Source of the DNA: Paramecium tetraurelia
Lineage: Eukaryota; Ciliophora; Oligohymenophorea; Peniculida; Parameciidae
NCBI RefSeq assembly: GCF_000165425.1
Contig: NW_001799033.1
Span: 66,611-130,610, forward strand
Length of the DNA stretch: 64,000 nt
Direction: 5' to 3'
A program made the translations under genes and the position numbers. Under the pieces are notes generated by a model. That model did no database searches. It was not told where the DNA came from and saw only the letters and a list, made by a program, of their open reading frames with translations. Below are positions 1 to 64,000 of this stretch, piece after piece. The first letter of the stretch is position 1, and each line of letters starts with the position of its first letter.

Positions 1-982
1 ATTTCGAATTTACTGTAACTTATGATTAATTAGATTGAGCATTAGATAGATTTTGCTAATTCTTCAAGCATCCTATTTTAAAGAATCACAAATTTAAAGA
101 GAAATGCAATTCAATCGGTATTTACAGTGTGATTTTTGGATAAAATTTTAATAAGTAAAATATTAGAACCATCTAAGTCCTCCTATTAGTAATTTTTTAT
201 AGGAAATTAAGATACCCTTGGTTATGGTAATAGACAATAAGTTGTAGATTTTCGTTACTATCATATAGATTAATCAAATTAGTTATTTATGAATAGTAAT
301 TTGTTGAATTATTGTTAAACTAAGCCACTCATATGCTTTGCAATATTCAAATAAAAATTTCAATAGACCAGATGTAGAAATAGAATGTTCTCAAATCAAA
401 AAGAGGATTGCATATGTATTTATGCTTAGTTGAATTTCTGCAAACAAAAGCATAAATTTTCTAAAAAGTTCAATCAAACTAACTCTTTACTTTAATTATC
501 TTGAAAGAATAAATCTTTTTGATTTATTAACAGATTTATGGGTGAATTTATTTTATAAGTAGAAAGTAGAACTGTGAGAAAATAATTGATTGTAGATTTG
601 ATAACAAATATAATTAAAACTTCATTTTTTCTTAACTTAGAACTACAGAGTAATTGGATTATATTTTACTCTCTGCTTCAATAGAATTGGAGGCCTAACA
701 TGATTCTAATTTATAATTTAGAGTACAGAAATGGCTAAAATATCTTTAAACTAGGGTAAGGTATTATTTTTTAATAAAATAAATAAATCTAGAGAATTAA
801 TAAGGGCTTATGTTATAGATGATTTGACAAGAGAGTAATTTGAAGAATGTAACTAATCAAATAATCCTATCCCTACTATAGAAAGATTTCTCTATGGATG
901 CCGAATTTGGATGCTTTTGGAGAGAAATATAATACCATCAAAATCTTTTGACAAGAAAGAATAATTTTTGGTTTGCTTGTGA
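1..982 (+). CDS. 3' part of an unrecognised protein gene
   Basis: The region reads as protein in ciliate code but the frame changes several times, so introns must be present. The clearest part runs from about 574 to a TGA at 980-982, with a probable 32-nt intron at 761-792 (GTATT...CTAG). The last exon encodes an acidic, helical stretch (RELIRAYVIDDLTREQFEEC and on). An upstream exon in frame 1 (about 133-500) is rich in Cys and Gln. No domain was recognised. The 5' end lies outside the window or could not be fixed, and the exon joins before 560 are unresolved. Confidence 0.35.
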
Positions 983-1117
983 AGTTAGAAATCAAGTGTT
1001 ATTGAGCATAATCACACATTTGCAGAGATAAATATAGGTTTCATTACCTAACTAATGTGCCACTTCTTCCAGATATATATTCAATATTGTGAGTATATTA
1101 TAAAAATATATTATAAA

Positions 1118-2910
1118 ATGAAATCTCTCCAAAAATTACTCAAAAATAACAAAGACATGGGACATTAATACATTGATTTTATGTAGCTGTTTGAAAAGAA
1201 ATTGAAATCGTGTATCATAAATCACAATTCACGTAAAAATATTCTTGCTCAATACAAATAACAACAATACATCCATTCTCCAATGCCTTTTTTTGAATCT
1301 GAAGAGCTGGTAGTATATGGTTCTTTTGAGAATAGTAATATTCATGGATGTTGTCAAGAAGAAAAGGGAGTGTTGAATGTTCTACTTTCCAGTGATACTA
1401 ATACTTAGGGTTGCACTTAATGGTTTTACTTTGGAATTAAGATGCACAACAAAGGAAAACTAAAAATACGTATATTAAATAATCGTAGATAAAACACTCT
1501 CTTTAAAGACTGCAATCATGTTTATGTGTTTGATAATGAAAAATGGAGTGTTGGTTAAACCTAAGAGATGTACTATTATAGAACAAACATTAATCACCCA
1601 TTCTATCATCACGAAGATGCTGGCATAGCTTAACTTCAATAGAACTTTTCTTTGTACACATTAGAGTTCACGTACGAATTCAAACAGAGTGAAAAAATTG
1701 TATTTTTTGCATTAACTCGACCATATCCAGTCAAAAAACTTTAAAGATTCATTGATTAGTGTCCATTAAAAAGAAAGTCAGTCTGCATCACAACCTTGGG
1801 ATTGCCAATTTGGTAGATCAAGACTCCAAAATAGAATGGATAATAAATTGTTGTAATTTTGGCTCGTCAACATCCGAGTGAAACAGCTGGATCTTTTATT
1901 TGTTAAGAGATCTTACGTATACTATGTAAAGGACATTAAAGTATGTAAAAGTATAGATTCATAATATATCCAATGGTAAATCCAGATGGTGTTTTTCTGG
2001 GGAATTCTCGTTGTAATTTTAATGGCGTCGACTTAAATAGGTAATATGAATATAAATTGTAGAAAATGGGACAATCCAAAATAAAAAACAGAACCTGAGG
2101 TGCATTATGTTCTTAAATCAATATCAAAATATTCTAACATTGCATTTATGATAGATTTGCATGGTCATTCAAAAAAGTTCAATCAATTTCTTTATGGTTG
2201 TTTACATGGCAAGAGTGTATCAGAGTATATGAGGATAAGATAGTTTGGGAAGATTCTCGCTCATCATAATGAAGTTTTCTCATTTAAAGTACCTTAATAT
2301 TTAATAGAGGGATTGTTCATATGGTGTTAGTCCTGATAGATTTGGTACGGCTAGAGTGGCATTATGGAAGAGATTGAATATAGCAAATTCAATGACAATA
2401 GAAACGAGCATCTACGGTTAAATGGGACGAGCCTTTGGCTTAGAAGATTACCATGCCCTTGCTTAAAATATATTGCGAGCACTTGACCTTTATAATGAGC
2501 AGGTGGACTCGCCAGAATTGAACATCAATAGAGAGATGAGCAAGGCACTAAAATATGATAGTGGAAGTGATTCGGAGGCAGAATAGGATTTGATTATTCC
2601 AAAACCAAACAGGATTAAAATCACGTCGAGAAAGGAATCTTCATGTAAGCATTAATCCGTTGGATATGGAGGAATTAAACAGAAAATAGAGACTCCTCAA
2701 TTGATACACCAACATAGTTAATTTTTCAAAGATTAGTCGTTTGTTGAATTGTTACCGCAACCTTCCAAGCTTCTTAGTCACAGTCAAAACAGAGTTCAAC
2801 TTTAGAAGATAAGGTCTCGAATGAACTCATTCTAAAGCCAATACATAGAGGAATAGCCTAAATTAGGAAGTATGATATCAGCATTGCAAGTGAAATAATT
2901 ATTTAAATGA
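1118..2910 (+). CDS. cytosolic carboxypeptidase, M14 family (CCP/AGBL type)
   Basis: A 583-residue zinc carboxypeptidase of the CCP/Nna1 type, which trims glutamates from tubulin tails and other proteins. The N-terminal beta domain ends in a TQGCTQWFYF-like segment, as in the family. The catalytic domain has zinc ligands H252 and E255 in [10 protein letters not shown], then the NPDGV and GVDLN motifs, the third ligand H341 in MIDLHGHS, and the catalytic glutamate at about E415 in the TIETSIYG segment. Two introns restore the frame: 2041-2062 (22 nt) and one of 19 nt near 2287-2305. The C-terminal 130 residues are polar and probably disordered. The start at 1118 follows AT-rich sequence; the frame stays open upstream without a better ATG. 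The TGA overlaps the next gene's ATG. Confidence 0.9.
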
Positions 2911-4333
2911 AATTAATTCTTGCTCTTCTCATGACAATAGCATATTGTACAAATGATGCTATCAAAAAAAATGTCGATAATATCAGATAAGCCATCAATA
3001 GTGGGCCTAACAAGCATTAGGCTTATGATAAATTGGCTTATATTGTTGACACATTTGGTCCTAGGATGTGGGCATAACCTAGTATGGCATTAGCTGTTGA
3101 TTATCTTTATAATTAAATACGAAATTGGGATGCAACCAAAAGTGGTTTGGTGGAGGTTAGATTAGAAGAATTGGATGAGATATCAACTTGGGTGAGAGAG
3201 AGCGAACAACTAATTTTAAAGAGTCCAAGAAAGAGACCTCAAAAATTAGGAATGATCGGACTTGGTTTTAATTGTACCAGGCAATATAAAGGATGGAGAA
3301 GTCGTCGTAGTTAGAAACTGGAGTGAATTGGATGAGAAGGGTAAAGCCAACAAGATTTAAGGTATATTCAACATACATTTTTTAGGAAAAATTGTGTGTT
3401 ATAATGTTGCATGGACAACCTATGATGACTTGAAGTTTTATAGACAACAAGGACCAGATAGAGCATCTGCCTATGGAGCTATTGCTGTACTATTGAGAAG
3501 TGTTGCTTCATTTTCAATCTATAGTCCACATACAGGAAATGTGAGATATTCTGGTACATTCACCAAGATTCCTGCCGCTGCTATTACAGTTGAAGACGCT
3601 GAGATGCTCCAAAGAATGTAAGACAGAGGATAGAAGATTACTGTGGATTTAGAATTAAATAATAAAATGATGCCTTCTAAAAGTCATAACATCATTGCTG
3701 AGATCAAAGGTTCAAAATATCCCGATTAAATTATTTTGATGGGGGGTCATTTTGATTCATGGGATACAGGAAGTTAGACAGGAGCCATGGATGATGGCGC
3801 AGGAACTCTAGTTACTCTAGAAGCCCTTAAAGTAGTGGCTGATCTAGGAATCCAACCTCTGAGAACTTTGAGATGGATTGCTTGGAGTGGTGAAGAAATG
3901 GGACTCCCTAATAATGGAAATCAACACTATGCTAAATATCATGGAGATGAGGATCATGTAGTTGCACTTGAGAACGACGTTGGTCAATTGACAGCCATAG
4001 GATTTGGATTTTCAGGAAAATTATAAACTAGTAGAATGGTCAGATAATTGATTATGAACTATATTCCTGAATTGTCAGTTGTCAATGAAAATGATGGGTA
4101 AATATGAGTTGCTTATGTTAGATCTGGAGTTATACAAAACCTTAGGGGATAAAGGAGTTCCATTGATGAGAAATATCTACAAAGATCCTAATGATGACTA
4201 TTATTTCAAATATCATCATTCGGCTGGAGATACAATGAATATTTTAAATCCTGATGAAATGGATTCCAATGTGTTTGCCATCAGTTCAATGATGTACATC
4301 ATAGCTGATAATCCTGAGAGATTACCCAAATGA
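2907..4333 (+). CDS. M28 carboxypeptidase Q-like secreted metallopeptidase, frameshifted
   Basis: This resembles plasma glutamate carboxypeptidase (carboxypeptidase Q), a lysosomal or secreted di-zinc exopeptidase. A clean signal peptide starts at 2907. Metal-site motifs are present: GGHFDSWDTG, DDGAGT, SGEEMG and a C-terminal YHHSAGDT. A 24-nt intron near 3362-3385 and another of 24 nt at about 4102-4125 (with an in-frame TGA) are needed. Two further shifts cannot be introns: one at the TTTT run 3266-3269 and one at the GGGG run 4145-4148. Dropping one base at each gives an unbroken family match. So the gene is either a recent pseudogene or the consensus carries two one-base insertions. The product as written would be truncated before the catalytic domain. 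Confidence 0.8.
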
Positions 4334-4364
4334 TTTATCATAATAAATATTGATTAAAATTCAA

Positions 4365-5689
4365 ATGAAAAGAGATGATTAAGTGTATATGTCCTCCATA
4401 CAACTTTGGAATGGAATCGATACTCCTATTCATTAGAGTACTAATCTTTTTAGCTAAAAATTTAAGGAGAGTTAAGAATTTAATTGCAATAGTCTCCAGG
4501 CCATGTGTCATCACCATCCTCAAAAAAAAGTACATATTTTATCTTGATTTTCAGGCTAAATACCTATTGTTGAACGATTAAAGACCAAATGAAAAGCTAT
4601 GCACTAAATGCGCTGTTCTATTAGCTCAATAAGGGAATAAAATTGAAAATATAGAAGAAGGTAATTTGCGTAATAATTCCTAGACAATATCAAGAAAAAA
4701 CAAACTGATTCATTCATCGAGCAATTATTATAAACAAAAAGTGAAATAGACAATGTTCATTCCAATTTATTATCAACTGAAGCCAATCTTAAAAAGTTTT
4801 ATAATGACCAATATACTCAAGTTGTTAAGACTTTTGGAGGTATCGAGAAATAATTATAAATGGTAATTTCTACTATCTATCTTCCAAGTGCAAATCTAAA
4901 TTACTCTGTTCCTTATCATAATCACTTTGGTCTGGAGTGCAGATTACCAATTAGTTAAAAGTATAATCTAAATAAATTGAACATTAATTGGCAACCTACA
5001 TCACAGACATCAAAAATCATTATGATAAAATCGTCTAAATGGGTACTCTACCATTTAATCAAATTATGGGTGGGTATAGTAGTAAACTATTCAAATTATA
5101 ACAATATCTTAAAGATATCCAGGAGAATAAAGTTGCCTATCTCCATTATGAAGGGAAAGTAAGTACTTTGGATACATTTTTAAAAGAACTTAGCAAATTG
5201 ACTGAAAAGGATTATCAAAATAAGAAAAGAAATCATGAAAGCACGAGATCAAGTTCTGAATAGAAAACTTCTAAAAGTGCTGAGAAGGAAAAGAGGAATC
5301 AGAGCCAACCTAACAGTAAGGATTTAAAAAGTTTTGAGAATTCAGAAAAAAAAACTACCCAAACTTTTAAAATTACTGAAGAATCAATTGAAGAATGGAT
5401 GGAAAATTCTAACTCTAAGCAATAACGCACAGAACCAGCTGAATAATTATAAAGTCCAAATGTTTTAACCTCTAAATTTAATAGAAAACAACTTCCTCCA
5501 AGTAGAGCTTCTATGAAATAAGAAACTAATTAAGCCATACTAGATAAACTAATTTCAGAATTTTCTTAAATCAAGTAAGAAAGAGCAATGAAAAAGTAAT
5601 CTAAGACTCCTGAATTAAGTAAATCAGTTAAGGAAGCCTTTCCTAACAAATTATCACCCAAATTTCTTTACAAAAATTATTATAAATGA
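4365..5689 (+). CDS. coiled-coil protein with B-box-like zinc finger
   Basis: A predicted protein of 416 residues after removing introns 4530-4554 (25 nt), 4661-4683 (23 nt) and 4863-4888 (26 nt). The N-terminal quarter has a Cys/His cluster (CNSLQAMCHHH, then CTKCAVLL) spaced like a B-box. A long helical coiled-coil region follows, then a Ser/Lys/Gln-rich tail. This layout is common in ciliate TRIM-like proteins of unknown role. The start lies 31 bp after the M28 stop. No enzymatic motif is seen. The zinc-finger call rests on spacing only. Confidence 0.65.
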
Positions 5690-5974
5690 TTTGATTCACT
5701 GATTCACAACTTTGTATTATTTAAATTTGATAATGAATTTTAGGTTTTAATTTTACTATCATCATTTTTTTAAGAATAGTTTCATAAGTTGTTTTTAAAT
5801 CATCTTAAAGAATGCATCTATAAATGCTCTGATTAAGATGAGGAATTTGTTAGTTTTGGCTTAAAGTTAAGTCATGAGAGCATAACTTTCAGTTTGCATC
5901 TCCTATATTCATACCTGGCTATACTCATTGAAATAATAATAATAAGTTAGTTATTTTATTTTACATGATAAAAT

Positions 5975-7290
5975 TCACTCTATTGAATCAAAAATATCTC
6001 CTTTGCCACTTCTTCCCTTTCTCTTCTTGAACTCTTTATTCTTGGCCTATTAAGATTTTTCTTGGGCAGCTTATTGAATTCTTTCATCCATTTCATCAAA
6101 TTCATTATCCTATGACTAGCTATTATCGATAAACCATTCTTTTGGAAGATCATCTGGATTAACAGTATCCATATCTAAAGACTCAAAGTGCTTCTTCTAA
6201 AAGTCAGTAAGTACTATTATATATTATATATTAATAAAATACAATCCTTCTTTTCCTGTTCTGTCAATTCCTTATCGATTTCTGCATCATCATCTTCGCC
6301 ATCCTCATCCTTCATACCTTTTCTCTATTCCTTCTTTAATTGTTCTCTATTTCTCTATTATTCCACCTTATTGAGCATAAATTCATCATACAACAAATCA
6401 TCCAATTATTTCTCTTGAATCAATCTCTTTTCTCTTTAAACCTCTGCATCATTTCCCAAAGCCTTTAATTTCAAATATTATTCTAACTTTTCTGGTTAGT
6501 AAAGATAATTTCCTATGAATTATTGGGGTGCATTTTCTCTGATTGATTTTAATTCTTCCATAGTTCTATAACGTCTTTCATCTACATTGTATAGCCAAGA
6601 AAATTTGGGTGTAGTTTTCAATCTATTAATAAGGTGATCAATTTCTGCTTGGATTGATCTTGGGAAATCGCCTTCAGTTTGGAGTTTGATAAGAATATCT
6701 AACAATTTAATCAAGTCTGGTAATCTAGATATTTTTTGTTATCTAACTATGTCTTTCACTACAGGATCAAACAAGTCAGGTTCAAAATATTTGGCACTTA
6801 TGCAGGCATTCAAAATTCTAAATTATTAGCCAGGCTGATATTTTAGACTTTTCTTATACTCTTTAACGAGGATATTGTGACATTAGGATTTCATCAAATC
6901 AAATAGATATTTTCTTTACAGATTTTTATTTTTGCCACAAGCTTCAATTAATTCAAGTGCTTCATACCATTTTCTCTTAGATTTTGGATGCATACGAAAT
7001 TCTGCATCGAAGAAATTGTGTAAGTATTGATTATCAATTGAAAGGGATATAAATCCATAGAGAGCCCCAAATGCTAATCTTGATGGAAATTCACCTTTGA
7101 ATTTATAAAGACATTTTTCTATCTTTTTAATAACAATTTCATCGTATTCCCCATCTTTTCCCATATGATAAAGAAGTTGTCCTATTGATTTTGCATAAAA
7201 ATCATTATCAGGGTTTTCTTTGACTGCTTTAAGTAAGTCTTTGCTGCTTGAGTGATAAAAAGTCTCTGAATTGATATTGAGATCATCCAT
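5975..7290 (-). CDS. unrecognised helical protein, possibly mitochondrial
   Basis: The length closes at 428 residues with one 29-nt intron (GTATTTTAT...AATAG, about 6205-6233). The protein is a run of alpha-helical repeats followed by an acidic stretch and a basic C-terminus (KNKEFKKRKGRSGKG). The pattern is reminiscent of organellar RNA-binding helical proteins, but no motif proves that. Upstream of 7290 the reading can be extended in another frame across an A6 run to an ATG at 7405 (MLLLSK...), which would resemble a mitochondrial presequence. The N-terminus is therefore uncertain. It is convergent with the gene ending at 5689. Confidence 0.6.
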
Positions 7291-7495
7291 ATAAGCTCCC
7301 CAATTGGTATTGTCCTTTATGAGCTTCCAGTCTTTTTTAAGTACAAATTTGCAGCCGTATGTTGGGATGAAGCATAATCTGAGATATTTTGCTTAGAAGC
7401 AGCATAATTAATATATTTATTATTTCAGACAAATAGTTAAAACACAAGTAATTTTTAAATTGAATAAATACATACAATTTTTATTTTGAATTCAA

Positions 7496-8856
7496 TCAAA
7501 TTAATGCTTGATCATCATTAGCTTTCTCTTTGTAATATTCAGCAATTGTAAAGTCAAGATTGTCTCCATGTTCTTCATCTTAATTGATTCGATGTCGTAT
7601 AGGTTATAGTTCATTGCTCTTTTCGCTCTCTTTCTTTAAGTCCACTACCAACAGAACAGCAATATAAGAAACCATCATCAACATATTTATCGGATTAAAC
7701 AAGTGATGATCAAATCTTTCATAATACAAGTAAAATTAACTCTTTTAGAAGGAATAGACGATGAAAAAAATGATGTCAATTACAAACAGGTCAAGTCCTA
7801 ACAGATAAAAGGTTAGCTTATACTTATTAAATTCGAATGTAAACTAATCATGACTTCGTAAGCAAATATCCCAGAATAAACTAAGAAGCATAGCCAACAC
7901 ACAATCATGATTGTATGAATGTTGTCGACTTGATTTTCTAAGTCCTTTATTACAAATGATTAACTATCAAAGGCAATTAACCATCTATCGATACTAATAG
8001 GGATAATGACAAATATTGTTATTAGTGTGTTTCTACCTTTATTGGTGTTGTTATCCTACCCTTTTAGGAAGGAGAGAACTTGTAGGAAGTATCTCAAAAA
8101 TAGAAATTCTCCAATTGCATAGCATGTTTATCCGATCAACCACTCTACTGCTTCGAATTCAGAGAAGTAACACAAGGGTCTAAGTGGTTGAGCAATCAAA
8201 ATTATAATCAAAAGCATGTGATGCTAATTATCTTTGATATATTTTCCTAAAGGCAGAAGATTCTCTTCATCCTCATTGATCATTTTGATAGCCAATGCCA
8301 AAATGACAAAGCATAAGAAGGTAACAAAGGAATCTTCTAAATATTTTAAATTATTTTTGAAATAAGCCTCTAATTCTATGTCCAAACCCTTAACAAAAAT
8401 AACATATGCTGAAACTTTGATTAATTCAGGTGTCATTAGATAATTTTCATTCCCATCTGAGTCACCTGATTTAAACTCATAAGGTAAGGCTTTTAAATGA
8501 TGCCTACTCAATTCCTCAATGCCAGCTTAATTCTCATTGACTATGGGGAATGAATTATTAGTGTCAACCACTATCAGTTCAGTTATATTTAGTTATTACT
8601 CTGCAGGGAATTACTAGTAATAAATCACAATGTCAGGTATGTGTTCTAAAGGTGTTTATGTACGAAAGTAGAATGTGACCATAGTTTCATTGGATTCCCA
8701 AATGTAGCCACAACATTATATGCTTTTGTTATTATTGTCGAGCTTGGTTTCACATTGTCGATTTAGCTTGTCTGATTCAATGAATTAGAGATCCAACGAT
8801 TTATCAACAAAATAGAATACCGCTATTGATGCCACATAAATAATTAAAATTTTCAT
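7496..8856 (-). CDS. multipass membrane protein with lumenal domain
   Basis: An N-terminal hydrophobic signal is followed by about 170 residues of lumenal domain with paired cysteines, then about seven hydrophobic segments and a charged cytosolic tail. This topology is that of GOST/Wntless-like seven-helix proteins, but I cannot assign a family. The frame changes within about 7837-7868. Either a 32-nt intron beginning GTC is removed (442 residues, length closes) or one base is missing. The start codon is separated by only 18 bp from the start of the divergent neighbour. Confidence 0.6.
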
Positions 8857-8874
8857 TATTTTATTAACTGTTAG
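8857..8874. promoter_or_regulatory. 18-bp divergent start-to-start gap
   Basis: These 18 AT-rich bases are all that separate the ATG of the membrane protein (minus strand) from the first ATG of the coiled-coil gene (plus strand). If both starts are right, core promoter elements of each gene must lie inside the other's coding sequence. The plus-strand gene has another in-frame ATG at 8941 that could be the true start. Confidence 0.5.
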
Positions 8875-10146
8875 ATGAAGAGAACATCATCTTAGTAAAG
8901 TATAGAAGGAAGGAGGGATTCAAATCATATAGTTGGACTCATGAGTGAGAATGAGAAACTTCATAAATAAAATGAATCTTTGATGAAAGAATTGAGTCTA
9001 ATTAAAAATGATTTTGAAAGGATGTCATAAAATGGTTAAAAGACTGTAAAGAATGGACGTAGAAAGAGTTGTGAAATCACAGGTGAAATGGTCACTTAGT
9101 AATAAATTAAATCTCTCGAAGAAGAACTACAAAATTCATAATTGAGATTCAACACTTTGAAGAAGGAATTCTCAATCAAGACTACTCAATATTAAAATTA
9201 AATAACGAAATAGGCAAATCTAATTACTTAGCTATAAAATGAAAATGAGACGTTGAAAATTAAGGTTGAAAACAAAGAAAATTAATTCTATGAGTTTAAG
9301 TAATCTTACTAAGAGAATTATTTAGAAAAGTCAGGTATCAAAATTATGAATGAAAATCAAAAAATTAAATAATTATCTGAAAGCAACATCAAGTTGACAA
9401 AATTGCTTGAAGACAGGCTGATTTAATTAGAATAGTTAACTAAAACACTAAATTAAAAGAATTAGGAGCACATGAAAGAAATTGAAAAATATGAAGTCTT
9501 ACTTAAAGAAAAAGCTCATCATTCTACTTTATCATAAGGAAAAAGTTTTGAATCCTTATAAAAAAAGATAGATCTTCTCGAAAAAGATAAAATTCGATTA
9601 ACCAGTGAATTAACTAAAAATAGAGATTTAAATACAAAGGAGAAATAGATGTTGATGAAAGAAAAACAAAACTTAAATTTAGAAAAAGAGAAATTGCACT
9701 CAGACATGTCAATTATTCAGCAATAATTAACTGATTATTATAATTAATTACAATAATGTGGATAGTAACTAAAGTAAAAGGACGAAAACATTAAATAGTT
9801 TTAATAATCTGAGAGCTTCTAAGGATACTAAAATTTATAATATGAAAACTAACAATAAAAGTCATTGATTACTCAATTGCAAGTACAGATAGGAAATCTT
9901 CAATAAACCAATAAAGCTCTACAAGAAGAACTATTGTTTTTAAAGACTACAGCCCCATTAAGCAATAGGACAAATCTAAAGACTTACTTTGGATTAGATT
10001 CTCCATTCAGAAATATTGCAGATGAATAAACTAAATATAATGTCACTTTAAGTAAGTATTAAATTAATATTTTTTTAGAAACAAGAACTTAGAGTTCATT
10101 AGATAAGAGAGGCAGATCATAGGACATGTATAAAAGGATAGAATGA
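8875..10146 (+). CDS. coiled-coil protein
   Basis: The frame is open throughout and encodes 423 residues, nearly all predicted coiled coil rich in Lys, Glu, Gln and Asn. The last 50 residues (TYFGLDSPFRN and on) look globular or adaptor-like. A good intron, 10052-10078 (27 nt, GTAAGT...TTTAG), is a multiple of three and contains no TGA, so both retention and removal keep the frame. Removal gives 414 residues. No family is recognisable; centrosomal or cytoskeletal scaffold proteins of ciliates look like this. Confidence 0.7.
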
Positions 10147-10326
10147 TTGATATAGTAACTTATATATATATATAACGGTCTCAATTATTCATTAATCAAT
10201 AAATCAATCTCTTTTGCAGCTGAAAAGGTAAATTCACAACAAAATATAATTGATCTACAAATATGATTAGAATTAATTTAATTTGAATACTAAAATCCTT
10301 TAATTTAATTAACATTTAAATTTATA

Positions 10327-11876
10327 TCATTAACCAATGGCAACTTTTAACTTCTGTTCCTTGTGTCTTTTGTATTCGTTTATAATTAAGGGAATGAGGA
10401 AGCAACCTGCCACAATTGCATTGAGACTGCAGTATAAGAAAAGAATTGATTCTAAATATGGTACAATCAATTGATTTATTGCTGCAAACACTGCACCATA
10501 TCCCATGACAACTGAAGTAACAGTAGCTGTAGATTTCTTGTTTCCTTTAATTTATAAATTATAATTGTACCTTTCAATTCTTTCATATTACTCAGTTCAA
10601 TCACAATGGCACCTGAAACATTATTATACACACCGCCGATCATTAATCCTGTCAAAAATACTAAGATATAATAGAGAGCATAAGGTTATTCCAATTTTGA
10701 TAAAAAGTTTATGCTGACCATAACTACTGTTCCAACCCACAATGAAGGCACAATAAGACTAGCCCTTAGATTCCAATAGACTCCTGCATAACTAGAATAA
10801 TCACAGTATAATACCATATTAAGATACCTCCTGGGATTGTACCCCATTCAATCATTTAAGTGATCCATGCTACTCCTTCCAGATTTTATCCCTTCAGATA
10901 TGAAGGTAGCCAGAAGGCAAGAATATAGAAAACAGCCTTTATACAGCCAAACGCCAAAGCATATAAGGCGACATTAGGCAATTTCCAAGCCGAAATCATA
11001 TTTATACTATCTTTTTTATTCTTCTTTGGCTTAGGAGGGACATATGGATTCATTTGAGAGTCCCTGTCTACAGTCATAAGAGTCTAACTTAAGTCAGTGA
11101 CAAATGATTGTTCTGAGACAGAAACTACTGAAGCAGCTCTGCTCATGTACTCATCATGAGCCTGTTTATAAACTAATGATTTAGTCAATGGGTTTTTAAA
11201 TTAGGCTATGTATTCTTTGGCTGAACTAGCTTCAATCATATAGATGTTGATGACTGACATAATTAAAACACCAATTGCAGATACATAAATAGGAGCCATA
11301 ACACTCATGCCTAATTATTCAATCAATAGAGCAGCAAACAGGTCTCCTAAGATATTACCAACGTTTGTGCAGGCTGCGAAATACCCCATTACTATGACTT
11401 TATTTGGTTTACTCTGCCAATTGTTCATTATAGCCATCAATCCTGGCCAAGCGGGAGCCTAAGAAACACCATTCAAAATTTAAAGAACAAGCAATAACCA
11501 TCGATTATGTTTCTCAACTGGCAATAAGGCAGCTATCATGAATTATACGATTCCTGTAGAAAATGTTCCGCATAACATAAATAGTTTTGGACCTATTCTA
11601 TCTCCAATTTGACCAAGACTATGTAAATTACTAAATATACAAAAGCATTGACGATCCATAAACAAAAAGGAACGAAAAATTTATGTATCCCAAGTACTTT
11701 TTATCGAAATCATCAATTTTTTCATCGTCATGTTCATGATCATCCTATTTTGCCAAAATACCACTTGTGAAACTCCAAGTTGATCTACATGAATGTAACA
11801 TAGCGTATTGCATAAAGCAGCAAATGAATACCTGAATTCTTTTAGCCCTCAATCCAGGAACAGCAGAATCAAACAT
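10327..11876 (-). CDS. MFS transporter, SLC37/glycerol-3-phosphate type
   Basis: The spliced protein has 492 residues and about 12 membrane spans. The GQIGDRIGPK loop after span 2 is the major facilitator signature, and the layout with a long central loop (residues ~215-300) resembles sugar-phosphate/phosphate exchangers of the SLC37 and GlpT family. Three introns are needed and close the length exactly: 11619-11640 (22 nt), 10792-10814 (23 nt) and about 10546-10571 (26 nt). It is divergent, 74 bp from the next plus-strand gene. Substrate is inferred from family resemblance only. Confidence 0.8.
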
Positions 11877-11950
11877 AAATTTAATTTTAACATTTATGCG
11901 TACTTAAGAAGGAGCTATTGAAACATTCTATTATTATCTATGGTTGTAAA

Positions 11951-13408
11951 ATGACTCTATCATGCAAAACGAAGTTGAATTCCAACTCCCAGACACTCTC
12001 ATCTACAGATTAGGAGTCATTCAAGTTTATTATACATAAAATAATTCAGGCATGGTATTTCACTCATAACAATGAAATCCTTGTCAAAAAACTTGAAAAT
12101 AGAACTATACCAAATATAGAAACTGCCTTCCTCAAAGACTGCTAGAACGATATCTGTGCCTATTTTATCAGTTGCAAACCCAGAAGAGACTTTTATCATA
12201 CTTAAGCAACTAGAGAGGAATTCCTTAAAGATTAACTCAACTTCGATTGCAGAACCTCGATTCTCTACTTAAACCAAGAACAATTTAAATCCTTCATCCA
12301 CACTCCAGATATTCATAGAAATGGAATTTTGCAAAAATTTACTAAGCCTGCATTGCCAAAAGAAAATGTAATACAAGTTATTTGGAGCTAAAATATCTTA
12401 CTCTTGAGTTAAAGAGTCAATAATATCGAATTAAGTTCTTCTAAATTTGATGCTCAAGAAAAATGCTCGACGTTTAATAGTTCAGAATCCTTTTCCAAAG
12501 CGTACCCTGTTAAATCTAAAGTAATAACAACTTAAATTTAAAGAATCATTAATTACATCACCACAAGAATTAGCGTTCTCACTTATGAAAAATTTAGAGT
12601 AAATAGAGCTGTTCTCTATTGTAAGGTAGACCATCTCTAAAGAATTAATATTTTATATTGCACCTCCTTAAGATCTAATGATGAATGTCCTTATCCTATT
12701 CAATTTGGACAATTACTCAGACCTGATAATGTTAAAAATGCTATTACTACTAATAAATAAAAACCCATTAAATTGATAATGGATGTCTAATGTTTATCAT
12801 GCCAATAATATTGTTAGACTGAAGATTTACACCCAATCAAATATTCAAGATTAATTACTTCAGGAGAACATTACAGAATGGACATTAAATCTTATTCAAC
12901 AGGTGTTAAAAGAGCAGATCATCAAATTACTGAAGATAATCCAGAAAACTATATAGCAAACACAACTAAATTGATCCCAGATATCCTTAAGAAGCTTTTC
13001 CCATCTATGTCCTACAATGTATAACTTTAATATTATACTTAGGAATTCGCATCAATTAAAGAAAATTAAGCCTTCTTAAACAAAGAATTACTTGTTTGTT
13101 TTAATTGCTATCTTAAATTTACATAAATTAAATTGAAATTTACACAAACAGGTAGAAGACTGACAATAAAATAAAAAAATAGATCTATTACTGATATGAT
13201 TAGATAAGCAACTCAAGAAGTATCATAAAGACATACTGAAAGAGATCATAGAGGTAATAAAGAACCCTAGAAAATGAGTTTTTGTTTAACTTAAAGAACA
13301 TCTTTACCAACAACTGCCAAACTTATGACGATGAAATCTTCTCGAACTTCATCTATTATGAAAAATAATATCACTTTAAGAAGTACTGCTAGAAAATCTT
13401 CTGTCTGA
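11951..13408 (+). CDS. unrecognised 485-residue protein
   Basis: A single uninterrupted frame with many TAA/TAG glutamine codons. The protein has no signal peptide or membrane span. A Cys-containing central part (QCLSCQQYCQ, later LLVCFNCYLKF) may bind metal. The C-terminal 90 residues are basic and Ser/Thr-rich. Composition is that of a soluble conserved protein. No family assigned. Confidence 0.75.
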
Positions 13409-13520
13409 TTATGATTTATTATTAATAATGGATACTACAATATTTTATTTAAAAATTGAAAGAATATAAATTATAAAGGGTTTTCTATTCTTATAAAATA
13501 AACTTTGTTATAAATTTATT

Positions 13521-14717
13521 TCATATTCTAAAATGGTTAGAAATTATTTGTTAAGCAATTTAATATTTTAATTTGTTTTTACTTGCTTATAAACTCTCAA
13601 CAAGATTTCCATGAATTTAGAGCAAAGCATAAATTTTTTCTCTAAATTCAATCTATTCAATAGATTCTGAAAATTCATCTAATTTTAATGCAATAATGGC
13701 TTGGTATGTAAATGGTAACTTCTCGAAAATAGTTATAGAACCGATTTCTTCAATTATAAGCATAAACTGTATCATATATCTATGAGGCATGTTTGTCAAT
13801 ATGCAAATATAAATGCCAATTAATTAGTTGAGAGGTTTTTGTTTTTGATTTCTGTGAAATGAATGCAGATTTGTAAAATTAGAAAAACTATTCAAAATAT
13901 CCTCTTTGTATTAATCTATTTTTATCGTTTTTAATCGTAAACTAGCTTATTCAATTAAGAATTCTTTAACATCCTTAGTAATTATTTCATTTAAGATATA
14001 TCTTAACTAATAGTGATTTACTTTAAGTTTAGATTGAGTAATACTCTCCATCCAAACGTTAACTCCTATAGTTGAATCATATGAAATTACTCTAATAATT
14101 AGTTGAATTAATTACCTATGGAACATTCCTTAAGGAATGTAAAGCATTTCGTCTTTTTGGAGAATAACAAATTTGGATAATAACTTTTATCCTTTTTTAA
14201 GATGATTATACTATTCAGAACAAACTGATTCGAACTAAGACCAATTCTTACACTTATTTCTCAAGTAAACTATTTTAGTACCCTCAACGACACCCAAATA
14301 ATTTTCATAACTGTCATAATGCCAACCACTATCTGTAAATCCTTTTGAACACCATAAATATACATTGCCAGAATCGCTCAATACTTTTGGGCAAGGCAAA
14401 TCTAATTAGATTTATGCCAAATACAATGTAAGAGGTCCTTTGTAATTTGAAAATTCGTGATAGGTCATAGTCTCCTAGAATATAGTATTGCCTGTAAAGG
14501 AATTAGATGTTGAAACTACAATATCCAGCGGTTTGTCATTTAATAAATCAGCAATATTTTTGTGGGTGAATAAAGACCATAGATCGTGAACATTGAATTT
14601 GTAAGGTTTTGATGATCTCTTGCCTTTAATTTCTGACAAATTGTAGGTAATTGGAACGTATCTCCATTTATTTTAATTTTTCATGATTTTTCGTGACCTT
14701 TTATTTTTAGTGAGCAT
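13521..14717 (-). CDS. JmjC/cupin-8 2-oxoglutarate oxygenase
   Basis: A 390-residue protein with a JmjC-type double-stranded beta-helix. The facial triad is visible: H133 and D135 in SGWHYDSYENYLG, and distal H200 in PQGMFHR. Such proteins are Fe(II)/2-oxoglutarate dioxygenases that hydroxylate proteins or tRNA, or demethylate histones. A 24-nt intron (14092-14115) sits directly after the distal His codon; it is a multiple of three and lacks TGA. The C-terminal 160 residues are helical and unrelated to the fold. Two in-frame ATGs exist: 14717, used here because it adds a basic stretch, and 14684. It begins 20 bp after the stop of the upstream histidine kinase. Substrate unknown. Confidence 0.85.
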
Positions 14718-14737
14718 ATTAATATACAATAAATAAA

Positions 14738-16903
14738 TCAAAGCAGAATTCTATTTTATTCCAACCATTATTGCAATTTGGCTATGTCTAAAGGCTTAAC
14801 AAAGTATCCCACCATGCCAGCTTTCAAACATTCTTCTTCTTCCTAACCTCCTGAATAGCCACTATGTCCTAAAATATACCCATTAAATCCCATGGTGATC
14901 AGCCTTTTGCACGTTTCAATTCCATTTAGATTAGGTAAATCAATATCAAGAATCACAATTTTGTAATTTTTACACGCACAGCTGGGTCCATGTTGAAACT
15001 ACTCAATTTTCTTAATGCATTCAAATCCACTAAATGCCAAATTAACTCGATAACCCTATGATTCAAGTTATATCTTAAGCATTTATAGAATGAATGGTTG
15101 GTCATCTACAATTAAGATTTCAGGACATTAGCATCTAGAGTATTAACTTAATTCTAATCCACTCATTCTAAAACTATCACATTATTTGATTTAATTTAAT
15201 GGTGCTTAAAAATATTCTCTTTATTAACGAACTACTGATTCCTATTAATACTTTTATTTTTCTTCATTAAAAGAGTGATCGTAAACCTAAAACGAAAACT
15301 TAGATCCTTTGCCTTCTCCTTCTGAAACAGCGGATAACCCTTTTTAATCATACGATAACTTTCTTGCCAAGACATTACTAATCATCAATCCCAATCCTAT
15401 TCCTTATGGATTTGAATTGGTTGGGTCATCCAACTTACCAAAGGCGGTGAATAATTTGTTTTAGTTTGCAGCAGTTATACCTAAACCTGTATCTGAAACT
15501 GTTATTTCTACTGATTTATTAGTTGCTCTCCCTGAAATAGTGATAATTCCATTATATGTGAATTTCACAGCATTACCCAACAAGTTAATTAAGATTTGCC
15601 GTATTTTAAAAGGATCTGAGTATATTTTCTCAGGAATTCCTTAAAGATTAATAACTAAATCATTGTTCTTAGCATATGCCTAAACAACCATAATATTGTA
15701 GGTTTCTTTGATTAAATGATGAAGATTTAATTATTGTATGTCTAATTTAAACTTACCTGCATTCAATACCGACACATCCAACAAATCTTGGATTAAATTA
15801 GTAAAGCAATCTAACTAACTTAGCATAGGCAATAAATACTTTTGAACCATTTCTTCACTACACATAGGTTGAATTTATTAAACCATCAATTTTATAGATT
15901 AAAGAGGAGTTCTGAATTCGTGAACAACTGTACTTAAGAAATTTGATTTATCTGTAATCACTCTTTGAAGAAAAGTCACGAGATTCATTGAAGTCATATC
16001 TCTTACAATCAATAAGATAAATTCAGATTGTTTATTTTCAAACCTTTTAAAGCTTACTTAAAATAGAGATTTTTCATTCTAAGGAAATTGGCAGAGCATT
16101 TTGATAACTCCATTTTTTTCATGCCGATTTTCTATGAGATGATCAAGCAATTTTTTCACAGTTTCAAACTGTTGAAATGAATATGATGACTTTAGTTCTG
16201 ATTAATCATCAAATCGAGATTCATCAAAGGTGCTTTTTTTAAAATACGTTTTATTATCAAATTCCTATTCATTTAGTATGATTTATTATTCTTAGAACAA
16301 TGAGTTGATCCTTTCTAATTCATTAATTTATTATTGAACATTTTTCATTTGCAAAAGATTGTAAAAGGCTGCCTTCTTATTCATTCCTCCCATCATCTTT
16401 TTCAAATGTTTATTAATGAAAATTACTTACTTTTTCATATTAACCATAATAATACCATCTGGAAACATATTGAATATTTTTTAATATTAATCCATGCATC
16501 CAAAATCGTTTATTTAAAGATCTTATGATGGTTCTGATTAATACTCATGTTAACTGACTTTTCTTGAATAATTTGGTGAAGTTTGATTTTTAATCAGCTC
16601 TGGAGAGGGTAGTTTCGCAGTTGAAATCTATCCCTGACTTTCCTTCTCTTTTTTATTTTAAATGTAATATTTCATGCAAATATTTAACACCATAAAAAGC
16701 GATAGCAAAGTACCTGTTATAGTATTCTCATTGGTCTCACCCCACATTATAAAATAAAACATGCAAATCAATGCATCTACCAATTTTAAAAATATTGATT
16801 GTTTTTTCAATAAATACTGCATGTATGAACCAGCTAGAAAACTCTAAATTAAACTTTGTTTCCTTTATAAAATTATTAATAATAAACTTAGTTTTATACA
16901 CAT
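14738..16903 (-). CDS. hybrid histidine kinase with receiver domain
   Basis: An intronless 721-residue two-component protein. About four hydrophobic segments at the N-terminus anchor it in a membrane. A linker, possibly PAS-like, follows. The dimerisation domain has phospho-acceptor H328 in FLSTVVHEFRTPL. The ATPase domain has N box (LLGNAVKF), G1 (VSDTGLGI) and G2 (GIGLGLMISN). The C-terminal receiver has IVDDQ, acceptor D653 in VILDIDLP and the Lys of FVKPLD. It should autophosphorylate on His and pass phosphate to its own Asp, then to a phosphotransfer protein not present here. The signal is unknown. A shorter start exists at 16817; the longer one keeps the first membrane span. Confidence 0.92.
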
Positions 16904-18397
16904 TTTCACACTTATCTAAATTTTTTCGTTCTAAATTTATTTAATTTTTAATATAAAATGAATAGCCAGCATCAAGAACTGAAAGCTTAGCAGTATAGTA
17001 TTAATTAATCTCGAATCATTAAGTTGATAAAATGTGAGCACAACACAAGTGACTAAGTGAGATATTAGTAAACTTCCAAAAATATATAACATAATTAATA
17101 TTAATTTAAACAATGATTAATACTATCACAATCCCCTAATAAATTAAATATTTTCTGAATAAAAGAAAGTAAAAATACTTACAAATTCATTCAATTTATT
17201 AAGTATTAATTTCTTATCATTAAAATATTAATTGTATACTTTAGAACCATATTCTGAGTGTCTGAAAAAAAATATAATTTTGTTTCAGCAAGATCAGGTG
17301 AATTTAAGAATTATATAAAATAATATATTAAAATTTCATTTGAGTTGATAATATTGGTTCTGTTAATATCAGGAATATTAATCTATAATTTTTCACTCAA
17401 TTTATTTTGTTTACAAACATTTTTTAATAATTTTTGTTTTAAGAAAAACGAACAAATCTTTTATTTAATTAAGTTGGACACTAAAATTCCATTTATCAAG
17501 AAAGCATTATAAACCATGATGAAAAACATAGGAAACTCATAAAATTATATTAACTGTATTTTACAGAGGGAAAATAGGAGTTACAAGTAATTTGATAAAT
17601 ATTAGATTGATCATTTGTAATTACAACCATGAATTAATCAAAATTTAGTTACAACCTTAATTTTTCTACATTCACACCAAGAAAATTACTTTAAAATTAA
17701 TTTTTTTCATCCCGAAAATTATATTGTAATTCATCATTATTTAAAGAAAGTTTAAACAATCAATATAATTCCAATGTTAGAAAATTCAATTAAATCTAAG
17801 TTCTAAAATAGAATAATGAAAAAAAATGGGGTCATATAAATTACGAAATTTACTAAATGAACAATGAATGCTAGAAGAAATTTAATGTACAATTGCAAAT
17901 CACATGAATTCCTACTTGATTGCAGTTATAAATCTCTGTAAACAAACAATAATTATGAAAAATGAATACTCCATAATTTGGAAAATATAGGTTTAATTCA
18001 TTTTAAATTAATCAAGATGTTAAATTTAATACAATAATATAATATTTCTTAAAATTTAAATTTACTCTTATTTTCTAATATAGTAAATTAGGATTCTATT
18101 GACAAGTATTCTAAAAAGGTGGATGAAAATTTGATTACTGATATTAATTTTTCAAAACAAATTCTTAAAACAATTCTCATAAGAGTATGAGTATTTAAAG
18201 GACGTAAGTTTATGATTAAATTATCAAGTCTTGAGTTGTTATCAAAATAGATGTCAGCTTGTCCTCTTCTTAGATTCTTTATTTTAATTAATTTAAGATT
18301 GATAAATTTTATTTTAGAAATCTTTTTGGATAAAGGAATTTAATCCCTGCTCTGTATAATTGTTGAATATTGTCATATTAATAAATAATAAAATAAA
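16904..18397. other. gene-poor AT-rich interval
   Basis: About 1.5 kb between divergently transcribed genes. Apart from one 52-codon open frame at 16958-17116 I see no coding pattern, no tandem repeat and no RNA gene. Base composition is even more AT-rich than the surrounding coding DNA. Confidence 0.5.
16958..17116 (+). CDS. possible small protein (52 residues)
   Basis: An ATG-to-TGA frame preceded by an AT-rich leader typical of starts here. The predicted peptide is polar, Gln/Asn/Lys-rich and has a single Cys. It starts 55 bp from the divergent histidine kinase. With only one stop codon, open frames of this size arise by chance, so the call is weak. Confidence 0.2.
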
Positions 18398-21300
18398 ATG
18401 TTCCATTTTTTGATTTTGTTGATGAATATTACATAGAGTGTTCCCGTCACAGAATTTATGGAAGGTGCATCAAGTTCAAATGCATAATGGAAAAAACAAG
18501 ATTCCACACCATTTAATGATTAATTTCATTGTGACGGTGGATAGTTGATAGGCCCTTTTATTGGAAAAGTCTAGACGAATATTTAAAATACAATTACCAA
18601 TCTTGAACCCCATTTTTAATTATACATTACCTTAGACATCGTATACACAGAATATTGGTCTGGAATATCAAATTATGTTAATCTATTAATAGATTAATAA
18701 GTAATTTACTCTGAAACATCTATAAACTCTGCAAATTTCAACGCTCCTAATAATTATTGCAAGGCAAATTCATTTTAGTAATTTTTTAAGTAATATTAGT
18801 ACTTTTTTGTATAATTAATAATTGATAACTATAAGATAAAAGATAAATAATCAAAATATAAGTCCATCTTTAGAAGTTTAATCCAGTTTCTAGTGCACTT
18901 TATTATCAACATACTCAGTTTGTGAAAAACTACTAGTGAAAAATATAGTTGTCACTCCCAGTGCATGTGATTTTACTTGTCTTACGTGTGATGGCCCAGA
19001 TAATAATAATTGTCTTACATGCCCTTAAGGAACAACAAAAAATGGAAAATGTTCATGCTAAAACGGATATTATGCTTATAGTCATTAATGCCTTTAAACA
19101 TGCCCCTAATATTATAAAGGCTTGGGTAAAGAATGTAGTTTGAATTGTTCATTAAATTGCTCAGATTGTAGAGGTTAATGTAGACTTTGTGAAAGTGGTT
19201 ATATATTTTATAATGGGTAATGTGTCAGCAGTTGCCCTAAGGGTAGTTCATAAAAAAATGGTAATTGTGTTGATTATTCGGATTAATCAAACTTTGGTTC
19301 TGAGTTTATAGGAAAGTATTTTTATGGCTTAGAAATTGATCTTGAAAGCCAAATTAATTAATTTACATTTACTTTTAATCCTGCCTTATCAAAATTAACA
19401 GGACAAATATTTTCAACTTACAATAATTAGTATCTATTAGGAGGGTTTGGTGTTTGGAGTGAAGGATACTTCAATATAATTTATAACGGACTTGCTAAGC
19501 ATGAGTATATAAGAATTTATTTAACTGCATGGTTTATTGATAATTGGACAGATGAGCATTTTATTATAAAATTGGATAACCAAATAATACATGATGTCTC
19601 CTATTAATCATAAAAGGCAACCTCTAATTTATTTTATTAGAGCACTAATGATTATATTGAAGAAATTAATGTGAATGTTTAACATACATCAAGTTCAGCT
19701 TAGATAACCTTTTAAACAACATTATCAACTTCTGCTTATTAAGCTAGTTTAGCCTTAAGTAATATATTTATTTTAATCGATTATTGCGATCCTTAATGTG
19801 ATGTTTGTTAATCTACGTAATGTACTTAATGTAAAAATCCATATTAATTAATTAATAATTAATGTGCTTTTTGCGATTCTTCTAATTTTAGGAATAATGA
19901 TTGTACTTGTTAAAATGGCTATTATGATGATCATATTAATTATTAATGTTAATTATGCAAATATGAATGCGAAACATGCATCGATGCTAATTCTTGCACT
20001 CAATGTAAATTAGGATCTAATTTAATTACATTGCCTAATTGTATGAATTGTAATTAAGGATATTATTTTGATAATGGAATTTGTTCTAATTGCGATTAAA
20101 ATTGTTTAACTTGTTTTGGGAGTGGATAGTCTTAATGCTTATCATGCAAAAATGATTATATTTTGAATAAATTTAATTAATGTCAAAGTTGCATGTCAAA
20201 TTAATTTAGTTATAATAATTCTTGCTAGGATTGCTAATACAATTGTGAAACTTGTAAAGATCTATAGAATTGTCTAACTTGCAAGACAGGAAGGATAAAT
20301 GCTCCTTTGTGTACATGTCAAAAAGGTAAATGATTTATAGCATATTTAAGGATATTATGAAAGTAATCAAAAGGAATGTTTACCATGCAATTATGCATGT
20401 TTAACTTGCGAAACTCTAAGCGATAATTGTTCCGCTTGTTCAGGCAATCGAATAAATCCTCCATTATGTAAATGTCCTGATGGCCTCGATTAGGATGATA
20501 ATTCTGCTTGGTGTACAGGTACGAAATATATTAATTAGACTGCTATAATGTTAATCTGGATATTAAAATGAGTAGCAACAGCAACAAATTAATGATAAAA
20601 TTTAGTAAAAAAATAGAAAAAATTAATTCTTAATGCACATCACTGTTTGAGGAATCTACTCTCAATTATTTAGGAATTAATCCAATTTGTTTTGTTAATT
20701 CATATTCGATAGATATCCTTTTAGGTTAAAATTCAACTATTTATTTTGGTCAGTCCATCATGTTTAAACCTTCTATTATTAAATTACAAGAATGCCAAAA
20801 GTCAGTCACTCATTTTATAAATAATATTTTATATCATACAACAGATTTGGAAGTTCCTTTAATATTATTCTCAAGAAACTCGGTTTTATTATCAGCTTGC
20901 TCTAACACTTCAGATAAAATCTAATAAATCTACACTTATAATTTTGGAAATAGCCAAATAACTTTTATTGAATGGAAATTAATTAGAATTTAAAAACAAG
21001 ATCCTAAAATTAGTGAATTTTTAGATACTCTAACAAATTAATTTAAGAACTATGGTCAAACGAATAAATTTGAATTCTCTAATGATATTCTAGAATAAGA
21101 TAACTAAGTTTTATTGGAATTAAAGTATCAAAATTTCTTAGGCATTTAAGGAAACAGTTTTATTAACATTAAGTAATTTAAAACGAAATATTTCTTAAAT
21201 GTCCAAACACAAAAAAACAAATACTTAAATTCTCAATTGATTGAAATTTTTATTAAAGTTTCTAATTGTTAAGAAGGATTTACAAATAATGTTAGATTAA

Positions 21301-24300
21301 ACATATCAATTGGTACTCTAAACAAGTAGGTTGAAATAAATGTGGGTGAACATTATATCTATAGGATAGAGCCCTATATTCTGAATGTGGGAGTTTAATA
21401 GTTAAATATAAGAGTCTATAATCAAGAACAATTAGAGGTAGAGGATAACTTTTAGATTCTCATAATGAATGAGGAACCAACAATATTATTATTTACTGAA
21501 TCTAATTATTTAAGCTTTTCATAACAATTAGTCATATATGGATAAGTGAAAAATATTGATTAGAAAAATCCATTGCTGAAATGGGATTGCTTTGATCTTA
21601 CTTAAAATTTTGAATGCTTAACTTTAAATTAGGCCTCATTGATATTACCTGATTCTTAAAATATGACACTCCAACCTTATACTTTAAATCCCTTTTCGGT
21701 TTATAAGTTTACAGCCTCCTTCTTGGATTTACAATAATTTGTAATCGTAACATTAATTGAATCAAGTGTTCCAAAAATTTAATATGAATCATACCCAGAC
21801 ATATCTGATGGATATATCAACTTTTATGATTAACTCCTATTTAAGTTCAAATTCCAAGAAATAGTGTAAAACCCTGATTTATTATTGTATACAGGAATAT
21901 TATCAAATTCGGATTTAGAAGTAAAGCATTTTTAATTCAACTATTTAGAGTTATAAATGAGTCTTTGGCATTATTTTACTATTGATTAATTAACAAAATA
22001 AATGATATTAAAGATTAACATCCATAGTCCTGATTACTTTTAACCATCTCAAGTTACTATACCATTAAATATCAATATCCCACCTTTACAATGCAGGATA
22101 GATTTTGACTCTTAGAATGCATCTACAATTTCGAATTTTTCAATTAAAGTAGCTGATTGTTAAGATGATAATATTCCTTTGTAGTATAGATTGGTCCTTT
22201 ATTTTAATCAATCCGATCTAAATTTTGATTATTCCATTAATAAAATTTAAAAAGGAATTATTTTATTCGATTATTAATATAATAATATATTCCAAACCAA
22301 ATTGACAGGTAATGGAGATATTTAATTGATGGTTTAAGTAAAAGACACTCTTAATGGTAAGAGTAATTACACATGGTCATTAAATTTTACATATGTATAA
22401 GGACAATTAGCAACATTGCTTATAAATTCTATGTCAATTTCTGAAACATTAATTTATGCAGCCAGTTTAGAATTTGAAGAGAATTCAATGTCTTTAGAAA
22501 TATCATAAGTTCTCTCGAAATAAATTCAGTACTTTTCTAGTGGCTAATGCATTTCAGAAAAATAATTGCTGACTTTAAAAACATTAGCTAAAAGACATAG
22601 GAATTGGAGAATTAGTGATATTTAAAACGAATTGATATAATAAAAAGAAAGATTAAGTTCACTTAAATAAGAGTTGGAAAACTTAAATTAAAATTAATAT
22701 CAAAAATATGAGCATACATTAGAAGAATTTAAAAAAGCAACTCTATTGGAAGAAACAATAGAGATAGCAAAATACATTAGTGATTTGTATGAATTAAATA
22801 GAGAACAATAATAGAACACAAGAATTTTGATTAGTGATGAGGAACAATAAGGAAAACTCAATAACAATTACATTGCCATGGATTCAATTAATTTAATTAG
22901 TGAAATTCAATTTTAAAATTAAATCATAAATGAAAAATTATAAACAATAGTTACAAAACCATTCAACATTTCCACCTAAAAAACTACTTAAAAAGTATTG
23001 GAGTACTTGATAAGTAATTCATTAAATGAACCACAAGCTATTGGATAAGAAGATCAATAAGTTGATTAAAAGTAAGATTTGGAGACTTATTCTTATAAAA
23101 TGGTTAAATACTAAACGAATCCTTACGTTCATGACTCCTATTTTATTAATAATAATGCAGATTCATACAATTACCCCATGTATTAACCTGAAATTAAATA
23201 AATGTCCAACCAAAATCTATTAGAAAATATTACTACTTCTAAAGGTATCAGATATAATTTTGAGACTTAAGATTAAAATCTAATAGTAGAATGTGTGGGT
23301 AAAGTTAAAGAAAGTTGGAGTGCAGATTCTTGTTCAACAGTTCAGGAAGGTAAAAAAGTAACATGCCAATGTACATATATTTCTTCAACAACGATATTGG
23401 AAGCAACACAGAAAATACTTGATGAAGCAGTAGATTTCTTTTCGGTTTAAACCATTTAACGAATGCTTGAATGCTCATACTTATCAATCATATTTACATA
23501 TATAGTGATGATTTACACAATATTGTTTCTTTGGTTCATTCTCTATGGGTACAAAATGGATATGCACAAAAATGAAGAAAACTTATTTCATTCAACCAAA
23601 GTTACTCCTACTGACTGGGACTAAGCAACAGAAAAACCTGCAAGGACAATAAATATTGGAGAAACAGAGTCTGAAAAATAATATCCAGTAAATGATGGAA
23701 ATATGGTTAGGAGATAAAGCCAAAAAAAAACTGTATTTAATTACAACGACAGCCACATCACAACTAATGATAAATACTTGAAGCGCCTTAATGTTGATTA
23801 TTATAATAAAACTTTGGCTGCCAGGAAAACAATTGGAATAACTACTAATGCTTGTTCTGAGAGAGTCATGGAAGAAAATGAACCCCAATTATCTCCCAAA
23901 GATAGAATTCCTAGTAGCATATCCTTTAAAATAGTTTCTTCCCCACTTTCAACTCCTAGATAATCATATTTTAATAACTAAGATTCTCTGTATGAAAGGT
24001 ATACCACTTAAAGAATTACCTTAGGCAAAGCCATTCTATCCTATATGGAAGTATTCTATTTATTTAAATCTTAGATAAATCATAAGGTTCTTAGTTTGTA
24101 TTATTTATATGATAAGGATTGTTCTAGAATCTATAGAACTATCATTTTATATGTGTCTTTATTGGGGGAGATCAGTATTTTGACATTTTTTGGGAAAGTA
24201 ATAATTTATTATAATGTAGATCATTAATTTCAATTCAATAATAGCACTCTCAATTTTATAAACCTTATTTGGAGTCATTTTTAGAAAGTTACTTTAAGTA

Positions 24301-24591
24301 TTTCTAAAGTCAGATAAAAGATGCATTAATTATATAGGGTTTAATCTTGTAATCTTAAGTGTATTATTCTTTTTATTTATGATATTTGGCAGTGTAGCTA
24401 GATATCAATCAGTTTTAGAATCTTCATTATGGGGAGTAGCCTATTTAAGCAGTTTTATATTAGATTATATAGTCTATACTAACTTTCAGATTCTTCTTTG
24501 TTTCTCAATAATTATCAAATTTGGGAATTAATAAACAGTTAAAGTAATGTATGTGAATATTTTAGAAATATTTAAAAATGTTTTTGAATGA
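18398..24591 (+). CDS. giant cysteine-rich receptor-like protein with GPS motif
   Basis: A protein of about 2,040 residues. A hydrophobic signal segment leads into a lectin-like module, then furin/GF-receptor type CxxC repeats (19.0-20.5 kb) interrupted by another beta-rich module. A long REJ-like extracellular region follows to about 23.2 kb. A GPS-like cleavage motif is visible (ESWSADSC ... VTCQCTYISSTTI). After it come one membrane span, a 200-residue cytosolic loop and four or five more hydrophobic segments. This is the polycystin-1/REJ-like layout common in ciliates. Introns: 18778-18799 (22), 20326-20350 (25) and 20519-20538 (20 nt). A further shift near 24290-24319 is either an unusual GTT intron of 22 nt or an extra A in the run 24316-24319. 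Confidence 0.8.
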
Positions 24592-24755
24592 CAAGGTGTT
24601 TATCTAAACGTTTGGAAGTTCATGATTATATATATTTGTAAATATGTTGGCATGTTTATTTACTTAATAACTATTAAATTATTGATTTAAGACAAAAATA
24701 AATGATTTTATGTTATTTTATTTTATTTGATGTCATAATGTATTAATGTTCATAT

Positions 24756-26046
24756 TCATTGTCCCCAAGAAGCTAATTGTCTCTTAACATTATCGTAGTT
24801 CTTAAGGGTTTGATCAATCTTTGGTTCAGCTCTTAAGAAATCTTCCTTTGCTCTGATTTTATTATAAACTATATATACTTTTTATCATTAGCTTGGATGG
24901 CAGCCAATTAGTCTTTGCTGAGTGAGATCAATTTCTTCTATCTAAGAGGAATATTATATATAGTTACTCAGCTGGTGAAAGGTTCTAAATTTTGCTGACA
25001 TGTTCTGTGATGGTCTTGAGAATCATATCAATTAAGGGATCATTTTCATAAGTCATCTTTCCTTAAGCCAATCCTCTAAGAGCAGACTTGAATAAGGCTT
25101 TTTTGAATTTCTGGAAGATTGTTCTTAAGATTGGTTTCAAGTGACTTTTGAGCAGCTTCAATGATATCTGAAAGAAGTCTATTTTGATTGATCTTAAATT
25201 AGTGAATCTACGTACTTATTCAGCTTATTATGCTTATTTAAGAATATTTGAAGATCTCTCTGCAACATGTCTTTGGAGATTTAATTATTCATTCATGAGG
25301 AACTTAAATATATTTGATAAACACATACTGTATTAATTAATTCTGCTTTAACATCCTTAAATTCCTTATGTAATTATCCATATTCAATTTATCCTTTGGC
25401 TGCTTCAAGGAGTGTTCTGATTTTGAGTTGCATGTTTTCATGGTAATATTGATCAAGTTAGAAACACTCATTTCCAGCCACTCTTCTGTAAAATCTAGCA
25501 AGCAATGGTTTCATGAATGATTTACGACCTTCCAAGTAGAAGTACATAATTTGCATCCAGAATAGGAATGGCAAGAATGATGATTTAGCAATCCAATGAA
25601 GATTAGTAGTGCCTGCAGCAAATCCAATAACAATCAAACCACCATATGTAAGAAGGAGGTATTTTCTAGCCACGAGGAAATTTTCATAATGTGGGGAGAC
25701 TTATTCTGGTCCAATAAAGTTGTAAAACAATTCAGATGATTTGATCTAACTTAGGAATTAGCACTTACACCACTCATATTTACAGGGTTGTGTGGATTGT
25801 TGTATGGGTGTTCGAATGCTTTGCCTTGGGGTGCAACATTTGGAGCCTTATTCTCTTTTTCAATAGCTTCACTATCAAAGTTTACAAAGACATAGATTAC
25901 AGCTTTTGATTGAATTGAGTAACATATTCAGCATATTTGCTTTAGAATTTCAAGAAATTCTTTCCTGCAATATCTTTATGTGTAGCTGTGGCTGTAGCAA
26001 AACCAAAGAATCCAAGTCGACCTGAAGATTTTACCAAAAATTACAT
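24756..26046 (-). CDS. mitochondrial protein resembling ATP synthase subunit b
   Basis: Six introns of 23-29 nt must be removed, giving about 378 residues. The N-terminus could be a mitochondrial presequence. Two hydrophobic spans lie at about residues 115-165, followed by a long charged amphipathic helix, the classic shape of the peripheral-stalk subunit b of F1Fo-ATP synthase. Ciliate mitochondrial ATP synthase subunits are highly diverged, so the name is an inference from topology. One shift remains: the T6 run at 25099-25104 (A6 in the mRNA) needs one base fewer to join ...NNLPEIQKA to LFKSALRGLAQG.... An intron starting GTC (22 nt) could also do this. Start codons of this gene and the Rag gene are only 17 bp apart. 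Confidence 0.55.
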
Positions 26047-26063
26047 TTATTTAAATATATTTA
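26047..26063. promoter_or_regulatory. 17-bp divergent start-to-start gap
   Basis: Seventeen A/T bases between the start codon of the subunit-b-like gene (minus) and of the Rag GTPase (plus). Both starts look secure: one precedes a presequence, the other lies a few codons before the P-loop. Promoters must overlap coding sequence. Confidence 0.55.
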
Positions 26064-27061
26064 ATGAACAACGACATCTGTATGTTTGGACTGACCAAAT
26101 CTGGAAAAACCTCAATGATTAGGGTGATATTCTAAAAGTTAGAAATCTACAGAACATTCCAATTAGACCCTACAAATAGAATGGAATCTGTTCCAGTCAA
26201 CTTGGGATCTCACATTCATTTTAAGATTTATGAGTTTTCTGGGCATTATGATTTGAATGATCCACAACCACCTGAAATCGCAGCCATGGAAACATGCAGT
26301 CTAATGATCTATGTTATTGATTCTTAAGTAATAAAATGTTCTATGCGCATTTTTATAGGCAGAACCATTTAATGAGGCTGTCTAATATATGAGACAGGCC
26401 ATCCAAACTGTAAAATAAAGGTCTCCACATTGCGAATGTCATTGTTTTATTCACAAAGTAGATCCTGACATCGAGGACAACAAAAAGAATGGTAATTTTG
26501 ACTAATGAGTTTAAGAATTACTGCAATAAATCTAAAAAGACATTTCAGATGAACTATCCAAGAATGGCATGAATTAAATCAAGGTTGATTTTCATGTTAC
26601 TTCCATCTTCGACCACTCATACTTGGAACATTTTAGTAAGGTAATCCAAAGGATATTGCCATACTCTTAATCTATTTCAACTTTGCTAGATTCATTCAAT
26701 CTCGCAAGCAAGATAGAGAAATCCTTTTTATTCGAAATCTACTCAAAATTATACTTGGCTAGTGACTCTTAGCATTTTCATAGTACAAACTTCTAGTTGT
26801 GTTCTGAGATGATCGATGTGTTTATTGACGTGACTTGTATATATGGAAAGTTGGATGATGCTGGCCAAAGCTAAATAAAGTTATCTGATGGATCTATCTT
26901 AATTTATTAGACAGTGAATGAGTAATTTAGTTTGAATATCATTTAGAGGCATTTCGTTAATAAGTATCTTGAAATCGGAGAACTTGGAAAGACCATTTTT
27001 ATTGGAATACAATATAAATTAATTCAGATAGGGTTTAGCATAAATATTTAAAATTAAATGA
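26064..27061 (+). CDS. Rag GTPase, RagC/D (Gtr2) type
   Basis: About 315 residues. The P-loop FGLTKSGKTSM stands at residues 8-18, followed by IRVIFQK as in RagC. After the GTPase domain comes a roadblock-type C-terminal domain ending in LLEYNINQFRQGLAQIFKIK, matching the RagC end. Rag heterodimers on lysosomes recruit TORC1 in response to amino acids; a RagA partner is not in this window. Introns: 26328-26358 (31 nt) and 26492-26509 (18 nt). One more shift is needed before the C-terminal helix: an extra T in the run 26996-27000, or a poorly AT-rich 28-nt intron. The stop is 39 bp before the next ATG. Confidence 0.85.
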
Positions 27062-27100
27062 AACAATAATAATAAAAATTAGTAGTTAAATTTCAAATCA

Positions 27101-28484
27101 ATGTACAAAAACTAAAAATACTTCTACGATGCATTAAAAGTACGAGATAATCGTGATCCTACATATAGTGTTAATCTTCCTTCTCATTCTCCAAAGATGC
27201 CATTTAAGCGACCTTTTTAAGCAGAAAACATTAATCGATCAATGGAGAACAACAAGTGTCGTTACTCTGAAAAGCATCTTGATTAGAGTCCCAATTAAAA
27301 ATTGAAGCCAGTTGCCCAACCAGCTTATTTTAGTCAAGAAGGTTTGTTACTAACAAGAAATAGCAAATTGCCAAATTACGAACCCACTCGTTGTTCTAGC
27401 AATGAAAATGGTATCATCAGAGCCTATGCTGCAAACACTAACTAAGGGATTGTGAGAGATTACAATGAAGACAGAGTATCCATAATATTGAATATCGTTA
27501 AACCCCAAAATAGACAACATGAGAATTGGCCTAGATGTTCCTTCTTTGGTGTCTATGATGGTCATGGTGGTTCTACCTGTGCAGATTTCCTAAGGGATAA
27601 TTTACATCAATTCGTAATAAAGGAATTAGATTTTCCTTGGAATCCCTATGAAGCCCTAAGAAAAGGTTTCGCAGCAGCAGAATAATACTTCTAAGACTTT
27701 GCAATATCTCAATTCAACAAGGGAATAGCTGAAAGAAGTGGCTCTTGTGCAATAGTGGCTTTATTAGTAGGCGATGTTTGTTATGTTGCAAATGTTGGAG
27801 ATAGTAGAGCAGTGTTATGTGGAGGCAATAATAAATCAGCATTGCCACTATCACGAGATCACAAGCCTTGTGATGAACTTGAAAAACTGAGAATATAGAA
27901 GGCGGGTGGGAAGATATATTAGTAATCAATTTAATATAAATTAAAGAACTCAACAGTAATAGGACGATCAATAAGTTCTCGTTGGACCTCTAAGAGTGTT
28001 ACCTGGAAGACTATCAGTGAGTAGGACTTTTGGAGATATAGAGGCTAAATTAGAAAGATTTGGAGGTAAACCAAATGTTGTGGTAGCAGAACCAGAACTA
28101 AGAAGCTTTAAAATTCAAGAGGATCATCAATATATTGTGCTTGCAAGTAATATTTTGATATCTAAAGTAGGTGATGGAATATTTGATAAAATGTCTTCGA
28201 ATGAAGTTGTTGAGATCATGACTAAAGAATTAGATGCTAATTCCAATATACATCAAGGCTGTAGCATTGGAGTAGAATAAGTTTTGAAGGAAAGTATCAA
28301 CAGGAGAACTTTGGATAATATTACTGTTGTTGTGGTGGCTTTCCAGGGGGAACAAATGAAAAGAACGAAGAATGAGATTGTCAAAAGGAATTAAATTAAG
28401 AAAACTGTGTAGGCTGTGTTAGGTAATTAGGAAGATTAAGAGAACACTCCTGGATTAATTAATACGTATAAACGATATATTTGA
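27101..28484 (+). CDS. PP2C-type protein phosphatase
   Basis: A 444-residue metal-dependent Ser/Thr phosphatase. The N-terminal 115 residues are Pro/Ser-rich and variable. PP2C motifs follow: VRDYNEDR, FGVYDGHGG (metal Asp), VGDSRAVL, GRLSVSRTFGDIE, LASDGIFD after splicing, and RRTLDNITVVVV. Introns: 27922-27946 (25 nt) and 28147-28170 (24 nt). The second is a multiple of three without TGA; if retained it inserts eight residues into the LASDGIFD motif and would break a metal site. Located head-to-tail with the pseudokinase gene 23 bp downstream. Confidence 0.92.
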
Positions 28485-28507
28485 TTTAATTAATTTTATT
28501 TTGTTAT

Positions 28508-29965
28508 ATGGGTAACAATATGACAGTGAATTGGAGTGAATAATTAAAGCACTCATTCGACTTGTATGAAACCAATTCTTAGCATAATGTTCTTGGAAAT
28601 ATTGATATTTATTAATATATACCAGACAAAAAAGTCAAAATATTTAGTACGCATGATTATTCAAATTTAATTAGGTAAAGTTGCTTATGTCCCTGATAAA
28701 GAGTATTTCCTCTAAAAAACTAAATTCAAGCATCCAAATTTGCTGAGGGCCTTGGCTCTAGAGAAATGCTCAGGATCATGTAGTGGAGACAAAGATTTAT
28801 ACAAAGTCTATTATGATTACCCAGGAATTTAAACTTTGGAAGAGATTATTAATAAAAAGTATGAATTCTCTATTTAAGACAAAGTACTAAAAAGATTACC
28901 GAATAAACCATTTGGAAAATTATATTCTAAGTAGTTGATTGTGCTGAATATTTACAATCTCACTTTAAAACTATTGGTAACATCAATCCTAAGTCTATCT
29001 ATAGCTTAAAAGATGGCATCAAAATATTTGTAATCTAAATTATGATGATAGGAAGTTAATCACATTTTTAATATTGAATCCTCTTACGAATAAGCACTCA
29101 AAAACTAAATTGCCATCTTGTCTCCAGAGCAAATTGATTAGCTGCGAAGAGATATCCTTATTCCATCAGTCAATGGTTTCAAAAGTGATGTTTATGCATT
29201 CGGAATAGTCTTGTTATGTTTGACTACAATGAGCAATTATACTAAATTTTACACTCCCAATTAGGAGTTGGACAAGAATCAGATCTTTCAAAATATCCAA
29301 CAGATTAAAATGCAATATTCTGAACTCTTATGTGGTTTGATTTAGAAGATGCTCCTTGAGAATCCTTCAGAAAGATAATCCTGGATTGATATTAAAGTAG
29401 CTCAAATTTCTTAATTTAGAGATTCATTGACCCATTCAAGATCTTAGAAGAAAAAGACTAACCATTCTATTCAGACCTGAAATTGTGTCCTCAAGTCATC
29501 AATAAGATAAATAATCCTACTGTTGAATCAGTTTAATTAAACACTCAAACTTCATAAAAATAGGTTCCAATAGTAGTTGTTTCTCCTAATACAACACCCA
29601 GAATTACATAAAGTTTTTAATAATTAACAGTGGTTCCAGCACCCACTATTAATTAAATTTATGCTCCTTCTAATACGACATATCCAAATCAACCAATTTA
29701 ATAGAGTTTAGAATTCAAAAACACTTCCAGTAGATAAGCAACTATTATAAGTCCCCCTTTAAATTAACCTTCCTAAAGAGGAGGAGCGTCGCGAAATGAC
29801 GCATAATAACCTCCTTTTCCTTAAAATTAAAAATCATTTCAAAAACTTCCTATGCCTCCTTAATCAGTACCTTCTTAATCGAGGCCTCCTTAATCAATGG
29901 CCCCCAATTCAACATAAGCGAATACACTTTACAATCCCTATTCAGCAAGGCCAATATAAGGTTGA
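28508..29965 (+). CDS. degenerate protein kinase (pseudokinase)
   Basis: A 452-residue protein with a kinase fold. Recognisable are the helix-E region (IWKIIFQVVDCAEYLQ), an SPEQ segment in place of APE, and DVYAFGIVLLCL (subdomain IX). The HRD and DFG catalytic motifs are absent and no clear glycine-rich loop or VAIK lysine is seen, so it is probably inactive and acts as scaffold or regulator. The last 150 residues are Pro/Gln/Ser-rich. Introns: 28647-28674 (28 nt), a 26-nt one near 28859-28884, a 22-nt one near 29031-29052 and a 23-nt one near 29396-29418; with them the length closes exactly. Two PP2C genes flank it. Confidence 0.75.
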
Positions 29966-30046
29966 TATATATATATATATTCATTGATATAATAAAATCA
30001 TAAAATTTAAAAGAAAAATCACACTCTATAATTTTACTTACTCTGC

Positions 30047-30427
30047 TCAGTCTTATTTTGTGTTTCTACACTTCTTCTGTTTTTTCTTTTGTAATAGCCT
30101 AAAATTTATCTATCTTCTAATTTAACTAGCATAAGTGTAGAACTATTCTAAATTTCTTATTTCAAAAAGAGATATCAAATTTTGTAAGAATTCTTTCATA
30201 TCAACATTTTTACTTAAATTAATCTGCTAATAAATAGTTTATATAATTATTTCATTTATGATTCTATTATCATTTGAGATTGATTAATTTTTACAAAAAT
30301 TAGAATGGCTTAATCTATTTTGCAAAAAAGTTAGTTTTAATGAATTAGTCTTTTTGTCTTTCTAGCTAACTTGTTTTGCTAGTAATTTAAAAATAATTTG
30401 AATTAGTGAACCTATAGTAACTGACAT
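30047..30427 (-). CDS. unrecognised 126-residue basic protein
   Basis: An intronless frame encoding a helical protein with a strongly basic C-terminus (LLQKKKQKKCRNTK). It lies between two convergent/tandem genes with AT-rich flanks and starts after a typical AT-rich leader. No motif was recognised. Composition and the length of uninterrupted frame favour a real gene. Confidence 0.5.
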
Positions 30428-30702
30428 AATGAAAAATAAAGAATATTTTTAAATTATGATAAAACTCCCCTTTATATAAATTAAAAATGATTAAATAATT
30501 AGAAAGTGGCGATATATCTAATCATGATACTATTATAATAAAATGAGTATATTATTTAATCATTTATAGCGATATAAAACCATAGAACATTTCATATATA
30601 GTTAATGTATCTAATTTTTAGAAGTAAATCCAACTTTAAAGAAATAACAGCAGTAGTACAATAATAAAAAACACTATCTTTTGGGATTATTGAAATAATT
30701 AT

Positions 30703-32147
30703 TCAACTCTTTAAGTAAACAACTATGCAAGTAATGTCATCTCTACCTAAACTGTGTCTCTTCCAGGCATTAATAGATTCAGCCATCAATCTATCTGCAG
30801 CTAAATCAATGTTATCTTTTTCAATAAATGGTATAACTATGTTCATAACATCCTCATTCGAAAGAAATTCCCAGACTCCATCAGATGCAATGATAATGCA
30901 TTAATCATACTAAGTGAGTGTGAATTCAAATATTTCAGGATCAGCTGTGACTCCAGCTTAAGCACCAATTTTATCCCCTAAACTTCTGGTCATAGCCAAC
31001 CCTGGAGCATCTATATAAGATAACCAAACTCTTTCAGGTCCTACTGAATTTCCATAATAATCTAAGATAAATAAACTAATAACTAACCTTTTTGACTCTC
31101 TACTCTACCTCCTGCTTAAAGAACTCTTTATTTTTCATCTTCCACATTTGGTTTATGGTCTCTTGTGATTTATATTGCCTTCCAATTCCCTTCTTGATTC
31201 CTACAAATAATGGCTCGAGAATCTCCAACGTTTGCTGTCCATAGCTAGTCCTTTTTCATAATAACAGAGACTGTTGTCGATCCTGACAAAGATGTATCTG
31301 TTTCAGAATCCCATATCTCTTTATTAGTTTATTCGAATGCTTTTTAAATAGCTTTGTTTTTATTGTCTTCTTTGCTTAATAACATTTCGAGATGCTTGGG
31401 TAATGCTTACCTTATAAATTGAGATACTAAATGACCATTTGAGCCATGACCATCACATACTCCAAACATACTGTAACCTAAACTTACTTATTTTAAATAA
31501 ATTTACTTCTCTAAACAATTAGGTAAAACTATCCCAGAATCTTGATTAGTTTTTGACGTTTTATTAGCTAAGCAACCAGCTTTTGTTTTACAAGCATATT
31601 ATCCTCCATTCCATGTTTTTGCCAATAATCTTTTTTTATTTAATGATAATTATCTGTCAGGACTCTATAATCTTCTTTCAGGAGTCACACTATTGTAATG
31701 AATTATTGCATCTTCCAATCTGATTTTATTATATCTTCAATTATTACTTCAATTATTTTGGTACTTCACTTTTAGCTTCAAGCTTTGGCAATCTATTATG
31801 GGGTTTGGAAAGATTCAACAATTCTAATTTAATAAACACAATACTTTAATCGCTTTATAAGTCTGTTTTTTTAAAATTAGGTAAACTAGGAAGAGATACT
31901 TTTGAGTTCATTTTTTGTTCAAACTCATCATTCTTATAACGACGTTGCACATTTCCTTTCAGAGTTCTACTATTTCTGATATTGATACCTCTGAATTTCT
32001 AATTGGTTTTCAACTGAAGTATGTTTAGGTGGCTTGAAATCTAAAATAAGAGTTTATAAATTTGATTAATATAGCAGTATCAATAATGAATCATATGCTT
32101 TCATGTGTACCTGATAAATCTGGGACCTTCTTATTACTGTTGTTCAT
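30703..32147 (-). CDS. PP2C-type protein phosphatase (second)
   Basis: A second PP2C, 433 residues, only distantly like the one at 27.1 kb. Motifs: MFGVCDGHGSNGH, SGSTTVSVI, NVGDSRAII, RDHKPNVEDEK, LAMTRSLGDKIG, IASDGVWEFL and GRDDITCIVVYL. Three short introns (26, 28 and 19 nt) are clear. The first intron, 32041-32110, would be 70 nt, long for this genome, but joins the initiator exon (MNNSNKKVPDLS) to the next in frame and the total length then closes exactly. Confidence 0.88.
32041..32110 (-). other. unusually long (70-nt) intron candidate
   Basis: The segment begins GTACAC and ends TTTTAG on the coding strand and contains several TGA codons. All other introns resolved here with confidence are 18-31 nt. 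It might hide a mini-exon or a mis-assembly, but no shorter combination of GT and AG was found that joins the two exons. Confidence 0.45.
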
Positions 32148-33361
32148 CTAAATTTATTAAATTAATAAAACTAATTATAATTATACAATTCATTTCGTTA
32201 TTTAACAGTATCATAAATCTTTGATTTATATAATGTATAGAAATAAAACTTTATTTTGAAATTCATACATTTCGAATCCCTATTGTAATTTGTATTAAAG
32301 CCTATCAAAATAATTAAGCATCGCTAATGGTTAACATCAATAAGTATGTTTACAATCAATTTATCTCAAGCAACGCTAAAAAATGAAAAGAAATTTATAG
32401 ATATATCAATTATTATCACTTTTGAATATGTATAATTGATCAATTATCTAAATAACATTTAGAACTCTTGCATTCTTTATTAACTTAATCACACATTTTT
32501 TTGCATTGCGATTAGCTCTCTAAAGACTATCTCATTTAAGATTATGCGCATGTATATATACAAATATTAATCTAAGAATCACATTTTGCTTAGCATTCTT
32601 TTACTTTACTAGTAAGAACTAAAATGAATTAATACCATACCTCCACTAATGAGAAAAATCAACATAATAATAAAGACTTTAAAATTCATTTTATTAATAA
32701 ATGATAAATATATCATATAATGATTACAAATTGCATTGATATTTGGAACTTAATTATTAAGATACTAATTCATCTTCAATCCTATCATAATAGAGATAAA
32801 TATGCTAATTACGATAAATTTAATTTATTCTTTGATAAACTCAGTTGATTAAATCAATTAAATTTCTAAAATAGTGACTATTTAATTAATAAATTTAAAT
32901 GAAACTTTATATGTTTATTTCTAATTTATGTTCAGAATATTATGAATACAATAATAAATAATAGATTTAAAAAATATACATTTAAAACGCTAGAAATTTT
33001 AGAAAATATTATATCATTTTAAATGTTCATGTATTTATTTTCAAGTAATGGACACAAATTAAATTAAGATTACAAGATTTATATGTTTGAATTTGATAAA
33101 GGAGATGTAGAATTGAATCATAAGGTAATGCTATTTAAATGCATTTGCAAACACAAACAAAATTTAATAAAATTTATGAACTAATTCTCTTATTTTATTA
33201 TAATAGAAGAATTAGTTCAAAAAAGAAAGAAATTAATTAACAGGTTTTTAAAATTTGTATTATAATTATCTGATTTCGAAGTCTATCATATTTAATTTGG
33301 AACTCATTAATTAGTTAGCTTAACTTATTATATACTAATATATATATTTAAATTATTAAAA
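32148..33361. other. AT-rich interval with no clear gene
   Basis: About 1.2 kb of very AT-rich DNA. The last 339 bp (from an ATG at 33023) remain open in frame with the ubiquitin-like gene and could be a longer N-terminal part of it, but codon content there looks like intergenic DNA. Nothing else is supported. Confidence 0.4.
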
Positions 33362-33628
33362 ATGAATATTTGCTAATGTAGTGATAAACCTTAAAATAAA
33401 TTTACAATCATTGTAGAAAACCATGAAAATGATAGAGATTATATAGAGGTAGAACTCAAATAAACGATTTCTGATGTCAAAAGGAGAGTATTTAAAAATG
33501 TTGACCCTGCGAAATCCTAATTATACTTTAAGAGAACAAAACTTCTAAATAACAGGACAATTCAAGATTGTGGATTGACAAAGGATAGTATAGTTTATAT
33601 CATCTATGGAGACAATATTTCAGAATGA
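33362..33628 (+). CDS. small ubiquitin-like domain protein
   Basis: An 88-residue single-domain protein with a beta-grasp pattern: an N-terminal Cys cluster (MNICQCSDK), then FTIIVE, ISDVKRRVF, SQLYFKRTKLLNNRTIQDCGL and SIVYIIYG, which follows the ubiquitin strand-helix-strand order including the hydrophobic patch region. There is no C-terminal diglycine, so it is not conjugated like ubiquitin. The role is unknown. The frame is open upstream to 33023, so a 201-residue form is possible. Confidence 0.6.
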
Positions 33629-33740
33629 AAAACTAATAGATATGAATAAGAATATATATTATAAGTATTATCATAACTAGATTTTCATCAATAATCGTTG
33701 GCAATTAAGTCAATAAATAGTTAGTTTAAAATTTAAAAAA

Positions 33741-35315
33741 TCATGTAATATAAACAAAATTCACTTGTATTTTAAATTCAAGATGGTTCTTCATCATAGA
33801 GTTGTTTAATTCTTTAAGATTACAATTGCCCTTTGAGTTGTAAGTTCTCACAGATTAAATCGAAGTAGGATTTTCGATTGAATTCTATTAAATAAAATAT
33901 TAATTACAAGTTTATTATAAATCACAAATCCATATGACTAATGGAGATTATTTGCAATTAAAATAAGTGTTAAAATCTAGAGTGTTAGAATCATTTTCAT
34001 AAAGGAAAATAGCATCTAGTTCAACATTTTTAATCATCCTTTTGCCTGTTATAGTATTTTTCATTTCTATTTTTCCAGTTATTAAGGTGATTGGTTTTGC
34101 TCTATCAACTATATTGTCATTAAACTTCTAAAAGGCCAATTCCATAGGAAATAAAAAGGATTCTCCGATTTCCAGATTAGGAATTGTGATTTAATATTAA
34201 TGTTAATTTTGCAGTTCAATCCACCCTTCACTGTGTATCTCAGAAATCATAATCTTTTCAAATGGAATATTTTATTGGTTGGTTGAGATTGTAATAGTTA
34301 CATCATCCCATAGATTGAATGGAAAATTGGCAAAGGTTTACTCCAAACATTTAAACACCTATTATTCGCTATTTATAATATGGTGTTTCCCAAATCTTAA
34401 ATTTGTTATGGAGGATAATCGTTTGCTTGCATTTGAATTGCTGAATCCAAATGAGTCGATAGTGAAAATATCATAATTGTACTCTAATTACTTTTTAATT
34501 TTAGTAAGAGCAATTTCATCTTGACCATCTGAAAAAATGAGAATTCTAGCCCAATTATTTTTATTTTTTCTTTAATTGATAACATCAAAAGCTACTTCTG
34601 TTCCTTTCCATAGTTCTGTTGTCCCATTACATTATAAACCATCAATAACGAATGCAAAATACTCTTGAGTCTCTGATGTTACCTTTTACAAGCCCGTTAA
34701 CAGTTTGCCGTCATTGTTGAAACTAATTAAGCATAATCTATCCTATTCTCTTAGATTGGTTAATATTGAATGCAAGATTTGTTTCACATAGTCAATTTTT
34801 TAACCTTACATGCCATTGCCAATGTCAATTAAACAAAACTTATATTGATGAATATTTTACTAAATCTACACCAATCTAATCTAATTCTTCTAGAGTTTTT
34901 GTTCTTAATTATAGCACAATAGGAATAGTGTGTTAGGTTAAATTTAATATATTGGACCCAGGGTTGACAGAGAACATATCAAATTATATATCATCATCAA
35001 GAGGCTATTTATTTATGGAACTTCTGCTTGGTATACTTTGCTGAGTTCTTTGACTGAATCTATTTTTAGATTCACTTTAACTATTTTTCAGATCATTATT
35101 TTCTTGGGTTTAAGTTTGGAATTATTGAATTAGATTGTGCATTGTATTTGATTTTTGGATAGGATTTTTCTTTTTTGGTTGGAATGAAAAGGAAGACGAT
35201 CCTCCATCAGTTTCCAGTAAACCATAACTTCTCCATTTCGAGATATTGTGATCTTAGCCTACTGCACTCCTATAAGCAATTTATTATATATTTACTCCGT
35301 AGACGAATTTTACAT
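33741..35315 (-). CDS. vWA-domain protein with degenerate metal site
   Basis: The spliced protein has 508 residues. A Gln/Ser-rich N-terminus leads to a von Willebrand factor A domain starting at FCLIDIGNGMQG, where the usual DxSxS metal-binding motif is altered. The fold continues through RLCLISFNNDGKLL and ILIFSDGQDE. A beta-rich region follows. Introns 35270-35295 (26 nt) and one of 22 nt (GTAAAA...TATAAG) close the length exactly. It is a diverged tandem paralogue of the gene at 35347-37239, 31 bp away, in which the motif is intact. Similar vWA proteins occur in ciliates with copine- or inter-alpha-trypsin-inhibitor-like layouts. Confidence 0.8.
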
Positions 35316-35346
35316 ATATTTATAATTATTATATTGTTAATAATAA

Positions 35347-37239
35347 TCATGGTTTGCATTTTTTTTAATATTAGACCTTTTTAACCCACATCATTTATTT
35401 TTGGTTTTAGAACTAAGATTGTTCCTCCTATTGCAATTGAATTCCAGTGGCATCAAATTTTGCATTAATTCCTTATTAGTTATAATTGTTTGAAATGATC
35501 TAATACATTTATTTACTTCCAAATTTATTGAAATACTCTTGTCTGGCTGCCTATTTGACTTGTTCAAGATCAGCCACAATGTTCTTCACTTTCTCAGTCA
35601 ACTATGGATTTTCCTACACTTTAGAAATCAGATTGCCAATCAAATTTATGGCTTACTAATTTTATCTATTTTGACACTTGTGAAGAGCATCCTTGATAAC
35701 CTCAGCTGATTCAACTCTGAAAACTTATTCAGTGACAAAACTTAACAATTATCAATAATAATGTACTAATCTTATTCTTCATTGATAAGTTAACTTTCAT
35801 CAACGAATCTTATAACCAATTCAGCTTATTTCTCGATAGTCTCTCTGGTTTGGGAACTGGTAATTCGAGCTGATGCTTTGAACATAACCACATTTTCTGA
35901 TTGCACCTTAATAAATAATGATGAAACGATACATTGTTATTGATATAAGGGATGTTGAGTTAAAAAACAAAATCTCTTCTCTATCCTTCAGCAAGATAAG
36001 GAATCTTCAAATGTATAGTTTTATTCTGATAGTTCAGTTTTTCTTAACCATAGAATTTAGATAAAGATATAGCATCATAAGGATTTTGCATTATGTTTTC
36101 CAAATTTATACTAATATCGGTTACCACCATTGAAGTCAGAGCACCTAATGCATCAACGAAAAACTCATCAAGCAGAGATATATTGTTAACAAAGTAGAAA
36201 CTACCCTTACCCAAATTAGAGATTTTAGTCATTAATTTAGCATCATGATCACTACCAAAACCAAAGGAGTGGATTGTAAGAGTTTATTTATAATAGGCTA
36301 GTTGCTTTTAAAGTGAGGAAATTGCAGCCTCATCCTATCCATCAGACAATACGAAAATTGCAGTCACATTATTAACACTCTTTCGGTATTTAATTTGTTT
36401 TAAGGCCATTTGAGTACCTAAACCAATTACTGTACCACCATTTGCATATATTTTTGAAATGATATCTGAATAATACGTTTTGTTCTCATCAGTCACTCTT
36501 CTCAAATTAGTCAATCGCTAACAAGTGTCATCAAATTATATTAAACACAATCGATCCTTAGGTCCCAAGAAATTTAACAAGATGTTCAAGGTTTATTTTA
36601 CCATCTCTATCTTCTCTCCACTCATACTGCCACTTCTATCAATTACACACAGCTAAAATATATATCTAGATATATTACTAAATCCACTCCCACTTTTGAA
36701 TGTTGCTATTAATCCATGTTAAATTGGTTTTATGCATCTCCTTCTATCTATTAAGGAACTTAAGGCTAATGCACTTCTTTAGCTTTGATACCCACCAAAC
36801 ATGAGAGTGCTTTCCTATCATTGAATCTCAGAGTCTTGTATTCAGATGTCAAATAAAATTCAATATTTTCATTGATGTTATAAGCCTGAGTATCTTGGAA
36901 TTATTATTGTTGTTAAATTTAATCCATATCCAGATTTTCATCATCATCAAACTAAATTTATTTGGCATATTTATCATCGATATCATCTTGTTCTACATAA
37001 TCAGCTGTCTACTACTAAGTTTAGGCTTATTATTGAGATTATTGTTATTACTATTGTTTTATTTTTTATTATTTCTTCTTATTGAGAGTAGCTATATTTT
37101 CATACTTCCCTTCTCTCACCTTAACACCAAAGTAATCTAATTCTAAGTTGCCATTTTTGTTGCTCTAAGCCACAGTTTCCAAGACCTAAGCTAATTGATT
37201 GGGAACAAATATTTCATTTAAAACCTCTTATTGTATCAT
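35347..37239 (-). CDS. vWA-domain protein with intact MIDAS
   Basis: A 606-residue protein. The first 190 residues are acidic and Gln-rich. The vWA domain starts at LCVIDRSGSMSGEKIE, a canonical DxSxS metal site, and continues through RLCLIQFDDT, GGTVIGLGTQMAL and IFVLSDGQDE. A beta domain and a helical, Gln-rich tail follow. Introns of 26, 26 and 20 nt close the length. The first sits directly before the DRSGS motif, at the same place as an intron in the neighbouring paralogue, supporting tandem duplication. Probably a protein-binding scaffold. Confidence 0.85.
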
Positions 37240-37308
37240 GATATTTATATAATTTTATTATGAATATTTATTAAGGATTATCATTTCTCTCAAAAAATAT
37301 TGCAGGCC

Positions 37309-38784
37309 TCACATCCTCCAGTCTTCGTTTGGACAATTTCTGTTGGTGGTTATTGTTGTCTAAAATGAGATAAAAAACTGTAAATTACAAGTCTATCTAC
37401 TCATCTTATGGTGTTTGTTTCACTTCAATCACATTGACTTTTTATTGATTTTGTTATTGTTACTCCTCTACTACAACCTATTAAACTTTCATTTATTGGT
37501 TGTCTTAATTTTCAATCTTCTCATGTTAAATAGTTTGTACTATTTATGGAACATATTACTAAAAATAGATTAACTGGTTTTACTTGATCGTAACTTTTAG
37601 AGAAATCTAAATTGCTAAAGCTTTGCTCTATTTGCTCTGTAAATTTATCATTTAAAATTTAGGCTTGTTGATAGCTGTGGATTTTCTTGACCATAGCATC
37701 GTACATGAATTGATAGCCTTTATGAATGGTGTCTAAGAAGGTTATTCTATCCTTTAGGATTTAGGCCTTGTCTTAATTTTTGTTGGTCTCTGATTATATT
37801 TATTGTTTCTCATTAGCAAGCTACTATAAATTTTTAAATATAACTTATTGCAACAATTTCTCATTATTGTGAATCAATTTGGAATGTCTCTCAACCTCTA
37901 TCATCAAATCCACAATCTTAAAGAAACTGGCAATTTAGGTTTTGATTGCAGGTGTCAAGATCTCTGCTGCTAAAATCTATTCCCTTTGTTTCAATAAATT
38001 TTGGGTTCTTTCAAACTCATCTTTTTTCATGTCCACAGCTTTGACTCTTCCCAATCTATCCTTGAAGTCTTGAGCACCTTCTGCATTCTCAAACACTTAT
38101 CCCTAAAAAGATATTTCAATTCTATATATATACTTTGAAATTGTTCCAATAATAACTTGAGGCTGGTTCCTTATAAATCACAACCAAAGACCAGATCCAC
38201 AATTCGTTGACAGGACTCTCCTTATCTTTGTTCTTGATGTTCAATTGCTCTATAAAATTGGAATGGTATTTTTACTTAAATCATTAATATTCAATCCATT
38301 GGCTTCATCTTATCTCATTTTGTTCAGCTTTACAATAGTCTTCTTGGTCTCCTAAATCTCGTTTTGAAGTTATTTTTCATCATGTTGTGGAACTATTGCC
38401 TTTAATCTAGCAATTTCCTCTTGTGATATTTTTAGGTCTGCTTCAATCTAACAGATATATTCATGATAATTACTTATTATTTTTATTCTCTGTTCACTTG
38501 TAGATGTTATAGGAGCCTATTATTCTCAGTTGTTAATGTCTCAATAATATTTTAAAGTGTAGATTTCTAAAAATCACTCATTTGATTACTTCGCCTGCAA
38601 AGTACTCCTTATCTTAATGTAAGGAATCTCTAACAAATTTTTCAAGGGCATTTATACGATTCGATGTGAACTTCACTGCAGCTGCCTAATCACCGTGTTC
38701 TGGATTCACTTCCTTAAGCTACTATATTTAGAGGTTCTGATTTCATATAAAGACAATTACTTTTAGATTATCAAGTTTGCTCAT
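37309..38784 (-). CDS. coiled-coil protein with many introns
   Basis: Seven introns (24, 23, 26, 26, 31, 25 and 19 nt) give a closed length of 433 residues. N- and C-terminal thirds are coiled coil. The middle has a compact segment (NELWIWSLVVIYKEPASSYYW). The last intron starts GTT; without it the frame would run into the vWA gene's start, so removal with a stop at 37309 is preferred. No family recognised. It starts 60 bp after the stop of the upstream gene. Confidence 0.6.
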
Positions 38785-38844
38785 AAATTATTAATATTTA
38801 TCATTTTTAATTATTCCAGGATATATAGATGTCACCCAATGACA

Positions 38845-39360
38845 TCAAATCATTATCCCGATTATCATCTCCCCTAATTAACTATCTGTGTTATTTATCT
38901 TAAGTATTATTGCGATTTCATTATTCAAATCGTGTTAAATTGAAATTTCTATATTTAGAATTTTACAATCCACCTCCACTCCCAATATCCTCTTTCTTTG
39001 ACTTTACCCTCCAATACCATTCCAACTAAAGTAGACATCTCTCTGTCAACTTGTTGTCTCTAACTTCTCATCAAATCAACCACCAAAGGGATGTTTGAAT
39101 AAAATCCCAAATTTTTACTATTGTAATCATCAATATCACCAAAGCACTCATGAAAACTATCTTAAATGGCCTCAAACTCATTTATGATGTAGATTTATCT
39201 AATATAATTAAATTAATGGATCTAGTCACTTACCTTTGGTCCCTGTAATTATTGTTTCACACTTTAAAAAGAAGTGAGGTCTTGTTTTTTCCAACTCGTT
39301 GAGGGGAAGCAATACGATTATCTGAAATGATAATTTTGTTAGAAATCTAAAATTATCCAT
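38845..39360 (-). CDS. unrecognised protein of about 151 residues
   Basis: Starts with MDNFRFLTKLSFQIIVLLPL and has a beta-rich start followed by helices (INEFEAIQDSFHECFG ... IPLVVDLMRSQRQQ). Introns of 31 nt (starting GTG) and 29 nt close the length with a stop at 38845. Alternatives are an upstream exon in another frame joined by a GTAAGT intron near 39380-39398, and a longer 3' end to 38801 if one base is missing in a G4 run. Function unknown. Confidence 0.45.
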
Positions 39361-39653
39361 CAGATCTTGAAGACTTGCATATGTACACTTACTCTTAAAC
39401 GAGTTAGAAGACGATTATATGATTCTTTACCAAAAAAATTTGGTTTGTTATTAGAATTTTTAAAATATATTATGGAAGTGAGATTTAATTATAATAACTT
39501 ATACTTAATTGCAACGAAAGAATATGGAAACAATCTTTATTATTTTGGTTAAAAATTTAGAATGCTAATATAATAGATTATTCATTAAAAGATACATAAA
39601 GTTTTTAAAAAAGAAAGTTGGAATACATAAAATAACTATTGTTTGTATCTATA

Positions 39654-42172
39654 TCATTTTGTAATATTTAACAGAGATATTTTATTTTTTCCCATTTATC
39701 CTGTTAACAGTCTTCTCCTCTTAATCAAATGCAGGGCTAATTACACTTAATCTTTAATTAATAGTATAAATATTTACCTGATTTCAAATAATACCATATT
39801 AATAAATTTAGAATGGGCACTGGAATTACCTGATTAATTTAGTTTATCACAATTTCACAACAATTCATCAATGATTATATAGAGTTCCAAGCCTATGGCA
39901 AATTATTATTGTGCAAATATAATGCCGCATAATTAAAGTGATTTATAGCCTTAGGACTATAATTGGAAAAGCAAGAGGTTTGTATTCCAATAACATTCCT
40001 GCATTAAAATTACAAATTGCTGTTGATAATTTTGTTTAAGAAAGTGGCAATCGCATTACTATTCAAAAAAGTATTGGCTTCCTTAAACTTCTATGTTGAA
40101 ATGTAGGCTTCCAAAACATATTATATTATCTTGTATTTATTGTTCTCAGACAAGTTGTATTCCAATGCCTCCTTTCCTTATTGCAAGGCTAAATTATAAT
40201 CTCCTCTACAAAGCAATGTATACGTCAAAAATACAATGGAAGATTCAAATAATTGTGAACCTGCAATTTACAATTATTCCTAATCTAACTGAATGAGTTC
40301 TTCCCTCTTCTCTTTCTTAGATAAAATAATAGCATTACGGAACGATCTTTAATAGATTTTATTTATCATACTTAATAGCATTATTTAACAATTCCTTTAT
40401 AGCCTTTGGCTACACCAATTTGTTTTCTTCACTCTTTTAATCTATTTTATAGAACTAATCCTAGCACTCCTCATCAGCATCACTATAGATTTCTCTGCTT
40501 TAAAGTATAATTTTCTTTTCATCATCCTAAGTATTAATTTGAGATTGCTCCTCTGATATTTCATAAATCTCATTCTTTTCAGGAATTGATTCATGATATA
40601 ATTGTATATGACAGACACCTCTATTGTACCAAAACTTTGCACTTTAATTACAAGCATCTTATAATTGATTGTATAAGTTTAGAGCCTTTTAATATTTTTA
40701 ATCCATAAACAATGCATCAGCTAAATTCTGATAGATAGCAAATTATCTTTGTTTAATATTGGTCTAAATTATGTTTTCATACAGATTTGCTGATTACAAG
40801 ACCTACTTTGTTTAGGAAATGGCCTTATGGAAATATATAGCAGCTAAGGCATACTTGCCAATCTTTGCATGCACACATCCTAAATTATTATAAATTTAAG
40901 CAGAATAAAGGTATTATTTATTCTAGATAAATTCTAAATTCTATTAATTTTGAATTTCCGCCTGTGGATTGATCATTTTAATACAGGTTGCTACATTTTC
41001 ATTCAGTGATGAAAGTTTTTGAGCTTTCAATTACTTGACAATCATTTATGCATGCAATTTCAAGTATGCTTGAATTTCATATGAAAATTAGGGTGATTAT
41101 TATTATTACATTCCTGGTTGCTAATCTAATTAAAATATGTAGTTTTTAAAGGATTATTCTAAATTTGCCAATTGTTACTTCCAATCCTTCAGGTTTTAAA
41201 ACAAGTAAAATCGAAATTTTATTACATTTAAAATGAATAAAAACTCTTCCTTACTAAATGTGTTAGGGTGTGCATCAGGATATGGCAAATCTGAACCCAA
41301 TAATAAGGAGGTATATATTAATTGTGATTGTTGTTATTGATCATCTGCTTGATTGGGCTTGTGACTTTTATTTTATAATGATTGAATTGTGTCTTCCGAT
41401 GATAATTTCTTATACAGTTCACTTGCATACACATATTCTTATAATTAGAATGAAGTTTCGACTAAAAGCAAATGCACCTTAATATTTAAGTAGATGTCCA
41501 AATTATAGTTGTCTTTCAATTATTTCAGTAGGTTATGGGCCTATCTTACTTTTCCACTCAAGAAGAGCAGGACTGCTTTGTTGAATTATAGAATGCTGTC
41601 ATCTTCTTGTTTCTTCTCTAATAATAGGTAATTCATGAAAATTATTACTTTTTTGAGTTTAAGGCTTTTTAATTTCGTCTATAATTTCATCAAGTTTAGC
41701 AATACAAACATTCACATCTTTGGTTATATTGTATTCGCAAAGGATGATATTTTCATTAATCTGCACCATAGACTAATTTTGATCAGATTGTTCCTTTAAT
41801 TGCTTAAATTTCTGCAATTCCCTACACTTAAATAGTTGATTACTCCATTGACTCTTTGTAATGGCCCATTCCAAAATGTTTAAAGGAATTTTATAAGATT
41901 GTGAAAGACTATGCCATAAATTATAAACAAAATATATCAATTTCTATTTATCAATTAAAATCTGAGTTCCTATTATTATATATACCTTCTCTAAAGCATG
42001 TAGTCACAATTTAATAAAATTCAGATGCACAACATTATTGAATCATTTTTGACATTACTATGAAATTTATAGAAGGTAATCCTCATATTTAAGAGTAGGA
42101 TCTTGACTTTAATTTAGATTCTGATGCAAAGTCGTATTAAAAATATTGAGAGATGTGAGAACAACGTAACAT
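39654..42172 (-). CDS. CNOT10-like TPR protein, damaged N-terminal region
   Basis: The protein has about 810 codons of helical TPR repeats. The segment YNNLGCVHAKIGKYALAAIYFHKAI is the hallmark of CNOT10, a subunit of the CCR4-NOT deadenylase, as are the LADALFMDQKYQKALNLYNQ repeats. It would work in cytoplasmic mRNA decay. Introns of 24, 31 and 26 nt are supported. Two one-base shifts are needed (A pairs/runs at 40265-40266 and 42139-42143), and two TGA codons remain in frame at 42043-42045 and 42004-42006. The family match is strong from about 41.6 kb to the stop and weak in the first 150 codons, so the N-terminus may be mis-modelled or decayed. Confidence 0.7.
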
Positions 42173-42209
42173 TTATACTTATTTTATTTTATTATGAATT
42201 GATTATCTC

Positions 42210-42618
42210 TCACATAGTTTATTGAGGCTATTCAAATTACCCCTTAACAACTCTAGGCACTTCTAATTTAACTTCAATAACTCTTTTAATCAACATGTCA
42301 ACCACAGCTAATTTGTTGGCTTCATAATCAGCATAAATCTTATCTATTTCAGATTTTGTCTTTCTCTCTAATTCTTCTTCTTCCTTTGTTGATCCAAAAC
42401 GCTATAAGTCTAAATTTTTAATTTACTCTTAGAATTTCTTAGTTGTATCTAGTTTCTTCTTCTCTACGGAATACAGCAATTTCTTAATCAGCTGCAACCT
42501 TAGCCTCTTTAATTTTCTTTTCCCTCTCCTTTTAAGCATTCTTAATGATGGCATTAGCCTCTTCTTCAGCCTTGAGTAATTCGTCGACAGCCCAATTTTC
42601 TCTTCCAGAATCAGCCAT
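42210..42618 (-). CDS. V-type H+-ATPase subunit G
   Basis: A 127-residue peripheral-stalk subunit of the vacuolar proton pump. It is a single long charged helix: WAVDELLKAEEEANAII at the N-terminus, then REKKIKEAKVAADQEI, FRREEETR and FGSTKEEEELERKTK, matching the family's usual length and its conserved FG(S/T) segment. One intron of 25 nt (GTAAAT...TTATAG) interrupts just before RFGS. It lies 37 bp upstream of the CNOT10-like gene's start, same strand. Confidence 0.93.
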
Positions 42619-42692
42619 ATGTGGATAATATAATTTATTTATTAAATGATTTAACGAAGCATCATGTTCTTATATTGTATTCTAATTCATAA

Positions 42693-44318
42693 TCATAGCT
42701 ATTCTGAATCTCCTCCATCATATTCTGTTGCTTCAACTTAATTATTTTAAAGTAATTTACTTTTAGGAATATTCGCCATCTCTATATTTAATTCATTAAT
42801 TAATTCCTGCTGGCTTTCTTCATAGTAATTTAGTGAATTAGCATCTTCCGATAAATCATCCTATACATCCTCGTATTCAACATAATCATAGTCATTTAAA
42901 TCCATCTCTTGATCTTCTTGATTGGTGATATTGGACTCATCCAAAGTTTAGTGCAATTACACAAATGAAGCCTCTGTATCTTTTGGTATTGGAGTACAAG
43001 AATATTTCTTTTGATCAGATTCCTTGGCTTTCTCAACAACAGACACAATTTGATTGAAAAGTTCTTCTGGAGCTTTGTTGGTAATGATCATAAAATAATA
43101 GATTGATTTCACCTTCTGAATTCCGTTTAATTCATCATACACTAACAATTTCATTCAATATCATACTTTCTGGAGTTTGGGTTCTCAATTTCCTTTTGAT
43201 CCCACTGCTTGTAGGTTCAATAATTAGAGCACTATAAAGTTTTGAACTACCAATTTTGACTGCTTAAAATGCACCACTGTATCCTTGTGAATGAAAATCA
43301 TAATCTTGTACATTACATTTCAATGCCAACTGAGCTGTTATTGAGACGAATTTTTAATTGTTAGGTTAAATGGTTGTAAGAAGCATTCCATTATTAGGTT
43401 TATCTAGATATCTAAAATTCTTATCAGTTTGAAGAAATGGTACTATTAAAATCAAACACACTCTTTACTTTTTGTAAATAATAGTTTTGATTGACCTCCT
43501 TCTGAATAAGCACATTATTTTTTAGTGCATGTAATTTTATTAGCAGGTAAGTCAGATAATAATTTGCCCAAATTTTCTAATGATGGAGGCTTGCAGAAAA
43601 ATTGATCGCACTTTTCTAAGGAATATCATTTTCTTATTACTTCCATTTTGAATGTCATCCAATATAGTTTTCACTCCTTCAAGGAAACTGTCATCGGCTG
43701 TAAAATCGGAAATAGTTCCTGTCTCCAAAGTAGCGAAAACTATGTTTACGAATTTTTTTGCAAATTGTAATCCAGTGAACTCTTATAGTTACAAAATTTT
43801 ACTGATTGCATAGTTTCCTTCTCCTCTTTAAATAATTCTCGCTTCATTTCTTTTTTGTCACTCATAGTTATCTAATGAATCGCATATTTTTTCTATCCCT
43901 CTATTGTTGTCTTTAAATAGAAGACCTATGGAATCTGAGCTACTTTATAACTTCTCTTCAAGCTTGTCTTAATGTAAGTTTGAATGATGTTTTCTTGAGA
44001 TTTCTCAATTATAAAAGTATATATTCCATTTTAAATAGAGCTATAATGAATAGAATTCGTTCCAAAATAATCCTTCCCCTCCTTCAAACTATCCATTGTT
44101 TGTTTATGTGTTTTGTGAGAAAACCTAACATCGCCTTCAAATGTTATGTATCGTTCTTTGCTTGCATCGACTGGCATTGGATCGCCTCCAATTAATCCAA
44201 TTAGTTCAACATTTGCACAGTTGTAGACTTGCCCTCTAGCATCCTCTGGTGAGACTACAGCGCTTCCATTTTCAATAATAAATAGTAGCAATACTAGAAC
44301 CGTTTTAATTAAATACAT
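42693..44318 (-). CDS. secreted or endomembrane protein of unknown function
   Basis: A clear signal peptide (MYLIKTVLVLLLFIIENGSA) precedes about 480 residues with an early globular domain, a central region with repeated Cys (KCDQFFCKPPS ... ITCTKKQCAY) and a strongly acidic, Tyr-rich C-terminus. Introns of 23, 25, 26 and 25 nt close the length; a further 24-nt candidate near the end is a multiple of three without TGA. No family recognised. Confidence 0.65.
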
Positions 44319-44441
44319 AATAAATTAATATTACTTAGAACTAGAATTTCATGTTCACTTTGAGAATTTCAAATCAAACTCATTCTTTCGCAAAAAGAGT
44401 TCTATTTCAAGAAGACTTATTTAAATAGATGCTAGATTAAT

Positions 44442-45902
44442 TCAAATTATTTTATTTATCTCAAAGAAATCATATTGGTTGATTATTTCCTCTGGTATCT
44501 TTTCACCGGATGCGATTTAGGTTCTCTCTTCAACAGATAAAATGCTTACATCTTCATCATTCATTTAAAATTAGCCATCAGACGAGTATTCTGATTTCGA
44601 ATTAAAATCCTGAAATAATTCTAAATCTTAAACGAAACCCATTCTTATGCCTATTTAATGAGTCTTCCTAATCACATCCCTCGATTGACTAGATCTAATT
44701 AGAAAATATAGTCTAGATATTTCATATAAGAGGTTTAAATAACTCATTTTATTCTATATTTTTTCGACTATTTTATTATAAAACTATTGAAACTAATTTA
44801 CATCCACAAACTTATCCCCTATCTTCACCTTATTTATCTAAAATTTCCAATTTCTAAAAATTTTGACGTTTTTAAATTGAGGATAATAAATCCTAATAAT
44901 TGAATGTATTAAGTTCTCCTGTAAGAAATGTTGATTCAACAAAATAATGATATACTTGATCATAAACAGTAGTGAAACTATAGACCCTATATTTGCCAAT
45001 AGATCTCCTGCATGAGGATATTCAAATATGGTTTTAATCTAATTAGCCTACATTGTTAGATAAACTACTCCTAGAGCATCATTCCCATAAGCTAATTTGC
45101 AATAATTAAATGTGTTTGTTTAAGTTTGAATGAATGCGCCGTTTATATATTCCTAAATTTTTGGTGATCCAAAGAGAAAGTAATCTCTAACTTCGTAAAG
45201 GTTGCTTTAAAGAAAAATGTTTAGGGTGTAACAATTACTTGGTTCTACTTGAAAATAGTATTCCTAAGTGCTTGTTTTCGTTTCCCCATTATTAGAATCT
45301 ATTGATTTATATGTAACTTCCGTTGTGATTACATTAAATGGTTGAGAAAAAAATTAATCAGATTTTTCTTAATCGGCACACTATTCCCCATCTTCTAAAT
45401 ATTCTTATTAGCATTTTATAAACAAAATCGTAGCATCAGATGAGATGTATAAGTTTCCATTCTGATATTCCTCGCCAAAATGTAGCTTCGGCAAAAAATA
45501 CTTATTTCCATCTGATGTTGTCTCAATTGACATTTTAATTACTTTGCTCGAGATAGATCCATCATAATTCATAAAAGACAATACTGGCAATAGAACCCTT
45601 TCTTCAAACGGATCAATATAGGTGGCATCGAGTTTCCAGAAATAAATTCTTACAATATCATAGTTGAAATCAATCAGATTGAAATCTGAAATGTATAAAG
45701 AGTGAGATATTTTTGGGCTGAATTAATTCGTTTACCATTAATATAGTATCCAGGTTGTATATGCCAAACTCGCTGAAAATATAATCAATGTTATTAATCC
45801 CCCAATAGCACTTCTGTAAATGGATTGCTTTTCACTTATTTATTGAACAAAAGGAGTCCCAAAGAAATCTGCATTACGTAGAAAGTTATTAGCAATTTTC
45901 AT
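44442..45902 (-). CDS. ciliate-type two-span membrane protein
   Basis: A 480-residue protein with one 18-nt intron (45718-45735). A membrane span at about 33-55 (GGLITLIIFSASLAYTTWIL) is followed by a large extracytosolic beta-rich domain containing Cys pairs, then a second span at about 310-335 (NIGSIVSLLFMIKYIIILL) and a 150-residue cytosolic tail. This plan is shared by a large ciliate-specific family of unnamed membrane proteins. Role unknown. Its stop lies 123 bp from the next gene's start, same strand. Confidence 0.7.
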
Positions 45903-47102
45903 AATATCTCTTCAATTTAATTAATTGACTAAATTTCAATAACTACCCTTGATTATACATAGTCATTTTTATCAAGAGGACTGGGCTTGCTATAAGACTT
46001 TTTTATATATCACATAAAAAATGAACAGTGAATATGTATAACCTCAAAAAACCAGATTTTTTAAATCAAATTTTGTTAAATAAACTTAAAACATAATTCA
46101 AAAGCAATTTAAGTTTCAATTTCTTTAAATTTTAATATAATATACATTTTAAAGTATAGTAGAACAATGTAGATTGGAGCTCACTTAATAAAATCTACAT
46201 ATTAATATTCATTAATTAATTTTGGGTTATTAAAATAAAAATTAAGTTATAAAATTATAAGTTAATTTGTGCTTTCCAAACTAATTGGATTTCTAAAAAT
46301 ATTTATTTTATGGAATAATCTCCATGAAATCTTAGTTAATGTTAAAGTAAAGTAATCAAAAATAATTTAATAAATAATAAAATTGGGGAAATAAGATATA
46401 ATAAATTTTTTATTAACCTTCAAATCCTGATTTCATTTAAGCAAAAGTAAAAAAATTCAAATAGATCATAATTTTAGGAAAAAAAAAATATACATCCTTA
46501 AATATCATTATATAATCAAAGTTGCGAATAAATATTCGAGAATAAATAATTAATAATTTTGATTTATAATAAATTATTATTTTCAGATATAGGTTTAAGG
46601 TTGAAACTTCAGGTTAAAGATTTTCCTTTCATCTAAATCCTTATTTTTTTAAAGTAAAAATGTTTCAACATATTTTTATCTTTATGTTTTAAGTCTGATG
46701 TCAATAATGAATTTTTGATTAATTAGATAGCTATTTACTTGATATAAACTCAAAACAATATTTATAATAAGTTGGCAAATGAGAAAATTTCTTGATAAAT
46801 CCCTATTTTTAGAATCATACTAAATTTTCTCATGATGAAAATAAAAGGTATTGTTTCAAACTCAATCTGAATGCATGTTTAATTCAATTTATTCAATAAT
46901 ACTATTCAATATATTTTTTCTTCATTATGTATTTATTTTACACATTTTAGTTATTTATATCTAAGTTTTGAATATATAATAAGCTGCTTTAATTAGCTAT
47001 ATAAGAATTAAAATGAAATGGATTAATGCAAAAAAATTGTAATATTGGAGTAAAGGAGCCTATTATTGATTAATTATTTTTTTGTTCAGAAAAAATTATA
47101 AA
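45903..47102. other. AT-rich interval, nothing recognised
   Basis: About 1.2 kb between two divergent genes. No coding pattern in ciliate code, RNA gene or repeat was found. It is one of the longest intergenic stretches here and probably just divergent promoters. Confidence 0.5.
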
Positions 47103-50100
47103 ATGAAATAATTGATCCCAAGCCATAAAGCTTAATCTCTTATCAGAATTACACAGACTGGATGCTCCAAACAATCCCCAATCAAGAGTAGGTCGAATTA
47201 AAGAAATCAGAGTTTGCCTGGATTTCCCACCTAGTAAATCGATAAGGAAGAAGATGAAGAAGTAAGTGGTATGTTAATTTAGACAAAAGAAATAAACAAA
47301 TTAGTGTAAGATTAAGAACTATGCTCATTGGAATAAATATTAGATAAAGGGAGATCATATTTGATTGATAACCAACATCAAGTGTTTGATAATAATTTGC
47401 AACTGATTAAACCAAATCTACCTAATGCTAGTGAATAGGGATTGAGAAGGTATTATCTGAAGTCTGAACGATATAAGGAGATGTAGTAATTTTATCATGT
47501 TGATAAAAATATATACGGAAGAATGAATGAAAAGATATAAACAGAGAGACTGATGCCAAGAACATTAAAGTTATTGGCAGACTCTCCTGATAAACTAGTA
47601 GCCAATAATATATTTGGAAGTGATAAATACGTATAATTATTTGCTGAAGGGATCAGCAGCTCTCATTTTAACAATTTAAAGCGATTACAATTAAGAAATA
47701 ACAAGCTAAACAATAATCGAACTTGCTTATTAACTCAGAGGCTCCCTAGTTCTATAATAGAGTTAGATTTCAGTAATAATAAAATTGGTACATCTGGAAT
47801 ATAGAGCATTTGTAATTATATATCCTCTAGAAATTATAACATTCAGCATTTGAATCTGGAGGATAATAATCTTAAGGATCTCGCTGTTCTTACTATTTTA
47901 AAAACATTGAATGACAGCAAGTCAATTCGAGTTTTAAAGCTTTCTAAAAATTAGATTACTGATATACCAATGGACACATTAGGATAGCTACTGAAGAAGG
48001 TATTAAATCAATCACATGATAGAATAATTCATTGCAAGAAGTTTATTTGCATTTCAATTAGATAAAAAATGCTGGAGGGTTGACAATCATGAAAGGCTTG
48101 ATAAAGAATTAATTTTTAAAAGTCTTAGACTTATCGTTTAACAAATTAGGACAAAACCAAGAATTCATCTCTGCATTGTCTGAGTAAGATTTAGATTAGA
48201 TTATAGCGTTTTGATAAAGCCGCATCCTGAGCTAACCCACTTAGACTTGTCATTCAATAGATTTAATGATGAAGATGCCATGGCCATACATAAAGCCCTC
48301 TTATATAATCAATAATTATTTGGGTTTCATTTTTCTGGCAATCCTCATAATTATTATGTAAATCCTAGAGCCTTTTTGGTAAAGGAGGTTCAGTATGATG
48401 AGAATAAGTCAGATCCTAAACTCTTTAAGAGAATCAATAGTGTGAATTGTATAAATACAAAAACTAAAGAGAATTGTTGGATTTGTGAAGGTTGGGTAGA
48501 GATAGGATTTCATTATTCAGGAATTGAATATTAGCATCCAATCTTTTTGCATCTCGATTTTGAGTAGTATAGGCCTATCTTAATGAATCAATAGGCTAAT
48601 AGCTATTATCTGTAAAGAATGTGTCCTCCAAACAAGAAGATACATTACTTTTTTAGCAATCCTGTCTATGATGTGAGATTCGTGGCTAAGGATCAAAAGA
48701 CTTTAACTCTTGATATCAACGAAGAGATAAGGAAAAAAGGCATTGAACTACAATATGCAGATGGTTCATCAGCATTAGTTTAGTTGTCTATTGTGAATTA
48801 TATACAATCAGGATAGAGTGGAAATATTATCGATTCTACAAAACATTACATGGCAAATATCACATGCAGACCAAGGGAATCAGAATCAATTATTGATATT
48901 GATTTAAACAAAGCAAAAAAGAGAGTTTGGTCGTATGAAAACTCGATTTTCAAAGACTTTCAACCAGATACAGAGGGGCATCTTTTGGATTGCTTTGAAT
49001 TTGACTTTGAATGTGGGAAATTGATAAAGCATTTGCAGAACTAGTAGGAAAATGAGCAATTGAAAGATAAAATGAAGAAGATCTACAAGTATATTATTGG
49101 GTGTTATCATTACTTCTGTGCTAAAACACTCAATTATGATCTTCCTTGTATCAATTTACAAAGCTTTTTGGATTTCATTTCACAAACTAGCATCCTTGAA
49201 AAATCATTGATGAATTCCCTAGATCTATAATTAACATTCCTATCCAGTTACGTAGTGATGAAACAAACCAATTATATTCATATCCAAGAAAAATGTTTAG
49301 TGAGATTCTAATTTGTTGAAATTATTGTGAGATTGGCAAAAGAACAATATATTAGAACAGGTTTAGCTAGTAATATGGCCGATGCCTTGGAAATGTTGTT
49401 TGAATAAGATGAAGTATTGTAATTCATGTAAAAATTTGGAATCTCCTAAGATTGGAGAGATACTCGTTATTGGACTGAATTGATGGACTACACAATCAGA
49501 ATTAAGATGCCTATTTTGGTTATACTATATGAGAATGGTTGTAAATAAACAATGAAGCATGGGAATAAATATATGACATTATCGGATTTTAAGTTATTTG
49601 TTGATTAATTTGAACTTCAAAAATACATTTCTGAAAAAGAACTGTATTTGATCTATCTATAGAGTATGCAAACCCAAAGAGATGAATTAAGAGAATCAAG
49701 GTTCTTGAAAATGGAGTTATTAGAATTCATAGAAGCCATAACTAGATTGGCAGAGAGAATTTCACCTGTGACGCCTATGTATGCTAAGAAACACAGCAAC
49801 TTAATAAATGATGTTTCAAGAAGAACCTTTCCTTTGTTTGTAAAATTTGAAGGAATCATCATAATTATGTATCAGAAGCTGAAGTCTCTATTTTTAGAAA
49901 TTCCTAATGTAGAAAAAGAAATCATTTATAAAACTGTCATAAAAACAGAGAAAGCAAGGAAGTTGGGAATCTATGGTATAAAATTAGTATAATCATTAAA
50001 TAGAAGAAGACAACAGTTCCGATGAGGAGAAAATAAAATCTATCAGAAATTTAAATCTTCTACCAGAAGAAGGATTATTACCTCCATCATCATAGTCAAT

Positions 50101-50985
50101 GGGGTGGAACAAACTCAGATAATGGGCTTCAAAATAGAAGAGAATTTCAATGGAATCCGCAAACATTTTAGAATAATTGGAAAAATATCAAGTTCAAGAA
50201 GATGAAATGTTTTAGAAATAAGGAGATGCTATATCTGGCTATGATAGATTCAAGATTACTCAAGAAAAGAAGAAAAGAGAAGAATATAAAAAAACTATCC
50301 TATACTAAGATCCTTAATTCAAATTCGAAGAAGAAGTGCCTAATTGAAAATATACTTTTTTATTTAATAATTATGATTAGAAGATAAAATTCACTACCTG
50401 AAATCCTCTCTATTCTCTAGGAGAAAAAGAAGGCGCAAATTGAACAATAACAACCTGCTTAAGTACCAGAATAAGAACCTTAGCCAGTCTTCAAATATGT
50501 TTTACATGAACACCAAGAAAGAATTCAATTAGCCAAGATGTTTTATTAGAATCTAAAGAAAAGATCAATAGCAAGAAATGTCAATGAAATCAAAAGCATG
50601 GCTACTTTAAATGGGTTTCAGTTAAAACAAGGCTAGGTTTTAAGATAAAAACTATATGTTGAATAAAATTAAAGATAAGAGTAATAACTTACACTATGAT
50701 AGAAATCCTCAAATATACTTATGTCCAACACAGAAGATACTTCCATAAAGAACTAGTCCTATTAAAACCAATTAAAGAACTTCTCCATAATAAAGATCAA
50801 GAGCAATCACTACTAAAAGCAGTTTCCATCTCAAGAGTACGGACCTAACAAAAAATGAAAGCATGATCTCTTTGAAAAAGTGCTAGGAAGAAAAACCAAA
50901 GGTCAAAACTCGATAAGTTGATGAAGTCAAAGGTTAAACTAAATTATTCACAATAGTGTACAAATCATTGAAATAGCAAAGCTGA
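47103..50985 (+). CDS. large leucine-rich-repeat protein
   Basis: About 1,250 residues. LRRs lie at roughly residues 170-370 (LKRLQLRNNKLNNN, IELDFSNNKIG, LKVLDLSFNKL, LTHLDLSFNRF). A long region without recognised domains follows, partly beta-rich, partly helical, and a basic, Gln/Ser-rich C-terminus. Introns of 23, 23, 28 and 22 nt are clear. Near 50,325-50,385 one extra base, or a non-canonical 45-nt intron plus one base, is needed to continue. LRR proteins of this size in ciliates are often axonemal or basal-body parts, which is only a guess here. Confidence 0.7.
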
Positions 50986-51410
50986 ATCTATAATCATTTC
51001 ACAGAATCACTTTATTTAAAAGACATTCTTCCTGATTTCCAAATATTCTCTCATGTAACTTGAATAATAAACCCTCTCTAAAAATAGTTAGAATAATATT
51101 TCTCTTTCTATGATTCTTTATTTTCACGTCATAATTGATATCTGAAGTTAAGAAACTAAAAACTACATCATCCTCTTCTATATCTGATTTATGCCATTTT
51201 CTTTGTATATATTCTAATTAGAAGATAAAGTTTATATCTAATATTTTTATTTGAAATTTAATTATTTCCAAATAATAACAAATATCTGATTCATCTTATC
51301 CTCAAGGTTTATCACAAGAGAATCAAGATAAAAAGAAATTTTATAGAGTTTAAAATTTTTATTGTTAAAATAATATTTGAATAGAATGTAATTTTAATGA
51401 TATTGCCGAC
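50986..51410. other. intergenic interval between convergent genes
   Basis: 425 bp of AT-rich DNA between two convergent stops. No gene, hairpin terminator or RNA was recognised. Confidence 0.4.
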
Positions 51411-52739
51411 TCAGTCACTGTCCCAGAATTTATCATCTCCTAAGCTTCCTACAAGTTGTAAGAAAGAGAATTTAGGCACTTCCATGCATGGTAAATCTTT
51501 TTCAATTCTGATTGATAATCCTTTAAGGTTTTCTTCATTATAAACTTTTAGAACTTTTCCGTCAGGAACTTTGAAACTTTTAACCTAGAATATATAAAAT
51601 CAATACTGGTTTATTCCATCCATCTTTGGGGAAAGACATCTTTCTATCGCATACAGTAAATGAGTCTCCTTAATAGTTGCATGATTCCCAAACTTAAGCA
51701 CAATCAGGATCAGTAACACCAGCATCTGGTTTAGGAACATAAACGAACCAATTGAGTTATCCTTCCAATAATTATGAATTCTACCCTAGGTTGATATATG
51801 GATCAAAAATTACATGTTCCAATTTCAACGGATAACTTATCTTTAACAAGTAAATAGTTCTTAGTTAAGAATCTGCAGAATGCACCATAATTGTAATATA
51901 AACCACTGATTCCGTACAATGTATATCTTGGTGTTTTAAGGAAAATTTCATCAGTGATCTTCTCTTCGTACTTCTTGACTCTTTCTGATTCAGGAGCAAC
52001 AGCGTTCAAAGGATCAGCAGCTCCACTTGTTTTATGTGTAATAGTTCCAACTAACAAGGTATCCTTTTCACCGATAATCATATTGACTCTAATGAATTCG
52101 ATTGTTCCCTTTTGTCCAACAGTCACTTTGAATTAAGCTGATGTTTTGGTGATGACTGCCATGTTAACTGCAATTTTAGGCCAAGCTTCAACCATTTTAA
52201 GTCCCAAGATAAAGATGGCAACATTTGGGGCACTTTTGAGTGACCAATTTTCTGGGAATGTCACTTCTAATGGTTATGCTCTGGTGGTTCCATCTTTATT
52301 TGATTTGACGACTGGTAAATTGTTTGTTTGCAATTCGTATGTATAGATATTGCTATCCAAAATAGCAGCCCATGAAACATCAAAACCGAAGATAGTAGCC
52401 GGACTTAATGCAACATATGTGATTGTGAAGCCAACGGTATTGACAGCACTCAATTGAATATCGAAACCTTATGGTAAAGTGTCTCCAAAATCATATTTGA
52501 TTGGTGCCAATATTACAGTGGGTGTTGATTTGAAGGGCTTGTTGAATTTGACTAATGTTTAGAAGCTTCTTCCCACTCTAATCAATGTATATTAGGATGA
52601 ATTACTCAACACTTTGCTGTAAAGGATGATAGGGAGTTTATGCCCAATGCAAACTTTAATCAATTCCTGAATCATATTGGGGTTTAATGAATCCCAATAC
52701 AGACAATGCGCAAACTGATAGGACTAAGTATTTCATCAT
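51411..52739 (-). CDS. secreted protein with H-type lectin domain
   Basis: About 425 residues. A signal peptide (MMKYLVLSVCALSVLG) is followed at residues 45-125 by an H-type lectin domain: VGRSFQTLVKFNKPFKSTPT ... GFTITYVAL ... VSWAAI, the pattern of discoidin-I C-terminal and snail agglutinin lectins that bind GalNAc. A second beta-rich region with the same flavour follows, and several Cys. Introns of 28 nt (GTAATT...GATTAG) and 22 nt are clear. One extra base in the TTT run 51823-51825 interrupts the frame after ...KDKLSVE. A secreted sugar-binding role is likely. Confidence 0.75.
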
Positions 52740-52814
52740 TAATCCGTTTTTAAATTTAATTATTTATAAACACCTTTAGAAATAATTTCATATATTCACA
52801 ATTTATTGATTTCT

Positions 52815-53821
52815 TCAAACTAACTTGTTTTTCTTCATCAACTCATCATAAAAATTGAGGCATTACTCAAATTATTCCTCTGTTATCATTTTATCTTTCC
52901 AATAATTGAAGAGTTGCTTCATTTTTATAGGCACTGATTGTCCATTCTCTCGAATATAATATTTGCCAGGAGTATTGGTTATTAATTGATTTGGGCCCTC
53001 TTTAATTGTAATCTCAAATCTAATTAATTTAGATAATACATTTTTAGATTGTTCACAACATAACATACATCCTAAAGTAGCACTCCGCACTCATGCAATT
53101 TAACATTCACCCATTAATCGCAACCAAACTCCTTGCATTTATGCATTATTGCAGTCATCACTTAATAGGCCTTCTTCTCTTAACAAAAACACCCACTAAC
53201 CACATAGTTATTAAGATCTTTGTCAAATGAAATTCCTATCAAAATCTTACCTTGTCTACGACTATTCAAAATGCTGCAGATGACCTTCATTATCTATTCT
53301 AAATAACTATTACTATAATTAAACCTGTGTTGTTGATCAAAAGATCCACCTTATATGACTTAAATTCTATTTTATCATTCTCCTTCAATGTACATTCCTT
53401 ACCCAATAAATAGATAGTTTTGTTCCCTTATACTACGTAGTCATTGACACCATCATATGGTACTTGAACTGAAAGTGTAGCACTAATATGAAATGTTGGT
53501 TTGATACAGCAATTCATCTCTTGATGTCTGAAATTTTAAAACAAAACTATATTTTTTTAAATGTCTTTTACCTTAGTCACTCAACAATTTCAATATGGTA
53601 TATTTTTAAGTTCTTCGAAACATACTAATTTTTACTGCTTTCCCAAAATACTCTTAACCCCATGATTTGTAATCGAATCTTTAATTTGTATGAACAAAAA
53701 CATATAAAATCTAGGAAGAATATTCATTGTTAATGGGTTGAGGTTTTTGGTTTTCTGGAGCAAGGATTAGATTGGAGAAGTATTATATCAAAAATTCAGA
53801 TTCATCAGAATCGGTACTCAT
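52815..53821 (-). CDS. unrecognised 296-residue protein, arrestin-like pattern
   Basis: Introns of 23, 53, 20 and 20 nt give a closed length. The protein is beta-rich: a first domain up to about residue 140 (ISATLSVQVPYDG, LLINNTG) and a second (GKILIGISFDKDL, WVNVKLHECGVLL). A two-sandwich plan like arrestins is possible, but no signature motif settles it. The 53-nt intron (GTGACT...TTTCAG) is longer than usual. Its start lies 18 bp from the CKK gene's start. Confidence 0.5.
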
Positions 53822-53839
53822 TAATTTTAATAATATAAA
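53822..53839. promoter_or_regulatory. 18-bp divergent start-to-start gap
   Basis: The third such gap in the window. Eighteen A/T bases separate the ATG of the 296-residue protein (minus) from that of the CKK-domain protein (plus). Confidence 0.5.
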
Positions 53840-55594
53840 ATGGATTTAACTCAATCACAAGAACAAGACAAAATAATACAATACTACCTCAACTAATAAA
53901 TTAAAAAGGTGGCTGATGAAAAGTCATAACTCACTCTTCAATAGGAATAAGAAAGAAATAAAATCAAATTATAAGTTTGGGAATTTCTAAATCAATAATA
54001 ATAATCCATTTAGTAGTCTCGTCTCAATGCAACACCCTTGAGTCTGATATCTAATAATTCTGCTTAATCTGATCGTTTTGATTTTCAAATGGATAGATCC
54101 AAAATGAAATAATAGAGTTAGAAATTTGAATAATCAATGCAATTCTAAAAAGACTACCCTAATCTCCAAATCAATTATCATTCCTTTGTCGATTCCAAAG
54201 ACTAACAATACAAACAACTGGATTTTCTTATAGCACAATATGAGCAGAAAACAAAGAATTTGCCTAAGAATTATTTCAAAAGACAACAACCTGAAAATAT
54301 TTCAAATTAACTGTAATAGGATTAAGATGACAATGATGAACAGTATAATCAAGATTTTGAATAGGATGAAGATATCTAAGAAGTAATTGAAGAAGAATTA
54401 CAAGAATCCTAAATGTAAATACAATAAAAGTCTTAAAAGTTTAATTAATAAGATCATGAGACTGCTTATAGCAATTTAATCAAATTAAGAATCGAGAGAT
54501 TGGATACTAGTGTTGCAAATGCAGACACTTCCAAACTGAATGATTTAAGTAAGATATCTGAATCATTAAGTGATTTGAAAGTAAGTCCAAATGAAGTTAA
54601 TAAAATACTTGAAATTAGTAGATAAGTAGATGCTTCCAAATAAACCACGTTCAAACTTGATCAAACTCTATTGCAAACCAAATCCAACGAAGAACCATTA
54701 ATAGAATCATCTCAACAATCAATGTCCTCAAAATTATTAGAGTTATCATAACAATAATCAAAATTCTATGAAAGATAGAAAATAGATTATCCTTAGATGC
54801 CTGTACTTGATTAAGAATTCTCTTATAAGTTAGAAGATCAATCTCAAGTTGCAAAGTCTTTCTATCCGAATAAAGTAGCGGATTAAGTTTCTAGATTTGA
54901 GTAATCAAAAATTTAGTAATCTAACTTTGAGCAATCGAAAATATAGAGTTAGAAGAGTTAATTTGATTAAATTTAAAAAAGCAATGCAACCAATGAAATT
55001 TAAACTAAGTCTAATCATTAAGAACAATCGTTTCGGGTTTAGGAACAGCAGAAGAATTTAGATTTTCAAGAAAAATCCAATATATCAAATTAGTTGTAAT
55101 CTAAATTTTAAGATTAATATCAAAACTTTTAGTAATCTCATCAACCTTCTAAATATAGCGAACCTACAAAAAGAATATAATCATCAGAATTTGAGAAATA
55201 ACAATATTATCAAAATTATACATGCGCTAATTCTAATGCAACTAGATAATATTAGCTTACATCGGCCGTAGAAAATGATCAAAAACCTGAAGAGTTTTAG
55301 CAAAGTTAATAAAATAATAATTACCTTGAGGATGAAGAAGAGGCATTTTCAGAAGAAGAGGATCATAATAATAAATTTTACTAATTTAGTATAAAATTTG
55401 AAGATTAAGATGATAAAGATAAATAAAAAAAATTTGAAGCATTGAAAAAAAAAAAATTATAGGAAATGGAAGAGCTAAAACAACTTAGATAATAAAGAAA
55501 TAAAGAATAACAACAACAAGTCGGTTAGAATAATAAAAGAGATCAATCTCCCCTTATGCCTAGTGCTTCATTGAAAAGGATATAATAATAATAG

Positions 55595-55648
<54 letters not shown>

Positions 55649-56318
55649 CAATAACAATAGCAATAACAATAACAATAATGGCAATAGTAATAATAACAAT
55701 AACAATAATGGCAACAGTAATAAAATATACTATAATAATAATAAAATTCATAGAATCAATTTTATTAGCAATAACAACCATAACAAAGAAATTTATTCCA
55801 AGATAATTAGCCTTAATAAATTTAAAATTCTCTGCCATAATCTAAACGTAATGCATCTGCTAATAGGAAATCTCCAATGGCAAGATAAAAGGAAACAGCA
55901 CATTTTTGTTAAGATATAGATAGATCAATATCAGTAGAGAAAACTAAAAAAAATAATAAAACTATTCTAAAAAATGCTATAACTTATGTGTGTTTGGCTG
56001 GAGAACCTAACAAAAGGGAGAGAGAAGCAATTCTCTAAAAATTAGATGGAGTTGAAGCCGAACATTTTATTATTTTATTCAAGACATATGGCAGATCGGT
56101 AAGAAATATAAAATATTAAGGACTTTCGAGCTTTGTATGGCTATGCTGCAGACTCATAACCTTATTTGATTTTCGGATAAGGAAAATGCCCTCAAGTTTT
56201 AACCTCTGAAATGGTAAAAACATTTTTCAAATATGATTCTGGAGCTAAATAATTTAAAGCAATAGATGGAAACAAATAATTTACTATTATGGTTGATGCT
56301 GTTTAATTAAGAAAATGA
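53840..56318 (+). CDS. CKK-domain (CAMSAP/Patronin-type) protein with polyglutamine
   Basis: An 818-residue protein with a single 22-nt intron at 56099-56120. The C-terminal 120 residues are a CKK domain: ILKNAITYVCLAGEPN, HFIILFKTYGRSDFRALYGY, then MVKTFFKYDSGAKQF and FTIMVDAV. CKK domains bind microtubule minus ends. The rest is acidic, Gln-rich and coiled-coil, without the N-terminal calponin-homology domain of animal CAMSAPs. Residues about 580-635 are almost pure glutamine. A role at basal-body or cortical microtubules is inferred. Confidence 0.85.
55585..55740 (+). repeat. TAA/CAA microsatellite encoding polyglutamine
   Basis: Fifteen or so consecutive TAA triplets, then mixed CAA, TAA and TAG triplets, run in frame through the CKK gene. 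In ciliate code every one is Gln, so the tract is read through. In standard code it would be a wall of stops. Confidence 0.85.
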
Positions 56319-56364
56319 ATTGAATTATATAATTTATGGCTAATATATTTTATAATTTTATAAA

Positions 56365-57767
56365 ATGAATATGGACAATCAAGTGATTCGAAGAATGGAA
56401 CCCCTATAATTATCATTATATTAGTGATTATACCTAATTCATAGGAGAATCTTTAGATTTAATATTTGAAGAAATAGGCCATCTAAGAAATTATATTCAA
56501 GTAACTAGAGGATAGTCTTAGAGAAGAGAATTAATATCAATTTAAAAATAATTTTAATCTTAAATTTCTAGAAAGAATGAGATTTAATCAGAATCTTCAG
56601 TTATTGACTTTATACTATTGCAACTATAAAATGATCATCCCCATTTATAAATGCGCTAATTAATATTTATCTGTAATTTTAAGGAATAAAATTTAACTTT
56701 ATGTTACTAAATAATTCTAATGAATATGCTGTCACACTACAAATTTTTGGAGAACCTTATGAATAAAAATTGAATCAAGAGTTGCTTTTATAATATATTT
56801 TGGAAATAAATATGGAAAAAAAAAAGATAATTAATGCTTTATCCTACCTTATCGATAGATTTACAATATGTTTAATATTGAAATAATAATAAGTAAACCA
56901 GGTGATTAATACTTTCATTTTAAAGAAGAATAATAGATATTTTAATCGCATGTTTAATAATTAAACTATTGCATTGATGTAATTAATTATTGGCTCTTGC
57001 CAATTATAAAAGCAAGTTAGAACAATTAATTATTTGAGTGACGTGATATTTCTTGTGAAAAGTCAGCGTCCAATTTTCATCAATTATCACATGTTCTAAT
57101 TGCCAGAACTTTATTATACTAATAATATCCAAGGACTCTAGAATATGAATATTTAAAAAATATCCCTTCATTATTGGCAGAATATTTAAAATTCGAAAAG
57201 AAGTTATATATTCTTAAACTAAATCAAAACGGAATTTATATCACTCTTTGCCGTAATCTAATTTAGTTAGCTTCAAATTAATTTAAAAGCTTGAAAGATT
57301 ATCATAACATATTTCCCAAGGGGAAATAAAATAATTAATCTCTATTTATATTTTTAATAAATTTTCATTGGTTATTTATATTAGGAATTTCAAAATTAAT
57401 TTATATTGCAATGCCAATACATGAGAAATTAATTGGAAGATTAAAATTCAAATGTAAGAATTATTACCTTTTAATTTTAATTAATAAAATAAATTATAAA
57501 AAAAATATAAATCTTAAAATAATCAGCAAAATGAAAGAAAAACATAACTCATTAAGAGTCAAGAAGATCAGAAAACTATCGCCAAAAAAGCATTAATAAT
57601 AAGATGATTTAAGTTCTCCAATAATAACTAATGAAGACCTATTATCAAAGCATCAAAGTTTATGTTCAAGTTTACTGTCGAGTCCTGAATCATCAAAATT
57701 TGTTCCAGGAAGTATGCTAGAATTCTTACTTAACATAGAAGAAATTCATTTCCCTCTCTCTTATTGA
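56365..57767 (+). pseudogene. damaged or mis-sequenced gene, helical protein
   Basis: A helical protein (WNPYNYHYISDYTQFIGE ... MFNIEIIISKPGDQYFHF ... VLIARTLLYQQYPRTLEYE) can be followed from 56365 to a TGA at 57765-57767 only by allowing three one-base shifts: near TT 56387-56388, a T4 run around 56678-56681, and the A10 run around 56819-56828. In addition a TGA at 57039-57041 stays in frame. No GT-AG pairs of suitable length explain these. It may be a decaying duplicate or a region of poor consensus. The basic C-terminus (VKKIRKLSPKKH) may be nuclear-localising. Family unknown. Confidence 0.4.
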
Positions 57768-57870
57768 TTATTAGTCTTCTTTATTTATACAAACTTAACA
57801 TAATACGTATTATTAACTTATTTATAAAACAAACAAATCTTCAATAATCATTGTATTGAAAACTACAAAC

Positions 57871-58286
57871 ATGACCTGTTCTTAAAGTGATATATAATTA
57901 AACGAGATCTCAAAGTTTATAATTCGATCTTTTATTATTTCTCTAGAGTCATATTTTTTATATTAATATTCATTGGTTTCTTGAACATTTCATATCAAAT
58001 ATATAACATTCAATGTAAGAACGAGTTTGGGTCTGGATTAGAATTGAGGGTCGATTCATGTTTATAACCGAAATAATAAATATAAACAACTCTATATTAT
58101 CAATAAATTCAGATGAACTGACAGTAGTTAGAATTCTCTAAATGGAGCAAGAATTCCAACATACTACCAGGTTCTTCTCGTGCAGAGTTGGGACTTGAGA
58201 TATCACTTGGGCAATAGATAGGATATTTCTATAACAGAATCTCATTCGTTATTAATGGTGAGCTTAACTAATCATCTATAATTTGA
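57871..58286 (+). CDS. possible small single-span membrane protein
   Basis: ATG at 57871, a 32-nt intron (GTTTAT...CTCTAG, 57919-57950), a hydrophobic span (VIFFILIFIGFLNISY), then a polar domain to TGA 58284-58286. A TGA at 58119-58121 lies in frame, so the model needs a missed intron or the gene is broken. Weak call. Confidence 0.3.
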
Positions 58287-59315
58287 AATTTTTTTGGGGA
58301 TTATTTTTTTATCTTCCTTCTGATCATCATGTTGTTCTTATCTTTCATTTTATTCAGGATGGTTATATATTTAATTTTTGAGTTTTCCTTATTTGTTTAA
58401 TTGTTATTATTAATAATGAAATTTATATTAAATTCAATTCCTTTTATAATCAGTTCAATTGTTATTTATAAATATATTTTATTTCAAATATTTAATATTA
58501 TTATCATCAATTTTTTTGTCATTGATTAAACTTATATAACTTCTTAAATTTAAAAATAATTAAACAAGGTTGGTTATTACTCGAATATATATGAAAATTA
58601 ATTACTTTAGATATATTATTAAGAGATGAACAAAAAATAGAATAACAGATCATATTAGAATAAAGAATTAAATCTTTAGAAATAATAAGGCACATACCAT
58701 ATTTTTTAATACTGAAAATTATTTTAAATTTTTGCAATTTCTTTTTTGAATCATATTATTATTTTTAAGCCAATCAATAAAAGTATCAATTCTATATATG
58801 ATTTCTGGTTTTTTTGAAATCAAAATGTATATAATGAAAAATTGAGAGGTTTTTGGGATTTATAAATTTAATCTATGTTTACATGTATTTTATATTATTC
58901 TAAACATCCTTTTTTTTACATAATTAATGGAAAGGGTAATTTTTTTTATACATACACTTCTTTTGTTAAATCAGACAATCAAAATAGAAATGTCCCTATA
59001 TTAGTATATTAATATGATTTAACAATAAAATTAATATTAAAATATAATAAATTTATTCTGTAAAATTGTAAAGTGCTTTACTATATTTATATTTTGGAAA
59101 TAGTTAATTGATATCGATCCTTCAAAATTATGACATTGATTTAATCTCACTTACAACATTTCTTTTTTGAAATGAATTTAAAGGAAATCTGTTAATAGAT
59201 TAGAATATAAAATTAATAAAAGCAAATACTTCGTATTACCGCCAAAAAAATGACGTAATATTTAGTATATTTTAAGTTAAATTTAATTTATTTTGTAGAT
59301 TAAATAAAATAACAC
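58287..59315. other. AT-rich interval, nothing recognised
   Basis: About 1 kb of very AT-rich DNA with no coding pattern, repeat or RNA gene that I can support. Confidence 0.5.
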
Positions 59316-60116
59316 ATGGAATTCATTATTGTGTCATTATTGCTTATCTCAACATTTGGATGGGTTGTGAAGATTGAAAATCAATGCTCTTGCTCATAAT
59401 ATCGACTTTAAGCTGAATGTGTATCATCTCTAGGTTGTCGATGGAATATAAACTCTAATTTATGCCTTGATATTTAATGTAATTCAATAAAAACTCAAGC
59501 TGAATGCCTTTAGTACTCATAAAGTTGTTCATTTAATTACTCTACATTAACTTGCGCAACATTTACTTCATGTAAAAATTTAAGCGGAAATACTGTCTCA
59601 TAATGTTAAATTTAGAATCCTATGTGTTTATGGGTATCTGGGAATTCTTGCATAGATTACGATTGTCAAAATTTCAATTTGAATAGTTGCCCTTAATTTT
59701 GTATTAATACAGGAACTGCTTGTGAAAATTTTCCAACATGCGAAAAATTAAACTAAACCTATTGTTCAATTTATTCTGGAGTTTGCAATTGGAATTCAAA
59801 CAGATGTCAGAATTATGAATGTTCAAATTTTGTAACTATATCACAATGTCAATTTGTAATGGAATCAGAAAATACTATTAAACCATGTTATTGGAACTAA
59901 ACTTAGTGTATAAATGCTCCAGATGCAAGTGTTTTTAATGCTAATTAGTGCTTTATTTAAACTGCTGGTAAGTATCATTGGTCAAGTAACAACTCTACAG
60001 CTGGAACATGCGAATAATGTTATGGTTCTTCATAAATTTACGAGCCATTGACATAGTATCTTTCAAAAGGTTTGATTCTGAACATTATTGTGGTTGGTAT
60101 ATTCATGGTAATATGA
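59316..60116 (+). CDS. short cysteine-rich surface-antigen-like protein with GPI tail
   Basis: A 266-residue intronless protein. The signal peptide MEFIIVSLLLISTFGWV is followed by repeated modules of about 40 residues with periodic Cys and a CxWN or C.W motif (GCRWN, MCLWVSGNSC, VCNWNSNRC, PCYWNQTQC), as in Paramecium immobilisation antigens. The C-terminus is a short hydrophobic tail (LILNIIVVGIFMVI) directly before TGA, the usual GPI-anchor signal. Known surface antigens exceed 2,000 residues, so this is a mini-member. It would sit on the cell or ciliary surface. Confidence 0.75.
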
Positions 60117-60338
60117 GATATTATCAAAATAAATCATTTAAAATTTATAATTCTATTTCAATATATATATTAAAAAAATCATTTAAATCTTAGAGAATTT
60201 TTGAGTCTTTTTGACTTCTTATCAATACCATAAAGAAATTAATAAGATTATTTCGACTTATTTTAAATTTCTGAATTTTCGAAATTATTCTACAGAATTC
60301 AAGTATCTAAATTTCATTAATTGATTAATATTTAAGAA

Positions 60339-60708
60339 ATGAAAAAGGCTCACAAATATAAAAAGAAGAATTTAGAAGTTTGCTGCCCTTATAATCCTAA
60401 TCACTTAATGCCCTTCAGTCAATTATGGTTTCACTTATCCTCTGGCTGCGAAGACAAATAAAAGTTTGGTAATAATCCTTCTTAATTTAGGTCATCTATA
60501 TTAGATATGTCCTTATAATTCATTGCATATCTTATAAAAGGAGCACTATGAAGATCACATTAAAAATTGCCAAAAGAAGATAGATGTAGATGATGATCTA
60601 TTAAAACAGATGAGTAATGTAGCTTAGGAGTAATTTGTTGAGGAAAATTAATTTCAGGATTAATTTATATCTAGAAATTGCAATAATAAATACAAGAAAT
60701 ATTATTGA
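60339..60708 (+). CDS. tandem CHHC zinc-finger protein, GTSF1 type
   Basis: A 115-residue protein with two CHHC fingers. Finger 1: C-x5-H-x9-H-x4-C in CPYNPNHLMPFSQLWFHLSS plus GC. Finger 2: C-x5-H-x9-H-x3-C in CPYNSLHILQKEHYEDHIKN plus C. One 22-nt intron, 60469-60490, separates them. The tail is acidic and Gln-rich. CHHC fingers occur in U11-48K, TRM13 and gametocyte-specific factor 1; a short protein with two tandem fingers and an acidic tail is the GTSF1 plan. GTSF1 proteins bind PIWI proteins, and a Paramecium GTSF1 is known from scnRNA selection. The next gene, 171 bp downstream, is NOWA-like, strengthening the assignment. Confidence 0.8.
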
Positions 60709-60879
60709 ATAAGATGCAATTGTTTTATATTTATCGTTAAACATTAAAAAAATGTATATTTAATCTGTCAAGAAATCTAAAACATGCCATTTTATATAAA
60801 AAACCCAATTATTCACTTCATAAAATTAACATAAATCAATCTAAAAATTGGTCCGCTCACTAATTAATTAAATATTCAT

Positions 60880-63800
60880 ATGAGTTGGAATACTAATAAC
60901 CTTGAAGAAGGTGAAGTTAAACCAGTAGATTCCACTCCAGTATGGGGCGGTGAATAAAACGCAGGTGGATAGTAAATAGATGAAGTGAAAAAAACTTAAG
61001 AGCCTTAATGGGGGCAGGATGAGAAAAAGGAGAACTAAGAAACTAATGCTTAAAATGGAACGGCAGCAGAATCAGGAGGTTGGGGAAATCAACCACAGCA
61101 GCAATCATCATCTTGGGGAGAAACTAAAACAGATAATAATGATAATGCATGGGGATCTGGAACTACAGGGTTTGGAAGCACATCAACAGGAGACAATGGA
61201 GGTTCATCTTGGGGAGGTGGTTCGACGTCTTGGGGAAATGGAGGAAGCTCAGATAATAATTTTTAATCAGATCGACCTAGAGGCAGAGGAAGAGGTGACA
61301 GAGGAGATCGAGGAGGTGGTTATAGAGGAAGAGGTGATAGAGGTGGAGAAGGTTTTAGAGGCAGAGGAGATGGATTTAGAGGAAGAGGAGATAGAGGAGA
61401 TCGAGGAGGATTTAGAGGAAGAGGTGATAGAGGAGGAGACAGAGGTGATCGAAGAGGAGGTTTTAGAGGTGGAAGAGATAATGGTGGAAGTTGGGGTGGC
61501 AACTCAAGTAATAACAACGGAGGAGGAAATAGTTGGGGAGGTAATGCAGAAGGTAGCTCTTGGGGAAATTCAGACAACAAAGATAATGCTGGAGGTGGTT
61601 GGGGTAGTACTTCAACAAATGAATAACCAGCTCAATCAGGTGGATGGGGTAGTACAACTACAGAATAGCCAGCACAATCTGGAGGATGGGGAAATTCTAC
61701 TGAATAACCAGTTCAATAAGCATCTGAAGGTTGGGGAAGTAAAACAGAATAACCTCCATAATAAGCAGAATCAAATTAAGGTGGATGGGGCACTACTACT
61801 GAATAATCAAACTAATAATCTGGTGGTGGTTGGGGATCGACAACTGAATAACCATAAAAATAATCCAACGGATGGGGAAATTCTACTTAAGAATAGCAAC
61901 CTTAATAATCTGGAGCTGGAGGTTGGGGATCTTCTAATACTGAACAACCTGCATAGTCATCAGGAGGTTGGGGAGCATCTACAACTGAATAACCTGCAAC
62001 TACTGGAGGTTGGGGTTCTACAACTGAATAGGCAACTACATCAGGAGGATGGGGATCTACTACTGATTAAGCAGCATCTTCAGGTGGAGGCTGGGGAGGT
62101 TCATCAGATCAATAAAATGGTAACTCTTGGGGCGGAGGAGGATCTGGAGATGGACAGAGAGGAAGAGGTCGAGGAAGAGGAGATCGTGGAGATAGAGGAG
62201 GTTTCAGAGGTCGAGGAGATGGTTTTAGAGGAAGAGGAGACAGAGGTGGAGAAGGTTTTAGAGGTAGAGGAGATGGATTTAGAGGAAGAGGAGACAGAGG
62301 AGATCGAGGAGGATTTAGAGGAAGAGGTGATAGAGGAGACAGAGGAGATAGAAGAGGTGGATTTAGAGGAGGAAGGGATAATGATAATTCTGGCAATGGT
62401 GGAAGCTGGGGTGGATCATCAAATGATTAAGGTGGTGGAGGATGGGGATCTTCAACAACTGATTAACCTGCATCTAATGGAGGTTGGGGATCTACTGCAA
62501 CTGAATAACCTTAATCAAATGGAGGTTGGGGATCTACTGCTACTGAACAACCAGCTTAAACTGGAGGTTGGGGATCTACAGCTACTGAAAAACCTGCATA
62601 GAATGGTGGTTGGGGATCTACAGCAACTGAATAACCATAATAGAGTGGAGGTTGGGGATCTACAACAACTGAATAACCATAAGCAAGTGGAGGTTGGGGA
62701 TCTACTGCTACTGAATAACCAGCTTAAAATGGAGGATGGGGATCTACTACTACTGAATAACCAGCATAAAATGGAGGATGGGGATCTACTGCTACTGAAT
62801 AACCAGCATAAACAGGTGGTTGGGGAAGCTCTGATGCTCCATAATAATCTAATGGTGGTTGGGGAAGTAGTAATAACGATTAACAATAATCTAATGGATG
62901 GGGCTCCAGTAATCAATAATCAAATGGAAATGGCGAAAGAGGAAGAGGTCGCGGCAGAGGAAGAGGTCGAGGTGGTGATAGAGGTGGTGATAGAGGCGGA
63001 GATAGAGGATTTGATCGAGGATTTGATAGAAATAATAATAACAATTACAACAACAATAACAACAACCACAACAACAACAATAACAACAATCATAATAACA
63101 ATAACAATACTGAAAATGGTGGAGGAGATTTACCAACTGCTAAAAGAATCAAACCTAACCCTGTAATAATTACAATATCAGATGATGAAAACGGAAAGGC
63201 ATCTCCTCATTTCAGTGAGGATGAATAAGAAAAAGTAAATATAATTAATGAGGCATTGAAATAAACTGTTGATGCAAAATAGGTTTCATTGTAACTACCA
63301 GTATTGGATACTAAATTTTCACCTCTTTTTAATCCTGAGCCTGATCCAGATAGTTTAAAAACTGATAATTTATGTCACCTTAAGGGAGGTCTTTATCCTC
63401 ATGAATAACATAAAAAGGTGAAGTTTGTATACACAGGAGGAATAAAGGTCGATTCAGATAGACAACCAGTTGTTAATTTAGTTACTTTTGATAATGATTT
63501 AGAATTTATTGAATCTTGTCCTAAAGTTGATTTAGCTGAAAAATAAGGAATAGAAACTGTGTTTTTGAGTCCATTGATAAATGAATATAGAATTCTGAAA
63601 AATGAATTGGTGTAATTAAGATAAGAAGAGAGAAGAACATAAATTAGGAGATAATATATGGGAATAGTGGAAGGAATTGATAAAGAAAATTAAGATTTAA
63701 TATGTTAAGTTGGATTGGCATTGTTAAAAGAATAGAAAGCAATAAGATTAAAATATGGATTTCTATTTGCTGAATTAACACTCTTTCACATTAAATAGAT

Positions 63801-63909
63801 ATTTGGAAATATGGATCAAGTAGAACATTAATCTTTGCAAGCAAGAGAAAAAGAATTGAGACCATCAAATGTAGTTTTTTCATAGTTTCCATTACTTAGA
63901 AATGGTTGA
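60880..63909 (+). CDS. RGG- and WG-repeat RNA-binding protein, NOWA type
   Basis: A 1,009-residue intronless protein. The N-terminal 720 residues are low-complexity: WG/GWG repeats (about three dozen, spaced near 20 residues in the second block) alternating with two near-duplicate Arg-Gly-rich blocks (about 61.28-61.48 and 62.15-62.39 kb), a third short one at 62.94-63.02 kb and an Asn-rich run. WG/GW repeats are Argonaute hooks; RGG boxes bind RNA. The C-terminal 290 residues (from about AKRIKPNPVIITISDD) are a folded, helical domain. This is the plan of Nowa1/Nowa2 of Paramecium tetraurelia, which bind nucleic acid and are needed for scnRNA-guided DNA elimination. GGN-rich repeats make assembly of this gene error-prone. 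Confidence 0.85.
61275..61485 (+). repeat. RGG block 1 of the NOWA-like gene
   Basis: Repeats of 18-33 nt built on AGA GGA AGA GGT GAT encode RGRGDR and FRGRGDR units. The same order of units recurs in block 2 with few changes, implying an internal duplication of the RGG plus WG module. Confidence 0.8.
62150..62385 (+). repeat. RGG block 2 of the NOWA-like gene
   Basis: A near-copy of block 1, including the GEGFRGRGDGFRGRGDR segment and the closing RRGGFRGGRDN. It is followed by the more regular set of WG repeats, in which GGWGSTATEQP-like units recur about every 60 nt. Confidence 0.8.
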
Positions 63910-64000
63910 ATGATGTGCCAAAATTGAAATGCAGAAGAAGAAAAGAGTTGTTATGATATATAAAATTAATATTATAATTACAAATTTGAATTAAATGGTG
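63910..64000. other. window end, no gene seen
   Basis: AT-rich sequence after the NOWA-like stop; nothing recognised. Confidence 0.5.

Follow-up and report, generated by a model that had tools for sequence, protein, structure and literature searches.

In Paramecium tetraurelia two NOWA genes are described, NOWA1 (GSPATT00006994001) and NOWA2 (GSPATT00016668001), with RNA- and Argonaute-binding regions (PMC3091696, PMC4231744), and both have been placed among the early-peak genes of autogamy (PMC5485702). GTSF1 is, like NOWA, known from DNA elimination. The Gtsf1 protein of this species (PTET.51.1.G0490019) is given as 18 kDa, the segments used for its RNAi extend up to base 479 of the gene, and the expression profile is of the PTIWI09/EZL1 type (PMC11724296). 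According to the same source, this Gtsf1 is distinct from two CHHC proteins reported earlier, and it cites Andreeva and Tidow 2008 for two Paramecium CHHC proteins once given as Gtsf1 homologues. In mouse GTSF1 the binding of PIWI is carried by W98, W107 and W112, and the binding of RNA by R26, R29, K36 and K39 (PMC9385479). A literature search found no published report of a gene pair formed by NOWA and a CHHC gene.

The window, the whole stretch of 64,000 nucleotides that was analysed (C80:66611-130610 in a genome of 69.07 Mb and 231 contigs), contains a pair of this kind. A first-pass annotation had described a GTSF1-like and a NOWA-like gene on the same strand and 171 bp apart; coordinates, strand and spacing were right, the CHHC gene being upstream of NOWA. 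We consider it likely that the two are a NOWA1-type gene and a short, uncharacterised Gtsf1 paralogue with a minor or redundant role, that Gtsf1 itself is encoded by a gene on contig C157, and that the adjacency is inherited gene order and not an operon-like arrangement. The genome looks like a macronuclear one of the Paramecium aurelia complex, to which its size, very small introns, NOWA genes and duplicated blocks correspond. All reading frames were translated under the ciliate code, in which TAA and TAG encode Gln.

The larger gene is predicted to encode a protein of 1015 aa in two exons on the forward strand (60880-63870 and 63900-63956), and its ATG at 60880 is the 33rd codon of an open frame beginning at 60784. 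The unspliced open reading frame ends at 63909. Excision of a probable last intron of 29 nt (GTA...TAG, 63871-63899, forward strand) lets the frame read on into KWLNDVPKLKCRRRKELL and reach a stop at 63956, and the second NOWA copy of the genome has the same C-terminal residues in an open frame. To judge from these reading frames, the end of the gene is probably at 63956 and not at 63909. The open frame of NOWA contains 61 GW or WG dipeptides (36 WG and 25 GW), against a mean of 15.7 and a maximum of 28 in 1000 shuffles, and 33 RG[GR] motifs with overlaps counted, against a mean of 4.2 and a maximum of 12. The non-repetitive C-terminal region (63118-63870, forward strand) is constrained between the copies, with a dN/dS of 0.12 counted over 63118-63906. 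No Pfam match was obtained for the protein, and its C-terminal 251 aa had no relatives in the viral and prokaryote contigs scanned. The name NOWA-like is supported: GW and RGG repeats are far above those of the shuffles, and two copies exist in the genome, each near a SUMO-like gene. The gene is most likely NOWA, of the NOWA1 type.

The smaller gene (60339-60708, forward strand, 370 bp) is predicted to encode a short Gtsf1-like protein with tandem CHHC zinc fingers, of 115 aa and 14.0 kDa, ending at a TGA stop (60706-60708). Its single predicted intron of 22 nt (GTA...TAG, 60469-60490, forward strand) brings both fingers into one frame when excised. Finger 1 (C-x5-H-x9-H-x4-C, C16 to C37) is encoded at 60384-60449 and finger 2 (C-x5-H-x9-H-x3-C, C50 to C70) at 60508-60570, both on the forward strand. 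When the six frames of the window are searched for the spacing pattern of a single finger, the two places that have it are the fingers of this gene, and since 20 block-shuffled windows rarely gave the pattern (mean 0.3, range 0-2) the fingers are more than chance. Moreover the protein matches the Pfam family zf-U11-48K over two stretches (E 4e-14). Finger 1 has x4 and not x3 before its last Cys, a spacing also seen in the models on C69, C218, C157 and C58. A longer, concealed C-terminus was considered for this protein and rejected, as the TGA stop is at the same position in both copies of the gene; by eye, no GTA...TAG intron of usual size was found across the stop.

The best match of the CHHC protein among solved structures is mouse GTSF1 (PDB 6x46), over both fingers and 81 residues (E 3.6e-9), followed by another GTSF1 (0.0031) and then by a single U11-48K finger (0.028) that aligns with finger 1 only. 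An identity as U11-48K was rejected on the difference between 0.028 and 3.6e-9. A TRM13 identity was rejected as well, as the TRM13-like gene of the genome is a separate locus (C176:385862) that combines a methyltransferase domain with a single CHHC match, and a TRM13 domain is absent among the four Pfam matches of the CHHC protein up to an E value of 10. The description of the small protein as GTSF1-like therefore stands. In its 45-residue tail no Trp is present, and at the positions of mouse R26, R29, K36 and K39 the phmmer alignment places P, Q, S and E; none of the four basic residues of finger 1 is kept, compared with three in the C69 protein and two in the C157 protein. Lys40 could match K39 if the gap were set at the extra residue. 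The PIWI contacts of ciliates may differ from those of the mouse.

The zf-U11-48K profile gave 14 matches in the genome, nine of them over the cut-off. These nine correspond to tandem-CHHC genes on C80 (the window), C69, C218 and C157, to a gene on C58 that has the first finger only and a decayed model, and to the TRM13-like gene on C176. A search of this kind may miss genes split by introns. Two of the 14 control genomes, both prokaryotes, also gave a match, one of them over the cut-off, so that single weak finger matches may be due to chance; a match on C160, below the cut-off with 16.7 bits and without the last cysteine, was rejected. The predicted proteins have 193 aa (C69), 202 aa (C218) and 150 aa (C157; 18.2 kDa, gene of 474 bp), and the window protein is 48%, 35% and 34% identical to them, respectively. 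Tail tryptophans number one in C69, two in C218, three in C157 and none in the decayed C58 model.

Two NOWA genes were found in the genome, that of the window and one on contig C176 (350882-354211, minus strand). They are 86.3% identical over 970 aligned residues, with a dS of 0.59 (0.63 in the C-terminal part and 0.75 in the first 60 codons), a dN of 0.08 and a dN/dS of 0.14. In a blastn comparison of 22.4 kb of C176 with C80, seven of the eight pieces lay in one inverted order, with gaps, and spanned a SUMO-like gene, NOWA, the CHHC gene and genes beyond; the eighth was a repeat piece inside NOWA. Rad60-SLD (SUMO-type) matches number 42 in the genome, and the best two are near the NOWA genes, at 3.1 kb from the C176 copy and at about 11 kb from that of the window. 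In P. tetraurelia NOWA1 has the gene number 6994 and SUMOI 7001, and NOWA2 has 16668 and SUMOII 16666 (PMC3091696, Table 3). As the spacing to the SUMO genes matches these numbers, the window NOWA would be of the NOWA1 type and the C176 copy of the NOWA2 type. The two blocks appear to be copies from a whole-genome duplication, which is taken as the recent one. Synteny between duplicates is described as high, and more generally intergenic regions are called short and gene conversion widespread (PMC11334263).

The CHHC copy beside the C176 NOWA, which came from a protein search, has decayed. Relative to the window copy, single-base indels are present in exon 1 (two), exon 2 (one) and the intron (one), the intron acceptor reads GAG in place of TAG, and cysteines of finger 2 are changed to Trp and Tyr. 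The NOWA gene next to it is intact. Over 113 codons, with broken codons dropped, the CHHC pair has a dS of 0.62, a dN of 0.18 and a dN/dS of 0.29, and in the finger domain the dN/dS is 0.15, a value from 57 codons with only 30 synonymous sites and a high dS of 1.08. As the dS of the CHHC pair is close to the 0.59-0.75 of NOWA, both pairs would be of the same age and from the same event, and the presence of the CHHC gene in both blocks indicates that the adjacency predates the duplication. The dN/dS values of the whole pair and of the fingers suggest that the loss was probably late and that the window copy was under constraint, and the TGA position common to both copies indicates that the short form is older than the decay. 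The second NOWA persists without a functional CHHC neighbour, and the pair was thus not kept as a unit.

These data also bear on whether the window CHHC gene is itself a truncated remnant turning into a pseudogene, the C176 copy having merely lost its function first. Such a remnant would explain a length of 115 aa against 193 in C69, the nearest paralogue, the missing Trp tail and basic residues, and an overall dN/dS about twice that of NOWA. It agrees less well with a window copy in which the eight zinc ligands, the intron and the reading frame all stayed intact while its sister decayed, with the low finger dN/dS, small as the number of synonymous sites behind it is, or with a shortening that was already present before the decay. 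We regard this explanation as unlikely, and the CHHC gene of the window is better described as a short Gtsf1 paralogue.

The most likely gene for Gtsf1 itself is that on C157, an assignment set by size, tail motif and gene numbers and not by sequence comparison with the published Gtsf1. The predicted C157 protein has in its tail the motif DDIWDQLW, which phmmer aligned to W107 and W112 of the mouse protein at a local score of only -1.1 bits. A counterargument is that the fingers of the window and C69 proteins are nearer to mouse GTSF1 (3.6e-9 and 5e-9) than those of C157 (0.0032, with 0.0008 for its best GTSF1 match). With regard to gene numbers, EMA1a/PTMB.220 has the old number 299 and the new number G0010313 (PMC3091696, PMC11724296); as these agree, the old and new numbering would run in similar scaffold steps, which elsewhere is inferred. 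PGM has the old number 16627 and the new number G0490162, and GTSF1 (G0490019) is 143 numbers from it and NOWA2 41. This suggests that GTSF1 is not the neighbour of NOWA2, as judged from numbers and not from a map. NOWA1 is in a number range distant from GTSF1 and PGM. Judged by their names, GTSF1 and PGM are on one scaffold (49) in P. tetraurelia. The eight piggyBac-transposase matches in the genome all fall outside C157 and outside the other contigs on which a CHHC gene exceeded the cut-off, and linkage to PGM therefore gives C157 no confirmation.

The suggestion that the window CHHC protein is the PIWI partner was not supported, as the tail tryptophans and the basic residues of finger 1 are missing and the C157 protein fits better in size and tail. 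The small protein is GTSF1-like but probably not the Ptiwi09-binding Gtsf1, and its gene may be the orthologue of one of the CHHC proteins of Andreeva and Tidow 2008. If it were instead the true Gtsf1 orthologue, NOWA1 and GTSF1 would form a co-regulated pair of early meiosis, as the first-pass annotation had suggested, and the tandem CHHC fingers, the fact that mouse GTSF1 is the best match along both of them and a stronger one than for C157, and the early-peak expression of NOWA1 and NOWA2 together with the PTIWI09/EZL1 profile of GTSF1 could all be accommodated. A 14.0-kDa product of a 370-bp gene is, however, difficult to reconcile with 18 kDa and RNAi segments to base 479, as is the tail without Trp, and the distances of 143 and 41 numbers from PGM, with NOWA1 in a distant range, would place GTSF1 beside neither NOWA gene. 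This is quite improbable in our opinion. The early-peak genes in the cluster table sum to 1730 of 35,481, about 5% (PMC5485702), so that early-peak expression of a neighbour, though unusual, would not be rare. A divided Gtsf1, in which the tail-less CHHC protein and the GW repeats of NOWA1 as Argonaute hook would jointly perform the Gtsf1 function, so that scnRNA selection would have a second branch that depends on NOWA and belongs to the NOWA1 copy only, is very hard to credit.

The spacer of 171 bp (60709-60879, forward strand) would contain the 3' end of the CHHC gene and the NOWA promoter. Median UTRs are 19 nt (5') and 44 nt (3') long (PMC5485702), so both UTRs and a promoter can be accommodated, and a gap of this size is ordinary for Paramecium and calls for no special explanation. 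Identity to the spacer of the second NOWA copy is 90.6%, with 87.1% in its first half and 94.1% in its last half, and the synonymous sites of NOWA are below this last value, at roughly 59% identity (285.2 differences at 696.2 sites). This would fit a NOWA promoter that was retained without its CHHC neighbour, but gene conversion is possible. Many aligned steps of 85 columns between the blocks are just as similar (369 of 2904 at 93% or more, some at 100%), so the identity may be the result of gene conversion and is no proof of a promoter. The conserved adjacency was likewise considered as proof of shared regulation and rejected as weak, the surrounding block being colinear. Of the earlier idea of a conserved pair, the adjacency in both duplicated blocks can be maintained, but the CHHC gene has decayed on C176. 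The adjacency is old, was retained as gene order and was lost beside the second NOWA; the pairing appears to be mostly inherited gene order.

With a NOWA1-type gene beside a short Gtsf1 paralogue, NOWA would have its published function in scnRNA scanning, where it binds RNA and Argonaute, and the spacer would hold a promoter of its own for its transcription. The CHHC protein would be a zinc-binding module for nucleic-acid or protein interaction, derived from a Gtsf1-like ancestor and closest to C69, that may have lost PIWI binding through the Trp tail and may have a minor or redundant role. The description of the locus as GTSF1 beside NOWA should become that of a short Gtsf1-like paralogue beside NOWA1, by which a short member of the CHHC family next to a scanning-pathway gene is now told apart from the Gtsf1 already studied. 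Should this short protein prove to have a part in scanning, a relative of Gtsf1 would be at work there although it lacks the usual PIWI-binding tail. Two NOWA copies, one with a living CHHC neighbour and one without, form a natural experiment on the dependence of NOWA on the CHHC gene.

In comparison with the known systems, the NOWA gene of the window resembles NOWA1 and NOWA2 of P. tetraurelia in the described RNA- and Argonaute-binding regions, in the existence of two copies and in a SUMO gene near each of them, as judged by gene numbers. TRM13 and U11-48K have a CHHC finger in common with the window CHHC protein. Mouse GTSF1 has two such fingers, as does the window protein, in which tail tryptophans like W98, W107 and W112 are absent. 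The published P. tetraurelia Gtsf1 also shares the tandem N-terminal CHHC fingers, whereas the window protein differs from it in mass (14.0 against 18 kDa), in having no Trp tail and, by gene numbers, in its place in the genome.

Upstream of the CHHC gene, the short Gtsf1-like tandem zinc-finger gene at 60339..60708 (+), lies a gene (59316-60116) whose cysteine-rich product matches the Paramecium surface antigen domain (PF01508, E 1.3e-6). Comparison with C176, the contig with the colinear duplicate of this region, turned up no equivalent of this gene at the corresponding position. The gene on contig C157 that is the likeliest Gtsf1 proper has an apparent duplicate, also a CHHC gene, at C58:463623-464056 (L033). 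The two proteins share 34% identity over their first 61 residues, and since only the first finger of the C58 protein matches the CHHC pattern, this gene may also have been reduced to a single intact copy.

The segment 63871-63956 probably contains the last intron of the window NOWA gene, of 29 nt. In the second NOWA copy, on C176, TTA stands in place of the donor GTA and the corresponding 27 nt are in frame, which looks like a conversion of intron to exon at that site. Elsewhere in the duplicated blocks, 85-base stretches within 51833-53885 are 99-100% identical to C176, against a median of 85% between the blocks; this pattern suggests local gene conversion or strong constraint.

Both NOWA copies have a SUMO-like gene nearby in convergent orientation, located outside the window at C80:141798-141998 (11 kb from the window NOWA) and at C176:347536-347796 (3.1 kb from the second NOWA). 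The first-pass annotation had proposed the CHHC and NOWA genes as a co-regulated pair, both early in sexual development. Since the early DNA-elimination genes in Table 3 of PMC3091696 include both SUMO and NOWA, that idea may be better served by the SUMO-NOWA linkage. The P. tetraurelia gene numbers likewise suggest that SUMO lies near NOWA at both copies.
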